64,000 nt of DNA from Kaistia adipata DSM 17808 (GTDB lineage Bacteria > Pseudomonadota > Alphaproteobacteria > Rhizobiales > Kaistiaceae), in contig NZ_AUHO01000006.1 in NCBI RefSeq assembly GCF_000423225.1, positions 744,001 to 808,000 on the forward strand, read 5' to 3'. Positions 1 to 64,000 of the stretch are shown here, one piece after another. The notes beneath the pieces are model-generated. The model was not told the origin of the DNA, made no database searches, and saw only the letters and a program-made list of their open reading frames with translations. The translations under genes were made by a program, and so were the position numbers. Numbering within the stretch: position 1 is the stretch's first letter; every line of letters begins with the position of its first letter.

Positions 1-494
1 TCGGCGACGACATGGTGGTACTGCGCAAGGAAGCGGAGGGCATCCTCGCCTGGGGCATGCCGCGCACGCTGAAGGTGCAGCGCCGCACGGCCGCGATGTT
101 TCCCGAGATCCTGCCGCATCTCGGCGCGTTCGGCGGCGACGAGGACGAGGCGCCGCTGACGCGGGACGCGCTTGCCGCGATGATGCCCCTGCCCGATCCG
201 GCAAAGAGCTACCAGACGGCGGCCATCGTGGTCGTCGGCCCGCGCTCCGAGGGCCCTGCCCGCGTGCGCCCGATCAGCAAGGCCGAAGCGCTTTCCGTCA
301 TCCTGACCGACAATATCGGCGTCTTCTCCGACGGCGTGCCGCGGGCGCAGCGGGAACTGTTCCGCCTGCTGACGACGCTGGTCTCGACCACCCCGACCTT
401 CCAGCTCGATGCCGGCAGCGATCCCCATAGGATCGCAGCCGCCTTCGATGAGGCGCTCGGCATCGTTAGCGCCGCGTCCACCATCGAGGCCTGA
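1..494 (+). CDS. HprK-related kinase-like protein, C-terminal part (5' end outside window)
   Basis: The frame is open from the window edge; codons before the first ATG (position 12) read Gly-Asp-Asp, so the sequence looks like the interior of a longer protein. The stretch GDDMVVLRKEAEG resembles the region after the catalytic part of HPr-kinase-related P-loop proteins, where a conserved acidic pair is followed by a hydrophobic strand. The C-terminal TPTFQLDAGSDPHRIAAAF resembles the end of the same family. The P-loop itself would lie upstream of the window, so the assignment cannot be proven here. The gene ends 6 bp before the convergent TetR gene. It could also be an unrelated conserved protein. 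Confidence 0.45.
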   Translation, partial: GDDMVVLRKEAEGILAWGMPRTLKVQRRTAAMFPEILPHLGAFGGDEDEAPLTRDALAAMMPLPDPAKSYQTAAIVVVGPRSEGPARVRPISKAEALSVILTDNIGVFSDGVPRAQRELFRLLTTLVSTTPTFQLDAGSDPHRIAAAFDEALGIVSAASTIEA

Positions 495-500
495 GGCGAC

Positions 501-1085
501 TCAGCCTCCCAGCATCCGCGCCACGAGAAGATGACCGAGGCGGCGCGGCTCCGCCTCGACGACCAGCGCCAGCTTGCTCGAGACGGCCAGCGTCGAGATG
601 CCGTGCAGCCCCGCCCACATGGTCGCCGTCGTCGCCCGCCGCTCGTCACTGGCGAGGTCCGGCATCAGCGGCGCCAGCGCCTCGGCGACCAGCGCGATCA
701 GCGCCGCGAGCTTCGGGCGGTACCAATCCGGCAGGTCGACTCCCTCGGGCAGGCGATGCTCGAAGAGCAGGCTCCAGAGCATCGGCCAGCGCTCGACGAA
801 ATCGAAATAGGCATCGACTAGTTGCGCAGCGCGCGTCTCGACCGGAGCGTCCGCCGCTGCCCGCAAGGCATCCGCCAGCGCGTCCAGGGTCATGCCGTTG
901 AGATGGACGATCAGGTCGTCGAGATTGGCGAACAGATTGTAGATCGTGCCGGGGGCATAGCCGATCCGCTCGGCGACGCGGCGCACCGTGATCCCGCGCA
1001 GCCCCTCTTCCGCCGCGATCGCGCGCGCGGCGTCGAGCGCCAGGCGCTTCAATTCCTCCGGGGCGTGATCGCTGCGCCGTGCCAT
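501..1085 (-). CDS. TetR/AcrR family transcriptional regulator
   Basis: A 194-residue protein, typical length for TetR. Residues 8-55 form the helix-turn-helix domain (GITVRRVAERIGYAPGTIYNLFANLDDLI), followed by a variable helical ligand-binding domain rich in Ala and Leu. It is divergent from aas, with two near-identical palindromes in the 138-bp gap, so the natural inference is that it represses aas and itself. The ligand cannot be predicted; given the target, a fatty acid, acyl-CoA or lysophospholipid is a reasonable guess. Start ATG at 1085; an alternative start further upstream is not needed. Confidence 0.88.
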   Translation of the reverse strand: MARRSDHAPEELKRLALDAARAIAAEEGLRGITVRRVAERIGYAPGTIYNLFANLDDLIVHLNGMTLDALADALRAAADAPVETRAAQLVDAYFDFVERWPMLWSLLFEHRLPEGVDLPDWYRPKLAALIALVAEALAPLMPDLASDERRATTATMWAGLHGISTLAVSSKLALVVEAEPRRLGHLLVARMLGG

Positions 1086-1132
1086 TCCATTCCTCGTTGC
1101 CGCCTGCCATGCAGACTAGCTCCTAGCATGTA

Positions 1133-1147
1133 TTGAACATCGTTCAA
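1133..1147. promoter_or_regulatory. TetR operator candidate 1
   Basis: TTGAACATCGTTCAA: a 6-bp inverted repeat (TTGAAC/GTTCAA) with a 3-bp centre, located between the divergent tetR and aas starts. It shares half-sites with the second palindrome, centre-to-centre distance 30 bp (about three helical turns, same face of DNA). Confidence 0.7.
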
Positions 1148-1160
1148 AACGCTGATATCA

Positions 1161-1179
1161 AATTGAACAACGTTCAATT
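1161..1179. promoter_or_regulatory. TetR operator candidate 2
   Basis: AATTGAACAACGTTCAATT is a perfect 8-bp inverted repeat around a 3-bp centre, with the same TTGAAC-N3-GTTCAA core as the site at 1133-1147. Its position 45 bp before the aas start fits repression by blocking the promoter. Confidence 0.75.
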
Positions 1180-1223
1180 AAAGCGGCTTGCGAGACGCCG
1201 CGAACAGGCTGAGGTTTGACGCC

Positions 1224-4200
1224 ATGGATGCATCTCCCCAGACTTCAACCGCGCCTGTCACGGCCGCCGACGCGCCAGGAACCGGCGCGCCGCCGCTCCT
1301 GAAAACGCCCGGCTTCCTGCCGCTCTTCGTCGTGCAGTGGTTTGGTGCCTTCGCCGACAACGCGCTGAAGAGCGCGTTCGGCTTCATGGTCGCCTATGGC
1401 GGCGCCGATCTGTTCGGTCTGTCGCCGCAGGTGGCGGTCACGCTGGGCGGCGCGGTGTTCATGCTGCCCTTCTTCCTGTTCTCGGGCGTCTCCGGCCGGC
1501 TCTCCGACACGGTCGACAAGAATCTGGTCGTGCGCTGGACGCGGCTGGCCGAGGTCGGGCTCGCCCTCCTCTCCGCCTACGCCATCATGATCCATTCGGC
1601 GCCGCTCGCCCTGCTCGGCATGTTCTTCTACGCCGTGCAGTCGACGATCTTCGGACCGGCCAAATACTCGATGCTGCCACAGCTCGTCAGTCGCGAGCGC
1701 CTCGTCGCGGCCAACGCGCTGTTCGAGGGCTCGACCTTCGTCGCCATCCTGCTCGGCACGCTGTTCGGCGGATTGACCGTCGGCCTCGGCGGAAAGTGGA
1801 TCGCGATCGTCGGCCTCGTCTCCGTCGCGCTCGTCGGCGCGGTCGCCGCCTTCTTCGTGCCGTCCGCGCCGCCGGCGCCGGATGCCGGGCGCTTCCGCTT
1901 CTCGCTGATCGGGGCGAGCCGCGCCTCCTTCGCCGCCATCCGCCGCAAGCGCACCCTCTTCCTGGCCGTCTCCGGCATCTCGTGGTTCTGGATGATCGGC
2001 CTGATCGTGATGTCGGTCTTCCCCGATTTCGCGAAGTCGACGCTGAAGGTCGACGAGATCGTCGCCAACCTCCTGGTCGCCGCCTTCGTCGTCGGCATCG
2101 CGCTCGGCTCGGCCGCGACGTCAAAACTGCTCGCCGGCCGCATTTCGGCCCGGCATACGCCGATCGGCGCCCTGATCATGGCCGCCTTCATGGTCGACCT
2201 TTCCCATGCCGCGACGGCGCTCGGCGCGGTCGGCGCCGGCGGCGCGCTCGATCTCGGCGCCTTCATCACTTCCTGGCCCGGCATCCGGGTTCTGGTCGAT
2301 CTCGTCGGCGTCGCCTTTGGCGGCGGCCTCTTCACCGTTCCGCTCTACGCGCTGCTGCAGTCGCGCGCGGACGAGCGCGAACGTTCGGCCGCGATCGCCG
2401 GCAACAACATCATGAACGCGGCGCTGATGGTGATCGGCACCGGCCTCGCCGCCGGCCTGCTCGCGGCCGGCGTCACCACGCTGCAGCTCCTGTTCTGGCT
2501 CGGCCTCGCCAATGTCGTGGCCGCCGGCATCTGCCTCAAGTTCGTGCCGGACGAACTGATCAAGGCGATCGGCCTCCGCCTGATGCAGATCCTGTTCCGC
2601 GCCCGCGTGAAGGGGCTGGAGCACTATGGCGAGGGCCGCGACGCGGCCGTCGTAGTCGTCAACCACACCTCGTTCATCGACGCGGTGCTGATCGGCTGCA
2701 TGCTGCCGGGCAAGCCCGTCTTCGCGATCAACAAATACATCGCCACCCGCTGGTGGGTGAAACCGGCCTTCCTGTTCTTCGACCTCGTGCCGGTCGATCC
2801 GACCAGCCCCTTCACCGTCCGCAAGATGGTGAACCTGGTGAAGGAAGGTCGCCGGCTGGTGATCTTCCCGGAGGGCCGCATCACCGTCACCGGCGCGCTG
2901 ATGAAGGTCTATGACGGCCCGGCGATGATCGCCGCCCTTTCCGACGTACCGATCATCCCCGTCCGCATCGACGGCGCCCAGTACACGATCTTCTCGCGAC
3001 TGAAGGGCAAGGTGCGGCGACGCCTGTTCCCCGAAATCGCGATGACGGTGCTGCCGCCGCGCCGGATCGAGCTGACGCCGGGCCTGGTCGGCCGCAAGCG
3101 CCGGCACGAGGCCGGCCACCACCTGCAGGCGATCATGACCGACATGGTCTACGAGACCAGCCCCGCCGCCGAGACGCTTTTCGACGGACTGCTGCGCGCC
3201 CGCCACATCAACGGCCAGCGGGCGCTGATCGAGGACGTCACGCGGAACCCCGTAGGCTACACCGACATCCTCCGCGGCGCCTTCGCGCTCGGCAAAACCT
3301 TCGCCGCGATGAGCGTGCCCGGCGAGCGGGTCGGCGTGCTGCTCCCGAACACGACCGCCGCCGTCGTCACCTTCTTCGCGCTGCAGGTCATCGGCCGCAT
3401 CCCGGCCATGCTCAACTTCTCCGCCGGGCCGGCCTCGGTCGAGGCAGCCTGCCGCACGGCGGAAGTGAAACTCGTGCTGACCTCGCGCCAGTTCATCGAG
3501 AAGGGTCGCCTGCAGCCGCTCGTCGACGCGCTCGGCGCGCGCGCCCGCATCGTCTACCTGGAGGATCTCCGCGACGAGATCGGTCTCGGCCGCAAGCTGT
3601 TTGCGATGGTCGGCGGTGTCGCGCCGCGCTTCCTGAGCCGCGTCGCCTTCCAGCGCCCGACGGATCCGGAAGCGGAAGCCGTCGTGCTCTTCACCTCGGG
3701 CTCCGAGGGCACGCCGAAGGGGGTCTCGCTCAGCCACCGCGCCATTCAGGCGAATCGCCAGCAGATTGCGAGCGTGATCGACTTTTCCGGCGAGGACATC
3801 GTCCTGAACGCGCTGCCGCTGTTCCATGCCTTCGGCCTGACGGCGGGCTGCCTGCTGCCACTCTTCTCCGGCGTCCGGCAGATGCTCTACCCCTCGCCGC
3901 TGCATTACCGGATCGTTCCGGAGATGGCCTATGACGTGAACGCCACGATCCTGTTCGGCACCGACACCTTCCTCGCCGGCTATGCCCGCATGGCTCACCC
4001 TTATGACTTCTATTCGATCCGCTATGTCTTCGCCGGCGCCGAGCGGGTGAAGCCGGAGACCCGCCGCGTCTGGTCGGAGAAGTTCGGCATCCGCCTGCTC
4101 GAAGGCTACGGCACGACGGAGACCGCGCCGGTTATCGCGATCAACACGCCGATGGCGAACCGCCCCGGTTCGGTCGGGCGGGCGCTGCCCGGCATCGAGA

Positions 4201-4754
4201 CGAAGCTGGAGCCGGTCGCCGGCATCGAGGAAGGCGGCAGGCTGCTGGTGCGCGGCGCCAATGTCATGCGCGGCTACTATCGCGCCGAGGCGCCCGGCGT
4301 GCTGGAACCGCCGGTCGACGGCTGGTACGACACGGGCGACATCGTCACCATCGACGATGGTTTCATCACGATATCCGGCCGCGCCAAGCGCTTCGCCAAG
4401 GTCGGCGGCGAGATGGTCTCGCTCGCGTCGATCGAGGCTCTGGCCGGCGAATTCTGGCCGCATCACGCGACGGCGGCGGCCGCCGTTCCGCATGAGCGCA
4501 AGGGCGAGGAGATCGTTCTGGTGACGGAACGTCCCGACGCCAACCTGGCTGAGTTCCAGCGCTTCATCCGGGGCCGGGGCCTGTCGGAGATCATGCTGCC
4601 GCGGGCCGTGCTCTTCGTCGAGAAGCTGCCGCTGCTCGGCTCCGGCAAGGTCGACAACGCGGCCGTGACGCAGTTGGCGCTGCAGGCGAGACCCGCTGCC
4701 CCGGCCGCGCCTGCGCAGGCGGCGAGCGGGATCCGGGCGGGCGTCGGCGACTAG
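1224..4754 (+). CDS. aas: Aas-type fused MFS transporter / acyl-acyltransferase / acyl-ACP synthetase
   Basis: A 1176-residue three-part protein for lysophospholipid uptake and re-acylation at the inner membrane. Residues ~20-440 are a multi-pass MFS (LplT-like) transporter beginning PGFLPLFVVQWFGAFADNAL. Residues ~455-640 are a PlsC acyltransferase with the HxxxxD box (NHTSFID, ~480) and FPEGRIT (~548). Residues ~650-1150 are an AMP-forming acyl-ACP/CoA ligase with the P-loop TSGSEGTPKG (~823) and the YGTTETAPV motif. A TTG lies upstream at 1188 but would abut the operator; the ATG at 1224 has GAGG nine bases before it and is preferred. Escherichia coli encodes LplT and Aas separately; here all are one chain. 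Likely controlled by the divergent TetR. Confidence 0.9.
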   Translation: MDASPQTSTAPVTAADAPGTGAPPLLKTPGFLPLFVVQWFGAFADNALKSAFGFMVAYGGADLFGLSPQVAVTLGGAVFMLPFFLFSGVSGRLSDTVDKNLVVRWTRLAEVGLALLSAYAIMIHSAPLALLGMFFYAVQSTIFGPAKYSMLPQLVSRERLVAANALFEGSTFVAILLGTLFGGLTVGLGGKWIAIVGLVSVALVGAVAAFFVPSAPPAPDAGRFRFSLIGASRASFAAIRRKRTLFLAVSGISWFWMIGLIVMSVFPDFAKSTLKVDEIVANLLVAAFVVGIALGSAATSKLLAGRISARHTPIGALIMAAFMVDLSHAATALGAVGAGGALDLGAFITSWPGIRVLVDLVGVAFGGGLFTVPLYALLQSRADERERSAAIAGNNIMNAALMVIGTGLAAGLLAAGVTTLQLLFWLGLANVVAAGICLKFVPDELIKAIGLRLMQILFRARVKGLEHYGEGRDAAVVVVNHTSFIDAVLIGCMLPGKPVFAINKYIATRWWVKPAFLFFDLVPVDPTSPFTVRKMVNLVKEGRRLVIFPEGRITVTGALMKVYDGPAMIAALSDVPIIPVRIDGAQYTIFSRLKGKVRRRLFPEIAMTVLPPRRIELTPGLVGRKRRHEAGHHLQAIMTDMVYETSPAAETLFDGLLRARHINGQRALIEDVTRNPVGYTDILRGAFALGKTFAAMSVPGERVGVLLPNTTAAVVTFFALQVIGRIPAMLNFSAGPASVEAACRTAEVKLVLTSRQFIEKGRLQPLVDALGARARIVYLEDLRDEIGLGRKLFAMVGGVAPRFLSRVAFQRPTDPEAEAVVLFTSGSEGTPKGVSLSHRAIQANRQQIASVIDFSGEDIVLNALPLFHAFGLTAGCLLPLFSGVRQMLYPSPLHYRIVPEMAYDVNATILFGTDTFLAGYARMAHPYDFYSIRYVFAGAERVKPETRRVWSEKFGIRLLEGYGTTETAPVIAINTPMANRPGSVGRALPGIETKLEPVAGIEEGGRLLVRGANVMRGYYRAEAPGVLEPPVDGWYDTGDIVTIDDGFITISGRAKRFAKVGGEMVSLASIEALAGEFWPHHATAAAAVPHERKGEEIVLVTERPDANLAEFQRFIRGRGLSEIMLPRAVLFVEKLPLLGSGKVDNAAVTQLALQARPAAPAAPAQAASGIRAGVGD

Positions 4755-4789
4755 CGGCCGATCCGGCCTGGAGGCGGCGAACCAACGGC

Positions 4790-4823
4790 AAGGCCCTCTC
4801 CCGCCCGCGCCGGAGAGAGCCTT
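4790..4823. terminator. Terminator hairpin between convergent aas and TfoX genes
   Basis: Arms AAGGCCCTCTCC and GGAGAGAGCCTT pair with one mismatch around a GC-rich loop, followed on the plus strand by a T-rich tract (ATTTCCTCTTTTT). It can serve aas and overlaps the stop codon of the minus-strand TfoX gene. Confidence 0.65.
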
Positions 4824-5172
4824 ATTTCCTCTTTTTCAAGGGCTTGGCGGCGTTGGCACGGACGGCGACCTCGATCGCCGCCAGCGCCCAATCGCGCAGT
4901 TCGTCGGTGTCGTCGAGCAGGCGCTCGGGCAGACGATAGTAGCCGAGCGACGTCTCGCGACCGTTCTTCGAACCGTAGACGAAGGGCGTGCAGCCCTCCG
5001 TCTCGAAGGCGGGACGCGTCGCGTCATCCGCCTTCAGGTAGATCGTCCCATCCTGCCAGATGCCGAACATCAGCCCGTCCCGAAAGAAGCCGAGACCGCC
5101 GAACATCCGCCGGATGGATACCCGGCCGACCGGCTCGAACAACTCGGAGAGATAGTCGAGATCGGCCGTCAT
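4822..5172 (-). CDS. TfoX N-terminal domain protein
   Basis: A 116-residue protein that matches the TfoX/Sxy N-terminal domain alone: the RRMFGGLGFFRDGLMFGIWQDGTIYLK core and the YYRLPERLLDD region are typical. Full TfoX of gammaproteobacteria regulates competence; stand-alone N-terminal proteins such as this are widespread and of unknown function. Its start lies 8 bp after the tenA stop, so the two are probably co-transcribed. The C-terminus ends in a Lys-rich tail (PLKKRK). Confidence 0.75.
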   Translation of the reverse strand: MTADLDYLSELFEPVGRVSIRRMFGGLGFFRDGLMFGIWQDGTIYLKADDATRPAFETEGCTPFVYGSKNGRETSLGYYRLPERLLDDTDELRDWALAAIEVAVRANAAKPLKKRK

Positions 5173-5180
5173 GGGCGTCC

Positions 5181-5858
5181 TCAGTCGGCGATGGTGAGCC
5201 CCATCTGCCAGAAATCGGCCTCCAGCCGCGTGGCCTGGCGGAAGATTTCGAGCAGGCGCGGATAGCGGGCCTCGGTCAGCGACAATGCCGCGAGACGATC
5301 GATCTGTTCAAGGCTCGCGCGGGCGACCGATTGAAAGCCCTCGCCTTCATATTCGCGGATCCAGGCGGTGTAGGGATTCTCGCCATCGAGCCCCGTGCCG
5401 GAGGCGGCCAGCGCCGTGCCGATCTCGGCATAGCCGACGACACAGGGCGACAGCGCAACCACGAGATCGAGCATGTCGCCGCGCAGCCCCGCCTCCTGGA
5501 CGAAGCGCGTATAGGCCACAGTGGCGCGCGCTTCCTTCGTCTTTTCAACGGCTTCGCGCGAAAGGCCCCACTCGGCGCAGAGCTTCAGATGCAGATTGGT
5601 CTCGTTCAGGATGGAGTGCATCCCTTCCGAGGCCTTGCGCATCTCTTGCGGGTTCGGCGCCTTGTAAACGCCGATCGCATAGGCGCGGGCAAACTCGATC
5701 AGGAACAGATAGTCCTGCACCAGATAGTGCTGAAAGCTCGCCTTCGGCAGCGTGCCGTCGCCGAGGCCGAGGACGAAGGGATGGCGGACATAGGCCTGCC
5801 AATCGGCGGCGGCATCGGACTTCAGACGCTCGAAGAGGCTCGACAAACCAATCTCCAT
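5181..5858 (-). CDS. tenA: TenA family aminopyrimidine aminohydrolase / thiaminase II
   Basis: A 225-residue all-helical protein of the TenA family, which hydrolyses aminopyrimidine breakdown products of thiamin so that the pyrimidine can be salvaged. It has the typical opening (WQAYVRHPFVLGLGDGTL), the FQHYLVQDYLFLIEFARAYA helix, and the catalytic cysteine at residue 139 in the motif ALSPCVVGYAEIG. The cytoplasmic enzyme needs no partner. It follows sufA by 87 bp on the same strand and precedes the TfoX gene by 8 bp. No TPP riboswitch is visible in front of it, so control by thiamin is not supported here. Confidence 0.88.
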   Translation of the reverse strand: MEIGLSSLFERLKSDAAADWQAYVRHPFVLGLGDGTLPKASFQHYLVQDYLFLIEFARAYAIGVYKAPNPQEMRKASEGMHSILNETNLHLKLCAEWGLSREAVEKTKEARATVAYTRFVQEAGLRGDMLDLVVALSPCVVGYAEIGTALAASGTGLDGENPYTAWIREYEGEGFQSVARASLEQIDRLAALSLTEARYPRLLEIFRQATRLEADFWQMGLTIAD

Positions 5859-5945
5859 ATTGGACGCGGGGAAAATCGGCGCGACCGGAATCGGGCGGTT
5901 AACAGCGCACCGCCTGTTAGCGTTCCGGTAGCGGAATGGTAGCGC

Positions 5946-6332
5946 TCAGCCGGCCGTGGCCGACGCGTCGGCGGGATCGGCTGGCTTCAGCATGACGGAC
6001 TCGCCGCAACCGCAGGCCGAGACCTCGTTCGGGTTCTTGAACACGAAGCCGGAGCGGAGCTTGGTCGTCTCGAAATCCATGACGCTGCCGAGCAGGTAGA
6101 GCACAGCGGCCGGATCGACGAACACGGTCGCGCCATGCGCCTCGATGCGCTCGTCCTTGGGGTCGGGATCCGCGACCGCCTTCATGGTGTATTCCATGCC
6201 GGCGCAGCCACCCTTCTTGACGCCGATGCGCAGGCCCTGCACGGGCTCGTCGGAATCCTCGACGATCTCGCGGATCCGCTCGGCGGCGGCTTCGGTCAGG
6301 GTCATCACGGCGAAGCGTGAACGGACGCCCAT
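5946..6332 (-). CDS. sufA: Fe-S cluster carrier SufA (HesB/IscA family)
   Basis: A 128-residue A-type carrier that receives Fe-S clusters from SufBCD and passes them to target proteins. The three cluster-ligating cysteines are present: C43 in GGCAGMEY and C107/C109 in SACGCGES. Start ATG 6332 has GGAG seven bases upstream. It is the last SUF gene of the minus-strand run, 55 bp after the VOC gene. A short Ala/Asp-rich tail follows the CGCG motif. ErpA-type function cannot be separated from SufA by sequence alone, but the operon context favours SufA. Confidence 0.9.
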   Translation of the reverse strand: MGVRSRFAVMTLTEAAAERIREIVEDSDEPVQGLRIGVKKGGCAGMEYTMKAVADPDPKDERIEAHGATVFVDPAAVLYLLGSVMDFETTKLRSGFVFKNPNEVSACGCGESVMLKPADPADASATAG

Positions 6333-6387
6333 GGCAATTCTCCAGTTCGCGGCGCGAAGCGCCTCTTCCGGCCCTTAAGATCGGCCC

Positions 6388-6846
6388 TTAGATCCCGTTC
6401 TGCAAGGCGCCGGCCGGCAGTTCGGAATCGTTCGACCATATGCCCGGCGTGGCGAGCTCGACCACATGGCCGTCGGGATCGTTGAAATAGAGGCTCTCGC
6501 CGCCGGCCGGCCACGCCATCTCGGCGGTGATGGCGACGCCCTTCGCCTTCAGGTGCTCGCGCCAGGGCGCGAGAGCCGCCTTCGGAATGCGGAGCGCGAA
6601 GTGATACGGCCCCGAGCCGTCATGCGCGGGTATCGTGCCGCCGGGCAGGACGACGTCCTTCAGCGTGGCGCCGCGCCGGAACAGGAGCAGCACGCTCGCC
6701 GGCCCCGCGTCGAAGGCGACCAGCCGGTCGTCCTCGATCAGGGCGCGCAGGCCGAGGATGTCGCGGTAGAAGGCCGCGGCGCGCGCGATGTCGTCGACAT
6801 AGATCGCCGTCTCCAGCACCCCGGTGATCGGCGGCGCCTTGCCCAT
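6388..6846 (-). CDS. VOC (glyoxalase/dioxygenase fold) family protein inside the suf operon
   Basis: A 152-residue vicinal-oxygen-chelate protein: two beta-alpha-beta-beta-beta units, the first starting VLETAIYVDDIARAAAFYRDILGLRAL and the second SGPYHFALRIPKAALAPW, ending with ESLYFNDPDGHVVELATPG. Putative metal ligands are H in GPYHFA and E in VVELATPG. Members include glyoxalase I, dioxygenases and antibiotic-binding proteins; the substrate cannot be told. It begins 9 bp after the sufT stop and precedes sufA, so it is embedded in the SUF operon, an unusual place. Fusion or direct role in Fe-S assembly is not supported by any motif. Confidence 0.8.
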   Translation of the reverse strand: MGKAPPITGVLETAIYVDDIARAAAFYRDILGLRALIEDDRLVAFDAGPASVLLLFRRGATLKDVVLPGGTIPAHDGSGPYHFALRIPKAALAPWREHLKAKGVAITAEMAWPAGGESLYFNDPDGHVVELATPGIWSNDSELPAGALQNGI

Positions 6847-6855
6847 GGCGAGGCC

Positions 6856-7251
6856 TCAGTACCAGTCGAGCGCGACGCGCGCCTCGTCCGACATGCGGTC
6901 CTGCGACCACGGCGGATCGAAGGTCATGGTGACGTCGACGCGGCCGACGCCGGGGACGGCGCCGACGGCGTTCTCGACCCAGCCCGGCATCTCGCCCGCC
7001 ACCGGGCAGCCCGGCGCGGTCAGCGTCATCTCGATCGCGACATTGCGGTCGTCGTCGATGTCGATCTTGTAGATAAGGCCGAGCTCGTAGATGTCGGCCG
7101 GGATCTCCGGGTCGTAGACCGTCTTCAGCGCCGCGACGATGTCGCCGGAAAGGCGCTCCAGCTCGTCGGCCGGAATGGCGGACGCCGGCGCGGCCGCGCT
7201 CTCCGCGACCGCCTCGGTCTTCTCTTCGCTGATCAGCGTGGCGTCGTCCAT
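6856..7251 (-). CDS. sufT: SUF-associated MIP18/DUF59 protein SufT
   Basis: A 131-residue protein. Residues ~35-131 form a DUF59 domain with LKTVYDPEIPADIYELGLIYKI, the signature of SufT/MIP18 proteins that help mature Fe-S enzymes. The Cys in LTAPGCPVAGEM is the conserved reactive residue of the family. The first ~30 residues are a low-complexity Ala/Glu leader. The gene begins 9 bp after sufS and is followed 9 bp later by the VOC gene, so it is translationally close to both. Role by family: late carrier or maturation factor of the SUF pathway. Confidence 0.88.
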   Translation of the reverse strand: MDDATLISEEKTEAVAESAAAPASAIPADELERLSGDIVAALKTVYDPEIPADIYELGLIYKIDIDDDRNVAIEMTLTAPGCPVAGEMPGWVENAVGAVPGVGRVDVTMTFDPPWSQDRMSDEARVALDWY

Positions 7252-7260
7252 TTCAGGTCC

Positions 7261-8493
7261 TCATGCGAAGAAAGCATGCGCCTTGATCAGCGCATCGGCA
7301 AGGCGGTCGACCTCTTCGGTGGTGTTGTAGAGACCGAAGGACGCCCGACATGTGGAGGTGACGCCGAAGCGCTGCAAGAGCGGCTGGGCGCAGTGGGTTC
7401 CGGCGCGGACGGCGACGCCCTCGCGGTCGATGATGGTCGAGACGTCATGCGCGTGCGCGCCCGCCATCTCGAACGAGACGATCGCGCCCTTGTCCTTCGT
7501 GGTGCCGAAGATCTTCAGGCTGTTGATCGCCGAGAGCCGCTCATGCGCATAGTCGCGCAGCCGCTCCTCATGGGCGAGGATGCGATCGCGACCGATCCGC
7601 TCCATGTAGTCGAGCGACGCGCCGAGGCCGATCGCCTGGACGATCGGCGGCGTGCCCGCCTCGAAGCGATGCGGCGGCACGCCATAGGTAACATTGTCCT
7701 CGGTGACGTCGCGGATCATCTCGCCGCCGCCGAGGAAGGGCGGCATCACCTCGAGCAGCGCCTTCTTGCCATAGAGCACGCCGATGCCGGTCGGGCCGTA
7801 GAGCTTGTGGCCGGTGACGCAGTAGAAATCGACGTCGAGATCGCGGACGTCGACCGGCAGGTGCACGGCGCCCTGGCTGCCGTCGACCAGCACCTTGACG
7901 CCGTGGGCGTGGGCGATGCGGATCACATCCTTGATCGGGACGATCGTCCCGGTGACGTTCGACATGTGGGTGATCGCGACGATCTTGGTCCTCGGCGTGA
8001 TCAGCTTCTCGAACTCGTCGAGCAGGAAGGTGCCGTCGTCGGCGATCGGCGCCCACTTGATCACCGCGCCCTTGCGCTCGCGGAGGAAGTGCCAGGGCAC
8101 GATGTTGGAGTGGTGCTCGAGAATGGAGAGGATGATCTCGTCACCCTCGCCGATCTCCATCGCGCCGAACGAGGAGGCGACCAGGTTGATCGCCTCCGTC
8201 GACGAGCGCGTGAAGAGGATCTCGTCCACCGAGCCCGCGTTCAGGAAGCGGCGCACGGTTTCGCGCGACGCCTCATAGGCGTCGGTCGCGACATTGGACA
8301 GGTAATGCAGGCCACGATGGACGTTGGCGTAGTCTTCCGAATACGCCTTGGTCACCGCGTCCAGCATCGCCTGCGGCTTCTGCGCGGAGGCGCCATTGTC
8401 GAGATAGACGAGCGGCTTGCCATAGACCGTCCTCGAAAGGATCGGAAAATCGCGCCGTATCGCCTGAACGTCATAGGCACCCAGTTCGCTCAT
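7261..8493 (-). CDS. sufS: Cysteine desulfurase SufS (class II)
   Basis: A 410-residue PLP enzyme that removes sulfur from cysteine and delivers it to the SufBCD scaffold. The PLP lysine is K230 in VTGHKLYGPTGIG and the persulfide cysteine is C368 in VRAGTHCAQP, both as in SufS. The chosen ATG (8493) shares ATGA with the sufD stop, a 4-bp overlap implying translational coupling; an upstream ATG at 8523 would intrude into sufD. No SufE is seen in this window, so the partner that accepts the persulfide is not identified here. Confidence 0.95.
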   Translation of the reverse strand: MSELGAYDVQAIRRDFPILSRTVYGKPLVYLDNGASAQKPQAMLDAVTKAYSEDYANVHRGLHYLSNVATDAYEASRETVRRFLNAGSVDEILFTRSSTEAINLVASSFGAMEIGEGDEIILSILEHHSNIVPWHFLRERKGAVIKWAPIADDGTFLLDEFEKLITPRTKIVAITHMSNVTGTIVPIKDVIRIAHAHGVKVLVDGSQGAVHLPVDVRDLDVDFYCVTGHKLYGPTGIGVLYGKKALLEVMPPFLGGGEMIRDVTEDNVTYGVPPHRFEAGTPPIVQAIGLGASLDYMERIGRDRILAHEERLRDYAHERLSAINSLKIFGTTKDKGAIVSFEMAGAHAHDVSTIIDREGVAVRAGTHCAQPLLQRFGVTSTCRASFGLYNTTEEVDRLADALIKAHAFFA

Positions 8494-9800
8494 TTTGCCT
8501 CTTGCCCACGGTTCGCGAGCCAATCACGGGCGATCGCCTCGAAGGCGTCGCCGATGGCCTCGTCGCCCAGCCCCTCGATCGCCTCGGCCAGGAACGCCGT
8601 CACGAGCAGCGTCTCGGCCTCGGGTCGCGAGATGCCGCGCGACAGCAGGTAGAACAGGATGTCCTCGTCGATCTCGCCGCTGGTGGCGCCATGCGCGCAC
8701 TGGACGTCGTCGGCGAAGATCTCGAGCTCCGGCTTGACGAAGAACGAGGCGTCCTCCGACAGCAGGAGGCCCTGCGTCATCATCCGGCCATCGGTCTTCT
8801 GCGCGGCGGGACGCACGTTGATGCGACCCTGGAAGACGCCTTCCGAACGCTCGTCCATGACCGCCTTGAACAGCTCGCGGCTGGCGCAGTTCGGCACGGC
8901 GTGGTCGACGGTGAGCGCGATGTCGGCGTGCTGCTTACCGCGCACCATGGTGGCGCCGAAGAGCCCCGCGCGCGCATTCTCGCCGGCAAACGCCAGGAAG
9001 GTCTGCGAACGCGAGATCGAGGCACCGGTCATCAGCGTCAGATGATCGAACTCGGTCTCCTCGCCGATCGACACCGAGAAGGTGCCGAGATGCACGGCGG
9101 CGGCGCCCTCGAGCTGCAGCTTGGCCCAGATCACCTTGGCGCGGTCGCCGACGGTCGCCTCGGTGACGATGTTCGCCTGGTAGGCGCTGTCGGCCGGGCC
9201 GACATGCGTCTCGAGGATACGCGCCGAGGCATCGGCGCCGATCGTCACGAGGTTGCGGGTGTGGGTCTGCAGCAGGCCGGTGGTGACATGCGCGATCTCG
9301 ATGGCGCGCGCGATCTTCGCGCCCGCCGGAACATCGATCGCGACGCCACCGGTCATCAGCGCCGCGTTGAGCGACACCACGGCGTCGTCGAGCGTGGCGA
9401 TCTCTCGGCCGATCCGTTCGTCGCCCTCGCGCAGCAGCTCGGCGAGCGGCCGGACCGTCACGCCGTCGATGCCCGAAAGGTCCGAAAGCTCCGGCCGGTA
9501 GGCGCCGTCGACGACGACGAGGCGGGCGCGGTCGAGGCCGGCCAGCGGATCGACGATGGCGGGCAGCTCGGCGCGCTCGCTGACGAGCGGCGGCACGGTC
9601 CGAAGCAGGGCGCGCAGGTCGGTGTAGCGCCAGGGCTCGGTGCGGCGATGCGGCAGGCCGGCCTTCTGGAAATCGGCGAAGGCGACCTCGCGCGCGGCGG
9701 CGACCGACGGCGAGCCCGGCAGGCGGGTCCGGGCCGCGGCGAATTCGAGCGCCAGCGTGTCTTCAGCCTGGGTGCGCAGGATGCGCGGTTCGGCGTTCAT
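8490..9800 (-). CDS. sufD: Fe-S scaffold subunit SufD
   Basis: A 436-residue SufD with the C-terminal beta-helix core; the conserved DVQCAHGATSGEIDED segment carries the His implicated in cluster assembly at the SufB-SufD interface. The start at 9800 is preceded by GGGGAGGG, better than the ATG at 9884, which lies inside sufC. It starts 16 bp after sufC ends and overlaps sufS by 4 bp. Acts with SufB and the ATPase SufC as the SufBC2D scaffold in the cytoplasm. Confidence 0.93.
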   Translation of the reverse strand: MNAEPRILRTQAEDTLALEFAAARTRLPGSPSVAAAREVAFADFQKAGLPHRRTEPWRYTDLRALLRTVPPLVSERAELPAIVDPLAGLDRARLVVVDGAYRPELSDLSGIDGVTVRPLAELLREGDERIGREIATLDDAVVSLNAALMTGGVAIDVPAGAKIARAIEIAHVTTGLLQTHTRNLVTIGADASARILETHVGPADSAYQANIVTEATVGDRAKVIWAKLQLEGAAAVHLGTFSVSIGEETEFDHLTLMTGASISRSQTFLAFAGENARAGLFGATMVRGKQHADIALTVDHAVPNCASRELFKAVMDERSEGVFQGRINVRPAAQKTDGRMMTQGLLLSEDASFFVKPELEIFADDVQCAHGATSGEIDEDILFYLLSRGISRPEAETLLVTAFLAEAIEGLGDEAIGDAFEAIARDWLANRGQEAK

Positions 9801-9816
9801 GAATAACCCTCCCCGC

Positions 9817-10566
9817 TCAGGCCGGCTCGCCGGCGTAGTCGGCGTAACCCTTGGCTTCCAGTTCGAGCGCCAGCTCCGGACCACCGGTGCGGACGATGCG
9901 GCCGGCCGACATCACATGCACCTTGTCGGGCACGATGTGGTCGAGCAGGCGCTGATAATGGGTGATGACCAGCATCGAGCGATCCGGCGAACGGAGCGCG
10001 TTGACGCCCTCGGAGACGACGCGCAGCGCGTCGATGTCGAGGCCGGAATCGGTTTCGTCGAGGATCGCCAGCTTCGGCTCGAGCAGCGCCATCTGCAGGA
10101 TCTCGTTCCGCTTCTTCTCGCCGCCGGAGAAGCCGACATTGAGCGGACGACGGAGCATTTCCTGAGTCACGTTCAGCTTTTCCGAGGCGGCCTTCACGCG
10201 GCGCATGAAGTCCGGCGTCGTCAGCTCGTCCTCGCCGCGCGCCTTGCGCTGCGCGTTGAGAGCGGCCTTCAGGAAGGTCATGGTGGCGACGCCGGGGATC
10301 TCCAGCGGATACTGGAAGGCGAGGAAGACGCCCGCCGAGGCGCGCTCTTCCGGCGCCGTCTCGACGATGTTCTCGCCGTCGAAGATGATCTCGCCGTCGG
10401 TGACGTCATAGCCATCGCGGCCGGCCAGCACGTAGGAAAGCGTCGACTTGCCGGAGCCGTTCGGCCCCATGATCGCGTGGACCTCGCCGGTCGGGACGAC
10501 CAGATCGACGCCGCGCAGGATCTCCTTGCCGTCGATGGAAGCGTGCAGGTTCTTGATCTCGAGCAT
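9817..10566 (-). CDS. sufC: SUF ATPase SufC
   Basis: A 249-residue ABC-type ATPase without membrane domain. Walker A is GPNGSGKS at residues 34-41, the signature is VGFSGGEKKRNEILQ, Walker B is KLAILDETDSGLD. It powers rearrangement of the SufB-SufD pair. The start at 10566 (MLEIKNL) matches known SufC; longer upstream starts would only add low-complexity sequence. It lies 165 bp after sufB, the largest gap in the operon, which contains a GC-rich inverted repeat. Confidence 0.96.
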   Translation of the reverse strand: MLEIKNLHASIDGKEILRGVDLVVPTGEVHAIMGPNGSGKSTLSYVLAGRDGYDVTDGEIIFDGENIVETAPEERASAGVFLAFQYPLEIPGVATMTFLKAALNAQRKARGEDELTTPDFMRRVKAASEKLNVTQEMLRRPLNVGFSGGEKKRNEILQMALLEPKLAILDETDSGLDIDALRVVSEGVNALRSPDRSMLVITHYQRLLDHIVPDKVHVMSAGRIVRTGGPELALELEAKGYADYAGEPA

Positions 10567-10686
10567 AGTTTTGTTCCGTTCAATTCGTGTTTCCGAACCG
10601 CCGCCAGGGCGATCGGGACGCGCGCATTTCCGGGTGATGGTCCAAGCAGCGGACGGGCCGCGACCGGCCGGAAACGCCTGTGGCAT

Positions 10687-10717
10687 CCCGACCCTCCCCG
10701 CTCCCGGGGAGGGTTCG
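10687..10717. repeat. GC-rich inverted repeat between sufB and sufC
   Basis: ACCCTCCCC-GCTCCC-GGGGAGGGT forms a 9-bp stem. It has no T-run, so it looks less like a terminator than like a dispersed palindromic unit or an mRNA processing/stability hairpin inside the operon. Confidence 0.5.
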
Positions 10718-10731
10718 ACAAGACTGGGGCG

Positions 10732-12207
<1,476 letters not shown>

Positions 12208-12256
12208 TCCCTACTCCATCCACAGCGGTTTCAAGGACCGCGGGTTGAGTGCGTTG

Positions 12257-13417
12257 TCATGCGGCGCGTGTCACGCCCGGCGCGAGCCGTCTCATGACAC
12301 GTCCCCAGACCTCCGTAAATCTACGTATGTCGGCTTCGGTGGTTTCCCATCCGAAACTGACGCGGATCGCGGCCTTCGCCTGCGATTCGGGCACGTTCAT
12401 GGCCCGCATCACATGCGAAACACCGACTTTTCCCGAAGAACACGCCGAACCGGCCGAAACCGCGACACCTTCGAGATCGAGCGCGATCACCAGCGTTTCC
12501 GCAGCGAGACCGTCGACGCTGAGCGACAGCGTCTGGGGGAGCCGCTCGGCCTCCCCGCTCAAGAGCACGGCCGGACCGGCCGCTTCGGCGATCTGGTCAC
12601 GCCAGCCCGCCCATTCCTGCCGCCGGCCGAGATCGGCGCGGGCGAGTTCCGCCGCCACGCCGAAGCCGGTGATCGCCGCCACGTTCTCCGTGCCGGCGCG
12701 GCTGTATTTTTCCTGTCCGCCGCCGACGACCAGCGGCCGGGGCGACACAAGGTCGCCACCCAGCACCAGCGCGCCGGCGCCCTGCGGCCCGCCCAGCTTG
12801 TGCGCCGACAGCGTCAGGAGATCGACGCCGAGCGCCGCGACATCGACCGGGATGCGGCCCGCCGCCTGGATCGCGTCGGTATGGACCAGCGCGCCGAAGC
12901 GCCGCGCCAGCGCCGCGACCGCCGCCACCGGCTGGATCGTACCGGTCTCGTTGTTCGCCAGCATGACGGAGACCAGCGCGCGCTTGCCCTCACCGGCCAG
13001 CGCCGCGAGCTTCGCCTCGAGGTCGATGAGGTCGAGCCGGCCGGCGCCGTCGACGGCGACCTTCTGCACGCGATCGGCGCCGAAGCGGCCACCGGCGAGC
13101 ACGGAAGGATGTTCCGTCGCGCCGACCAGCAGCGCATCGATCGCAATCTCGGCCGCGCCGACCCGCATCAGCGGCGAGAGCGCCGTGACGTTCGCCTCCG
13201 TGCCGCCCGAGGTGAAGATCACCCGCGTCGGATCCGCGCCGACCAGCGCCGCCACCTGACGCCGTGCCCGCTCGATGCGGGCGCGGGCCGCGCGGCCCTC
13301 GCCATGCACGGACGAGGCATTGCCGGTCGCGCCGAGCGCCTCGATCATCGCCACGCGCACCTCGGCACGAAGCGGGGCTCCGGCGTTGTAATCGAGGTAG
13401 AGGCGCGGCGCGGCCAC
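12257..13417 (-). CDS. Class I cysteine desulfurase (IscS/NifS-like), first gene of suf operon
   Basis: A PLP-dependent desulfurase of the IscS/NifS branch, distinct from SufS. It opens LYLDYNAGAPL; the PLP lysine is K207 in SAHKLGGPQGAG and the active cysteine C326 in GSACSSGKVGVSH on the flexible loop. I prefer the GTG at 13417, which has GGGAG ten bases upstream; an ATG at 13453 would add 12 residues but lacks a clear ribosome site. It begins the suf operon and is divergent from the hydrolase at 13640, an order known in rhizobia. It may supply sulfur for Fe-S clusters or other thio-compounds. Confidence 0.88.
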   Translation of the reverse strand: MAAPRLYLDYNAGAPLRAEVRVAMIEALGATGNASSVHGEGRAARARIERARRQVAALVGADPTRVIFTSGGTEANVTALSPLMRVGAAEIAIDALLVGATEHPSVLAGGRFGADRVQKVAVDGAGRLDLIDLEAKLAALAGEGKRALVSVMLANNETGTIQPVAAVAALARRFGALVHTDAIQAAGRIPVDVAALGVDLLTLSAHKLGGPQGAGALVLGGDLVSPRPLVVGGGQEKYSRAGTENVAAITGFGVAAELARADLGRRQEWAGWRDQIAEAAGPAVLLSGEAERLPQTLSLSVDGLAAETLVIALDLEGVAVSAGSACSSGKVGVSHVMRAMNVPESQAKAAIRVSFGWETTEADIRRFTEVWGRVMRRLAPGVTRAA

Positions 13418-13524
13418 GGCTGGCAGTCTCCCTTCACACCCCGGATGTCGCATTATGCTTGAAATCCGGACCCTGCCTCATGCTACAAGGCCCGCTACAA
13501 GGCAGGATCGACATCCAGCGCCAA

Positions 13525-13541
13525 TTTCGAAGAATTCTAAT
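13525..13541. promoter_or_regulatory. Irr-type iron control element candidate
   Basis: TTTCGAAGAATTCTAAT resembles the rhizobial Irr (ICE) motif TTTAGAA-N3-TTCTAAA with two differences. It lies just downstream of the inferred -10 of the suf promoter, and a second palindrome TTCTAGAA (13545-13552) overlaps that -10. Consensus recalled from memory; binding not demonstrated. Confidence 0.45.
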
Positions 13542-13543
13542 GT

Positions 13544-13572
13544 GTTCTAGAAACCCTGAGCCTCAGAGTCAA
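13544..13572 (-). promoter_or_regulatory. suf operon promoter with TGA-N9-TCA box
   Basis: On the minus strand: -35 TTGACT (13572-13567), 17-bp spacer, -10 TAGAAC (13549-13544). TGA-N9-TCA at 13557-13571 fits the iron-responsive (IRO) box bound by RirA in rhizobia and overlaps the -35 and spacer, a repressor position. The box is short and could occur by chance; its position gives it weight. Confidence 0.5.
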
Positions 13573-13639
13573 GTTAGCATTTGGCTCTGATATAGGTCGC
13601 TCGTGGGGTTCTGAACAGATCGAAAGGTCCGAGGCCAAA

Positions 13640-14293
13640 ATGCCCGAGGTTATTTTCACCGGCCCCGCAGGCCGCATCGAAGGCCGTTTCCAGCCGTCGA
13701 AGGAAAAGAACGGCCCGATCGCCATCATCCTGCACCCGCACCCGCAGTTCGGCGGCACGATGAACAACGCGATCACCTACCAGCTGTTCTACATGTTCGC
13801 GAAGCGCGGCTTCGCGGTGCTGCGCTTCAATTTCCGCGGCGTCGGCCGCAGCCAGGGCGATTTCGACCATGGCGAGGGCGAACTGTCGGATGCCGCGTCG
13901 GCGCTCGACTGGGTGCAGACCATCCATCCCGACGCGCGCGCCTGCTGGGTCGCCGGCTTCTCGTTCGGCGCCTGGATCGGCATGCAGCTCCTGATGCGCC
14001 GCCCGGAGATCGAGGGCTTCATCTCGATCGCGCCGCAGGCGAACCTCTACGATTTCTCGTTCCTGGCGCCCTGCCCCTCCTCCGGCCTGATCGTGCATGG
14101 CGACCAGGACAAGGTGGCGCCGCCGAAGGACGTGCAGACGCTGGTCGACAAGCTCAAGACCCAGAAGGGCATCGTCGTCGAGCAGCAGATCATGCCGGGC
14201 GCGAACCACTTCTTCGAGGGCCAGGTCGAGCCGCTGATCGATATCTGCGGCAATTACGTCGACAAGCGCCTGGCGGCGATCCAGGCCGGCTGA
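13640..14293 (+). CDS. Alpha/beta hydrolase
   Basis: A 217-residue alpha/beta hydrolase. The nucleophile elbow GFSFGAW (serine near residue 115), the oxyanion-side motif LHPHPQFGGTMNN near the N-terminus, and a C-terminal GANHFFEG with the catalytic His are present; the acid is probably D in IVHGDQDKVAPP. No signal peptide, so cytoplasmic. The substrate is unknown. It diverges from the suf operon across a 220-bp regulatory region, a conserved pairing in rhizobia, so it may share iron control. Confidence 0.85.
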   Translation: MPEVIFTGPAGRIEGRFQPSKEKNGPIAIILHPHPQFGGTMNNAITYQLFYMFAKRGFAVLRFNFRGVGRSQGDFDHGEGELSDAASALDWVQTIHPDARACWVAGFSFGAWIGMQLLMRRPEIEGFISIAPQANLYDFSFLAPCPSSGLIVHGDQDKVAPPKDVQTLVDKLKTQKGIVVEQQIMPGANHFFEGQVEPLIDICGNYVDKRLAAIQAG

Positions 14294-14354
14294 TGCCGGC
14301 GCTCGACCGCGACGCCCGATAGCGCCGCATCGAGCCCGGCCGACCGAACGAAAG

Positions 14355-14393
14355 ACGGCCCGGTCGCGCTCGCGCCCGGGCCGTTTCCTTTTC
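14355..14393 (+). terminator. Rho-independent terminator of the hydrolase gene
   Basis: ACGGCCCGG ... CCGGGCCGT (9-bp stem, 12-base loop) followed by TTTCCTTTTCC, 60 bp after the stop codon. Confidence 0.8.
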
Positions 14394-14524
14394 CAACCGA
14401 CCTGGAAGCTCCCCGCCGCCATGCCGCGGACGCACCCCAACGCCGGCCGACCCGCGCAGCGGAGGGCACCCGCGCCGGCGGACCTGCGCCACCCGGCAAG
14501 CAGGCACGAAGACAAGACACGCAG

Positions 14525-14557
14525 ACAAAAAAGGGCCCCGCCGAAGCGGAGCCCTTT
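14525..14557 (-). terminator. Terminator of first porin-like gene
   Basis: On the minus strand the hairpin AAAGGGCTCCGC/GCGGGGCCCTTT is followed by a T-run (TTTTTT read from the A-run at 14527-14532). Confidence 0.82.
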
Positions 14558-14628
14558 CCCCCGTCTCCATTCAGCCCCGCGCGGCGCGACCCGGCAGCCG
14601 CGTCGAAGGCGCGCCCCGCGCCCCGTCG

Positions 14629-15366
14629 TCAGAACTTGTAGCTCAGACCGACCGTGACGGCGGTCTGGTCCCAGCTCGAATCCACCGGACCTTCCCAGAG
14701 CTCATAGGTCTTGCTGCCGAAATCGGTGTAGCGGATCTCGGCGCGGGCGATCCAGTTCGGCGTGAAGGCGTATTCGGCGCCGATGCCGATCGTCCAGCCG
14801 ACATGCGTGTTACTGTCGTCGGAGCTGTAGGATCCTTCCCAATCACCGACACCGCTCGACGTCATCTTGGCGTCGGCAAAGGCGACACCGCCGGTGGCGT
14901 ACATCAGGAAGTTGTCGACGGCATAGCCGGCGCGCAGCCGCAGCGACGCCTGCCAGTTGCTTTCGAGCTCCAGAGAGCCCACGAGGTAGTCGTCCAGGCC
15001 CGGCACGTAACCAGCTTAGCCTTCGCTGCCGGAGATGTTGGTGTAGTCGATGTCGCCCTCGATGCCGAAGACGAACTGGTCCATCTGCCAGTTGTAGCCG
15101 CCATGTACGCCGCCGATGAAGCCGTCCATGTTGAAGCTGTCGCCCGGCGTACACTCGAAGCTACCTTCGCAATCGAACAGATTGCTCTGGTTGTCGTCCT
15201 GATTGCCCCAGGCGTAGCCGGCATGGACACCGGCATAGAAGCCGGTCCAGCTGAAGGGTGGCGGTGCCTCGATCACCGGCACGGGCGCCAGGTCGGCGGC
15301 ATTCGCCGCACCGAGGCCCAGGGCCAGCACGGAAGCGGCGGTCATGGTCGCGAATGCGTATTTCAT
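14629..15366 (-). pseudogene. Omp25-like porin 1, interrupted by an in-frame TAA
   Basis: A small outer-membrane beta-barrel protein. The first part (start ATG 15366, after GAGGGG) has a signal peptide ending ANA-ADLAP and the family hallmark FSWTGFYAGVHAGYAWG. At 15016-15018 an in-frame TAA interrupts it after ...NISGSEG; the same frame then continues AGYVPGLDDYLVGSLELESNWQ to a proper end, AVTVGLSYKF, with the terminal Phe recognised by the BAM machinery. Read through, it would be 245 residues, like its intact paralogs. So this is one gene broken by a single codon, or a base error. It is the most diverged of the five paralogs. Confidence 0.82.
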
Positions 15367-15688
15367 CATCGGCCCCTCGTCACGACGGTGCACTTGAGAA
15401 TGCGAATTCCCATCCATCGCTGGTACTGTATCAGCATAGATCCAAACAAACTGTTGCAGACTCATCGCACAGAAAGCAAAAAGACATAGATCTCCAAGCG
15501 GAAGCCACAACTCCGACCAGATCAAATTTCTAAGGTGATCATATTATATATCGTCTCATGCAGATGAGGCCGCAGCCCTCGCGACGGCCTGCGCGCGGCG
15601 GACGGCCCCACCACATCGGGAGCCACCCTTCCCGACAAGAGAGGCCGCAAGCGGACGCCTCGGACGATTGCCCGATCCGCGGCGACGA
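15367..15688. other. Upstream region of porin 1
   Basis: 322 bp, visibly AT-richer than its surroundings near 15480-15560. On the minus strand TATAAT occurs at 15548-15543 in a run of alternating A/T and could be the -10 of porin 1; I see no convincing -35. No gene seen. Confidence 0.4.
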
Positions 15689-16418
15689 TCAGAACTTGTA
15701 GTTCAGGCCCGCCTTGAGGGTGTGGAAGGCCGCATCGACGCCGGTATGCCCATTCTGCTCGGGCAGGACATTGTAGCCATCATGCTCGAGACTACCGAGA
15801 TCGACATAGAGATACTCGGCCTTCAGCGTGATGTTCTTTGTCACGCCATATTCAACACCAGCGCCGGCCGTCCAGCCCCCAGCGCGTATCCGAGATCGAG
15901 TGGCCATTGTCGGGCTCACCGGATTTGTAGACGCTCGCCTTGACGTCGCCATAGGCCGCGCCGCCGGTGCCATAGACAAGCAGATTGTCGAAGGCATAGC
16001 CGAGGCGGCCGCGCAGCGTTCCGAACCAGTCGATCTTGGCCTCGAGGCCATAGCTGAAGTCGCCCTGGCGCTCCTCGAAGCTCGCCTTGATGCCGGAGGC
16101 CGCGAGGTCGGCCTCGGCGCCGACCACCCAGTTCGGCGCGAACTGCCAGTTGTAGCCGACCTGCGCGCCACCGAAGCCGCCAAAGGCATTGTCACTCCAG
16201 TCGACCGCGTAGTCGCCGGCATCATTGACGAAGCTGGTGTCGAAATCGCCACCGCCGATGCCGCCATGGACGCCGACATAGAAGCCGGTCCAGTTGAACG
16301 CCGCAGGAGCCTCCACCACGGGCGCCGGCTCGTAGGTGAGGTCGGCGGCCCGCGCGCCCCCCACGCCGAGCACCAGGACGGAAGCCATCGTCGCACCGCG
16401 CAGCATCGATCGGGTCAT
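15689..16418 (-). pseudogene. Omp25-like porin 2, broken by a +1 frameshift in a G tract
   Basis: Start ATG 16418 (after GAGAGG) opens a signal peptide ending ARA-ADLTYEPAP and the hallmark FNWTGFYVGVHGGIGGG. The reading continues normally to SDTRWG, then runs out of frame to a stop at 15852. The next frame carries the expected remainder (TAGAGVEYGVTKNITLKAEYLYVDLGS ... LKAGLNYKF). The cause is a run of five G (minus strand; C5 at 15876-15880) where paralogs 3 and 5 have four in the same TGGGGCTGG context. The repaired gene would encode about 242 residues. Either a real mutation, a phase-variable tract, or a sequencing error. Confidence 0.85.
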
Positions 16419-16573
16419 GGGAGCCTCTCAGGGACAGGGGTAGGCCAGATGCAATCGCGGACAACGGATCACGCCAGCCGGTCGACGGAGACCGGAATGC
16501 GCGAGACACCTCGGCACGCGAAGCTCGCAGGTCGTGGTGGGAAGTCCGCGTCCCCGCCGGCAAATCCGCATGT

Positions 16574-16602
16574 GAAAAGGGGCTTCGCGCCGCGAAGCCC
16601 CT
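16574..16602 (-). terminator. Terminator of porin 3
   Basis: AGGGGCTTC ... GAAGCCCCT stem; on the minus strand it is followed by TTTTCAC. Lies 14 bp beyond the stop codon. Confidence 0.78.
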
Positions 16603-16615
16603 CTCCCGTTCGGGA

Positions 16616-17347
16616 TCAGAACTTGTAGTTCAGGCCGACCTTGAGGGTATGGAAGGCGACATCCGTGTCGAACTGACCATAGTCATCCTCGGCGGCGTTG
16701 TAGGCATTCTGGTGAATGCTGCCGAGGTCGACATAGAGATATTCGGTCTTGAGCGTGATGTTCTGCGTGATGCCATATTCGACACCGGCGCCGATCGTCC
16801 AGCCCCAGCGCGTATCAGAGAAGGAAGAGCCATAGGATTCGTTGGGATCGGAATAGTTGGTCGAGACTTCCACGTCGCCATAGGCCGCGCCACCCGTGCC
16901 GTAGACGAGCAGATTGTCCCATGCATAGCCGATACGGCCGCGCAATGTGCCGAACCAGTCGACATTCGTGCTGATGTTGTAGGAAGAGCCGCCCGCATAG
17001 TTCCAGTCGAAGTTCGACTCGATGCCGGAATAGGCGATGTCGGCCTCGACGCCGGCGACCCAGTTGGGCGAGAACTGCCAGTTATAGCCGATCTGGGCAC
17101 CACCGAAGGCGCCGAAGGCATTGTCGTTGTAGTCGACGCTGTAGTCGTCGAACTCTTCGGTGAAGGTCGTATCGAATTCGCCACCGCCGATGCCGCCATG
17201 GACGCCGACATAGAAGCCGGTCCAGTTGAAGGCGACGGGCGCCGCCACGGGGGCGGGCTCATAGGTCAAGTCAGCGGCCTGCGCGCCGGCGACACCAAGC
17301 GCCAGGACGGAAGCCATTGTCGCAGTACGGAGAATGAACGCCATCAT
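16616..17347 (-). CDS. Omp25-like outer membrane beta-barrel protein, porin 3 (intact)
   Basis: A 243-residue protein: signal peptide (MMAFILRTATMASVLALGVAG) cut before AADLTYEP, hallmark FNWTGFYVGVHGGIGGGEFD, alternating aromatic-rich beta strands typical of an eight-stranded barrel, WFGTLRGRIGYAWDNLLVYGTGGAAYGD in the middle, and a C-terminal LKVGLNYKF ending in Phe. This belongs to the porin family that includes Omp25/Omp31 of Brucella. Two adjacent ATGs (17347, 17344); the second has the better spacing from AGGGG. It has its own terminator and is the closest full-length relative of porins 2 and 4. Role: abundant outer-membrane structural protein, function not specific. Confidence 0.9.
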   Translation of the reverse strand: MMAFILRTATMASVLALGVAGAQAADLTYEPAPVAAPVAFNWTGFYVGVHGGIGGGEFDTTFTEEFDDYSVDYNDNAFGAFGGAQIGYNWQFSPNWVAGVEADIAYSGIESNFDWNYAGGSSYNISTNVDWFGTLRGRIGYAWDNLLVYGTGGAAYGDVEVSTNYSDPNESYGSSFSDTRWGWTIGAGVEYGITQNITLKTEYLYVDLGSIHQNAYNAAEDDYGQFDTDVAFHTLKVGLNYKF

Positions 17348-17842
17348 ATGCCCCTTCGCGGATGATCGGGCACCCGATGGGGAGATCCGGGGGATCGGGC
17401 GCCTCAGGGCATCACGATAGCGCGGCGGAGCGGAATTGAGTGTTGCCGAATCGCACCACGAAAACCAAAGATGACGCTGGGGAAGGAAACGCTTCGTAAG
17501 TACGAAGAATGACCTCGCCTATCAATTCCCAGCCAAACACTTCTCCAGAAACATGGATTCGGCGCTGATCCGACAGAAACGGCGCCAGCGCCCCCCAAAT
17601 TTCGGCGGGCGATTATTTTGCATCGCCACATATCGACACCGGATTCCGCCACGCAGCACACCAATCCTCGGATGCACCGACCGCCGCACTCACACCCAGG
17701 AGTAGGCAATCCGCCGCAGGGCCACCGGAATCTTGCGGGATGATTCAAACATCCCGGTTTCGCCCTCGCCCGTTTCCAGGGGAGAGGAAAAGCTAAAAGG
17801 CGACGCGGCGCCCGGACCGACCGAGCGCCGCGCCAAATGCGA
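17348..17842. other. Intergenic region between porins 3 and 4
   Basis: 495 bp without a supportable gene. The part next to 17842 holds the terminator of porin 4; the remainder presumably contains the porin 3 promoter, which I cannot assign. No repeat or RNA recognised. Confidence 0.4.
17792..17834 (-). terminator. Terminator candidate of porin 4
   Basis: CGCGGCGC pairs with GCGCCGCG inside a longer GC-rich stem; on the minus strand it is followed by TTTTAGCTTTT. Ends 9 bp beyond the stop codon. Confidence 0.6.
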
Positions 17843-18607
17843 TCAGAACTTGTAATTCAGGCCGACCTTGAGCGTATGGAAGGCGGTGTCGACACTCACA
17901 TCGCCGTTGTCGTAGTCCCAGTTGAAATCGGCGTTGTTCGCCGTCACACTTCCCAGATCGACGTAGAGATATTCGGTCTTCAGCGTGATGTTCTTGGTGA
18001 TGCCGTATTCGACACCGGCGCCAATCGTCCAACCCCATTTGGTATCGGACTCAGAGAAGCTGCCCCAAGTGTCGTCGTCATTGTAACCATACGATCCCGA
18101 CAGCTTGACCTTGCCATAGGCCGCACCGCCGGTGCCGTAGAACAGGACGTTGTCCCACGCATAGCCGAGGCGTCCACGCAGGGTTCCGAACCAATCGATC
18201 TTCGCCTCGTTGTTCTCGAACCAACCATCGGAATAGGTCTCATTGTGCTCGGCCTTGATGCCGGACGCCGCGATGTCCGCCTCGGCACCGACCACCCAAT
18301 TGGTCGCGAACTGATAGTTATAGCCAATCTGCGCGCCGCCGAAGGCGCCAAAGGCATTGTCACTGAAGTCGTAGCCATATCCGGAGAACGCGAAATCAGC
18401 GGGGCCCTCTTCATATTCGTATTCACGGAAGCTCGTATCGAAGTTGCCGCCGCCGATGCCAGCATGGACGCCGACATAGAAGCCGGTCCAGTTGAAGACC
18501 TCCGGCGCGGCGGGAACCGGTTCGTAGGTCAGGTCGGCAGCCTGGGCCGTCGCGGCGCCGAGCGCGATGACAGACGCCATGGTTGCAGTGCGAAGCAGAT
18601 GGTTCAT
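17843..18607 (-). CDS. Omp25-like outer membrane beta-barrel protein, porin 4 (intact)
   Basis: A 254-residue member of the same family. The start ATG 18607 has AAAGGG upstream; the frame stays open further upstream but without coding character. Signal peptide MNHLLRTATMASVIALGAATAQA, then ADLTYEPVP, the hallmark FNWTGFYVGVHAGIGGGNFD, FGTLRGRLGYAWDNVLFYGTGGAAYG and the end LKVGLNYKF. A Tyr/Glu/Asp-rich insertion (EYEYEEGPADFAFSGYGYDF) replaces the first surface loop, showing that loops differ most among the paralogs. Own terminator, so probably monocistronic. Confidence 0.9.
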   Translation of the reverse strand: MNHLLRTATMASVIALGAATAQAADLTYEPVPAAPEVFNWTGFYVGVHAGIGGGNFDTSFREYEYEEGPADFAFSGYGYDFSDNAFGAFGGAQIGYNYQFATNWVVGAEADIAASGIKAEHNETYSDGWFENNEAKIDWFGTLRGRLGYAWDNVLFYGTGGAAYGKVKLSGSYGYNDDDTWGSFSESDTKWGWTIGAGVEYGITKNITLKTEYLYVDLGSVTANNADFNWDYDNGDVSVDTAFHTLKVGLNYKF

Positions 18608-19167
18608 GAGGGGGCCCTTTGCATCCAGTTGAACGGACCGGGCGACGAATTCCAGCTTGCCGAAACGGCACGTCACCCGCCTAGATTGCAAGGATAGCCA
18701 GCGTTTCAACGGATTGTCTGTGACGAAAATGTTACACACAGCCGCGAGTTGACGCAGCGGAATCAGTAAATTCATAAGGCATATCAATGACTAACCTTAT
18801 GGATTTCCGGTCAAGCCCTTGAGATGGATCGAAATCCGACCCGCAATTGCAGGTAGTCTCACCCCTGCGGCTGGCGCGCCCCCGCTCGCGACATCCCGCG
18901 ACAATTCTTGCGCCAAGCCTCGGGATCACGCCCTTCCGAAGGCGCCCCTTCCCCTGGGACATCCGTCAGCCGTCGCTCGACCGAATCATCCCACCCAGAC
19001 GGGCCGCCGAGCCCGGCCGGGAACGGAAAGATCCGCCTCCGCGCGAAGCGAACGGATCGCCGACCGCCGAAAACAAAACATCCGGGGCGCGTTTTCCGCG
19101 CCCCGGATGGGAGAACCGGCCAAGGACAGGCGAGGAGACGAGCCGGGCTCGCCCCACGCTCCGACGA
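18608..19167. other. Intergenic region between porins 4 and 5
   Basis: 560 bp. The half near porin 4 is AT-richer and should carry its promoter (for example TTGACC near 18809-18814 on the minus strand, -10 unclear). The other half is GC-rich and ends in the terminator of porin 5 at 19070-19109. No gene supported. Confidence 0.4.
19070..19109 (-). terminator. Terminator of porin 5
   Basis: CATCCGGGGCGCG/CGCGCCCCGGATG, a perfect 13-bp stem with a 5-base loop, followed on the minus strand by TTTTGTTTT. Confidence 0.88.
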
Positions 19168-19971
19168 TCAGAACTTGTAGTTCAGGCCGGCCTTGATCGT
19201 GTGGAAGTTGGTATCGACGTCGGCGGAACTCGCCTCGATATAGCGCCAACCGGTGTCACGAATCACCGTTTCGCCCGCGACGTCGGAGCTACCGAGATCG
19301 ACATAGAGGTACTCGGCCTTCAGCGTGATATTCTTGGTGATGCCATACTCAAAACCGGCACCCGCCGCCCAGCCCCAGCGAGTGTCAGAGCTTGAGCCGC
19401 TGAGCACATTGCTCCCATCGTCGTAGTTGATATTATACGATGTCTTCACGTTGCCGTAGGCCGCGCCACCCGTGCCGTAGAACAGCAAGTTGTCCGCCGT
19501 GAAGCCGAGGCGACCACGGATGGTGCCGAACCAATCCACTTTGGTCTCGACGCCGATGTCGAGCGGTCGAGTACTATTGCCCCAACTCGGAAGATCGAAA
19601 TGCGAGGATGAATCGCTCTTGATGCTCGCCGCTGCGATGTCCGCCTCTACGCCGACCAGGAAGTTCGGGCCAAACTGGTAGTTGTAGCCAACCTGCACGC
19701 CGCCAAAACCGCCATTGGCGTTCTCGTCACTGCTGCTAGCGAAGTCCGTGTACTGCCAGCCGTTGCCAGCCCACCGGTCCTAAAATCCACTCAGCGAGTA
19801 GTCGTTCTTGCCGGCGGCCAGACCGCCATGGACGCCGACATAGAAGCCGGTCCAGTTGAACATTTCCGGCGCCACCACGACGGGCGCCTCGACCAAGTCC
19901 GCCGCCTGGGCGCCCGCGGCACCCAGGGCAAGAACCGAAACCATCGTCATTCCACGCAGGATTGCCTTCAT
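19168..19971 (-). pseudogene. Omp25-like porin 5, interrupted by an in-frame TAG
   Basis: Start ATG 19971 (GGGG six bases upstream) opens a signal peptide MKAILRGMTMVSVLALGAAGAQA and FNWTGFYVGVHGGLAAGKNDYSLSGF. An amber TAG follows at 19780-19782. The same frame continues DRWAGNGWQYTDFASSSDEN and GGFGGVQVGYNYQFGPNF to the end HTIKAGLNYKF. With the stop read as an amino acid the protein would be 267 residues, matching its paralogs in every conserved segment. Only one substitution (for example CAG to TAG) separates it from an intact gene. An internal restart at 19698 would lack a signal peptide and could not give an exported barrel. Confidence 0.85.
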
Positions 19972-20550
19972 GCTCAGCCCCATCGGTCAAAGATACTCCG
20001 GGCGATCCATTACAACCCAAGATCGCTCTGATTGCTGGAAGCTAGCGAATCGACACACGGAGCGCTGTTGCCAAAATGCACCAGCCATGCGCAATTGACG
20101 TAGGGTTTCCGGACTCTTTCAGTATATACCGGGAAGCACCCCGCCCGGCGCGAGCACAACCTATTGATGCCATTGGCAATATTTCCGATTGTAGTTCTAA
20201 AATCGAAGCAATTCGGCTCGGATCGAGCCAGGGCGCGCCGCGATCCATTCCAGCGCCGGAATGACGACGGACGGGCACGATCGACGCAGCCACCGGAACG
20301 CGCGGCCCAGTTTCGGGCTGCTGGCCGCCACACCGGACGCGAATCAGCTGCGCGCCAAGCCGGCTGTACAAACGAAAACGGCCCCGCCAGGCGGAGCCGT
20401 TCGAGGATGCCGGTAGCAGCGCCAGCCCGTCGGGAGGGCTAGGGGCGCCGCTGGCGGGACCGCAGCCGGGCGCAGTCATGACCGCCCAGCCGCCCGCCTC
20501 AGGAAGGGAAGCCGCGGCGTGGGCGGAGCCGCGGAACGCGACAGCCCGCC
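19972..20550. other. Intergenic region upstream of porin 5
   Basis: About 580 bp. Near 20240-20266 lies ATTCC-AGCGCC-GGAAT within GATCCATTCCAG...GAATGACGAC, the form of a degenerate dispersed palindrome common in these genomes. A terminator for the next minus-strand gene sits at 20376-20401. No gene supported. Confidence 0.4.
20376..20401 (-). terminator. Terminator candidate downstream of the secreted hydrolase
   Basis: AACGGCTCCGCC/GGCGGGGCCGTT on the minus strand followed by TTCG; about 150 bp after the stop codon at 20551. Confidence 0.55.
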
Positions 20551-21294
20551 TCAGGCGTCCGGCTTGCCGCCCTTGCCCTGCGGCTTCGGCCTGGCGCCGA
20601 CGAGGCGGGCGATGTCCGTCACGACCTGCTGATGCAGGACGCGGTTCTTTTCGATGTCGAAATGGGACAGCTGCGCCTTGATGTCGTCGCGCTTGCGCAC
20701 GTCGGAATTGACGACGCGCTTGCCGGCGCCGGGCGGCACTTCGAGCGCCGAGCTCCAGCCATTGTTCGACTGATAGAGGTTCAGGTAGCGCCGCACGCCG
20801 GGGCCGACCGGACCGGAAGTCGTCGGATCGAAGGTGACGACGAGATCGACGGGAACGCCGTTGCGCACCAGCTGCTGGCTCATGACCAGGACGGCATTGG
20901 CGCCGAGCGAATGGCCGACGAGGACGACCGGCCGGGTCTGCTTCGGATTGGCCTTGTACTTCGCCGTGATGTCGGCGGCGACCCGCGGCCAGTTGGCGTG
21001 GTTGAGAACCTTGTTGGGAATGCCGCGCGAGGCCAGCTCCTTCGACATGTCGTCCATGCCGAGGGAGAACACGTTGGCGAGGCCACGGAACAGGTAGACC
21101 TGCGGATCGCGCGCCGCCTTGGCGGGCTTGGCTTTCTTCGCCACCCGCGCCGGCTTGGCGGGCTCCGGCTTGGCCGGGTCCGACTGCGCCGGCGGCGACT
21201 GGGCCGGCGCCGCCACAGTGGCGGAGGCGAGCGGCGCGGCCAGGAGGGCGCCGACCATCAGCATGAAACAGAACTTCTTCAGGCGGCTCGGCAT
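20551..21294 (-). CDS. Secreted alpha/beta hydrolase, lipase-like
   Basis: A 247-residue protein with a signal peptide (residues 1-28, cut after ASA) and a Pro/Ala/Lys-rich linker to ~60. The globular part contains the lipase-type nucleophile motif VVLVGHSLGANAVL and a putative acid in VVTFDPTTSGP; a His is available in LHQQ near the end. The start at 21294 has GGGGAG six bases upstream; the ATG at 21312 would place that site inside the coding sequence. Likely periplasmic or exported. The first half of the motif (FRGLANVFSLGMDDMSKEL) resembles proteins annotated as thioesterase-like; substrate unknown. Confidence 0.75.
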   Translation of the reverse strand: MPSRLKKFCFMLMVGALLAAPLASATVAAPAQSPPAQSDPAKPEPAKPARVAKKAKPAKAARDPQVYLFRGLANVFSLGMDDMSKELASRGIPNKVLNHANWPRVAADITAKYKANPKQTRPVVLVGHSLGANAVLVMSQQLVRNGVPVDLVVTFDPTTSGPVGPGVRRYLNLYQSNNGWSSALEVPPGAGKRVVNSDVRKRDDIKAQLSHFDIEKNRVLHQQVVTDIARLVGARPKPQGKGGKPDA

Positions 21295-21384
21295 GCGCAT
21301 CTCCCCAGTCATCAGGCGGCCGCCTTGCTTGCCGCAGGCGACACGATTCGTCCAATCCGGCGGCCAGAGCCGCCCGTTCGCAGT

Positions 21385-22500
21385 TCAGGCCACCGGCGCC
21401 GCCGGCTCGGCCAGGATGCCACCCGGCATCGGGTACGGCACCCCCGTCGTCTCCGGCAGGCTCAGCGGCAATCCGGCGACGCTGCGCGCCGCGAGATAGG
21501 CGAAGGCCTGCGCCTCGAGGAAATCGCCGGACCAGCCGAGCGCGTCGGCGGTCCGCACGCGCGCGCCGCTGGCCTCGGCGAGAAGCTTGAGGATGGCCGG
21601 GTTATGCGCGCCGCCGCCGCAGACGATGATCTGCCCGGCGCCGCCGGCGAGCGACACGGCGCGGGCAATCGTCTCGGCCGTGAAGGCGGCGAGCGTCGCC
21701 GCGGCGTCGGCGGTCGAAAGCCGCGCCACAGGCGCCCGCGAAAACGCGTCGCGGTCGAGCGATTTCGGCGGCGGCAGGTCGAACCAGGGATCGTCCATCA
21801 GCTCGGCCAGCGATTGCAGCTGCACCGTGCCGGCCGACGACAGCACGCCGCCGGCATCCATGGACGCGCCGGTGCGCTCACGCACCAGATCGTCGATCAG
21901 CGCATTGCCGGGGCCGGTGTCGAAGGCGACGATCGAGTCGTCGGCGCCGATACGGGTGACGTTGCCGACGCCGCCGATATTCACCACCGCGACATCGCCC
22001 GAAAGCCTGGCGGCGCGCACCAGCGCGGCGTGGAAGACCGGTACCAGCGGCGCCCCCTGCCCGCCCGCCGCCACGTCGGCGGCGCGGAAATCATAGACGA
22101 CCGGCAGGCCGAGCCGGCGCGACAGCGCGGCGCCGTCGCCGATCTGGACCGTCAGCCGCCGGTCCGGCGCGTGAAACACGGTCTGGCCGTGGAAGCCGAC
22201 GAGGGTGACGCGGGGCGCGTCGACGTCGTCGCGCGCAAGCAGCGCCTCGACCGCCTCGGCATGCGCCTCGGTGACGATGCGCTCGGCCTCGGCCAGCACG
22301 CCGGGGCGCGCGTCACGCCGGTCCAGCCGCGTGGCGGCCGCAAGCGCCGCGCGCAGAACGGCGCGCTCGTCCGGCGAATAGGGCCGGAAATGGGTGGGGC
22401 CGAACGCCTCGACCTCCTCGCCGTCCGTTGCGATCAGGGCCGCGTCGACGCCGTCCATGGATGTACCGCTCATGAGGCCGACAACGACGGTTCTGCGCAT
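21385..22500 (-). CDS. anmK: Anhydro-N-acetylmuramic acid kinase
   Basis: A 371-residue kinase that phosphorylates 1,6-anhydro-MurNAc released during cell-wall recycling, producing MurNAc-6-phosphate. The N-terminal signature VVVGLMSGTSMDGVDAALI (residues 5-23) and the ATP/sugar motifs VVNIGGVGNVT and FDTGPGNALIDDL are diagnostic of AnmK. Start ATG 22500 has GGGGGG upstream. It diverges from the aromatic leader and aroG; no MurQ partner is present in the window. Cytoplasmic. Confidence 0.93.
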   Translation of the reverse strand: MRRTVVVGLMSGTSMDGVDAALIATDGEEVEAFGPTHFRPYSPDERAVLRAALAAATRLDRRDARPGVLAEAERIVTEAHAEAVEALLARDDVDAPRVTLVGFHGQTVFHAPDRRLTVQIGDGAALSRRLGLPVVYDFRAADVAAGGQGAPLVPVFHAALVRAARLSGDVAVVNIGGVGNVTRIGADDSIVAFDTGPGNALIDDLVRERTGASMDAGGVLSSAGTVQLQSLAELMDDPWFDLPPPKSLDRDAFSRAPVARLSTADAAATLAAFTAETIARAVSLAGGAGQIIVCGGGAHNPAILKLLAEASGARVRTADALGWSGDFLEAQAFAYLAARSVAGLPLSLPETTGVPYPMPGGILAEPAAPVA

Positions 22501-22609
22501 GGGTTCCCCCCGGAATGGTTCCAGAATCCGGGATACCCCCGGAAAGGACAGAGGCAAAGAGCAGATCGGCAACAGTCGGATCCTTTCGCACAAACATGCG
22601 GCCGGCCAC

Positions 22610-22638
22610 GTGACAAATCGAATTGGCTGATCTATAGG
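22610..22638 (+). promoter_or_regulatory. Promoter of the aroG leader
   Basis: -35 GTGACA (22610-22615), a 17-bp spacer, -10 TATAGG (22633-22638). The expected transcription start is about 22645, so the leader AUG at 22646 would be at or next to the 5' end of the RNA (leaderless), as reported for rhizobial trpL. Confidence 0.6.
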
Positions 22639-22645
22639 GGCTGTC

Positions 22646-22726
22646 ATGACTTTCGCCGCCACCACCTATGCTTGGTACTTTAGCTATCCGCTCGCCATGG
22701 CGGAGGTAGGGGTGCGCGCGGTCTAA
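22646..22726 (+). CDS. Aromatic leader peptide (26 aa) of DAHP synthase attenuator
   Basis: A 26-codon frame from ATG 22646 to TAA 22726. It begins MTFAATTYAWYFSY and so contains Phe, Tyr and Trp codons at positions 3, 8, 10, 11, 12 and 14: half of residues 3-14 are aromatic. It sits directly before a terminator hairpin and DAHP synthase, the first enzyme of aromatic amino-acid synthesis. By analogy with trp and phe attenuation, ribosomes stall at these codons when charged aromatic tRNAs are scarce. AGGGG lies five bases upstream, but promoter spacing suggests leaderless translation. The peptide is too short for similarity evidence; context and codon content carry the call. Confidence 0.8.
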   Translation: MTFAATTYAWYFSYPLAMAEVGVRAV

Positions 22727-22773
22727 AAACCGCAGAATGTCCCGAAGCCGCCAGACACCTGGCGGCTTTTTTT
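22656..22773 (+). promoter_or_regulatory. Transcription attenuator: four pairing segments and terminator
   Basis: Segment 1 CCGCCA (22656-22661) can pair with segment 2 TGGCGG (22698-22703); segment 2 can instead pair with segment 3 CCGCCA (22748-22753); segment 3 pairs with segment 4 TGGCGG (22760-22765) as the terminator stem AAGCCGCCAG-ACAC-CTGGCGGCTT with seven T (22767-22773). A ribosome stalled at the aromatic codons (about 22667-22687) masks segment 1 and frees segment 2 to break the terminator; a ribosome reaching the stop at 22726 covers segment 2 and the terminator forms. Confidence 0.8.
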
Positions 22774-22813
22774 ATGCCGCCGCCGGGTGCTTCCAATCCC
22801 AAGGAGCCACACC

Positions 22814-23881
22814 GTGCTGATGACCGACGACCTCCGTATTCGCGACCTGAAAGAGCTGAGCACGCCCGAGCAGGTGATGCGGGAGTTCCCGCGCACCGAG
22901 ACGGCGTCCGAGACCGTGACCGCCGCGCGCCGCGCCGTGCACAACATCCTGAAGGGCGAGGACGACCGCCTGGTCGTCGTGATCGGCCCCTGCTCGATCC
23001 ATGACCCGGTCGCCGCCATGGACTACGCCAAGCGCCTGGCGGAGATCCGGCCCTACCTCGCGGACCGGCTCGAGATCATCATGCGCGTCTACTTCGAGAA
23101 GCCGCGCACCACGGTCGGCTGGAAGGGCCTGATCAACGATCCCGACCTCGACGGCAGCTTCGAGATCGACAAGGGCCTGCGCATCGCCCGCAACCTGCTG
23201 GTCGACATCAACGACCTCGGCCTGGCCGCCGGCTCCGAATTCCTCGACATGACGACGCCGCAGTACTTCGCCGACCTGGTCAGCTGGGGCGCGATCGGCG
23301 CGCGCACGACCGAGAGCCAGGTGCATCGCGAACTCGCCTCCGGCCTCTCCTGCGCGGTCGGCTTCAAGAACGGCACCGACGGCAACGTCAAGATCGCGCT
23401 CGACGCGGTGCTGTCCGCCTCGCAGCCGCATCATTTCCTGGCCGTCACCAAGACCGGCCGCTCGGCGATCGCCACCACGGCGGGCAACGAGGACTGCCAC
23501 ATCATCCTGCGCGGCGGCAAGACGACGAACTATGACGCGGCCAGCGTCGACGACGCCGCCAAGGCCTCGGAGAAGGCCGGCATCACGCCGCGCATCATGA
23601 TCGACGCCAGCCACGCCAACTCGTCGAAGAAGCCGGAGAACCAGCCGCTCGTCGTCGAGGACATCGCCCGCCAGCTCGAGCATGGCGACAACCGCATCAT
23701 GGGCGTGATGGTGGAGAGCAACCTCGTCGCCGGCCGGCAGGACCTGGTCGAAGGTCAGCCCCTCGTCTACGGCCAGAGCATCACCGATGGCTGCATCGAC
23801 TGGGACACCACCGTCGACGTGCTGGAGCGCCTCGCCGCCGCCGTCGAAACCCGCCGCACGGCCAACCGCCGCGCCGCCTGA
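22814..23881 (+). CDS. aroG: 3-deoxy-7-phosphoheptulonate (DAHP) synthase, AroF/G/H type
   Basis: A 355-residue type I DAHP synthase: condenses phosphoenolpyruvate and erythrose-4-phosphate, the first step of the shikimate pathway. It closely follows the E. coli AroG pattern: TDDLRIRDLKEL, metal-ligand Cys60 in VVIGPCSIHDP, EFLDMTTPQYFADLVSWGAIGARTTESQ split across the active site, KNGTDGNVKIA, and IMIDASHANSSKK. The preferred start is GTG 22814, seven bases after AAGGAG; ATG 22820 is an alternative. The region corresponding to the E. coli feedback site is conserved, so allosteric inhibition is likely in addition to attenuation by the leader. Confidence 0.95.
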   Translation: MLMTDDLRIRDLKELSTPEQVMREFPRTETASETVTAARRAVHNILKGEDDRLVVVIGPCSIHDPVAAMDYAKRLAEIRPYLADRLEIIMRVYFEKPRTTVGWKGLINDPDLDGSFEIDKGLRIARNLLVDINDLGLAAGSEFLDMTTPQYFADLVSWGAIGARTTESQVHRELASGLSCAVGFKNGTDGNVKIALDAVLSASQPHHFLAVTKTGRSAIATTAGNEDCHIILRGGKTTNYDAASVDDAAKASEKAGITPRIMIDASHANSSKKPENQPLVVEDIARQLEHGDNRIMGVMVESNLVAGRQDLVEGQPLVYGQSITDGCIDWDTTVDVLERLAAAVETRRTANRRAA

Positions 23882-23888
23882 GCCCGCG

Positions 23889-23923
23889 CTCGCTTCGCCG
23901 TTTCCGCGGAGACGGCGAAGCGT
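23889..23923 (+). terminator. Hairpin after aroG, possible terminator
   Basis: CGCTTCGCCG ... CGGCGAAGCG, a 10-bp stem starting about 10 bp after the stop codon. Only a weak T-rich tail (TTCCC) follows, so termination may be partial. Confidence 0.5.
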
Positions 23924-23970
23924 TCCCGATCCCGACAACAACCCGCTTCGCGCGAAAACGCGCGAGCATC

Positions 23971-24002
23971 GGGAAATTTCGCCGCCAACGGTGAAATTTC
24001 CC
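23971..24002. promoter_or_regulatory. Long inverted repeat in the tyrS leader
   Basis: GGGAAATTTCGCC-GCCAAC-GGTGAAATTTCCC: a 13-bp inverted repeat with one G/T wobble and a 6-base loop, 58 bp before the tyrS start. A smaller hairpin CGCGCG-AAAA-CGCGCG (23949-23964) precedes it. No T-run follows. It may be an operator or an RNA control element. Confidence 0.6.
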
Positions 24003-24060
24003 GCCCCGGCTGCTAGAAAGCGGCCCAACTCCTGAAACAAAGTCCAAAGGTCCGGCCGTC

Positions 24061-25314
24061 ATGAGCGCCTTCAAGTCCGAGTTGATGCAGATCCTGACCG
24101 AGCGTGGCTTCGTCCACCAATGCTCGGATAGCGAGGGGCTCGACAGCCACTTCGCGGCGGGACCCGTCACCGGCTATATCGGCTTCGACGCCACGGCCTC
24201 CAGCCTGCATGTCGGCCATCTCGTCTCGATCATGATGCTGCACTGGATGCAGAAGACCGGCCATCGCCCCGTCGCGCTGATGGGCGGCGGCACGACGCGC
24301 ATCGGCGACCCCTCGTTCAAGGACGAGGCGCGCAAGCTCCTGACCGACGAGATCATCGCCGAGAACCTCGCCGGCATCCGCGGCACGTTCGAGAAATACT
24401 TGGACTTCGACCGCGCCGAGAAGCCGGCGATCATGGCCAACAACGCCGACTGGCTGAACGGCCTGCACTACATCGACTTCCTGCGCGACGTCGGCCGCCA
24501 TTTCTCGGTCAACCGCATGCTGTCCTTCGACTCGGTCAAGCTGCGCCTCGACCGCGAGCAGTCGCTGTCCTTCCTCGAATTCAACTACATGATCCTGCAG
24601 GCCTACGACTTCGTGGAGCTCAACCAGCGCCACGGCGTCACCCTGCAGATGGGCGGCTCCGACCAGTGGGGCAACATCGTCAACGGCATCGAGCTCGGCC
24701 ACCGCATGCTCGACAAGCAATTCTACGCGCTGACGACGCCGCTGCTGACGACTTCCTCCGGCGCCAAGATGGGCAAGACGGCGAGCGGCGCGGTCTGGCT
24801 CAACGCCGACCTCCTGAGCCCCTACGAGTTCTGGCAGTTCTGGCGCAACACCGAGGATGGCGACGTCGAGCGCTTCCTGAAGCTGTTCACCGTGCTGCCG
24901 CTCGACGAGGTCCGCCGCATCGCCGCGCTCGCCGGCTCGGAGATCAACGAGGCCAAGAAGATCCTCGCCACCGAGGTGACGGCGCTGGCGCATGGCCGCG
25001 CCCAGGCCGAGCGGGCGGCCGAGACGGCGCGCCGCACCTTCGAGGAAGGCGCGCTGGCCGAGAATCTGCCGACGATCGAGGTCGGCGCCTCCGACTTCGC
25101 CGCCGGTCTCGGCGTGCTGTCGCTGTTCGTCCAGGCCGGCCTCGTCGCCTCCAACGGCGAGGCGCGCCGCCAGATCAAGGGCGGCGGCCTGCGCGTCAAC
25201 GACCAGGCCATCACCGACGAGAAGGTGCTGGTCGGCCCCGACGCGCTGACGGCGGAGGGCGTGGTCAAGCTCTCGCTCGGCCGCAAGAAGCACATCCTGG
25301 TGCGCCCGGTCTGA
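24061..25314 (+). CDS. tyrS: Tyrosyl-tRNA synthetase
   Basis: A 417-residue class I aminoacyl-tRNA synthetase that charges tRNA-Tyr. The HIGH-type motif is HVGHLVS at residues 50-56, the KMSKS-type motif is KMGKT at ~236, and the tyrosine-binding core includes [16 protein letters not shown]. The C-terminal ~60 residues form an S4 RNA-binding domain ([25 protein letters not shown]). It lies 179 bp after aroG, separated by two hairpins, and ends in a strong terminator. Start ATG at 24061. Confidence 0.97.
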
Positions 25315-25341
25315 TCCGGCCGGCATCGTCGGAATCAACGA

Positions 25342-25370
25342 AGCGGCGCAGGCACCTGCGCCGCTTTTTT
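25342..25370 (+). terminator. Terminator of tyrS
   Basis: AGCGGCGCAGG-CA-CCTGCGCCGCT followed by six T (25365-25370). Confidence 0.93.
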
Positions 25371-25478
25371 CGTATCTGGATTCAGGTCGCCGAGACGCCA
25401 CGGGACGACGCCGCCTCGGGGATCCCCAGGCCCCTCCCTCGAGGCCCGGCTTCGCCGGGCAACTCTGGATGAGGGGCG

Positions 25479-25552
25479 GGCCTGCTCCTCCGTCCTGATC
25501 CGGATGCGCTTCGCGCGGCGAAGCCTCGAAGGAGGCGCCAGCGGAGCAGGCC
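25479..25552. repeat. Nested palindromic element
   Basis: Outer arms GGCCTGCTCC (25479-25488) and GGAGCAGGCC (25543-25552) enclose an inner hairpin GCTTCGC-GCG-GCGAAGC (25508-25524). Another hairpin, GCCCGGC-TTC-GCCGGGC, lies at 25444-25460. The form resembles REP/BIME-like repeats; function unknown. Confidence 0.5.
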
Positions 25553-25608
25553 TACGCGGAGGCAGGGCCGTCCTTCGAGGCACGACGACACTCGTCCTCG
25601 TTCCCGCG

Positions 25609-28600
25609 TCAGTTGATCGGAAACTCGAAGATCTTGCGGAAGATTCCGGGGGTGATGGCCGAGAGCGGATTGATCATCAGGCTCGGGCCGCTCATCGGGC
25701 CGTCGACCTTGAAGGTGACGCCGATCAGGCCGCCCTTGCTGCCGCCGCCGAGCGCCAGGCCGATGATGGGAAGCTTGCCGAACAGATTGTTGAAGGCATA
25801 GGCCGGCAGATAGGTGCCGGCCAGCGAGATCGTCTGCTTGGCGAGGTCGAGCGTGCCGTTGAAGGTGGCGCCGACGGAGGCGCCGCGCAGGATGGCGTCG
25901 TCGATGACCACCACCGAACCGCGCTTGGTGTAGTCGAGCCGCATGCGGTCGAACGGGACGTTGCCGGGGTCGACGCCGGTGCGGGTCGCCTGCGGGCCGG
26001 TGCCCGTCGTCGCCGAGACCAGGCGCGCCATGGACGGCTCGCCGACGATGCGGAAGTCCAGCACGTCGAAGATGCCGGAGAACGGCGCCCTGGCGCCGGC
26101 GCGCCGGCCCGTCACGGTCAGGCGGCCGCCGGCGATGCGGTTGTAGAGATCGACGAAGCGGAAGACGCTGCCGGCGTCGCCGGAATTGATCCGCAGTTCC
26201 GCCTGCTCGCCACCATCGGCGTAGGAGAGCGAGATGCCGCCGGTGTCGAGCACGCCTTCCAGCGTCGCCTTGCCGATCGTGCCGCCGCGCGACTGCACGC
26301 CGACCGACGCGTCGGAAAGCGTCGCCTGGTTGAAGCCGATCAGCGTCTTCACCTTGGCGTCGACGGTCAGGTCGGCCGCGTCCTCGCTGGGGCCGGTGGC
26401 GGACGACTTGTACTGCGCGATCAGGCCGCGCACATCGAAGGAACTGCCGCGCGCGACAATCGAATAGCCATTGCCCTTGCGGCGGAGATCGACGGAGATC
26501 TGGTCGCCCTTGCGCAGCGCCAGATTGTCGAGATCGGCGGAGACGAGGCCGAACTTCGAATCGAGCACGGCGCGGCCGCGGAAGCCGAAGCCGTCGCCCG
26601 TCGCGACCATGTTGTCGACGTTGAAGCCGTTCTTGCCGGGCCGCAGGTCGAAGCTGAGCTTGGCCGGGACGCCGATGCCCTTCGACCAGCCGACCGCCTG
26701 CAGAACGAGGCGCGCCTGCTTCAGGTCGAGCTCGTAGTGCTGGCCCTTGGAGCCGTCGCCGAGATCGGAGACGGTGGCACCGACCGTGCCGCCGATGACG
26801 TTGTCGAGGCCGATGCCGAGCTTCTTGCGCGCCTTCTCGTCGAGGCTGAGCGTGATCTTGCGCCGGCCTTCCTCCGTGTCGCCGTCGCCATCCGCGTCGC
26901 CGAGCGGCTGCGCCAGGTCGATCGCCGCCGTCACGCCGTTGATCGCCGCCTTGCCGTGGATCGAGACCTCGGCCGGCGTCACCGTCATGGTCAGCGCGCC
27001 ATCCTTGATGCTGCGCCCGTCGATCGGATCGGCGCTGGCGAAGCCGGTCGTCTTCAGCCCGACGCGCCAGTCCACCTCGCTCGGCGTCAGGCCCGGCTTC
27101 AGCGGCAGCTTGATGGAGAGCGTGGCCCGGCCCTCGCCCGACAGGCTGGCGGGATTGATGTTGCGGCGCTGCATGGCGCGGATCGGCTCGCTGTCCGCGA
27201 TCTCGGCCAGGGCGCCGACATCGCCCTCGATCTGCACCTCGACCTGGCCGTCGGGGAAGCGTTGCGCCGTGTTGGAGATGGCGAAGGCGCCCGCCGTCAC
27301 GTCGACCGTCTTGCCGGACGGCGTGCTGATGCGGCCCTTCTCCATGTCGACGCCGAAGGTCGAGCCGGCCAGGACGGCATTGCCGCTGGCGCCGGAGATC
27401 GCCGGAACGTCGCCGAAGGTGGTGAAGGTGACGTCCTCGAGCCGCATGTCGAGACGCATGGCGTCCTCGGGCAGGACCACGCGCTCGCCGGTCCACAGCA
27501 TGCCGGCGGGCACCGACGCCTCGAACCGACCCGCCTCCAGCGTGCCGCCGCGGATGTGCTGGAACACCCAGCGCCGCGCCGCGCCGGCGAGCACCGGCGG
27601 CCACATCTGCTTCAACGTCGAGATCGCCATCGGGGTGAAGGAGGCCGCCATGGCGAGCGAGGGCGTCGGCCCGTCAAAGCCGAGCGAGCCGGCGGCGGCG
27701 ATCGAGCCGCCCGACGTGGTGATGACGGCGTCGGTGAAATCGACCCGCTTGGCCGGAACGTCGACGGTGCCGACGACAGCCATCCGGTCGGCGACGATCG
27801 GCGGCGCGTTGGCGTCCGGCGAATACAGCATCGCGTTGCGGCTCTCGAGCTGGAAGCCGTAGCGGCCATCCGCCGTGTCGGAGAGCGGCTTGACCTCGCC
27901 GGCGACGACGGCGCGCGTGTCGCCGAAGAAGAACGAGGACGGCTCGACGACGATGGTGCGGCGGGGCACGTCCCAGCGCAGCCGCACCGTCGCCTCGTCG
28001 AGCTGGATCTGGTCCTTGCCGAGGCCGGAGACGATGGTGCCGGCGCCGAGATCGAGGCGGACACTGGCGGCCTCGACCTCGCCCTTGCCGTTGAGGCGCA
28101 CCGTGGCGCGGCCGAACAGCGGCACGTCGGATTGCAGCAGGCTTTCCGGCCGGCCGAGATCCGGATTGAGATCGGCCAGCGCGAGCTGGGAGAAGATCAG
28201 CGACAGCACGCGGTCGCCCGACTCCGCCTCGACCGAGCGCTCGGCGATGATGCCCCAGCGCCCGGCATAGCCGGAGGTATCGAAGTTGGCCTTCACCGTG
28301 CCGGTGTCGGAATCGACGGTGAGGGCGATGTCGGTGTGGCCGAAGGTGCGCTGCTGCAGGCGGCGCGCATCCCAGACCTGGATGGTGGAGGCGTCGATCG
28401 ACAGGCGCTCGAAGCCGCGGTCGAGCGCGAACTCGATCGACGGATCGAGCGCGCTGTTCACGGTGCGGAGCGCCGTCAGGATGTCGGGGAAGCCGCCGTC
28501 GATCTCGCCGGCCGGCTCGACCTGGCTGGCCGGCGGCGTGGATGGCGGCGCTTCCGGCTGGCCCATGGCCGGGTTCACGGGCTCCGCCCGGTGGAGCGTG

Positions 28601-28956
28601 TTGGAGGTGCCGAGATAGACCCGGCCGGATTGGCTACGCACGACGGAGACGTCGGCATCCGAGACCTCGACGGTGCGGACATCCATGCGCAGGCGCAGCA
28701 GCGACAGCGGATCGAGCGCCAGCCGGGTCGAGGGAACCTGGGCGACGACGGCCTCGTCGCGGTCGCGCACCGTGATCTCGTCGATCGCCACCACCAGGCC
28801 GAGCACCGGATCGACATCGACCGTCGCGCGGCCGACCTTGACGCCGTAGTCGGGCCCGAGCCGCTGCGACAGCGTGGCGATGACGCGGTCGCGCACCATG
28901 TCGAGCTCGAGCGGCCCGACCACGATGATGGCCGCGAGCATGCCGACGATGATCAT
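25609..28956 (-). CDS. Large AsmA-like / DUF3971 envelope protein
   Basis: At least 1115 residues: an N-terminal membrane helix (MIIVGMLAAIIVVGP) followed by a long periplasmic region of beta-rich repeats. The C-terminal part (SLSYADGGEQAELRINSGDAG, PFSGIFDVLDFRIVGEP, YAFNNLFGKLPIIGLALGG, FKVDGPMSGPSLMINPLSAI) is typical of the AsmA-like C-terminal domain seen in YhdP/DUF3971 proteins, which are thought to carry phospholipid between the membranes. The ATG at 28956 lies inside the membrane segment. Upstream the same frame continues with basic residues (PRRQRPPRRRGGWPRLLLRL) to a stop near 29100 without an ATG, GTG or TTG, so the true start is unresolved. Confidence 0.82.
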   Translation of the reverse strand: MIIVGMLAAIIVVGPLELDMVRDRVIATLSQRLGPDYGVKVGRATVDVDPVLGLVVAIDEITVRDRDEAVVAQVPSTRLALDPLSLLRLRMDVRTVEVSDADVSVVRSQSGRVYLGTSNTLHRAEPVNPAMGQPEAPPSTPPASQVEPAGEIDGGFPDILTALRTVNSALDPSIEFALDRGFERLSIDASTIQVWDARRLQQRTFGHTDIALTVDSDTGTVKANFDTSGYAGRWGIIAERSVEAESGDRVLSLIFSQLALADLNPDLGRPESLLQSDVPLFGRATVRLNGKGEVEAASVRLDLGAGTIVSGLGKDQIQLDEATVRLRWDVPRRTIVVEPSSFFFGDTRAVVAGEVKPLSDTADGRYGFQLESRNAMLYSPDANAPPIVADRMAVVGTVDVPAKRVDFTDAVITTSGGSIAAAGSLGFDGPTPSLAMAASFTPMAISTLKQMWPPVLAGAARRWVFQHIRGGTLEAGRFEASVPAGMLWTGERVVLPEDAMRLDMRLEDVTFTTFGDVPAISGASGNAVLAGSTFGVDMEKGRISTPSGKTVDVTAGAFAISNTAQRFPDGQVEVQIEGDVGALAEIADSEPIRAMQRRNINPASLSGEGRATLSIKLPLKPGLTPSEVDWRVGLKTTGFASADPIDGRSIKDGALTMTVTPAEVSIHGKAAINGVTAAIDLAQPLGDADGDGDTEEGRRKITLSLDEKARKKLGIGLDNVIGGTVGATVSDLGDGSKGQHYELDLKQARLVLQAVGWSKGIGVPAKLSFDLRPGKNGFNVDNMVATGDGFGFRGRAVLDSKFGLVSADLDNLALRKGDQISVDLRRKGNGYSIVARGSSFDVRGLIAQYKSSATGPSEDAADLTVDAKVKTLIGFNQATLSDASVGVQSRGGTIGKATLEGVLDTGGISLSYADGGEQAELRINSGDAGSVFRFVDLYNRIAGGRLTVTGRRAGARAPFSGIFDVLDFRIVGEPSMARLVSATTGTGPQATRTGVDPGNVPFDRMRLDYTKRGSVVVIDDAILRGASVGATFNGTLDLAKQTISLAGTYLPAYAFNNLFGKLPIIGLALGGGSKGGLIGVTFKVDGPMSGPSLMINPLSAITPGIFRKIFEFPIN

Positions 28957-29271
28957 GACGGCGAGCAGGAAGGCCCCGAGCAGCCGCAGCAGCAGCCGCG
29001 GCCAGCCGCCTCGCCGCCTGGGCGGACGTTGACGACGGGGCCGATGCGCACGTGCCGATGGAAACTCGTCGAGGCGAAGTGTCAGCCGTCCAACCCCTTG
29101 TCATTCGCCGCCGATCCGGAAGCGTCGTCCAGCCCGCCGATCGGCACCATCGCGTCGGCCGGGCATCCGACGGGGATCACAACCGGATTTGCGAACAGAG
29201 CCAAGCCCCTCTTGCAAAATCCCCGTCAATTCTGCTTGTCACGCCAGAGAAGTGCGACGAAAGGAAGGCAT

Positions 29272-29739
29272 ATGCCCGCCCTGACCCCAGGCTCCCCCGC
29301 CCCCGATTTCGACCTGCCGACCGATGGTGGCGGCAGAATCAGCCTCGCCGATCTCCGGGGCCGCAAGCTCGTCCTCTATTTCTACCCGAAGGACAATACG
29401 GCTGGATGTACATTGGAAGCGATCGACTTCTCGGCCCAGGCCGCGGCCTTCGAGGCCGCCGGCGCGACCGTGATCGGCGTTTCGGCGGATTCGGTGAAGT
29501 CGCATGACCGCTTCAAGAAGAAGCACGATCTCGCGATCCGCCTCGCCTCGGACGAGGACAAGACCATGCTGGAGGCCTATGGCGTCTGGGCCGAGAAGCA
29601 GATGTATGGCCGCAGCTTCATGGGCATCGTCCGCACCACCTACCTGATCGACACGGCCGGCAAGGCCGCGCGGGTCTGGGAGAAGGTAAAGGTGCCGGGC
29701 CATGTCGAGGAAGTCCTCGCCGCCGCGCGGGACCTCTGA
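29272..29739 (+). CDS. bcp: Bacterioferritin comigratory protein-type peroxiredoxin (Prx Q), single-Cys form
   Basis: A 155-residue thioredoxin-fold peroxidase that reduces hydroperoxides. N-terminal GSPAPDFDLPTDGG and LVLYFYPKDNTAGCTLEA mark the family; the peroxidatic cysteine is in TAGCT (usual TPGCT). The second cysteine found five residues later in E. coli Bcp is replaced (TLEAIDFS), so this is a one-Cys type that must use an external thiol for resolution. ATG 29272 follows AAGGAAGG. It is followed 8 bp later by a ferritin-like DUF455 gene, probably in the same operon. Confidence 0.92.
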   Translation: MPALTPGSPAPDFDLPTDGGGRISLADLRGRKLVLYFYPKDNTAGCTLEAIDFSAQAAAFEAAGATVIGVSADSVKSHDRFKKKHDLAIRLASDEDKTMLEAYGVWAEKQMYGRSFMGIVRTTYLIDTAGKAARVWEKVKVPGHVEEVLAAARDL

Positions 29740-29747
29740 GCGCGCCG

Positions 29748-30572
29748 ATGTCGATGGAACCTCGCAGCCTCGCCGCCGCCGCGGCCCGCATCGTCGCGAC
29801 CGCCGACCTCGACGAGAAGGTGGAACTCGCCTTCGCCACCGCCAAGGCCTGGTTCGGCCGGCGCCTGTCGCTCTCCGCCGGCGCGCTCGACGGCCCCATG
29901 CCGGACCGGCCCGGGCGTCCCGCCAACCTCGTCCTGGTGCCGCCGCGCGACCTGCCGAAGCGCTCGGTCGTCTCGCCGACGGGCCGCATCGCCATGATCC
30001 ACTCGCTCGCCCATATCGAGCTGAACGCGGTCGACTTGACCTGGGACCTGGTCGGTCGCTTCGTGCGCGTGCCGCTGCCGCGCTCCTTCTTCGACAACTG
30101 GGTGCAGGTGGGCCTGGAAGAGGCCAAGCACTACGCCCTCCTCGCCGACCGGCTCAAGGATCTCGGCGCCGCCTATGGCGACCTGCCGGCGCATGACGGG
30201 CTGTGGCAGGCGACGCAGGAGACCGGCCACGACCTGACCGCCCGGCTCGCCATCCTGCCGCTGGTGCTCGAGGCGCGCGGCCTCGACGTGACGCCGCCTC
30301 TGATCGACAAGATGAACGAGGTCGGCGACGCCGCCAGCGCCAACATCCTGTCGATCATCTACCGCGACGAAAAGCGCCATGTCGCCTTCGGCGCCAAGTG
30401 GTTCCGCTTCATGTGCGACCGCCACCGTCTGGCGCCCGAACCGACCTTCCGCCAGCTGGTAATCAAGCATTTCCGCGGCCCGCTGAAGCCGCCTTTCAAC
30501 GATTCCGCCCGCGCCGAGGCCGGCATGACGCCGGGCTTCTACCGCCCGCTTGCACCACGCGCGGACGCCTGA
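29748..30572 (+). CDS. DUF455 family ferritin-like protein
   Basis: A 274-residue protein with the ferritin-like helical bundle of DUF455. Putative metal ligands are in repeated E-x-x-H pairs: HSLAHIELNAVDL, QVGLEEAKHYALL, and IIYRDEKRHVAFG. The family is often annotated as a rhamnosyltransferase-like or hypothetical protein; the true reaction is not known, but a di-metal site is suggested by the Glu/His pattern. It sits 8 bp after bcp, linking it to peroxide or oxygen chemistry by context only. Confidence 0.8.
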   Translation: MSMEPRSLAAAAARIVATADLDEKVELAFATAKAWFGRRLSLSAGALDGPMPDRPGRPANLVLVPPRDLPKRSVVSPTGRIAMIHSLAHIELNAVDLTWDLVGRFVRVPLPRSFFDNWVQVGLEEAKHYALLADRLKDLGAAYGDLPAHDGLWQATQETGHDLTARLAILPLVLEARGLDVTPPLIDKMNEVGDAASANILSIIYRDEKRHVAFGAKWFRFMCDRHRLAPEPTFRQLVIKHFRGPLKPPFNDSARAEAGMTPGFYRPLAPRADA

Positions 30573-30582
30573 CGCCGCACCG

Positions 30583-30598
30583 TCAACCAAGCCTTAAC
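30583..30598 (+). promoter_or_regulatory. CtrA-like binding site upstream of M23 peptidase
   Basis: TCAA-CCAAGCC-TTAAC matches the alphaproteobacterial CtrA motif TTAA-N7-TTAAC with one difference, 61 bp before the start of a cell-wall peptidase gene. Suggestive only. Confidence 0.35.
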
Positions 30599-30658
30599 CC
30601 TAACCGATTTTAATCGTGGCGAAGCGGTCGTGTCCTCGGCCATCAGACAACCGTCGCC

Positions 30659-32113
30659 ATGGTTGGAACGTCAATGCCGAGTGCTTACCCGGAATCCCAT
30701 CACCCTCTTCGCGTGGACCTCGTCCACCTGCTGCCCGAGCCGCCGCTGCCCGAACCCGCCCCGGTTCGGCAGTCGCGCCGGAAGCAGGCGAAGGCGGATA
30801 AGACCGCGCGCTCCGTCGCCGCGGCCGCTCCGCACGCGCCCCACAAGACCATCCATCTGCGGCCCCGCACCATCCTCCTGGGTGGCGTCGGCCTGTTCCT
30901 GCTCTCGACCGCCTATTTCGGCGCGACCGCCTATCTCGTCTATCGCGACGACCTGCTGAGCGCGGCGGCGGCGCAGCAGCAGGCGATCCTCGACACCCAG
31001 AATGTCCGCGAGGCCCGCGAGCTCGAGGCCAGCGCCATCTATGAAGGCCAGATCGCCGCGCTGAAGGACAAGATCGGCAGCCTGACCAGCGAGATCGACG
31101 AGCTCAACCACGCGCGCACGCAGGAGCAGTCGACCACCGACCAGAAGGTCCGCAACCTGCTCGATCGCCAGAAGGAGCTCGAGGCCCGGCAGAAGGCGCT
31201 CAACAAGCTGACCGAGGCAGCCCGCCGCGCCGGCATCGACGTGCCCGCGCCGGGATCGACCAAGGCCCGCAACGGCAAGAACCGCTCCTCCAAGCTCGAC
31301 CTCGATTCGACCGTCACCGGCTCGATCAGCCCGACCGTCGCCAAGCCGGTCGCGCGCTTCGCCGACATGGGGCTTCGCGCCCGCGGCAAGGGCCAGGCCG
31401 CCGAGATCGTCCCGATGCCGCCCGATCCGCGCCTCGCGCCGATCGAGAAGCAGATCGCGACGATGAAGGCGGACCAGGACGCCGTGGTAATGGCGATGTC
31501 CGGCAAGATCACGACCCGGTCGCGCAAGATCGAAACCGTGCTGAAGGGCCTCGGCCAGCGCGTGCCGAAGGGTCGCAACCAGGATGTCGGCGGCCCCTTC
31601 GTGCCGGCGACGGCCGAGGATCTCGACTTCAAGAGCGAGGTCGCCTCGCTGACTCAGGAATTCGACCGATTCGCCAAGCTGCGCTCGATCGCGCAGGGCC
31701 TGCCGCTGAAGCGCCCGATCGGCAACGCGGACATCTCGAGCCGCTTCGGCGCCCGCAAGGACCCGTTCCTCGGCCGCGCCGCCATGCATACCGGCATCGA
31801 CTTCCGCGCCCCGACCGGCCTGCCCGCCAAGTCGGTCGCCGACGGCACGGTGATCGCCGCCGGCTACAATGGCGGCTACGGCAACATGGTCGACGTCGAC
31901 CACGGCAACGGCGTGGTGACGCGCTATGGCCATCTCAGCAAGATCGCCGTCAAGGTCGGCGAGAAGGTCGTCGCCGGCCGCCGCGTCGGCAATGTCGGCT
32001 CGACCGGACGCTCGACCGGCCCGCATCTCCACTACGAGATCCGCATCAACGGCAAGGCCATCGACCCGATGAACTATCTGCGCGCCGGCCAGGAAATCAG
32101 CGCCTGGCTCTGA
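30659..32113 (+). CDS. Membrane-anchored M23 family metallopeptidase
   Basis: A 484-residue peptidoglycan endopeptidase-type protein. It has a cytoplasmic N-terminus, one membrane helix (TILLGGVGLFLLSTAYFGATAYLV split around residue ~85), a long coiled-coil segment (~100-190, LKDKIGSLTSEIDELNHAR), and a C-terminal LytM/M23 domain. Zinc ligands are in HTGIDFRAP (H ~377, D ~381) and GPHLHYE (~456), and so appear complete, implying an active enzyme. Such proteins split septal or lateral peptidoglycan or act as scaffolds for amidases. A possible CtrA site lies upstream. Confidence 0.9.
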   Translation: MVGTSMPSAYPESHHPLRVDLVHLLPEPPLPEPAPVRQSRRKQAKADKTARSVAAAAPHAPHKTIHLRPRTILLGGVGLFLLSTAYFGATAYLVYRDDLLSAAAAQQQAILDTQNVREARELEASAIYEGQIAALKDKIGSLTSEIDELNHARTQEQSTTDQKVRNLLDRQKELEARQKALNKLTEAARRAGIDVPAPGSTKARNGKNRSSKLDLDSTVTGSISPTVAKPVARFADMGLRARGKGQAAEIVPMPPDPRLAPIEKQIATMKADQDAVVMAMSGKITTRSRKIETVLKGLGQRVPKGRNQDVGGPFVPATAEDLDFKSEVASLTQEFDRFAKLRSIAQGLPLKRPIGNADISSRFGARKDPFLGRAAMHTGIDFRAPTGLPAKSVADGTVIAAGYNGGYGNMVDVDHGNGVVTRYGHLSKIAVKVGEKVVAGRRVGNVGSTGRSTGPHLHYEIRINGKAIDPMNYLRAGQEISAWL

Positions 32114-32225
32114 CGAAGGGGGAAGGTGGCGCCTACCGCCATTCTCCCCGCCGAATTGATACCGGTCCCGGCCCGAACCTCCTGTAGAGTGGCGACGCAA
32201 TGTCACCGACGCTCGGAGGTTCGGA

Positions 32226-32690
32226 ATGCCCGTCTTCGACAGGCCGCTCGCCTCATTGCCCGGGCAGGAGCGCATCGTCCGGAATTCGCATGGCGGGCAG
32301 GTCTTCATCCACGCCACCGCCGCCGAGACAGCCGGCGCGCTCGGCATGTGGGAAACGTTCTCCGCCCCGGGCACCGGCCCGCACTGGCACACCCACACGC
32401 GGGAGACGGAAGCTTTTCGCGTGATCGCCGGTCGCTACCGGTTCTGGTGTGGCGACGCGGTGCTGGAGGCCGGCCCCGGCGCCACGATCACCCTGCCGCC
32501 GCATGTGCCGCATCGCTGGCAGAACATCAGCGACGCGCCCGGCCGGATGCTCGCCATCGTCACGCCCGGTGGCTTCGAGCAGATGTTCATCGAGCTCGAA
32601 CGCACCGGCGCGCGGACGAATGCCGAAGTGCTGGCGATCGAGACAGCGCTCGGGATCGTCGACAGCGGCCTGGCGGAGCCTACCGGCTGA
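32226..32690 (+). CDS. Cupin domain protein
   Basis: A 154-residue single cupin. The metal-site motif is GPHWHTHTRETEAFRVIAG (His-x-His...Glu) and the second motif PPHVPHRWQNIS supplies the last His. The C-terminal helix (ARTNAEVLAIETALGI) is outside the barrel. Cupins of this size include dioxygenases, isomerases and small-molecule binders; nothing in the sequence or neighbours fixes the function. It stands alone, 112 bp after the peptidase gene. Confidence 0.8.
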   Translation: MPVFDRPLASLPGQERIVRNSHGGQVFIHATAAETAGALGMWETFSAPGTGPHWHTHTRETEAFRVIAGRYRFWCGDAVLEAGPGATITLPPHVPHRWQNISDAPGRMLAIVTPGGFEQMFIELERTGARTNAEVLAIETALGIVDSGLAEPTG

Positions 32691-32843
32691 TCCCGGCAGC
32701 GCCAGCCGCGCCCGCGCGGACCGACTGGCGCTCGCCCCGCGAAATGGGGCATCACTCCTGTCGGGATTCGGACGGGCCCGCCGGCGGCATGCGGGCGACA
32801 ACCCGGGATCGGTGCCATTCAGGACGGTGCGACAGGGACGCTG

Positions 32844-33437
32844 ATGTTCACCCTCAAGGGAATCGAGAGCCACGCGCAGGAGATCAAGAAGAGCCGGTTC
32901 CAGGCCGTTGCCGGACCGGTGTCGGACGAGGCGGCCGCGAAGGCCTTCATCGCCGCCCATTCCGACCCGGCGGCGAACCACAATTGCTGGGCCTGGCGCA
33001 TCGGCCAGCACTATCGCTTCCAGGACGATGGCGAACCGAGCGGCACCGCCGGCAAGCCGATCCTGCAGGCGATCGACGGACAACAGCTGGACGGCGTCGC
33101 CGTCGTCGTCACCCGCTGGTTCGGCGGCATCCTGCTCGGCAGCGGCGGGCTGGTGCGCGCCTATGGCGGGACGGCGGCCGCCTGCCTGCGCGCGGCGGAA
33201 GCCCTACCGCTGATCGCGACCGAGGAGGCGACCATCACCGTCCCGTTCGGCGATCTGGCGCTCGTCCAGGCCCGCCTCGCGACGCTGCCCTCGACGCAGA
33301 TCCTCGCCCAGCGCTATGGCGAAACCGGCAGCGACATCGTGGTCGCGATCCACAGGACGGAGGTCGACGCGGTCGAGGCGCTGGTCGCCGACCTCACCAG
33401 CGGCCGCGCGGTCATGGCGCGTCCGAAGACGGCCTGA
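32844..33437 (+). CDS. yigZ: YigZ/IMPACT family protein
   Basis: A 197-residue protein. Residues ~15-130 form the UPF0029/IMPACT domain with the signature HNCWAWRIGQHYRFQDDGEPSG, then TRWFGGILLGSGGLVRAYG; a C-terminal DUF1949-like ferredoxin fold follows. Bacterial YigZ is of uncertain function, with links to translation control in the eukaryotic homologue. ATG 32844 is preceded by a GGGACG region; an internal GTG is not needed. Convergent with the GntR gene 19 bp away. Confidence 0.88.
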   Translation: MFTLKGIESHAQEIKKSRFQAVAGPVSDEAAAKAFIAAHSDPAANHNCWAWRIGQHYRFQDDGEPSGTAGKPILQAIDGQQLDGVAVVVTRWFGGILLGSGGLVRAYGGTAAACLRAAEALPLIATEEATITVPFGDLALVQARLATLPSTQILAQRYGETGSDIVVAIHRTEVDAVEALVADLTSGRAVMARPKTA

Positions 33438-33456
33438 TACTTCGCCCGAAGACGCG

Positions 33457-34155
33457 CTAGAGACCGAGGCGGCGGGCCGAGTTCGAGAGATGCTCGCGCA
33501 TCGCGGCGGCGGCGGCTGCCGGGTCCTGAGCGCGGATCGCCGCGTAGATCTTCTGGTGCTCGCCATGCGCCTTCGCCTGCGCGCTGGCGAAATCGAGCGA
33601 GCGCAGAGCGACCAGGATGCTCTCCTGCAGCTTCACGTCGACGAAGGCGATGAACATCGACACGAACGGGTTCTTGGTCGCGCCGGCGACCGCGCGGTGG
33701 AAGCTGATGTCGGTCTCGACATAGGGGCTGTGCAGGTCCCGCACCGCCGCCATGTTGTCCATGCAGCGGACCATCTCGGCGAGGTCGTCCTCGGTCCGGT
33801 TGAGGGCCGCCAGCTCGGCCGCCCCGGTCTCCAGCATCAGCCGCAGCTCGTAGAGATGCCGGTAGTCCTCCGGCACGGCGAGGCTGTTCGGCTCCAGCAT
33901 CAGCGAGTTCGCCGCCTCGGGCGAGGCGACGAAGGCGCCGATGCCCTGGCGCGACACGACCAGCCCCTCGTGCCGAAGCTTGGCGATCGCCTCGCGGATC
34001 ACCGCGCGGCTGACACCGTGCTGCGTCGCGAATTCCTGCTCGGTCGGCAGCTTGTCGCCGGGCTTGAGGGTCCCGCGCAGGATCTCGAAGCGCACAAAGG
34101 CGGCGACCTGGGACGGGAGCCCCTGCCGGCTGACCTTGTTCGGGTTGATTTCCAT
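33457..34155 (-). CDS. FadR-subfamily GntR transcriptional regulator
   Basis: A 232-residue regulator: winged helix at residues ~13-80 (FVRFEILRGTLKPGDKLPTEQEFA then VSRAVIREAIAKLRHEGLV) and an all-helical FCD ligand-binding domain at ~95-225. Candidate metal ligands of FCD proteins are the Asp/His pairs in VETDISFHRAV and GEHQKIYAAI. The target is not evident: neighbours are yigZ and prfB, both unrelated. Probably responds to a small carboxylic acid. Confidence 0.88.
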   Translation of the reverse strand: MEINPNKVSRQGLPSQVAAFVRFEILRGTLKPGDKLPTEQEFATQHGVSRAVIREAIAKLRHEGLVVSRQGIGAFVASPEAANSLMLEPNSLAVPEDYRHLYELRLMLETGAAELAALNRTEDDLAEMVRCMDNMAAVRDLHSPYVETDISFHRAVAGATKNPFVSMFIAFVDVKLQESILVALRSLDFASAQAKAHGEHQKIYAAIRAQDPAAAAAAMREHLSNSARRLGL

Positions 34156-34315
34156 CGCGGCGAGCTTCCTCTCAACGGGGATTGCGAATGGCGGGTTGCG
34201 CGCCCTCTTCCTCCACTGGCCTCATACGACGAGTTGCGCCTTCAGGCCACCACCGCCGACAGGATCGCACCGGGGCGACGGGCGCGATCGGAGGCCCGCG
34301 GCGGCCGGGCCCATA

Positions 34316-34349
34316 AATCGGAAAAGGGCGGAGCCGGGCTCCGCCCTTT
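34316..34349 (-). terminator. Terminator of prfB
   Basis: AAAGGGCGGAGCC/GGCTCCGCCCTTT, a 13-bp stem with a 1-base centre (in practice a small loop); on the minus strand it is followed by TCCGATTT. Confidence 0.75.
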
Positions 34350-34391
34350 CGTCGGACGCGGACGCTTGTCGCCAAGCGGGCGCCTGTCGCG

Positions 34392-35520
34392 TCAGTCGAT
34401 GTCCTGGACGTCGACGGACGGGCCGCCGAGGCGCTGCGCCAGCGCCGCTTCCATGAACTCGTTCAGGTCGCCGTTCAGCACGTCCTGCGGGCTGGTGCTC
34501 TCGACACCCGTGCGCAGGTCCTTCACCAGCTGGTACGGCTGCATGACGTAGGAGCGGATCTGGTGCCCCCAGCCGATGTCCGTCTTGCTGGCCTCGGTGG
34601 CGTTGGCGGCGGCCTCGCGGCGCTCCAGCTCGGCCTCGTAGAGGCGCGAACGCAGCATGTCCCAGGCGGCGGCCCGGTTCTTGTGCTGCGAGCGTTCGCT
34701 CTGGCACTGCACGACGATGCCCGACGGGATGTGCGTGATGCGCACGGCCGAGTCGGTCGTGTTGATGTGCTGGCCGCCGGCGCCCTGGGCGCGGTAGGTG
34801 TCGATGCGGCAGTCGCTCTCGTTGATCTCGATCTCGATCGAATCGTCGACGACCGGATAGACCCAGACCGACGCGAAGCTCGTATGGCGGCGCGCGGCGC
34901 TGTCATAGGGCGAGATGCGCACGAGGCGGTGCACGCCCGATTCGGTCTTCAGCCAGCCATAGGACTGCTCGCCCTTGACGAGGATCGTGGCCGACTTGAT
35001 GCCCGCCTCTTCGCCGTCATGGACTTCCATCACCTCGACCTTGCGGCCGCTCTTCTCCGACCAGCGCGTGTACATGCGCAGCAGGATGTTGGCCCAGTCC
35101 TGGCTCTCCGTGCCGCCGGCGCCGGCATGGATTTCGACATAGGTGTCGTTGCCGTCGGCCTCGCCGGACAGCATCGAATTGACCTGGCGCTTGCGGACGT
35201 CGCCCTTCAGCGCGAAGATCGCGGCCTCGGCGTCGGCGATGATCGAGGCATCGCCCTCCATCTCGCCGAGTTCGATCAGCTCGATATTGTCGGCAAGCTC
35301 GCGCTCGCTGGTCAGAACGGCGTTGATGCCGTCCTCGAGACCCTGGCGCTCGCGCATCAGCTTCTGCGCCTTCTGGGGATCGTCCCAGAAGTTCTGCGTC
35401 TCGGAGAGGGCGTTCAGTTCAAGCAGGCGTCTCTGGGCACGATCCCAGTCAAAGATGCCTCCTCAGCAGGGTGATGCCCTGCTTGATTTCGTCGACGACC
35501 GTCTGGATCTCGGCTCTCAT
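34392..35520 (-). CDS. prfB: Peptide chain release factor 2 with programmed +1 frameshift
   Basis: RF2 releases finished proteins at UGA and UAA codons. Frame 1 runs from ATG 35520 for 23 codons to CTT and an in-frame TGA (35451-35449). A +1 shift, reading CTT then GAC (35450), joins it to the main frame, giving 375 residues. The slip site CTTTGAC is preceded three bases earlier by AGGAGG, as in E. coli. The catalytic GGQ is in [12 protein letters not shown] at ~250 and the stop-codon recognition region reads [15 protein letters not shown] (SPY where E. coli has SPF). The autoregulation is by RF2 level at the UGA. It is not adjacent to mrcA here. Confidence 0.96.
35447..35466 (-). promoter_or_regulatory. 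RF2 frameshift signal
   Basis: AGGAGG-CAT-CTT-TGA-C on the minus strand: internal Shine-Dalgarno-like sequence, slippery CUU and the UGA read by RF2 itself. Spacing equals that of the E. coli element. Confidence 0.95.
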
Positions 35521-35615
35521 ATGCTAGGTGTCCGTCAAATCAGGCGCGACGGCCGAAGCCGTCAGGGTGGCGCACCATAGTGTCGCCCTCCCCCTCTGTA
35601 AACCGAACAGGGACC

Positions 35616-36227
35616 ATGCTGGATACCCTCATGAAGCGGAAACTGACCGTCGTCGCGCTGCTCGCGACCGCCGTCCTCTCCCTTTCCGACGCGACCGCCC
35701 TGGCCAGCGGCACGCTGGCGGCGCGCACGCTGACCCGGGCCGACCGCGCCCGCCTCGCGCAATATGACTCCGTTTCGAAGGCGGCGATTCTCGCCGCCCG
35801 CGACCATGGCGCCGCCGGCGACCTCCGCGAGGCGAATCGGGCGCTCGCCGGCGCGCCGCGCAGGATCCTCGGCGACGACCTGCTCGGGCTCTATCGCTGC
35901 CGCACCATCAAGATGGGCGGCAGCCTGCCGCTCACCGTCTATGGCTGGTTCTCCTGCAAGATCGACCTCGACGAGCGGGGCTACCGCCTGGTCAAGACCA
36001 CGGGCTCGCAGCGCTTCACCGGCCATTTCATCGACGAGAGCGAGACGCGGCTGATCTATTACGGCGCCACGCACACGATCAGCGAACGGCCGGTTTCCTA
36101 CGGCTATGACGCGGATCGCGACCAGGTCGGCTACTTCTTCAAGACCGGCCCGAGGAGCTACCGGCTGGAACTCCCGCTGCCGCGCTTCGAATCGAAGTTC
36201 GACGTGATAGAGCTGGAGCGGAAGTGA
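35616..36227 (+). CDS. DUF4893-like secreted protein
   Basis: A 203-residue exported protein: signal peptide (MKRKLTVVALLATAVLSLSDATALA, after a short lead of MLDTL) and a globular domain containing LLGLYRCRTIKMGGSLPLTVYGWFSCKIDLDE with two Cys that may pair in the periplasm. The pattern resembles DUF4893 proteins, which have no known function. ATG 35616 has CAGGG upstream; earlier in-frame codons back to 35580 lack coding character. It is divergent from prfB. Confidence 0.6.
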   Translation: MLDTLMKRKLTVVALLATAVLSLSDATALASGTLAARTLTRADRARLAQYDSVSKAAILAARDHGAAGDLREANRALAGAPRRILGDDLLGLYRCRTIKMGGSLPLTVYGWFSCKIDLDERGYRLVKTTGSQRFTGHFIDESETRLIYYGATHTISERPVSYGYDADRDQVGYFFKTGPRSYRLELPLPRFESKFDVIELERK

Positions 36228-36318
36228 GGCCGGGTCGCCGGGCGCCAGAGGCGCCCTGTCCGGCGACGACGCATCCAGAACGCGCACGACGCTGCGCCGG
36301 CTCAGACGAAATCACGAC

Positions 36319-36600
36319 ATGCACGACATACTGGACTGGCTGCTGATCAACCCCGCCCGCATCATGGTCGCCCTCTCCATCGCCTTCACGATCTTCATCG
36401 GGCTGAGCGAGGCCGGCGGGAAGACGACCGGCGGCTCCGGATGGCTGACCCTGTTCCGCGTCGGGACCGGCGCCCTCTTCACGCTGCCGACCGCCGTGGT
36501 CGCCGGCATCTTCGGCGGCATCGGGGCCTTCTTCGGTTATCTGCTCCTGCAGATCCTAGTGTGCATCATCATCCCCATGGTCTGGGTGGACAAGGCGTAG
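36319..36600 (+). CDS. Small integral membrane protein, unknown function
   Basis: A 93-residue hydrophobic protein with about three membrane helices (IMVALSIAFTIFIGL, LFTLPTAVVAGIFGGIGAFFGY, LLQILVCIIIPMVWV). No family recognised. It follows the DUF4893-like gene by 91 bp on the same strand and ends 68 bp before the MarR stop. Confidence 0.55.
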   Translation: MHDILDWLLINPARIMVALSIAFTIFIGLSEAGGKTTGGSGWLTLFRVGTGALFTLPTAVVAGIFGGIGAFFGYLLLQILVCIIIPMVWVDKA

Positions 36601-36668
36601 GCACGCCGATCGCCTCGTCCCGCCGCCAATCGGGATCCAGCGGGATCGAGCCAGAGCCTTTCGACGCC

Positions 36669-37112
36669 TCAGTCCTCGAGGCTGTCCAGCGCCGCTGTGA
36701 TCTTTGCGAGCGATCCGAGATAGGCCTCCTGCTCGCCGGGACTGAGCGCGGAAAGGGCGGCCGCATTGACGCTTGCGATCACTTCACGCACCTCCTGCGC
36801 CTTCTCCAACGCGACAGGCGTCAGCGAAATCAGCGAGCTGCGCCGGTCATCCGGATCCGGGCTCTTCTCGATCAGGCCGTCGCGCTCCATGCGGGACAGG
36901 GTCGCCGCCATCGTCGGCTGCTCGATCGCCGCCAGCTCCGCCAGCGCCTTCTGCGACAGCGCCGCGCCACCGCCAAGGGCAAAGAATACTGGCAGCTGCC
37001 CAGACGAAATGCCGAGCGGCTTCAGGCGGCGATCGATGGCACGGGCGAAGAGGCGCGCTGCCCAATTGGTCATGTAGCCGGCCGACCGGCTGCGCTGCAG
37101 CGTCACTTGCAT
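36669..37112 (-). CDS. MarR family transcriptional regulator
   Basis: A 147-residue winged-helix repressor: FFALGGGAALSQKALAELAAIEQPTMAATLSRMERDGLIEKSPDPDDRRSS is split by the recognition helix and wing; the DPDDRR wing motif is characteristic. Flanking helices form the dimer interface. It is divergent from a small membrane protein at 37185, so it probably controls that gene and itself. In the 72-bp gap TGCTATC occurs twice, at 37118-37124 and near 37137-37143, in direct orientation; one or both could be operator half-sites. Confidence 0.88.
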   Translation of the reverse strand: MQVTLQRSRSAGYMTNWAARLFARAIDRRLKPLGISSGQLPVFFALGGGAALSQKALAELAAIEQPTMAATLSRMERDGLIEKSPDPDDRRSSLISLTPVALEKAQEVREVIASVNAAALSALSPGEQEAYLGSLAKITAALDSLED

Positions 37113-37184
37113 AGCTTGCTATCCAAATACATCGTATGCTATCTATCTCGCGACAGCCTCCCCACTGCAAGCGGGAATGACGCC

Positions 37185-37667
37185 ATGAAACGCAGAATCG
37201 CCTTTCGTACCCTGCACGCGGTCGCCGGATCGATCGCCCTTCTCACCATCCTTCTGTTCCAGACGGCTACGATCACCAGCGAGCTCCTCGGCGACCACAC
37301 CCTGATCGCCAGCGTGAAATTCGCGATCGCTACCGGTCTCCTGGTTCTGGTCCCTGCCCTCGCGGCGACGGGTGGGAGCGGCATCAAGCTCTCGGGACCG
37401 CGTCCCAAGGGGCTGGCCGTGACGAAGCTCGGTCGCATGAAGATCGTCGCGGCCAACGGCCTTCTGATCCTCGTTCCGGCGGCGCTGTTCCTGAACTGGA
37501 AGGCCCAGCACGGCGCGTTCGATCCAACCTTCTGGGCCGTGCAGGTCGCCGAAATCGCAGCGGGCGTGGTCAACCTCGCGCTGCTCGGCCTCAACATGCG
37601 CGGCGGCCTCCGCATGACCGGGCGCCTCGGCCGTGGCAAGCCACGTCCGGTCGCGCGCCCGGTCTAG
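37185..37667 (+). CDS. Small membrane protein, MarR-controlled by context
   Basis: A 160-residue protein with four predicted membrane helices (HAVAGSIALLTILLFQTATIT, LIASVKFAIATGLLVLVPALAA, MKIVAANGLLILVPAALFLNW, FWAVQVAEIAAGVVNLALLGL). Basic ends suggest both termini in the cytoplasm. No family named with confidence. The overlapping MarR arrangement suggests it is an inducible transport or stress protein. Start ATG 37185 has GCGGGAA upstream. Confidence 0.65.
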   Translation: MKRRIAFRTLHAVAGSIALLTILLFQTATITSELLGDHTLIASVKFAIATGLLVLVPALAATGGSGIKLSGPRPKGLAVTKLGRMKIVAANGLLILVPAALFLNWKAQHGAFDPTFWAVQVAEIAAGVVNLALLGLNMRGGLRMTGRLGRGKPRPVARPV

Positions 37668-37679
37668 CGGTCAGGCGGA

Positions 37680-39047
37680 CTACAGCAGCGTGCCGCTCAG
37701 GATGACCAGGGCGACGCTGAAATAGATCACTAGGCCCGTCACGTCGACGAGCGTGGCGACGAAGGGCGCCGAGGCGCTGGCCGGATCGAACTTCAGCCGC
37801 TGCAGGATGAAGGGCAGCATCGAGCCCGCCATCGAGCCGAAGGTGACGATGCCGAGCAGGCCGGCGCCGACCGTCGCCGCCACCAGCATCCAGTGCTCGC
37901 CATAGTCATAGAAGCCGAGCAGCTGCCAGACGCTGATGCGGATGATGCCGAGCGTGCCAAGGATCGCGCCAAGCGTCAGGCCGCTCGGCATCTCGCGCAG
38001 CGCGACGCGCCACCAGTCCCGGAGCTTGATCTGGCCGAGCGCCAGCGCGCGGATGATCAGCGAGGTCGCCTGCGAGCCGGAATTGCCGCCGGAGCTCATG
38101 ATCAGCGGAATGAACAGGGTGAGCACGATGGCGCGCTCCAGCTCATGCTCGAAATGCTGCATGGCGGTCGCCGTCAGCATCTCGCCGATGAACAGCGCGC
38201 AGAGCCAGCCGGCCCGCTTCCGCATCATCTTCGTGAAGCTGATGTCCATGTAGGGCTCGTCGAGCGCCTCCATGCCGCCGAATTTCTGCACGTCCTCCGT
38301 GCTTTCCGCGAAGATCGTATCGATGACGTCGTCAACCGTGACGATCCCGACGACATGGAAACGCTCATCCACCACCGGGACGGCCAGAAGGTCGTATTTC
38401 GAGAAGAGCTGCGCCACCTCCTCCCGGTCGGTGCGCGGCTCGACGGTGATCGGCCGGCGATGGCGTCCCGCCGACAGCACGTTGGCGTCGAGCTCGGCGG
38501 CGATCAGCCGGCGCAGCGATACCGCCTGCACGAGCGCATGCGTCGCCGGATCGAGCACGCAGATCGTGTAGATCGTCTCGCGGCTTTTCTCGACGGCACG
38601 GATGTGCCGAAGCGTCTGCGCCACCGTCCAGTCGGACGGCACGCTGACGAACTCGGTCGTCATGATGCTGCCGGCGCTGCCCTCGGGATAAGCGGCGAGG
38701 CGCGAGACGGCGCTGCGGGTCTCCGGGTCGAGGCGGGCGATCAGCTGCGAGCGCAGCGGCTCGTCGATCTCGGCGAGAAGGTCGGTCGCCCGGTCGGCCG
38801 ACATGCCGGCGATGATGCGCGCGACGCGTTCCCGCGGCAGGTTGGCGATGACCTCGCCCGAATCCTCGAACTCGGGCAGGTCGAGGATCTCGACCACGCG
38901 CTCGTCCGACAGCCCGGCGAGAAGCGCCGCGTTGGTCTCGGGATCATGCTGGTTGAGGCGTTCGACGACGTCGGCGACGTGCTCGTGATCGAGGCGCGAT
39001 GCCTCGGCGCGCAGGGTCGCCTCGTCCTGGCGGACGATATCTTCCAT
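37680..39047 (-). CDS. mgtE: Magnesium transporter MgtE
   Basis: A 455-residue Mg2+ channel. Residues ~10-130 form the superhelical N domain (GLSDERVVEILDLPEFEDSG, MSADRATDLLAEID), ~135-260 a pair of CBS domains that sense Mg2+, and ~280-455 five membrane helices with the pore motif IPLIMSSGGNSGSQATSLIIRALA. It gates open at low Mg2+. It lies 315 bp after the end of the EamA gene on the same strand, with a palindrome in the gap. It converges with the small membrane protein gene 12 bp away. Confidence 0.95.
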   Translation of the reverse strand: MEDIVRQDEATLRAEASRLDHEHVADVVERLNQHDPETNAALLAGLSDERVVEILDLPEFEDSGEVIANLPRERVARIIAGMSADRATDLLAEIDEPLRSQLIARLDPETRSAVSRLAAYPEGSAGSIMTTEFVSVPSDWTVAQTLRHIRAVEKSRETIYTICVLDPATHALVQAVSLRRLIAAELDANVLSAGRHRRPITVEPRTDREEVAQLFSKYDLLAVPVVDERFHVVGIVTVDDVIDTIFAESTEDVQKFGGMEALDEPYMDISFTKMMRKRAGWLCALFIGEMLTATAMQHFEHELERAIVLTLFIPLIMSSGGNSGSQATSLIIRALALGQIKLRDWWRVALREMPSGLTLGAILGTLGIIRISVWQLLGFYDYGEHWMLVAATVGAGLLGIVTFGSMAGSMLPFILQRLKFDPASASAPFVATLVDVTGLVIYFSVALVILSGTLL

Positions 39048-39362
39048 GGCTCTACTCCGATCGGCCGCCGGCAGACCGAGTGAGCCGATCGAGCGATCAG
39101 TTCATCGTGGCCCTGGGCGGCGCCTTTATTCGACTGCTACTGTCGCTCGACATGAAGCGGGGGTTCCAAGTGGGGGCCGGTCCGCATGCGGACGCCGGCT
39201 TGACGCTTGTCAGGTGCGCCAATGCCGGCGCTGCGTCAACCCCCAATCGATGAAGTTTCATGCCGCACGCCGAAAAAGGCCGCGATCGGAGGGCCGGATG
39301 CCCTCCATCCGGCGAGAATGACCTCAGGAAGCCGACGAAAGAGATCCGCCACCCATCCAGCG
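39048..39362. other. mgtE upstream region with palindromes
   Basis: 315 bp between EamA and mgtE. GTCCGCATGCGGAC (39180-39193) is a perfect 14-bp palindrome flanked by GCCG/GCCGGC, and GGAGGGC-CGGAT-GCCCTCC lies at about 39287-39305, perhaps the EamA terminator. No known magnesium riboswitch was recognised. Confidence 0.45.
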
Positions 39363-39791
39363 TCAGGCGCGCATGGCCACCAGAACCGCCCCGGAGGCGA
39401 TCAGAAGCACGCCGAACCAGTTGCGCCAGGAGAGAGTCTCGCCGAGGAAGGCGACGCCGAAAAGGGCGACCAGGACGACGCTGAGCTTGTCGACCGGGGC
39501 GACGCGGGCGGCGTCGCCGAGATGCAGGGCGCGGAAATAGCAGAGCCAGGAAGCGCCCGTCGCGAGCCCCGAGAGGACGAGGAAGGCATAGCTCTTCGAC
39601 GACACCGAGCCGAAGGGCTGCCACTGGCCCGTCACCGTCAGGATGAAGGCGATGGTGACCAGGATGACGATGGTGCGGATGAAGGTGGCGAAGTCCGAAC
39701 CGACGCCTGTGATGCCGATCTTGGCGAAGATCGCGGTCAGCGCCGCGAAGACGGCCGAGAGCACCGCCCAGAATTGCCAGCTTGCCAACAT
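39363..39791 (-). CDS. EamA/DMT family transporter, single-domain
   Basis: A 142-residue protein with about five membrane helices, one EamA unit rather than the usual two: LSAVFAALTAIFAKIGI, FIRTIVILVTIAFILTVTG, SYAFLVLSGLATGASWLCYF, and APVDKLSVVLVALFGVAFLGETLSW, which carries the family motif PVDKLS...E. Small single-unit members work as dimers. Substrate unknown. Start ATG 39791 after GTGAGGACC. It is 85 bp from the end of the LysR gene on the same strand. Confidence 0.85.
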   Translation of the reverse strand: MLASWQFWAVLSAVFAALTAIFAKIGITGVGSDFATFIRTIVILVTIAFILTVTGQWQPFGSVSSKSYAFLVLSGLATGASWLCYFRALHLGDAARVAPVDKLSVVLVALFGVAFLGETLSWRNWFGVLLIASGAVLVAMRA

Positions 39792-39876
39792 GGTCCTCAC
39801 CGCGCCTTTCGCCGCCCGCCCTGACAGGACCGTCGCAGAACCCGGTCCGGGGCGCAACGGCGCGCGGCGGCCACGC

Positions 39877-40770
39877 TCAGCCGCGATAGCGCAGCGCCTC
39901 GACCAGCAGCGTGAAGGCCGGAGAAGGCTGCCGGCGGCTCGGATAATAGAGGTGGTAGCCGGGGAATGGCGGGCACCAGTCCTCGAGCAGGCGGACGAGG
40001 CGGCCGTCGGCGAGATAGTCCCGCGCCGCATCCTCGAGCATGAAGGCGAGCCCCATGCCGGCCGCCGCCGCCTTGAGCACGTTGGACGGCGTGTTGAAGG
40101 TCAGCTGCCCCTCGACGCGGACGCGCAGCTCCTGCCCGTCCTTCTCGAACTCCCAGGCATAGAGGCCGCCATAGGTCGGCAGGCGGAGATTGATGCAATT
40201 GTGCGCCGTCACGTCGCGCGGCGCCTCGGGCGGCCTGTGCTTCGCCAGATAGGACGGCGCAGCGAGCAGCACCATGCGCATGTCGGGGCTGATGCGCACG
40301 GCGATCATGTCCTTCTCGAGCGACTCACCGAGCCGCACGCCGGCATCGAAGCGCTCACTGACGATGTCGGTCAGCGCGGCGTCGATGGAGAGCTCGACCT
40401 TGATGTCGGGATAGTCGGGTAGCAATCGCTCGAGCACCGGCCAGAGGATGGTGTCGACGGCGTGCTGGCCGGCGGTGATGCGGAAGCTGCCGGCCGGCCT
40501 GTCGCGGAGCGCGCCGAGCGCCAGCAGCTCGGCGTCGATGTCCTCGAAGGCCGGCGCGTCGGCGCGCAGCAGCCGCTCTCCCGCCTCGGTCAGCCCGACG
40601 CTCCGCGTCGTGCGGGCGAGCAGGCGCATGCCAAGCCGGGTCTCCAGCCCTCGCATCGCGTGGCTGAGCGCCGATTGCGACACGCCGAGCCTGGCCGCGG
40701 CCCTGGTGAAGCTGCGTTCGCGCGCCACTTCGAGAAAGGCGACGAGGTCATTGGCGTTCTCACGCAGCAT
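39877..40770 (-). CDS. LysR family transcriptional regulator
   Basis: A 297-residue regulator. Residues 1-60 are the winged helix ([34 protein letters not shown]), the rest a periplasmic-binding-like effector domain. It belongs to the branch typically annotated as controlling aldo/keto reductase and cupin genes, and those two genes lie immediately divergent. Effector unknown. The 104-bp divergent gap should contain the operators; a T-N11-A site was not assigned by eye. Confidence 0.92.
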
Positions 40771-40874
40771 TCATGAACCTTCCTCATAGGGACATGCTCA
40801 TTATGCCAACTTATCGCGCCGGCATGAAGGCGCTAGCGTGCCTGTCCGGCCGCATCGACAGGAAGGGACATCGC

Positions 40875-41270
40875 ATGGACATCAAGCGAAACGGCTCGCA
40901 GCCCTCCGCCCGGGGGTCCGCGGACTATTTCACCGGGACGGTGCGCATCGATGCACCGTTCAGCACGACCGCGCCCGCCCGCGTCGGTGGCGCCACCGTG
41001 ACCTTCGATCCCGGCGCCCGCACGGCCTGGCACACCCACCCGCTCGGCCAGACGCTGATCGTCGTCTCCGGCCGGGGCTGGGCGCAGCGCGAGGGCGGTC
41101 CCGTCGAGGCGATCGCGCCGGGCGACATCGTCTGGTTCCCGCCCGGCGAGAAGCACTGGCACGGCGCCACCGCGTCCACCGCGATGACGCATATCGCGAT
41201 CGCCGAGGCGCTCGACGGCAAGTCCGTCGACTGGCTCGAACAGGTCCGCGACGAGGACTATCCCGACTGA
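40875..41270 (+). CDS. Small cupin protein (carboxymuconolactone-associated type)
   Basis: A 131-residue cupin: [19 protein letters not shown] holds the first metal motif and [20 protein letters not shown] the second, complete with His residues. It starts at ATG 40875 after GGAAGGG; a longer frame back to 40773 would overlap the regulator promoter. Together with the divergent LysR and the following reductase it forms a common three-gene module in proteobacteria whose physiological role is not established (possibly quinone or aldehyde detoxification). Confidence 0.87.
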
Positions 41271-42311
<1,041 letters not shown>

Positions 42312-42373
42312 GCCGACATACCAGCCGCGTCCCCTCTCCCGCGAGAGACCTGGGCGCGATCCAGCTGCCTCCG

Positions 42374-42485
42374 CCGTCATCCCGGCGGAGGCCGGGATCC
42401 AGACACTCCAGCCCGCGACCAGATGGCTGAGCCACCGCCTGACGGGCCGGTGCTTATGGGCCCCGGCCTCCGCCGGGGCGACGCC
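42374..42485. repeat. Pair of inverted REP-like palindromes
   Basis: GTCATCCCGGCGGAGGCCGG (42376-42395) and, inverted, CCCCGGCCTCCGCCGGGG (42460-42477) share their core in opposite orientation, about 60 bp apart. Each is itself nearly palindromic. This is the format of dispersed REP-type elements in alphaproteobacterial genomes. Confidence 0.65.
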
Positions 42486-42538
42486 ATTCACGGATTTTGG
42501 ACGCCAAGGGAGCGGCGACAACGAAGCAGCCGGTCTGG

Positions 42539-43048
42539 CTAGCCGAGTGGCCGCACCATGTAGCGCGCGTTCTCGTCATAGCTGCGCAGCTTCTCGGCCA
42601 GGGTCGGCACGTCGACGGGCCGGAAGCCGTGCCGGCCCCAGAACCCGACCGAGTCGTTGACGGCGACGAGCGAGATCTCGGGACAGCCGGCCCGACGCGC
42701 GATGTCGAGCAGGCGTCCGACGACGGCCGAACCGGCGCCCTGCCCGCGCGTCTCGGGCAGCAGGGCGAGATCGTGGATGTAGTAGGTCGTCGGCGGCTGC
42801 GGCAGCGCGCCGAGCTGAGCGTTCAGCGCCGGCGGCGCGAAGGCGCGGCCGGGATGGCTCAGCACATAGGCGATCGGAACGCCGTCGCGCTCGTAGATCA
42901 GGCAGCCCTCGGGCCAGAGGCGGAGTCGTTCGGCGAACACCGCCGGATCCTCGGGATAGGCCTCGTGCACGCGGTCCGCGATCGCCTCGACCGCCGCCAG
43001 ATCGTCCGGCCGCATCGGCCGCCAGCCACTCGTCATCTCACTCAACAC
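42539..43048 (-). CDS. GNAT family N-acetyltransferase
   Basis: A 169-residue acetyltransferase. The acetyl-CoA pyrophosphate loop is LPETRGQGAGSAVVGRLLDIA (R/Q-x-x-G-x-G/A), preceded by the beta strand YYIHDLALL; FWGRHGFRPV completes the fold. Substrate unknown. The start at 43048 (GTG) or 43036 (ATG) both fit. It lies downstream of mrcA beyond a terminator-like hairpin, so it probably has its own promoter in that short gap. Confidence 0.88.
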   Translation of the reverse strand: MLSEMTSGWRPMRPDDLAAVEAIADRVHEAYPEDPAVFAERLRLWPEGCLIYERDGVPIAYVLSHPGRAFAPPALNAQLGALPQPPTTYYIHDLALLPETRGQGAGSAVVGRLLDIARRAGCPEISLVAVNDSVGFWGRHGFRPVDVPTLAEKLRSYDENARYMVRPLG

Positions 43049-43064
43049 TCACTGCAAAAGAGAG

Positions 43065-43091
43065 CGGGCCGCGGAGGGAAGCCGCGGCCCG
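43065..43091. terminator. Terminator after mrcA
   Basis: CGGGCCGCGG-AGGGAAG-CCGCGGCCCG, a 10-bp stem. On the minus strand it is followed by CTCTCTTTT, on the plus strand by TTTT. Confidence 0.75.
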
Positions 43092-43097
43092 TTTTGA

Positions 43098-45533
43098 TCA
43101 GTACAATCCGCCTGTGCCGGACATCGCCGCTCCGGCGTCGGGCGGGGCCGGATCGCCATAGGAGTCGCTCTGGCCGATGATCGAATAGGTGTCCGGCGGA
43201 CCGGTGCCCGGCTTGAAGGCCTCGAGGATCGTGCCCGGCGCGCCGGCATTGGCGCGCATGCCCGTCTTGCGGTCGATCGGGATCAGCGTCAGCCCTTCCG
43301 GAACGCGGAACGGCACGGCGGCCTTGTCGGCGAGCGCCAGCTTGAAGAAATCGCCGGCGATCGGCGCGGCCATCTCGCCGCCCGTCATGCCGCGGCCCAT
43401 CGGGCGCGGGTTGTCGTAGCCGATGAAGACGCCGACGACGAGATCGGGCGAATAGCCGATGAACCAGGCGTCCTTGTAGTCGTTCGAGGTGCCGGTCTTG
43501 CCGGCGAGCGGCTTGCCGACCTGCTTCAGGACGGTCGCCGTGCCGCGCTGCACCACGCCCTCGAGCATCGAGGTGACCTGGTAGGCGGTCATCGGGTCGA
43601 GCACCTGCTCACGATTATCCTCGATGACCGGCTCGTCCTGGTGGGTCCACTGGTCGGCGGCGCAGGTCTCGCAGACGCGTTCCTCATGCTTGAAGATCGT
43701 CTTGCCGAAGCGGTCCTGGATGCGGTCGATCAGCGTCGGCTTCACCTGGCGTCCGCCATTGGCGAACACGGCATAGCCCGAGACCATCCTCAGGACCGTC
43801 GTCTCGGCGGCGCCGAGCGAGTTCGGCAGATACGGGCCGAGCTTGTCATAGACGCCGAAGCGCTTGGCATACTCGGCCACGAGCGGCATGCCCATGTCCT
43901 GCGCCAGACGCACGGTCATGACGTTACGCGACTGCTCGATGCCGACCCGCAGCGTCGACGGGCCATAGAACTTCTGGGCGTAGTTTTCCGGCCGCCAGAT
44001 CGGCTGACCATAGCCCGGATCGATCTCGATCGGCGCGTCGAGCACGACCGAGGACGGCGTGTAGCCATTGTCGAGCGCCGCCGCATAGACGAAGGGCTTG
44101 AACGAGGAGCCCGGCTGGCGCTGGGCCTGGGTGGCGCGGTTGAACTGGCTCTCCGCATAGGAGAAGCCGCCGTCGAGCGCCAGCACGCGGCCGGTATGCG
44201 GATCCATCACGACCATGGCGCCGCCGATCGCCGGCACCTGGCGCAGCCGGTAGGCGTTGGGCTTGCCGTCGGCGGGCTCGACATAGACCACGTCGCCAAC
44301 GGCGAGCGCGTCGCTCGCGCCGGTCAGCTTCTTGCCGGCGGGCTTGGCCCACTTCATCTCGGCGAACGGGATGACGCCGGTCTCGCGGTCGGCGAGCAGC
44401 TTGCCCGAGCCGTCGCGGCCGGGCTGCAGGCCGATCTGTGCCTCGTCCTTGTCGACGGCGGTGACGATCGCGAGGCGCCATTCGATGATGTCGCTCAGAG
44501 CTGGAACCGCGCCCACCGCGACGCCCCAGTCGCCCTCGATCGCGACGTTCTTCACCGGGCCGCGCCAGCCGCGCTGCTCGTCGAAGGCGACGAGGCCGTT
44601 CATCAGCGCCTGGCGCGCCATGACCTGGAGGCCGGGATCGAGCGAGGTGCGGACCGAGAGGCCGCCGTCATAGAGCGCCTTCTCGCCATACATCTGCATC
44701 AGCTGCCGGCGCACTTCCTCGACATAGTAGTCGGCGGCGAAGATGTGCGGGCTGGTGACGCGCGTCTTGACGCCGAGCGGCTGCGCCTTGGCGGCCTCGG
44801 CCTCGTCGGCGGTGGCGAAGCCATTGTCGACCATGCGCTCGAGCACCCAGTTGCGGCGCTCGATGGCCCGGTCGGCATAGCGGAACGGGTTGTAGTTGTT
44901 CGGGCCCTTGGGCAGCGCCGCCAGATAGGCCGCCTCGGCGAGCGTCAGCTCGTGCACCGACTTGTCGAAATAGGCGAGCGAGGCGGCGGCGACGCCATAG
45001 GAGCCGAGGCCGAGGAAGATCTCGTTCAGGTAGAGCTCGAGGATCTTGTCCTTGGAGTTCGCCTGCTCGATGCGGAGCGACAGGATCGCTTCCTTGATCT
45101 TGCGGTCGAGCGAGCGCTCGTTGGTCAGAAGGAAGTTCTTGGCGACCTGCTGGGTGATCGTCGACGCGCCGATCAGGCGGCGGTCGGACGACAGCGCCGA
45201 GACGTTCTGCAGCGCGGCGCGGGCGATGCCGTAATAGTCGATGCCGGAATGCTGGTAGAAATTCTTGTCCTCGGCCGAGATGAAGGCGGCCTTCACCCGG
45301 TCCGGAATCGCCTGGATCGGCAGGTAGAGGCGACGCTCGCGGGCATATTCGCCGACCAGCTGGCCGTCCGACGCATGGATGCGCGTCATCACCGGCGGCT
45401 CGTACTTCGCCAGCACCTCGACCGACGGCAGACCGCCCGTCAAGCCGGAGACGTACCAAGCCACACCCGCAGCAACAGCCAAGAAAAACACGGCGCCAAT
45501 CCCGAATAAATAGCCGATCAGTCGCAGAAACAT
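43098..45533 (-). CDS. mrcA: Penicillin-binding protein 1A
   Basis: An 811-residue class A PBP building peptidoglycan. One N-terminal membrane helix (residues ~5-28); glycosyltransferase domain ~55-230 with catalytic E88 in EDKNFYQHSGID and the RKIKEAILSLRIE helix; an OB-like insert; transpeptidase domain with the active-site serine in QPGSSFKPFVYA (~475), SRN, and KTGTS (~680). The C-terminal tail is Pro/Gly-rich. In relatives it lies between amiC and prfB; here amiC is upstream but prfB is about 8 kb away. Likely essential in elongation of the wall. Confidence 0.96.
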   Translation of the reverse strand: MFLRLIGYLFGIGAVFFLAVAAGVAWYVSGLTGGLPSVEVLAKYEPPVMTRIHASDGQLVGEYARERRLYLPIQAIPDRVKAAFISAEDKNFYQHSGIDYYGIARAALQNVSALSSDRRLIGASTITQQVAKNFLLTNERSLDRKIKEAILSLRIEQANSKDKILELYLNEIFLGLGSYGVAAASLAYFDKSVHELTLAEAAYLAALPKGPNNYNPFRYADRAIERRNWVLERMVDNGFATADEAEAAKAQPLGVKTRVTSPHIFAADYYVEEVRRQLMQMYGEKALYDGGLSVRTSLDPGLQVMARQALMNGLVAFDEQRGWRGPVKNVAIEGDWGVAVGAVPALSDIIEWRLAIVTAVDKDEAQIGLQPGRDGSGKLLADRETGVIPFAEMKWAKPAGKKLTGASDALAVGDVVYVEPADGKPNAYRLRQVPAIGGAMVVMDPHTGRVLALDGGFSYAESQFNRATQAQRQPGSSFKPFVYAAALDNGYTPSSVVLDAPIEIDPGYGQPIWRPENYAQKFYGPSTLRVGIEQSRNVMTVRLAQDMGMPLVAEYAKRFGVYDKLGPYLPNSLGAAETTVLRMVSGYAVFANGGRQVKPTLIDRIQDRFGKTIFKHEERVCETCAADQWTHQDEPVIEDNREQVLDPMTAYQVTSMLEGVVQRGTATVLKQVGKPLAGKTGTSNDYKDAWFIGYSPDLVVGVFIGYDNPRPMGRGMTGGEMAAPIAGDFFKLALADKAAVPFRVPEGLTLIPIDRKTGMRANAGAPGTILEAFKPGTGPPDTYSIIGQSDSYGDPAPPDAGAAMSGTGGLY

Positions 45534-45853
45534 ATCGCTCGCGTTCCCCGATGGATCGCCTTGCCGGCGACAAGCTCAGGCCGACGAGACGAACCCCGGT
45601 TCGAAATTGGTTGACCCGTCCGACATCCGTCGCCTCGCGGGCCCCGAATGTCGCACCACGCCGCTCGCGCTTCTCGCGCGGCCGACGACGGGCTCCGGAC
45701 ACAACCGACCGTTGACCCTGGGCGAAATGCCGGTTCGTCTGGCTTCGATAGACCCAACAAGTCGTTTCTTCCAGTCGATTTGTGGAGAAACTTGGGCGCT
45801 CTCACCGTTTGCGCACCGCCGGACCGCCCCGTGCTCTTCGGGCAACAGTCGCA
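45534..45853. other. Region between amiC and mrcA
   Basis: 320 bp before the mrcA start, probably carrying its promoter. I saw no clear -35/-10 pair, repeat or gene. A T-loop-like GGTTCGAAATT (45598-45608) is not part of a tRNA. Confidence 0.4.
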
Positions 45854-47275
45854 TCACGGCTCTCCGACCTGGGGCGTCACCGGCCCCGAAGCGGCCATGT
45901 CTGCAACCCTGGACCGAAAAAATTCGTCGATGGCCCGACTGATCGCCACCGCCGTCTTGTCGCGCCATTCGGCCGAGGTCAGCAGCTTCTCATCGTCCGG
46001 ATTCGACAGATAGCCGAGCTCGACGAGGGCGGACGGCACGTCCGGCGCCTTCAGCACCATGAAGCCGGCCTGCTGGTGCGGCCGCTTGAACAGGCGCACG
46101 TCGGGCTTCAGTTCCTTGATCACGTTGCGGGCGAAGACGACGGCGAAATTCTTGGTCTCGCGCCGCGCCAGGTCGATCAGGATGTCGGAGACCTCGTCGG
46201 TATCCTCCGGCACGTCGACGCCGGCGAGGATGTCGGACTTGTTCTCGGATTCGGCGATCGATGCCGCCATCCGGTCGGAGGCGCGCTCCGACAGCGTGTA
46301 GACCGTGGCGCCGCGAATATCGGCGCCGGAGAACGAATCGGCGTGGATCGAGACGAACAGGTCGGCGTGCTTCTGACGCGCGAATTGTACCCGGCCGCGC
46401 AGCGGCATGAAGCTGTCGTCCGTCCGCGTCATGGTCACTTCATAGCGCGGATTGGCGGCGAGCTTCTCCTTCAGCTGGTTGGCGAAGGCGAGAACGATGT
46501 GCTTCTCGAGCGTGCCGGACTTGGCGATGGCGCCGGAATCGATGCCGCCATGGCCGGGGTCGAGCACGATGCGCAGCTTGCCGTCATTCGGCGCCGGGCC
46601 CGGCAGGGCCTCCGCCTTCTGCGCCTCGTTCATCCGGTCGCGCGACACGCGCAGCGTCTCGAGGAAGGCGGTGCGCGTGCTGCGCACCAGGTCGACGACG
46701 ACCCGCGCCGGCTGGCCCTTCTCGGCCGGCAGCACGAACGCCTTGTCGACCGCGACCGGCCCCGTGGCATCGAGCACGATGCGCGACTTGCCGGCGGAGA
46801 TCAGGCCGTAGCGAAAGGCGGAGACGAGCCCCTTGCCGCTCTTGCCGGTCTCGGCCGGCAGCTCGAAGTGCATTTCCGGCAGGTCGACGACGACGCGATA
46901 GGGCTCGTCGAGCATGAAGACAGAGACGGCGGCCGGCCCCGAAAGGTCCATGATGAAGCGGGTGCGCGCGCCGTCGCCGACGACCCGCGCCTCGCGGGCG
47001 ACGATCGGGCCGGCGACGGCCGGGGCGCCCTCCCCCGCCTCAGGCGCGATGCCCTCCTTAAGCGAGACATCGCCGGAAAGCGCCGAGCCCTCGGCGGCGG
47101 CGACGCCGACCTCGGCGACATCCTCGTTCAGGGCGAGCCGCGGCGACGGCGACTGCGCCGACGCCGGCCAGGCGATAGACAGCAAGACAATTCCCGTGGC
47201 GAGCAGCCTGCCGGCTCCCAGCCCCATCCCACGCCTGATCCTGCGATCGACGGCTACGCTTCTTGCTGCCTGCAT
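45854..47275 (-). CDS. amiC: N-acetylmuramoyl-L-alanine amidase AmiC type
   Basis: A 473-residue exported amidase that cuts the bond between muramic acid and the peptide stem, used for daughter-cell separation. Signal peptide through AWPASA, an AMIN domain (~80-190, RVVGDGARTRFIMDLSGPAAV) that binds the septal wall, then the Amidase_3 domain from ~235: KLRIVLDPGHGGIDSGAI holds the first zinc His, TLEKHIVLAF the Glu, and LFVSIHADSFSGADIRG the second His. The N-terminus is uncertain; ATG 47275 gives the best basic n-region, while a TTG at 47344 would add 23 residues. Divergent from rne, upstream of mrcA. Confidence 0.93.
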   Translation of the reverse strand: MQAARSVAVDRRIRRGMGLGAGRLLATGIVLLSIAWPASAQSPSPRLALNEDVAEVGVAAAEGSALSGDVSLKEGIAPEAGEGAPAVAGPIVAREARVVGDGARTRFIMDLSGPAAVSVFMLDEPYRVVVDLPEMHFELPAETGKSGKGLVSAFRYGLISAGKSRIVLDATGPVAVDKAFVLPAEKGQPARVVVDLVRSTRTAFLETLRVSRDRMNEAQKAEALPGPAPNDGKLRIVLDPGHGGIDSGAIAKSGTLEKHIVLAFANQLKEKLAANPRYEVTMTRTDDSFMPLRGRVQFARQKHADLFVSIHADSFSGADIRGATVYTLSERASDRMAASIAESENKSDILAGVDVPEDTDEVSDILIDLARRETKNFAVVFARNVIKELKPDVRLFKRPHQQAGFMVLKAPDVPSALVELGYLSNPDDEKLLTSAEWRDKTAVAISRAIDEFFRSRVADMAASGPVTPQVGEP

Positions 47276-47978
47276 CTGCTCGTGTCGTCCGGTGCCAGCC
47301 CCACCTCGCCCCGATATCCGGTTCTCTAGACGATTAGGATGCAATGGTTAAGGGGCGATAACCAGAACGGATCGAATGCCGCTCGTCCACAATGCGAGGC
47401 CACCCCGGCCTCGCCGCGACATGGCCGGCCGAGGGCGGGGCCCGCCCAATATCCTTGCCAAGAATCGCCGCCTTCCATAAAAGGAGACTACGGAATTCAT
47501 CCTCCGGCCGGTTTGCCGCCTTACGTTGCGTGATCGGCACGTACCGAGGAGCACGCGGAGTTGACCGGCCACGTTATCTGGCCGCGCCGATCGAGGGTGT
47601 TCTGGTCACTTTGGTGCACGGCCAGGGGATGGGGACAGGGATCCGGTTCGTGCAGCTCTTCTCTTCATCAGAGCGCACGATGCAGGAGCCTGCGGTCCGG
47701 CGGCGGTGGCGCGGAAGCGTTCGCGGCCGAGTTCCCGTCGGGGTTCGCCCCGGCGGTCAGTTCTTCAAGAGGCTCAAAGCGCGTACCCATGTTTCTGCCG
47801 ACCCCCGACCGTCACGCCAAACCAGGACCGGCCCTCGCCGGCCGCGTGGTGTCGACGGTGCTGGCGCTGGCACGCGCAGGTTCATTTTCCCCCATTACGG
47901 TTCGCTCGCGATCATCACGGCATCGGCGCCTTGCGCCGGCCGGAGTCTTGCGCGGGCGGGCCATGGAGACTTTCCAAT
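47276..47978. other. Long upstream region of rne
   Basis: About 700 bp between amiC and the rne start. Long leaders are usual for rne, where RNase E degrades its own message. TTGACC at about 47561-47566 is a possible -35 without a convincing -10. Several GC-rich palindromic patches are present (for example GGCCGGCCGAGGGCGGGGCC near 47421-47440). No gene supported. Confidence 0.4.
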
Positions 47979-50861
47979 ATGGCCAACAAGATGCTCATCG
48001 ATGCCACCCACCCGGAGGAGACCCGGGTCGTGGTGGTGCGCGGCAGCCGGGTCGAGGAGTTCGACTTCGAGTCCGCCAGCCGCAAGCAGCTGCGCGGTAA
48101 CATCTACCTCGCCAAGGTCACCCGCGTCGAACCTTCGCTGCAGGCGGCCTTCGTCGAATATGGTGGCAACCGCCACGGCTTCCTCGCCTTCTCCGAAATC
48201 CACCCCGATTACTACCAGATTCCGGTCGCCGACCGTCAGGCGCTGATCGAGGCCGAGGAGCAGGAAGAGCGCGAGGCCGAGGAGCGCGCCGCCGCCAAGG
48301 CGAAGAACGGACGCCGGCGCAGCCGCTCCGCCGCCGCCAAGGCGGCCGACGAGATGCGCTCGGGCGAGGTCCAGGCCGACGGCGAGACCGCAGAGGCGCA
48401 CGACGGCGAGCATCACGACGACGGCGAAGCGCATCACGACGATCACCATGACGTCGAGGCGCAGGATGCCGGCTCGCATGGCGACGATCACCACGACGAC
48501 CATGCCGTCGAGGCGTCGCACGACGACGCCGCGCATGGCGAGGACAACGCCCCGGCCGAGGCTTCCGCTTCGGACGCCGAGGCCGTGTCGGACGAGCATC
48601 ACGACGACCACCACTCCGAGCTGGACGCGCCCGCTTCCGACCACAGCGTCGAGGAGATCGGCGGCGACGAAGAGCATGACGAGGACGCCGTCGACACGGT
48701 CGGCGCCGAGGACGCGCTCGAGGAGCTGCCGGAACGGCGCCGTGCCCGCGCCCGCCAGTACAAGATCCAGGAAGTGATCAAGCGCCGCCAGGTGCTGCTC
48801 GTCCAGGTCGTCAAGGAAGAGCGTGGCAACAAGGGCGCCGCGCTCACCACCTATCTGTCGCTCGCCGGCCGCTACTCGGTCCTGATGCCGAACACGGCGC
48901 GGGGCGGCGGCATCTCGCGCAAGATCACCAACACCGCCGACCGCAAGCGCCTGAAGGAGGTAGCCGCCGACCTCGAGGTGCCGGAAGGCATGGGCGTCAT
49001 CCTCCGCACCGCCGGCGCCAGCCGCACCAAGGCCGAGGTGAAGCGCGACTTCGAATATCTGCTGCGCCTCTGGGAGAACGTCCGCGAGCTGACCCTGCGC
49101 TCGGCCGCACCGACGCTCGTCTACGAGGAAGGCAGCCTGATCAAGCGGTCGATCCGCGATCTCTACAACAAGGACATCGACGAGGTTCTCGTCGCCGGCG
49201 ACGAAGGCTATCGCGAGGCCAAGGACTTCATGCGCATGCTCATGCCGAGCCATGCCAAGAACGTCCAGCCCTACCGCGAGAGCCAGCCGATCTTTGCCCG
49301 CACCGGCATCGAGGCGCAGCTCGACGCGATGTTCTCGCCGCAGGTGACGCTGAAGTCCGGCGGCTACATCGTCATCAACCAGACCGAGGCGCTCGTCGCG
49401 ATCGACGTCAACTCGGGCCGCTCGACGCGCGAGCACAACATCGAGGACACCGCCTACCAGACGAACCTGGAGGCCGCCGAGGAGGTGGCGCGCCAGCTCC
49501 GCCTGCGCGACCTCGCCGGCCTGATCGTCGTCGACTTCATCGACATGGAGGAGAAGCGCAACAACCGGGCGGTCGAGCGCAAGCTCAAGGACGCGCTGAA
49601 GAACGACCGCGCCCGCATCCAGGTCGGCCGGATCTCGCATTTCGGCCTGCTCGAGATGTCGCGCCAGCGCCTGCGCACCGGCGTCGTCGAGAGCTCGGTC
49701 GAGACCTGCCCGCACTGCCACGGCACCGGCTATGTCCGCGCGCCGGCTTCGGTGGCGCTGCATGTGCTGCGTTCGCTCGAGGACAACCTCCTCAAGAGCG
49801 CCACGCACAACCTGACGATCCGCACCAAGACCGTCGTCGCGCTCTACATCCTGAACCAGAAGCGCAACCACCTGGCCGAGATCGAGGCGCGCTTCGGCAT
49901 CGCCATCACCGTGCTCGCCGACGAGAACGTCAACTCCGCCCAGCACTATGTGCTCGAGCGGGGCGAGGCCGTCGCGCCGCGCGATAGCGCGCCGGCTGCC
50001 CTGCCCTCGCCGATCGTCCATCCCGACACGGTCCATCCGGTCGAGGAAGAGATCGAGGAGATCGCCGCCGACGAGACCGAGGTCGAGGCAGCTGGTGAGG
50101 AAGAGGCCGCGCGCGCCGATGAAGGCGGTCGCCGCAAGCGCCGTCGCCGTCGCCGCCGTCGCGGCGGCGAGGCTGGCTCGAGCCAGGATGCCTCGGCCGG
50201 CGAAGCGGGCGACGAGGATGAGGATGGCGAGTCGGCGGACACCGCCGGTGACGAATCCGCTCACGAAGCTTCCGACGAAGGCGCCGAAGCCGATGGCGAC
50301 GGTGAAGGCCAGGATCACGACGAGAACGGCGAGCCCCGCCGTCGCCGTCGTCGCGGCCGCCGCGGTGGTCGTCGCGGTCGTCGTGGTGCCGAGGGTGAAG
50401 GCGAGAGCGCCGAGGGCGAGGGTGAAGGCGCGGCCGAAGGCCATGCGCTGGAGCTCGACGAAACCGGCGAGGTCATCTCCGAGGGCTTCGTCGAGGTCGA
50501 GGAGCACGGCATTCGCGATGTCGAGCCGGAAGATGCCGGCGAGCGCCTGATCGCCGCCGACATCCCGGTCGCCGACATCGGCGACATGAGCCAGCCTTTC
50601 CTGGACGAGATCGGCGACGAGCCGGCGCTCGACATGCCGGAGCTCGGCGACAACGAGGACGACGCCCCGGCCGACGAGCGGCCCGACCTGACGGTCGTCT
50701 CGGAAGAGGCGATCGCCGCCGAGGACACCGGCGTGGCCGAAGAGGCCGCGACGGCGGAACCCGTCGAGGCGGCGCCGGCGCCCGCTCCGGTCGTCGAGTC
50801 CCAGCCCGAGGACGACCGCCCGAAGCGTGGCGGCTGGTGGCAGCGCCGCTCGTTCTTCTGA
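47979..50861 (+). CDS. rne: Ribonuclease E
   Basis: A 960-residue endoribonuclease, core of the RNA degradosome. The start is ATG 47979 (MANKMLIDATHPEETRVVVV). The S1 domain (~35-265) is split by a ~160-residue insertion (~95-255) that becomes extremely rich in His and Asp (DGEHHDDGEAHHDDHHD). Then the 5' sensor, the DNase I-like catalytic part with acidic residues D476 (VAIDVNSGR) and D519 (GLIVVDFIDME), and the Zn-link C577/C580 in CPHCHGTG. The C-terminal ~250 residues are disordered, with Arg/Lys clusters (RRKRRRRRRR) for RNA binding, and an end RGGWWQRRSFF typical of alphaproteobacteria. Confidence 0.96.
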   Translation: MANKMLIDATHPEETRVVVVRGSRVEEFDFESASRKQLRGNIYLAKVTRVEPSLQAAFVEYGGNRHGFLAFSEIHPDYYQIPVADRQALIEAEEQEEREAEERAAAKAKNGRRRSRSAAAKAADEMRSGEVQADGETAEAHDGEHHDDGEAHHDDHHDVEAQDAGSHGDDHHDDHAVEASHDDAAHGEDNAPAEASASDAEAVSDEHHDDHHSELDAPASDHSVEEIGGDEEHDEDAVDTVGAEDALEELPERRRARARQYKIQEVIKRRQVLLVQVVKEERGNKGAALTTYLSLAGRYSVLMPNTARGGGISRKITNTADRKRLKEVAADLEVPEGMGVILRTAGASRTKAEVKRDFEYLLRLWENVRELTLRSAAPTLVYEEGSLIKRSIRDLYNKDIDEVLVAGDEGYREAKDFMRMLMPSHAKNVQPYRESQPIFARTGIEAQLDAMFSPQVTLKSGGYIVINQTEALVAIDVNSGRSTREHNIEDTAYQTNLEAAEEVARQLRLRDLAGLIVVDFIDMEEKRNNRAVERKLKDALKNDRARIQVGRISHFGLLEMSRQRLRTGVVESSVETCPHCHGTGYVRAPASVALHVLRSLEDNLLKSATHNLTIRTKTVVALYILNQKRNHLAEIEARFGIAITVLADENVNSAQHYVLERGEAVAPRDSAPAALPSPIVHPDTVHPVEEEIEEIAADETEVEAAGEEEAARADEGGRRKRRRRRRRRGGEAGSSQDASAGEAGDEDEDGESADTAGDESAHEASDEGAEADGDGEGQDHDENGEPRRRRRRGRRGGRRGRRGAEGEGESAEGEGEGAAEGHALELDETGEVISEGFVEVEEHGIRDVEPEDAGERLIAADIPVADIGDMSQPFLDEIGDEPALDMPELGDNEDDAPADERPDLTVVSEEAIAAEDTGVAEEAATAEPVEAAPAPAPVVESQPEDDRPKRGGWWQRRSFF

Positions 50862-50891
50862 GAACGCGCACGGCGATCACGAGACAAGAAG

Positions 50892-50916
50892 AGGCCCGGC
50901 ACCTGCCGGGCCTTTT
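50892..50916 (+). terminator. Terminator of rne
   Basis: AGGCCCGGC-ACCT-GCCGGGCCT followed by TTTT, 30 bp after the stop codon. Confidence 0.9.
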
Positions 50917-51081
50917 CCGTTGGCGCCCCAGCCGCCGTTTCGCCGCCGGAGGCCTCGGCGCAGCCGCGACGGATGCGCGCAAGAAGGGTGCGAAGCCCCC
51001 GCGAAATCCGCCGTAGCCTTTGACTTGCCGGCGCCGCGGCTGCATAAGCAGGGCAACGAATTGTCGAGATGAGGGTCACAA

Positions 51082-51489
51082 ATGGGCTGGTTCCTGACCG
51101 AGCTGTTCACCTGGTGGAACGGCCAGACCATGGGCACGCGCTGGTTCACCCGCCGCAAGGGCGAGAAGGTCGGCACGGACGAACTCGGCAACACCTATTA
51201 CCGCACGCCGGACAAGGCCTGCACCGCCGGCGGTTTCCCCGAGCGGCGCTGGGTCGTCTACCACGGCTATGCCGAGGCGTCGGCGATCCCCCCCGGCTGG
51301 CACGGCTGGATGCATCACCGCGTCGAGAACCCGCCGACCAAGACCAGCTACACGCCCCGCGCCTGGCAGAAGCCGCATGTCGCCAACCTGACCGGCTCGG
51401 CCGCCGCCTACCGCCCCAAGGGATCGATCGTCGGCGCCGACCAGCGTCCGCGCTCGACCGGCGACTACGAGGCCTGGACGCCGCAATAG
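51082..51489 (+). CDS. NDUFA12 family complex I accessory protein
   Basis: A 135-residue protein. GTRWFTRRKGEKVGTDELGNTYYR and RRWVVYHGYAEASAIPPGWHGWMHH are the hallmarks of NDUFA12/B17.2 proteins, which associate with NADH:ubiquinone oxidoreductase in mitochondria and alphaproteobacteria. A C-terminal Pro-rich tail ends YEAWTPQ. The gene is monocistronic (terminator at 51531-51560) and separate from the nuo genes, as is usual. Confidence 0.94.
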   Translation: MGWFLTELFTWWNGQTMGTRWFTRRKGEKVGTDELGNTYYRTPDKACTAGGFPERRWVVYHGYAEASAIPPGWHGWMHHRVENPPTKTSYTPRAWQKPHVANLTGSAAAYRPKGSIVGADQRPRSTGDYEAWTPQ

Positions 51490-51530
51490 CGCGCCCGCCC
51501 CGCCAACCGGCGCAGCATCACGTTTTCGAG

Positions 51531-51560
51531 AGCCCTCCCCGCGGAGGGCTTTCTGCTTTT
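51531..51560 (+). terminator. Terminator of NDUFA12 gene
   Basis: AGCCCTCC-CCGC-GGAGGGCT followed by the T-rich TTCTGCTTTT. Confidence 0.85.
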
Positions 51561-51903
51561 CAGGCCACAGGGACATCCCGGCGCGGCGATTCGCGGCGCG
51601 GCGCTCCGCCCGCCGCGACCCGTTCCCGCCCCTCTTCCGCGCCATCTTGGCCGGTTCCTGCGGTTTCCGATTTTCAAGATCGCGCCGGCCACAGTCGACG
51701 CGATTCGCTCGGTCTGTGGAGATTGAGGATAAGGCGCGGGGCGCCCAGGCGGCCCCTCGGGGTGGTCGAGCGGCCACACCCATCGAGTAAGGCTTTGTTA
51801 ATCCTGCAACTCCCGCTCCAGCGCCGACGACGGGGCCCCGGCGATGCCGATCGGCGGCGCGATGTCCAGATCTAGCCAGCAAACTATCCACCGCCACTAT
51901 TCC

Positions 51904-51933
51904 TTGACGCTTTTGTCGGACTCGGACTAATTT
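51904..51933 (+). promoter_or_regulatory. Promoter candidate for nrdJ
   Basis: -35 TTGACG (51904-51909), 18-bp spacer, -10 TAATTT (51928-51933). It would give a leader of over 300 bases in which the NrdR-like box lies. Confidence 0.4.
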
Positions 51934-52094
51934 CCGCCTAGAGTTGGAATGCGCCCTGGGCCGCTCGGCCCGGATTTCCAGAAACATCGATAGCGGCTTC
52001 GGCAAACGGCGGACGGGTAGACTCCCTTCGCCGTGCCGGCGCCCTATTGTGTTGCGGATCGGGCGTTCGCGGCGACGTGACATTCCGTGTGTAG

Positions 52095-52110
52095 ACACTA
52101 TATTTAGAGC
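52095..52110. promoter_or_regulatory. NrdR box candidate
   Basis: ACACTATATTTAGAGC matches the NrdR consensus ACACWATATATWGTGT at 13 of 16 positions, in front of a ribonucleotide reductase gene. NrdR sites normally come in pairs about 31 bp apart; a second good copy was not found. Confidence 0.5.
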
Positions 52111-52252
52111 TTCAGCGTATCTTGAGCACAAGATGATGGACGGCTAGAACCTCCATCCGCGTGGAATGCGTTGAACAAGGGACAGAGCCGGGCTTGAGGT
52201 CCGGCCGGCGGCGCGACTGGGTGCGCCGCTTGCACACAAGGGGCTTGAGACG

Positions 52253-55200
52253 ATGCGGATCGAACGGCGCTACACGACAGCGGGCCAGTCTGCCTATGCC
52301 GGGATCGAGTTCCGAACCACCAAGAGCGAGATCCGCAATCCCGACGGCTCGATCGTCTTCAGCCTCGAGAACATCGCCGTGCCGGCCACCTGGAGCCAGG
52401 TCGCGAGCGACATCATCGCCCAGAAATATTTCCGCAAGGCCGGTGTGCCGGCGCGCCTGAAACGCGTCGAGGAGAACGACGTCCCGTCCTTCATCTGGCG
52501 CTCGGTCGCCGACGAGAAGGCGCTCGCGGCGCTGCCCGAGAAGGAACGCTTCAGCGGCGAGACCGATTCGCGCCAGGTGTTCGATCGTCTCGCCGGCACC
52601 TGGACCTATTGGGGCTGGAAGGGCGGCTATTTCGACACGGAGGAGGACGCCCAGGCCTTCTTCGACGAGCACCGCTACATGCTGGCGACCCAGAAGGTGG
52701 CGCCGAACTCCCCGCAGTGGTTCAACACCGGCCTGCACTGGGCCTATGGCATCGACGGTCCGAGCCAGGGCCATTTCTACGTCGACTTCAAGACCGGCAA
52801 GCTGGTCAAGTCGAAGACCGCCTATGAGCATCCGCAGCCACATGCCTGCTTCATCCAGTCCGTCTCCGACGACCTGGTGAACGAGGGCGGCATCATGGAC
52901 CTCTGGGTCCGCGAGGCGCGCCTGTTCAAGTACGGTTCCGGCACCGGCTCCAACTTCTCCGCCCTGCGCGGCGAGGGCGAAAAGCTTTCCGGCGGCGGCA
53001 AGTCGTCCGGCCTGATGAGCTTCCTGAAGATCGGCGACCGCGCGGCGGGCGCCATCAAGTCGGGCGGCACGACGCGCCGCGCCGCCAAGATGGTCGTCGT
53101 CGACGCCGACCATCCCGACATCGAGAAGTACATCAACTGGAAGGTGCACGAGGAGCAGAAGGTCGCCGCCCTCGTCACCGGCTCGAAGATCAACGCGCAG
53201 CACCTCAAGGCCATCATGAAGGCCTGCGTGAACTGCGAGGGCTCGGGCGACGATTGCTACGACCCGGCCAAGAATCCGGCGCTGAAGCGCGAGATCCGCG
53301 CCGCCAAGAAGGCGCTGGTGCCGCAGAACTACGTCCTGCGCGTCATCCAGTTCGCCAAGCAGGGCTACACCGACATCGAGTTCCCGACCTACAACACCGA
53401 CTGGGATTCGGAAGCCTACCTGACCGTCTCCGGCCAGAACTCGAACAACTCCGTCTCGATCTCGGACGACTTCCTCCGCGCGGTCGAGAATGACGGCGAC
53501 TGGAAGCTGATCCGCCGCACCGACGGCAAGATCGCCAAGACGCTGAAGGCGCGCGACCTCTGGGAGCAGATCGGCCACGCCGCCTGGGCTTCCGCCGATC
53601 CGGGCCTGCACTTCAACACCACGATGAACGAGTGGCACACCAGCCCGGCATCCGGTCGCATCAACGCGTCCAATCCGTGCTCGGAGTACATGTTCCTCGA
53701 TGACACCGCCTGCAACCTCGCCTCGCTGAACCTTCTGCAGTTCCGCAACGAGGACAAGAGCTTCGACGTCGACCGCTACGAGCATGCCTGCCGGCTCTGG
53801 ACGGTGGTGCTCGAGATCTCCGTGCTGATGGCGCAGTTCCCGTCCAAGGAGATCGCCGAACTCTCCTACGAGTTCCGCACGCTCGGCCTCGGCTACGCCA
53901 ATATCGGCGGCCTGCTGATGACCGCCGGCATTCCGTATGACTCGGCCGAGGGCCGCGCCATCTGCGGCGCGCTGACCGCGATCATGACCGGCACCGCCTA
54001 CGCCACCTCGGCCGAGATGGCCAAGGAGCTCGGCCCCTTCCCCGGCTTCGCCAAGAACCGCGAGCCGATGCTCCGCGTCATCCGCAACCATCGCCGCGCG
54101 GCGTATGCCGAGGCCACGGGCTATGAGGGCCTGTCGGTCCTGCCAGTGCCGCTCGACCACGCCTCGTTGAAGGATGCCCGCCTCGGCGAGCACGCCAAGG
54201 CGGCCTGGGACAAGGCGCTGGCGCTCGGCGAGCAGCACGGCTACCGCAATGCGCAGGCGACCGTGATCGCGCCGACCGGCACGATCGGCCTCGTCATGGA
54301 TTGCGACACGACGGGCATCGAGCCGGACTTCGCGCTGGTGAAGTTCAAGAAGCTCGCCGGCGGCGGCTACTTCAAGATCATCAACCGCGCCGTGCCGGAA
54401 GCGCTCCAGACGCTCGGCTATGCCGAGCACCAGATCGCCGAGATCGAGGCCTATGCGGTCGGCCACGCGTCGCTCCGCCAGGCGCCGGGCGTCAACCACA
54501 CCTCGCTCAAGGCCAAGGGCTTCACCGACGAGGTTCTGGAGAAGCTCGAAGGCTCGCTCGCCTCGGCCTTCGACATCAAGTTCGTCTTCAACAAGTGGTC
54601 GCTCGGCGAGGACTTCCTGAAGGGGCTCGGCTTCACCGACGCACAGCTGAACGACCCGGCCTTCGAGCTGCTGCCGGCGCTCGGCTTCGCCAAGAAGGAC
54701 ATCGAGGCCGCCAACATCCATGTCTGCGGCGCGATGACCCTCGAGGGCGCTCCGCACCTGAAGACCGAGCACTACGCCGTGTTCGATTGCGCCAACCCCT
54801 GCGGCAAGCTCGGCAAGCGCTATCTCTCGGTCGAGAGCCACATCCGCATGATGGCGGCGGCGCAGCCCTTCATCTCGGGCGCCATCTCCAAGACGATCAA
54901 CATGCCGAACGACGCGACCGTCGAGGACGCGAAGAACGCCTACATGCTGTCGTGGAAGCTGGCGCTGAAGGCGAACGCGCTCTATCGCGACGGCTCGAAG
55001 CTGTCGCAGCCGCTCAATTCGCAGCTCCTCGCCGATGACGAGGACGACGCCGAGGACGCGGTCGAGGCTCTGGTGGCGAAGCCCGCCGCGGCGCGCGCCG
55101 AACAGATCGCCGAGCGCATCGTCGAGCGGATCATCGAGCGCGAGGTCCGCAAGCGCGAGCGCATGCCCGACCGTCGCACCGGCTACACCCAGAAGGCGAA

Positions 55201-55960
55201 TGTCGGCGGCCACAAGGTCTATATCCATACCGGCGAATATCGCGACGGTCGCCTCGGCGAGATCTTCATCGACATGCACAAGGAAGGCGCCGCCTTCCGC
55301 GCGATGATGAACAACTTCGCCATCGCCATCTCGCTCGGCCTGCAATACGGCGTGCCGCTGGAAGAGTATGTCGAGGCCTTCGTGTTCACCCGCTTCGAGC
55401 CGGCCGGCATGGTCACCGGCAACGAGGCGATCAAGAACGCCACCTCGATCCTCGACTACGTGTTCCGCGAGCTCGCCGTGTCCTATCTCGGCCGCAACGA
55501 CCTCGCCCACGTTCTGCCCGAGGACAACAATGCGACGACGCTCGGCGGCGGCGACCAGCCGACGTCGAAGCCGGCCCCGGTCAGCCATGGCCTCGTCCGC
55601 GGCAAGACCGAGCGCTTCAAGCTCGTCGACCGCATGGGGGAATCGAAGGGCGCCGCAACGGCCCCGGCGACCACCGGCTCGACCGTGACGACGCTGCGCA
55701 CCACCTCGATCGGCGGCGCGGCCGCCACCGCCTTCAAGCGCGACGTGGCGAGCGAGACGGAGCTTTCCGTCGGCCAGGCCGAGCCGGTCGCGACGCCGGC
55801 CGCCGCCCAGCCGAAGCCGAAGGCGGCCGAGCAGGTCGCGATCGCGCGGATGAAGGGCTATGAGGGCGAAAGCTGCACCGAATGCGGTAACTTCACGATG
55901 GTGCGCAACGGCACCTGCCTGAAGTGCGACACGTGTGGAAATACGAGCGGGTGTAGCTAA
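52253..55960 (+). CDS. nrdJ: Vitamin B12-dependent ribonucleotide reductase (class II)
   Basis: A 1235-residue enzyme that makes deoxyribonucleotides using adenosylcobalamin. The N-terminal part (~60-200) contains the [10 protein letters not shown] region; the barrel holds the conserved [21 protein letters not shown] with active-site Cys and the [21 protein letters not shown] substrate loop. The C-terminal ~300 residues include an acidic segment ([13 protein letters not shown]) and a final zinc-ribbon-like CTECG...CLKCDTCGN that probably shuttles electrons. Start ATG 52253 has AAGGGG upstream. The stop lies 10 bp before the AIPR gene start. No anaerobic or class I enzyme is present in this window. 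Confidence 0.96.
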
Positions 55961-55970
55961 GGGGTAACGA

Positions 55971-57662
55971 TTGGGAGCTTCGCTAGCTGTTCATGAGCCG
56001 AAGTCGAGTATTCTCGACTTCGGACTGATTGAAAGCGGCATTCGCGAGCGAGAAGGCGACTATGTATCTCGCGGATTGGCCTTTGTACGCCTTGTAACAG
56101 AGACGGTGTTTCAAATCACCGCCTCAGAAGTTTCTGATCATATCGTCGACGGCGGTGCTGACCGTGGGATTGATATCGTCTTCATCGACATTGATAATAG
56201 AATTATCCATCTCGGATCATGCAAAACGGTTCAGTCCTATAAGAATTCTCGAAAATCATTTCCCGGGGAAGAGATCGACAAGATCATCTCGTTTGTCGAT
56301 GATCTCATGTACCATCGAGAGGAGATTTTCAGAGACGTAAATGGGCGGCTGTCCGCAAAGATACGTCAGATCTGGGAAATTCTCTCAGAGGAAATATTCC
56401 GTATTCAGGTTCACCTATTCTCAAATCAGGCAACACTTTCTAAAGCTGAACGAGAGAGGTTGAGAGATAGCTTAGCCCGCCACAATATCGATTTGATGGA
56501 GCATGGGCTATATGAATTGGCACACGGGGTTGTTAGGGCCGCCAAGCCGCGATTTCGCAAAAAGCTTTTGCCTATCGCGGGCGCACTTTCTATCGACGAG
56601 AATGGCCATCACGGCCTGTTGATACGCGCAAATTTGAAGGACATAACTACCTTCCTGACCGCACCTGAGACTGAGCAGTTTGACGAGCGCCTTGTATGGC
56701 AGAATGTCCGCCTATTCCTGGGCCTGGACAATGACGTAAACAGAGAGATCAAAGCGACTCTCTTGTCAGAATCAGCCGGGGATTTCTGGTTCCTGAATTC
56801 TGGCCTGACTATTGTTTGCGATCAGATCATCACTATCCAAAACGGCCATCACCCGATAACGTTGGTAAACCCTCAAATTGTCAACGGTTGCCAGACAGCA
56901 TCCGTCTTGCATGACGTAAACAAAAACGCCTTACTTACTAATCTTGATGGCTCTCTCTCCGTCAAGATTATTGAAACAACCGACAACCAATTTATCGAGC
57001 GGATAGCGCTTGCCAGCAACACTCAGAGCCGGATCTTTGCGCGAGACCTACGCGCTAACGATCCGATACAGCTGCGACTAGCTCAGAGCATTCAAGCAAT
57101 CGGATACTTCTATCGACGAAAAAGGGGCGAAGCCGAGCCTCCTTCTTCGAAAGGTATTATTGATTCAGCGAGAGCCGGGCAACTTCTACTCTCCTACTGG
57201 TGTGGAGAGCCGACAAAAAGCAAGACAGAGTCGAATGAGATATTTGGAAACTTATACACGGATGCATTCAATCCTCATGCAGTCACTGCCGAACTGATTA
57301 TTTCAGCGTTCAAATGCTACGAGCAGATTGAACAGAGGCGGCAAATTGCACTGGCATGGCAGAGCTCAGTGGCGAAGAACTCCTTTGAGGAGACGTGGAT
57401 AATTGAGGGCCACTTTCACGTACTTTTCGCTGTGGGAGAACTACTAAGGAGACGAGGAGCGTCACTGACAGACACCGCATCAGCGATTGGCCTGGTTCCG
57501 GAAGCTATGTCGGTAGTGCAGCAATTTGTTTCAGCTAATCCTAGAACTGCCTCATATCGACTGTTCCGATTGGCCTCTTCTCGAGAAGAAGTCATGAAAA
57601 TCATAGATGGAAGAGGCAAACCGTCGCTTGCTCAACCTATACAGCTCCCGCTCCAGTTCTAG
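55971..57662 (+). CDS. AIPR family abortive-infection protein with N-terminal nuclease-like domain
   Basis: A 563-residue protein. The AIPR core is clear: GDFWFLNSGLTIVCDQI, LVNPQIVNGCQTASVL (~298-313), NTQSRIFARDLRANDPIQ (~350). The N-terminal ~180 residues contain DGGADRGIDIVFIDIDNRI followed by HLGSCKTVQ, which fits a PD-(D/E)xK (Mrr-like) nuclease fold. AIPR proteins are linked to phage abortive infection, often next to restriction systems. Start TTG 55971, with AAGGGG overlapping the nrdJ stop; no ATG is in frame until ~residue 112. The gene is visibly AT-richer, with rare codons (ATA, TTA, AGA), unlike the neighbouring genes, which points to horizontal transfer. Confidence 0.85.
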   Translation: MGASLAVHEPKSSILDFGLIESGIREREGDYVSRGLAFVRLVTETVFQITASEVSDHIVDGGADRGIDIVFIDIDNRIIHLGSCKTVQSYKNSRKSFPGEEIDKIISFVDDLMYHREEIFRDVNGRLSAKIRQIWEILSEEIFRIQVHLFSNQATLSKAERERLRDSLARHNIDLMEHGLYELAHGVVRAAKPRFRKKLLPIAGALSIDENGHHGLLIRANLKDITTFLTAPETEQFDERLVWQNVRLFLGLDNDVNREIKATLLSESAGDFWFLNSGLTIVCDQIITIQNGHHPITLVNPQIVNGCQTASVLHDVNKNALLTNLDGSLSVKIIETTDNQFIERIALASNTQSRIFARDLRANDPIQLRLAQSIQAIGYFYRRKRGEAEPPSSKGIIDSARAGQLLLSYWCGEPTKSKTESNEIFGNLYTDAFNPHAVTAELIISAFKCYEQIEQRRQIALAWQSSVAKNSFEETWIIEGHFHVLFAVGELLRRRGASLTDTASAIGLVPEAMSVVQQFVSANPRTASYRLFRLASSREEVMKIIDGRGKPSLAQPIQLPLQF

Positions 57663-57734
57663 ATCCCACCCTTGCCACCCTGGCCACATGCACCTATCTT
57701 ACGGGCATATCGCCAGAGAGCGACGGAGGTCGTG

Positions 57735-58160
57735 ATGAGCCATACCCATGCACTCGACATCGTCGGCGGCGCGGCGCTCGGGATCCCGATGCGCAGCGGC
57801 CGGGACCTGATCGCCGCCGTGCGCGGCGGGCTGCCGGTGAAGGCGGTCGAGCACGTGATCGCCACGGGTCGGATGACGCTCTCGGAGATCGACCTGGTCG
57901 TGCTGCCGCGCAAGACGCTGTCGCACCGGAAGAAGATCGGCACGCTGACATCAGAGCAATCCGACCGGTTGATGCGCGCCGCCCGCGTCATCGCGGCGGC
58001 GGAGGAGACCTTCGGCAGCCAGCAGAAGGCGGCTACCTGGCTGCGCCGGCCGACTGCCGCGCTCGACGGCGAGACGCCCTTGTCGCTGCTCGACACGTCG
58101 GAAGGCGCGCTGCAGGTCGAGACGCTGCTCGGCCGCATCGGCCACGGCATCGCCGCCTGA
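57735..58160 (+). CDS. Xre/MbcA/ParS-type antitoxin
   Basis: A 141-residue antitoxin. The N-terminal half is a helix-turn-helix (IAAVRGGLPVKAVEHVIATGRMTLSEIDLV), the C-terminal half the toxin-binding DUF2384 domain with TFGSQQKAATWLRRPTAALDGETPLSLLDTSEGA. Start ATG 57735 after GGAGG; the longer frame from 57672 overlaps nothing useful. It precedes the RES toxin by 11 bp, forming a Xre-RES toxin-antitoxin operon that it likely represses itself. GC content is back to genome level. Confidence 0.92.
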   Translation: MSHTHALDIVGGAALGIPMRSGRDLIAAVRGGLPVKAVEHVIATGRMTLSEIDLVVLPRKTLSHRKKIGTLTSEQSDRLMRAARVIAAAEETFGSQQKAATWLRRPTAALDGETPLSLLDTSEGALQVETLLGRIGHGIAA

Positions 58161-58171
58161 GCGGCCCCGGC

Positions 58172-58609
58172 ATGATCGCCTGGCGGATCAGCCGCGCCCC
58201 TTTCGCCGACCTCTCCGGCACGGGCGCCCGCCTCTATGGCGGTCGCTGGAATTCACCCGGCCGGGCGATGGTCTACGCGGCCGAGACGGCGGCGCTCGCC
58301 GTGCTCGAGGTGCGCGTGCATCTCGACCTGACGCCGGACCTGCTGCCGGACGACTACGTGCTTTCGGCGATCGAATGCGGCGACCTCGCCATCGAGACGC
58401 TCGCCGCCCTGCCCGACGACCCGCAGGCCCTGGGCGATGACTGGCTCGCCGCGGCGCGCACGCCGATCCTGAGCGTGCCGTCCATCATCGTGCCGGAAAG
58501 CCGCAACCTGCTGCTGAACCCGGCTCATCCCGACGCGGCGACGCTCGCCATCGCCAGTACGCGGCCGTTCCGCTTCGACGAGCGGCTCTGGCAAGCCGGC
58601 GATCACTGA
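58172..58609 (+). CDS. RES domain NAD+-degrading toxin
   Basis: A 145-residue RES toxin. The three name-giving residues are recognisable: R in MIAWRISRAPFADLSGTGARLYGGRWNSPG, E in VYAAETAALAVLEVRVHL, and S in VPSIIVPESRNLLLNP. Toxins of this family degrade NAD+ and stop growth, and are neutralised by the upstream Xre antitoxin. It starts 11 bp after the antitoxin stop. The C-terminal part RPFRFDERLW is the conserved end of the family. Confidence 0.93.
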   Translation: MIAWRISRAPFADLSGTGARLYGGRWNSPGRAMVYAAETAALAVLEVRVHLDLTPDLLPDDYVLSAIECGDLAIETLAALPDDPQALGDDWLAAARTPILSVPSIIVPESRNLLLNPAHPDAATLAIASTRPFRFDERLWQAGDH

Positions 58610-58630
58610 ACGCCGCCATCGACCCGTCGG

Positions 58631-58686
58631 TTGACAGAAGAGAGCAATCTGCACTTCTATCGGCGCGTTAGCGATAGTGGGCTAAC
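58631..58686 (+). promoter_or_regulatory. Promoter and operator candidate of the lectin-like gene
   Basis: -35 TTGACA (58631-58636) with a -10 candidate TTCTAT (58655-58660); immediately after it GTTAGC-N8-GCTAAC (58667-58672, 58681-58686) is a perfect 6-bp inverted repeat near the expected transcription start. Confidence 0.45.
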
Positions 58687-58785
58687 AACTTCGATCTCGC
58701 CTGCAATGACAAGAATACCGACAGCTGGGCAGACCATTTTCTGTTCGAGCGGTAGAGGCGCATTTGCAAATGGGGAGGCTGAACC

Positions 58786-59190
58786 ATGTCACGGACAATC
58801 TGGTTAATTGCCGTCTTCGTTCTCGGCCTGTTGTCGTCAACGGCGCCGAGCCTCGCGGAGGGGGTAACGTCTGTTCCAGCCGGAAACATCTTTGCCAACC
58901 AGCAAGCCCAGAACGTCTGCCCAAAGGTTTGCGGCGGCGCGGGTGGGAAATGGGACGGGAACTGGCGGACCAATCCAGGTCGCGGCTCCGAATGTGACTG
59001 CCTGGGCGTGAGTCGCCGCGGCGGATCGCGCGGATCAGATTCGAACGATGGTTCCCTGGTCGAAGTGCGTTGGGCGTTTCGCAACTCATCGCCCTCCCAG
59101 GCATGCTTCATGACCTGCAGCCCGCGGAGTTGGACGAACGAATATCGGCCAGCCCGAAATGGCAGACCGGCGGCATGTGGTTGCCGTTAG
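58786..59190 (+). CDS. Secreted Cys-rich protein, mannan-binding-lectin-like
   Basis: A 134-residue exported protein: signal peptide MSRTIWLIAVFVLGLLSS, cut near SLA. The mature part contains two copies of a pattern C-x3-C-x(~20)-C-x-C: VCPKVCGGAGGKWDGNW ... ECDC and ACFMTCSPRSWTNEYR ... ACGC. The first copy starts VPAGNIFANQQAQNVCPKVC, which resembles MVL-type mannan-binding lectin repeats (PF12151). Four Cys pairs fit disulfides in the periplasm or outside. Start ATG 58786 follows GGGGAGG. Family assignment is from pattern alone; alternative: a small toxin or enzyme inhibitor. Confidence 0.6.
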   Translation: MSRTIWLIAVFVLGLLSSTAPSLAEGVTSVPAGNIFANQQAQNVCPKVCGGAGGKWDGNWRTNPGRGSECDCLGVSRRGGSRGSDSNDGSLVEVRWAFRNSSPSQACFMTCSPRSWTNEYRPARNGRPAACGCR

Positions 59191-59394
59191 TTCACACTCG
59201 CGCCGGATCGACATGCACCAACGCCCCTCCCGCCTCGCGGGAGGCGCTCCTCGTTGCCCGCCGTGCGCCCCGGTTGACGTCTGTTTCCACCGGGACAGGC
59301 AGAACTCAGCCTCTCGACCTGATCCAGAGAAGAACACCAAGTCTTTGATCAGCAAGAGGACTTCGTTCGCCGCGGGGACCGCCGACCGGAGTCG

Positions 59395-60396
59395 TCAGGT
59401 GACGGCGCGGATCGCCTCGATCCTGTCCATGCCGCCGACTGTATCGGCGACCTCCTGCCAGACGCCGCGCGCGCCCGCTACCCAGGCGTCGCGGTCTTCC
59501 GGCTGCACGACATGGCCGCCATTCTCCGCCGCGATCTCCATCGAGGCGGCCTCGTCGGCGATGATCAGCGCGTCGAAATAGGCGGCTCCCGCCGCTGCCG
59601 CAGCCTGGAACACGGACTTTTCATCGTCGCTAAGCGGATTCCAGAACGGCGCCGCGAACATCACCACACCCGAGGCCCAGATATGTCCCGTCTCGGTCAG
59701 CCAGGGCACCACCTCGTAGAGCTTGAAGCCGGCATAGGCCGACTTGGTCAGGTCCATCGCGTCGACGACGCCGGTCGAGAGCGCATTGTAGGTCTCGGGG
59801 ATCGGGATCGCCGTCGGATTGGCGCCGAAGGCGGACCACAGCTTGGTGTGCAGCGGGCTCTGGATGACGCGGATGCGCTTGCCGGCGAGCTCGTCCGGCG
59901 TGGTGATCTCCTCCTTGGCGAGGAGATGGCGGGCGCCGTAGTTGATGTAGTCGGCGACGATGAACTGCTCGGCGGCGAATTTCCGCTTCAGCTCGGCGCC
60001 GAGATCGCCGTCGAGCACCTTGCGCAGATGCGCGCCGTCGCGGAACACGAAGGGCAGGTCCAGGATCTGCGCCTCCGGCACCCAGCCGGACAGCGCCGAG
60101 ACGGTCGAGAGCGACGCCTGGATCGAGCCGAGCCGCAGCCCCTCGGCCACCTCCTTCTCGCCGCCCAGCGCCGCGTTCTGGACGATGTTGAAGCGGAACC
60201 GGCCCGGCAACGCCTGCTCGACGCGATCGCGGATGTTCTGCCAGATCAGCGTCTCCGGCTTGTCGGGGCCGAGCAGCGAGGCGACGGTGAGCGTGCGCGC
60301 CGCCTCGGCGCGGCCGATCAGCGCCGGCGCTGCAAGCGCCACGGCGCCGAGCGCGGTCGCGGAGCGGAGGAACTGGCGGCGGCCGAGACGGAACAT
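59395..60396 (-). CDS. dctP: TRAP transporter substrate-binding protein DctP
   Basis: A 333-residue periplasmic binding protein with a Tat signal (RRQFLRS, then hydrophobic residues to ~30, cut near AEA). The DctP core includes GGEKEVAEGLRLGSIQAS, LLAKEEITTPDELAGKRIRV and NALSTGVVDAMD, where the conserved Arg in KRIRV binds the substrate carboxylate. It is 11 bp after the DctQM gene on the same strand. The substrate is a carboxylic acid of unknown identity. Confidence 0.93.
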   Translation of the reverse strand: MFRLGRRQFLRSATALGAVALAAPALIGRAEAARTLTVASLLGPDKPETLIWQNIRDRVEQALPGRFRFNIVQNAALGGEKEVAEGLRLGSIQASLSTVSALSGWVPEAQILDLPFVFRDGAHLRKVLDGDLGAELKRKFAAEQFIVADYINYGARHLLAKEEITTPDELAGKRIRVIQSPLHTKLWSAFGANPTAIPIPETYNALSTGVVDAMDLTKSAYAGFKLYEVVPWLTETGHIWASGVVMFAAPFWNPLSDDEKSVFQAAAAAGAAYFDALIIADEAASMEIAAENGGHVVQPEDRDAWVAGARGVWQEVADTVGGMDRIEAIRAVT

Positions 60397-60407
60397 GGCG
60401 GAATCTC

Positions 60408-62255
60408 CTAGTGGGGGGCGAGGAGCGTGCTGGCGATCGCGCCGGCGGAAAGCACGGCGAGCGCGACCAGGAGCGCGGCGAGATAGGGCAGGACGGCGCG
60501 GAACAGCGCGGTGGCGGGCAGCCGCGTGACGCCGCTGACGACATAGATCAGCATGCCGACCGGCGGCGTCAGGCCGCCGATCATCAGGTTGACGACGAGG
60601 ATGACGCCGAAATGGATCGGGTCGATGCCGGCGGCGACGGCGATCGGCATCAGGAGCGGCCCGAAAAGCAGGATGGCGGCACCGATGTCGAGCACCAGCC
60701 CCGCGACGATCAGGAGCAGATTGGCGAAGAGCAGGACGGCGAGCGGGCCGTTGCCGAAAGCCGCGGCGAGGTTCGCCACCAGGCCGGAAATGTCGTCGAC
60801 GGCGAGCAGGAAGGCGAAGGGGGCGGCCGTGCCGATCAGCAGGCCGATCGCCGCCGCCTCGGTGCCGGCCTGGCGGAAGGCCTCGTAGAGGCTTGCCGCG
60901 CCAAGTCGGCCGAACAGGCCCAGCCCCAGGGTGTAGAGCGCCGCCAGCGCGGCGGCCTCGGTGGTCGTGACGATGCCGAAGCGGATGCCGACGACAACGA
61001 TGACGCCCAGGCCGAAGGCCGGGATGGCGCCGGCGGCGGCGCGCCAGCGTTCGCGCGCGGTCGCGGGCGCCGCAAGTCCCTCGGCTCGCGCCGTCAGGTG
61101 GATCGCGACCGCGAGCGCCACGGCCATGACGGCGCCGGCGACGAAACCGCCGACCAGAAGCTTGCCGACCGACAGATTGGTCGCCGCCGCCAGGATCAGG
61201 AAGGCGATCGAGGGCGGAATGACATTGTCGAGCACCGATGTGGCGGCGACGATCGCACTGGCCTGGGCCGGCGGATAGCCGCGTTTGGCGAGTTCGGGCT
61301 GGAAGGTGGTGGCGCCGAAGGCGGCATTAGCGACCGAGGAGCCCGACGCGCCGGAGAACAGCACGCTGGTGAGCAATGTCGTCTGTGCCAGCCCGCCACG
61401 CCGGTGGCCGACCATCGCGGCGGCGAAGCGGACGAAGCGCCCGGCGACGCCGGACGTGGTCAGCAGGCTTCCGGCGAGAAGGAAAAAGGGAATGGCGAGA
61501 AGCAGGTATTTCGACATGCCCGAAACGACGGAGGCGACCATGGCCGGCTCCGGCATCGAGCTGCCGAAGGGAATGGCGAGATAGGCGGCCGCCAGGAAGG
61601 CATGCGGCAACGGCGCCGCCACGACGAGGCCGAGAAACGCGATCAGGCCGAGGACGAGGCTCGGCGGCAGCGCCGAGGCGAATTGCAGTTCCGCCGCCAC
61701 GGCATGGACGAGGACCGCGACAGCGAGCGAGACGACGAGCCCCGGGCCGCGCCGCTCCGCGAGCCGCTGCAGCCCGAGCGTGACGAGCGTCAGTCCGCCG
61801 CCGGCGCCGAGAAGGGCGAAGCGGATCCACTCCGGCAGGCCGAGCATCGGCGAGACGCCGCCGAGCCGCGCGCCGATCTCGACGCCGCCGAGCACGAGGA
61901 CCAGGCCGGCGACCAGCACGAAAGCGTCCGCCAGCATCGCCGCGACGCCCTGCCCCCAGACCGGCAGCCGCCGCGTGAAGACGTCGAGCCGCATCGCCAG
62001 CGCGCTGTTGACGGCGAGCGGCGCGCCGGCCGCGACCAGCGCCACGTTCAGCCAGACCGCCAGCTCATCCGAGCCGAGGAAGCCGCCGCCCAGGCCGTAG
62101 CGGAGAACGACCGAGACGCTCACCACGCCGAGCAGGGCGACGAGCAGCAGGACGCAGAGCGCGCCGAGAACCGTCTCGAGCCGGCGCAACAGGCGCGCGG
62201 CCACGGCCGGCCCGAAAGCGGGCGCCCGTTCCGGGAGGGCTTCGCTCTGCGGCAA
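60408..62255 (-). CDS. dctQM: TRAP transporter fused small and large membrane subunits (DctQM)
   Basis: A ~615-residue fused permease. Residues ~25-165 are DctQ (four helices, VVSVSVVLRYGLGGGFLGSDELAVWL), and ~195-610 DctM with 12 or so helices and conserved FLGLVVAAPLPHAF, GASGSSVANAAFGA, VVGIRFGIVTTTEAAALAALY. The transport is sodium-driven with DctP. The preferred start is TTG 62255, eight bases after AGGGA and just past the NIPSNAP stop; the ATG at 62357 lies inside the upstream gene. Fused QM subunits are common in this family. Confidence 0.9.
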   Translation of the reverse strand: MPQSEALPERAPAFGPAVAARLLRRLETVLGALCVLLLVALLGVVSVSVVLRYGLGGGFLGSDELAVWLNVALVAAGAPLAVNSALAMRLDVFTRRLPVWGQGVAAMLADAFVLVAGLVLVLGGVEIGARLGGVSPMLGLPEWIRFALLGAGGGLTLVTLGLQRLAERRGPGLVVSLAVAVLVHAVAAELQFASALPPSLVLGLIAFLGLVVAAPLPHAFLAAAYLAIPFGSSMPEPAMVASVVSGMSKYLLLAIPFFLLAGSLLTTSGVAGRFVRFAAAMVGHRRGGLAQTTLLTSVLFSGASGSSVANAAFGATTFQPELAKRGYPPAQASAIVAATSVLDNVIPPSIAFLILAAATNLSVGKLLVGGFVAGAVMAVALAVAIHLTARAEGLAAPATARERWRAAAGAIPAFGLGVIVVVGIRFGIVTTTEAAALAALYTLGLGLFGRLGAASLYEAFRQAGTEAAAIGLLIGTAAPFAFLLAVDDISGLVANLAAAFGNGPLAVLLFANLLLIVAGLVLDIGAAILLFGPLLMPIAVAAGIDPIHFGVILVVNLMIGGLTPPVGMLIYVVSGVTRLPATALFRAVLPYLAALLVALAVLSAGAIASTLLAPH

Positions 62256-62266
62256 GGCGCGTATCC

Positions 62267-62581
62267 CTAGCGCAGCGGCGAGAAGGCGGTCGGCCGCAGG
62301 ATGCGGCTGCGCATGCTCTGGACGAAGCCCGAGGTCTTGGCGCGGAACTTCTGCCATTCGGGATCGGCCTCCATCGCCGCGCGACGGCGCTCGCGATCGC
62401 CAAGCCCCTCATAACCCCACATGTGCACGACCTCGTTCACCGTGCCGACATCGGTGGTGAACCAGCCGATCAGGTTGCCGAGATGGCTGACCTGCAGCTC
62501 CATGCCTTCCCGCACATAGAGATCGAGATATTCCCGCACATGCGCCGGGTGAATGGCGTAGGTCCGCTCGTCGACGATCAT
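62267..62581 (-). CDS. NIPSNAP family protein
   Basis: A 104-residue ferredoxin-like protein: IVDERTYAIHPAHVREYLDLYV and NEVVHMWGYEGLGDRERRRAAM are characteristic of NIPSNAP, where small members often accompany TRAP transporters and may act in degradation pathways. Start ATG 62581 has GGAG six bases upstream; ATG 62593 is an alternative. It is the first gene of the TRAP operon. Confidence 0.88.
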   Translation of the reverse strand: MIVDERTYAIHPAHVREYLDLYVREGMELQVSHLGNLIGWFTTDVGTVNEVVHMWGYEGLGDRERRRAAMEADPEWQKFRAKTSGFVQSMRSRILRPTAFSPLR

Positions 62582-62846
62582 CGGTGGCTCCATCCTGCGC
62601 GTTCCGCCGGCCCGCTGCACGATCGGTGGCAGAACAGGCCAGAACATCCTGATCGGCTTGGAGAAAACTCTCGCTCGCTAACCGCCGACCGCCTCCCGCT
62701 TAGGGGAAAACGGCGCGCTTGGCGACCGCATTTCCCCGCCGCGAAAGGATATTCCCGCGCCGCCGGGCCGATTGGAAAAGCGACCCGCATGGCGGAAGAC
62801 CGACCGCGACGGTAAAATGATGTTCCAGCCAGCGAGGTCCGATTCC

Positions 62847-63542
62847 ATGCCCAAATCCCCGCGCCTGATCGAGAACCTGGTCGCCACCGACAGTCGGCTG
62901 ACGAAACTTCTGGACGGCGCGACGCAACTTGCCGGCGCGCGCTTCGTCAATTGCCGCCTGATCGATTGCGACCTCGCCGGCCTCAATCTCTCGGAGGCCG
63001 TGTTCGAGCATTGCGACCTCGGCGGCAGCGACTTCCGCGGCACCGACGCCAGCAATTCCCGGTGGTCCAACACCCGCGGCCTGAAGGCCAATCTGTCCGG
63101 GGCCGAACTGTCGGAGGCGCGCTTCACCCACTGCAATTTCAGCAATGCCGAGTTTTCGCGGGCGCGCCTGACCAACACCGCCTTCGAGGACTGCAAGCTG
63201 ACTGGAGGCGATTTCCAGGGCGCGGCGCTAATCGGCATTTCGTTTCGGCGCTCGCGCCTCAACGGTGCGATGCTGCGCAACGTCTCCTTCCGCAAGGAAA
63301 CGATCGACGGCGTGGATTTTGCCGACGCGGATCTCGCGGGGTCGGATTTCCGCCATGCGATCTTCGTCGATTCGTCGATCCGCTCCGCCAATCTGCGGGC
63401 AACGAAGTTCGAAAGCGCCGACCTGCGCGGCTGCGACCTCGGGGCGATCACGCTTGCCGATGCCAGCCTTTTCCGCAAGGCGATCATCTCGAAATCGCAG
63501 GCGACGGAGCTCCTGAAGGGCATCGGCCTGATCGTGATGTAG
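62847..63542 (+). CDS. Pentapeptide repeat protein
   Basis: A 231-residue protein built largely of A(D/N)LxX repeats (CDLAGLNLSEAVFEHCDLGG, SDFRGTDASNSRWSNTRGL, AEFSRARLTNTAFEDC), which fold into a right-handed beta-helix. The central Cys-containing layers (FEHCDL, FTHCNF, FEDCKL) are regular. Many such proteins are DNA mimics or structural; the function of this one is unknown. No signal peptide. Start ATG 62847 after GCGAGG. Confidence 0.88.
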   Translation: MPKSPRLIENLVATDSRLTKLLDGATQLAGARFVNCRLIDCDLAGLNLSEAVFEHCDLGGSDFRGTDASNSRWSNTRGLKANLSGAELSEARFTHCNFSNAEFSRARLTNTAFEDCKLTGGDFQGAALIGISFRRSRLNGAMLRNVSFRKETIDGVDFADADLAGSDFRHAIFVDSSIRSANLRATKFESADLRGCDLGAITLADASLFRKAIISKSQATELLKGIGLIVM

Positions 63543-63645
63543 CACTCGTACCGGGGGGCACCGCCGATTGCTCGAAGCGCTACCCTCACGGCAGCCGCGT
63601 GCGCTATATTGGCGACATCGGCGTCCTCGCCGGAGGAGAAGATCC

Positions 63646-63810
63646 ATGCGCGCTTTCCTGGCCATTCTTGCGATCAGTACCTCGCTCGCCGGCCTCGCCG
63701 GCTGCACGAGCAACCCGAATGCTCCCGGCATCCAGGCGATGGAACCGGTCAACGCCTGCGGACCGGGCGGCAGCTCCGACGCCGAAGACTGCCCGAGCAG
63801 CCGTCGCTGA
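63646..63810 (+). CDS. Small lipoprotein
   Basis: A 54-residue protein with a lipobox: MRAFLAILAISTSLAGLAGC, Cys at residue 20, followed by a short polar tail (TSNPNAPGIQAMEP, two further Cys near the end). ATG 63646 follows GGAGGAGAA. Function unknown; probably an inner- or outer-membrane anchored peptide. Confidence 0.75.
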   Translation: MRAFLAILAISTSLAGLAGCTSNPNAPGIQAMEPVNACGPGGSSDAEDCPSSRR

Positions 63811-63970
63811 CACGACGAGGCGGTCGAGGGCATCGATCCGGATCGGGGCCCTGCCAAACAGAACCGCGCGCCACGACACGGATCCGGGAGATCCGCCGAT
63901 ACGGACGGCCAGGCTGGCCGTGCGGAGCTTGCGCGCTATCTGATGTCGGACAACAAGCGATCGGATCATC

Positions 63971-64000
63971 ATGCGCTATCTGGCAGTCCTCCTCTTGCTC
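63971..64000 (+). CDS. Possible start of a secreted protein (3' end outside window)
   Basis: ATG 63971 opens MRYLAVLLLL, the beginning of a likely signal peptide, running off the window. No strong ribosome site is seen. Only ten codons are visible. Confidence 0.35.
   Translation, partial: MRYLAVLLLL

Follow-up and report, generated by a model that had tools for sequence, protein, structure and literature searches.

A putatively leaderless, tri-aromatic leader as a probable transcription attenuator of the DAHP synthase gene aroG in Kaistia and related Proteobacteria

Introduction

In Enterobacterales, pheA and pheST are preceded by the leaders PheL and PheM. Accounts of how the first step of aromatic biosynthesis is controlled have mostly dealt with TyrR, TrpR and feedback inhibition. 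With PheL and PheM the leader described here shares a short aromatic-rich ORF, a terminator and, by prediction, a ribosome-mediated logic. The trpL leader of Sinorhizobium and other rhizobia is an alphaproteobacterial attenuator with a leaderless ORF starting at its AUG (cited sections of PMC7298713 and PMC10117765), a layout that the predicted aroG leader resembles. For a DAHP synthase gene itself, attenuation was proposed in the hypothesis put forward for aroF-tyrA of E. coli (Camakaris 1980, as cited in passages of PMC8632094 and PMC2659441). In the relevant passages of PMC8632094, uORFC-13-1 before aroF of Acholeplasma is described as a predicted leader ORF that contains Phe codon(s) and is followed by a terminator and a DAHP synthase gene, and a figure legend in PMC6429828 names two uORF candidates that contain Phe and Tyr and lie at shikimate genes.

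According to the cited part of PMC5343134, many gammaproteobacterial groups have retained TrpR and TyrR, which other classes lack. In Ralstonia, deletion of either aroG1 or aroG2 increases expression of the fusion to its counterpart about 10-20 fold, and Phe reduces fusion expression two- to three-fold in the deletion mutants and little in the wild type; the corresponding parts of that study mention no attenuator (PMC6379268). No proteobacterial aroG leader attenuator is recognised in the portions of the open literature covered (including PMC2965389, PMC5082802, PMC7566282, PMC3766115 and PMC1173090), an earlier mention being possible.

Here a stretch of 64,000 nucleotides from Kaistia adipata DSM 17808 (NZ_AUHO01000006.1, positions 744,001 to 808,000; hereafter the window) was analysed, for which an earlier note had proposed that a DAHP synthase gene is preceded by a leaderless attenuator responsive to aromatic amino acids. 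Comparison of related loci supports this proposal, and in our assessment aroG is very probably controlled by a ribosome-mediated transcription attenuator.

Results

Architecture of the locus

The leader region sits between the divergent genes anmK and aroG. Its elements, in window coordinates, are as follows.

22610-22615, plus strand: -35-like box GTGACA, from sequence, 17 nt upstream of the -10-like box
22633-22638, plus strand: -10-like box TATAGG, from sequence, 7 nt upstream of the leader AUG
22646-22726, plus strand: leader ORF MTFAATTYAWYFSYPLAMAEVGVRAV, 26 sense codons, stop codon TAA at 22724-22726, from comparison and codon-level constraint
22652-22654, plus strand: Phe3 codon, upstream of the main sensing codons
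22657-22667, plus strand: segment 1 as predicted for the window by the minimum free energy fold, partner 22704-22714, not conserved elsewhere
22667-22687, plus strand: sensing codons Tyr8, Trp10, Tyr11, Phe12 and Tyr14, from translation, forming the conserved aromatic core
22698-22712, plus strand: segment 2, TGGCGG at 22698-22703 and GGGG at 22709-22712, predicted to pair with segment 3 when the upstream RNA is covered by a ribosome
22740-22753, plus strand: segment 3, TCCC at 22740-22743 and CCGCCA at 22748-22753, common to the antiterminator and (second part) the terminator
22744-22773, plus strand: intrinsic terminator with stem-loop 22744-22769 and T-run 22767-22773, from terminator prediction and covariation
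22760-22765, plus strand: segment 4, TGGCGG, inside the terminator stem-loop
22801-22806, plus strand: AAGGAG, likely Shine-Dalgarno sequence of aroG
22814-23881, plus strand: aroG, type I DAHP synthase (Pfam DAHP_synth_1, 8.5e-93; NCBIfam aroFGH, 1.6e-161)

Re-reading of the letters bore out the anatomy given in the earlier note, namely the 26-codon frame from 22646 with aromatic residues at positions 3, 8, 10, 11, 12 and 14, the joint presence of Phe, Tyr and Trp codons, and the positions of CCGCCA (22656-22661 and 22748-22753) and TGGCGG (22698-22703 and 22760-22765). The strong terminator with seven T is also found by terminator prediction, and the downstream gene, claimed to encode a DAHP synthase, matches both profiles. 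Judged by the spacing from AAGGAG, aroG starts with GTG at 22814, the alternative being ATG at 22820. Its product is 92 percent identical to AroG of Kaistia terrae, the nearest relative with a species name, in a protein comparison.

The 128-nt leader (22646-22773), folding of which had been suggested beforehand, has a predicted energy of -56 kcal/mol (z -4.33) and none of 200 shuffles was equally stable. Both strands of the 64-kb window were scanned for short ORFs that hold five or more aromatics in 10 codons and are followed by a hairpin and a T-run. The aroG leader was the sole match, with none in 20 block-shuffled windows; without the terminator condition, 2 aromatic short ORFs occur in the window and 18 across the 20 shuffled ones.

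Conservation of the leader with aroG

The locus sample comprises 98 loci from Alpha-, Beta- and Gammaproteobacteria, of which 94 are distinct after removal of the duplicates L001, L002, L014 and L026. As one criterion of an attenuator requires, a short leader ORF with many codons for the end products is present together with a terminator before aroG in 93 of the 94, and the single miss (L052) has only 184 nt of upstream sequence. These 93 leaders contain 4-8 aromatics in 10 codons, with the terminator stem 22-64 nt past the start of the stop codon. An intrinsic terminator between leader and gene, a second criterion, was detected as a hairpin plus T-run by energy in 97 of the 98 loci. The leader is found in Bradyrhizobium, Devosia, Bordetella and Achromobacter, and also in Xanthomonas and Dyella. 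Conservation across relatives, which the earlier note had named as a check, thus extends to the codons for aromatic residues, to the position of the promoter and to segments 2, 3 and 4. A plain terminator that insulates aroG next to a chance ORF would account for the strong terminator, but given the recurrence of the aromatic leader in these loci and the empty shuffled windows, its probability is next to nil.

In a wider sample of 397 genomes from the phylum, 220 encode AroG at E 1e-60 or better. Ranked by AroG similarity, the leader is present in 28 of the 29 top loci and in 13 of the 14 next in rank, and in 3 of 26 sampled places of lower similarity (at most 64 percent identity; the six highest-ranked and 20 hand-picked). 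A fourth match among these lower places, L160, was judged spurious. In the true misses L119 and L139, aroG lies close behind another gene. The leader also occurs in the genome group f47, whose AroG is 60-63 percent identical.

Neighbouring genes change while the leader is kept beside aroG. Within flanks of at most 2.5 kb for the named loci, anmK and tyrS were seen beside aroG in no genus but that of the window; its 13 distinct loci all have anmK (minus strand), aroG and tyrS as neighbours, as in the window at 21385-25314. Among six close Kaistia, 90 percent of ORF positions and 89 percent of the stretch from stop codon to terminator are invariant, compared with 49, 62 and 57 percent in three flanks.

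On the AroG tree only 3 changes between Alpha, Beta and Gamma labels, assigned from record titles, are needed, as opposed to 29.8 in shuffles. Since the tree sorts the three classes, the leader looks inherited with the gene, transfer still being possible. One locus, L043, groups among Alcaligenaceae and is labelled Alpha in the tree, while it was counted with Beta in the codon and promoter counts. The record titled Mycobacterium sp. KBS0706 (L017) is probably alphaproteobacterial or contaminated, because its AroG and leader group with Inquilinus (support 100/99). As a separate observation, locus L062 carries a ZMP-ZTP riboswitch at 5261-5342 on the minus strand (63.2 bits).

Codon-level constraint in the leader peptide

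Among the sampled loci the leader peptides are 21-31 residues long, often with Phe, Tyr and Trp together. All three aromatics are present in 56 of the 59 leaders from Alpha, in all 8 from Gamma and in 7 of the 26 from Beta. Trp is absent from the other 19 Beta leaders (e.g. L022, L025, L033 and L035), whereas Phe and Tyr always occur, which suggests lineage-specific sensing.

In 30 distinct alphaproteobacterial Trp-Tyr-Phe cores, Tyr is encoded by TAC in 16 and by TAT in 14, with codon positions 1 and 2 fixed, and Phe by TTT in 29. Ahead of the core Trp, Phe/Tyr swaps occur, as do other residues. This pattern bears on the idea of a translation-independent RNA sensor, either a riboswitch or a protein-binding leader, that contains an ORF by chance. 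Such a sensor would fit the strong fold and the nearly invariant segments 2 and 3. However, Tyr codons that vary at position 3 only, swaps that retain an aromatic side chain, the variable segment 1 and the lack of an Rfam family match all speak for a translated element, and we regard such a sensor as highly improbable. No Rfam family reached its gathering score in the window or, among 20 related loci, at the leader; against RF01859 (Phe_leader) the window reached 22 bits (E 0.17), below the gathering score of 55 bits.

Outside the aromatic core the peptide differs freely between lineages. This freedom, like the constancy with which the leader stays with aroG among changing neighbours, argues against a main product that acts in trans, be it the 128-nt RNA or the peptide after the manner of rnTrpL/peTrpL, with cis control of aroG as a secondary effect. 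Even though the predicted leaderless layout resembles trpL of Sinorhizobium (PMC7298713, PMC10117765, sections cited above), we consider a primarily trans-acting role very unlikely.

Promoter position and the probable leaderless start

A gap of 5-9 nt separates the best -10-like hexamer from the start codon of the leader in 72 of 92 loci, with 20.7 expected from shuffles (L041 was too short and was omitted). The promoter spacing that had led the earlier note to place the transcription start at the leader AUG is thus conserved in position, and for the window the start is predicted at about 22645-22646. In alphaproteobacterial loci a -35 element of the [TCG]GAC type lies 17 nt from the -10 element in 55 of 58 cases and 16 nt in one more, ties being broken towards a -10 gap of 7. 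A general sigma-70 scan of the window found no promoter by its criteria, and therefore the promoter case rests on comparison.

A Shine-Dalgarno match of at least 5 nt precedes the leader in 0 of 92 loci and aroG in 62 of 92, a comparison which is not like for like, as a 55-nt stretch was searched for the gene and 15 nt for the leader. From sequence comparison, the aroG leader is probably leaderless.

Oxalobacteraceae present a different arrangement. In 10 of 12 loci (L056, L057, L058, L064, L068, L072, L073, L076, L078 and L080) the -10-like box, TATAGT, is located 24-27 nt upstream of the leader start, so these leaders probably possess a short 5' UTR. In the Duganella locus L053 the -10-like box is 6 nt from the leader start, and the two arrangements provide a natural comparison of leaderless and leadered forms.

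Terminator and antiterminator

With a ribosome placed on codons 10-14 and the RNA synthesised up to segment 3, the predicted fold of the window pairs 22698-22703 with 22748-22753 and 22709-22712 with 22740-22743, at -24.2 kcal/mol (-23.5 at codon 14). In the untranslated leader, 22657-22667 is predicted to pair with 22704-22714. Among the CCGCCA/TGGCGG segments listed earlier, 22698-22703 is thus paired with 22748-22753 in the stalled fold, and 22656-22661 is not paired with 22698-22703 in the untranslated one.

An antiterminator freed by stalling that excludes the terminator, the third criterion of an attenuator, is found by prediction only, with an antiterminator pairing above 0.5 in 91 of 93 loci in the simulated stalled state, compared with 39 in the ribosome-free state. 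Pairing in the stalled state is stronger than the mean of the shuffles in 91 of 93 loci and stronger than in the ribosome-free state in 93 of 93, the latter being partly built in; with a shuffled segment 2 region the mean pairing is above 0.5 in 74 of 93 loci. Addition of segment 4 to the simulated RNA shifts the preference to the terminator, even with the ribosome stalled (median 0.99 over loci, the window likewise). The switch must therefore be kinetic and set by the order of synthesis.

Conservation of the helices was evaluated on alignment A1, for which 16 of 93 rows (12 Oxalobacteraceae, L043, L045, L046 and L071) were set aside and the remaining 77 thinned to 50 sequences; the covariation, 2:3-core and 1:2-helix results do not cover the rows set aside. 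The terminator covariation score is reached by 0 of 500 shuffles. The core of the helix between segments 2 and 3 is 92.5 percent paired, as against 19-68 percent when slid. It is conserved without covariation on these 50 sequences, because it is nearly invariant. With the peptide held fixed, codon choice strengthens the 2:3 pairing at a median z of -1.6, with 36 of 93 loci at p of 0.05 or below, the loci being related and the codon-choice and pairing tests hence not independent. The window itself has no excess of 2:3 pairing over synonymous recodings (p 0.53).

A four-segment version of the switch, in which a 1:2 helix enforces termination when the leader is untranslated or fully translated, is a sub-variant of the attenuator and no exclusive rival. 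Such a helix is predicted in the window fold, at least 6 expected 1:2 pairs are present in 68 of 93 free leaders, and codon choice favours the 1:2 pairing with a median z of -1.24 (35 of 93 loci at p of 0.05 or below). Across the 50 sequences, however, the helix of the window is paired in 58.9 percent of cells versus 58.2 percent in shuffles, so that conservation of segment 1 did not hold up, and the window has no 1:2 excess over its recodings (p 0.68). We accordingly treat the four-segment version as possible but somewhat doubtful. As a general feature, a hairpin spanning the stop codon of the leader was considered and rejected (median z -0.25; 21 of 93 loci below -1).

Related leaders found by model search

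A covariance model built from 50 aroG leaders was searched in 299 genomes of the phylum and matched at E 0.001 or better in 145 of them, many matches covering the terminator part only. The 34 best matches (E 1e-11 or better), compared by eye, all lie directly upstream of an AroG from the wider sample, and further matches stand beside aroG in f47. In the family of the window, the 17 genomes with this AroG are exactly those with a full-length model match (E 1.5e-21 or better); 10 of the 17 family leaders had trained the model and 7 had not.

Fifteen other matches comprise 10 aromatic leaders before other genes and 5 places without such a leader. Among the former, some precede pheS, those at pheA are rich in Phe, and the one at trpE is a Trp leader; Pfam confirmed PheS at L173, PheA at L177 and L179 and TrpE at L182, and the remaining genes were read by eye. 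Recovery of classical attenuators by the aroG model supports the assignment of the aroG leader to this class.

Other DAHP synthase and tryptophan genes of the genome

A type II DAHP synthase gene (G000:C6:64828-66141) coexists with aroG in the genome. The type II enzyme occurs in 26 of 28 genomes of the family and this AroG (E 1e-60 or better) in 17 of 28; the regulated aroG is thus a second DAHP synthase here. No comparable leader was seen ahead of the type II gene: the one frame listed in its upstream region has four aromatics spread along it; judged by eye, this is the end of the preceding gene, and it was rejected as a leader. Nor was a Trp-rich leader seen in the approximately 870 nt before the one TrpE-type match of the genome (L171, G000:C2:597800-599200), where the sole ORF with at least 2 Trp lies at the gene itself.

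Discussion

Proposed mechanism

Taken together, the comparison of loci lends good support to reading this element as a tri-aromatic attenuator of aroG that is probably leaderless, and translation of the leader probably decides whether aroG is switched on. RNA polymerase would start at or next to the leader AUG, and a ribosome would follow along the leaderless ORF. A shortage of charged Tyr-, Trp- or Phe-tRNA is expected to stall the ribosome on codons 8-14, which would leave segment 2 free, so that 22698-22712 could pair with the emerging 22740-22753. With this antiterminator formed, the polymerase would read through into aroG. If all three tRNAs are charged, the ribosome would reach the stop codon, which is located inside the antiterminator; segment 3 would then be available to pair with segment 4, and a terminated RNA of about 128 nt may be released. 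The expression of aroG would in this way respond to amino acids.

More speculatively, and unlikely as a whole, the leader may have been an ancient gate already present in the ancestor of the Alpha/Beta/Gamma AroG clade, an OR-type alarm for three tRNAs that was retuned through its codons (with Trp dropped in most Beta), and whose 128-nt RNA and 26-residue peptide would act in trans.

The aroG leader would represent an RNA-based answer of Alpha- and Betaproteobacteria to first-step control. Its codons predict which amino acids should control aroG in each lineage.

Comparison with known systems

The pheA and pheST leaders differ from the aroG leaders in the genes they precede, in being dominated by Phe and in their length, with 14-15 residues in the examples examined. 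The predicted uORFC-13-1, compared by its description, has been reported from Acholeplasma and environmental sequences only, has a ribosome-binding site and comprises 24 representatives (PMC8632094, passages cited above).

To rhizobial trpL the aroG leader is related also through the model match at the trpL-like leader before trpE (L182). The rhizobial leader contains Trp only and precedes trpE(G), whereas the aroG leader combines three amino acids in front of aroG. Trans action of the terminated RNA and of the peptide has been shown for rhizobial trpL, in the sections cited. As a broadly conserved and probably leaderless candidate attenuator, the aroG leader lends itself to comparison with rhizobial trpL. 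To the known ribosome-mediated amino-acid attenuators the aroG element would add an unusually broad member, predicted to gate the entry into the shikimate pathway.
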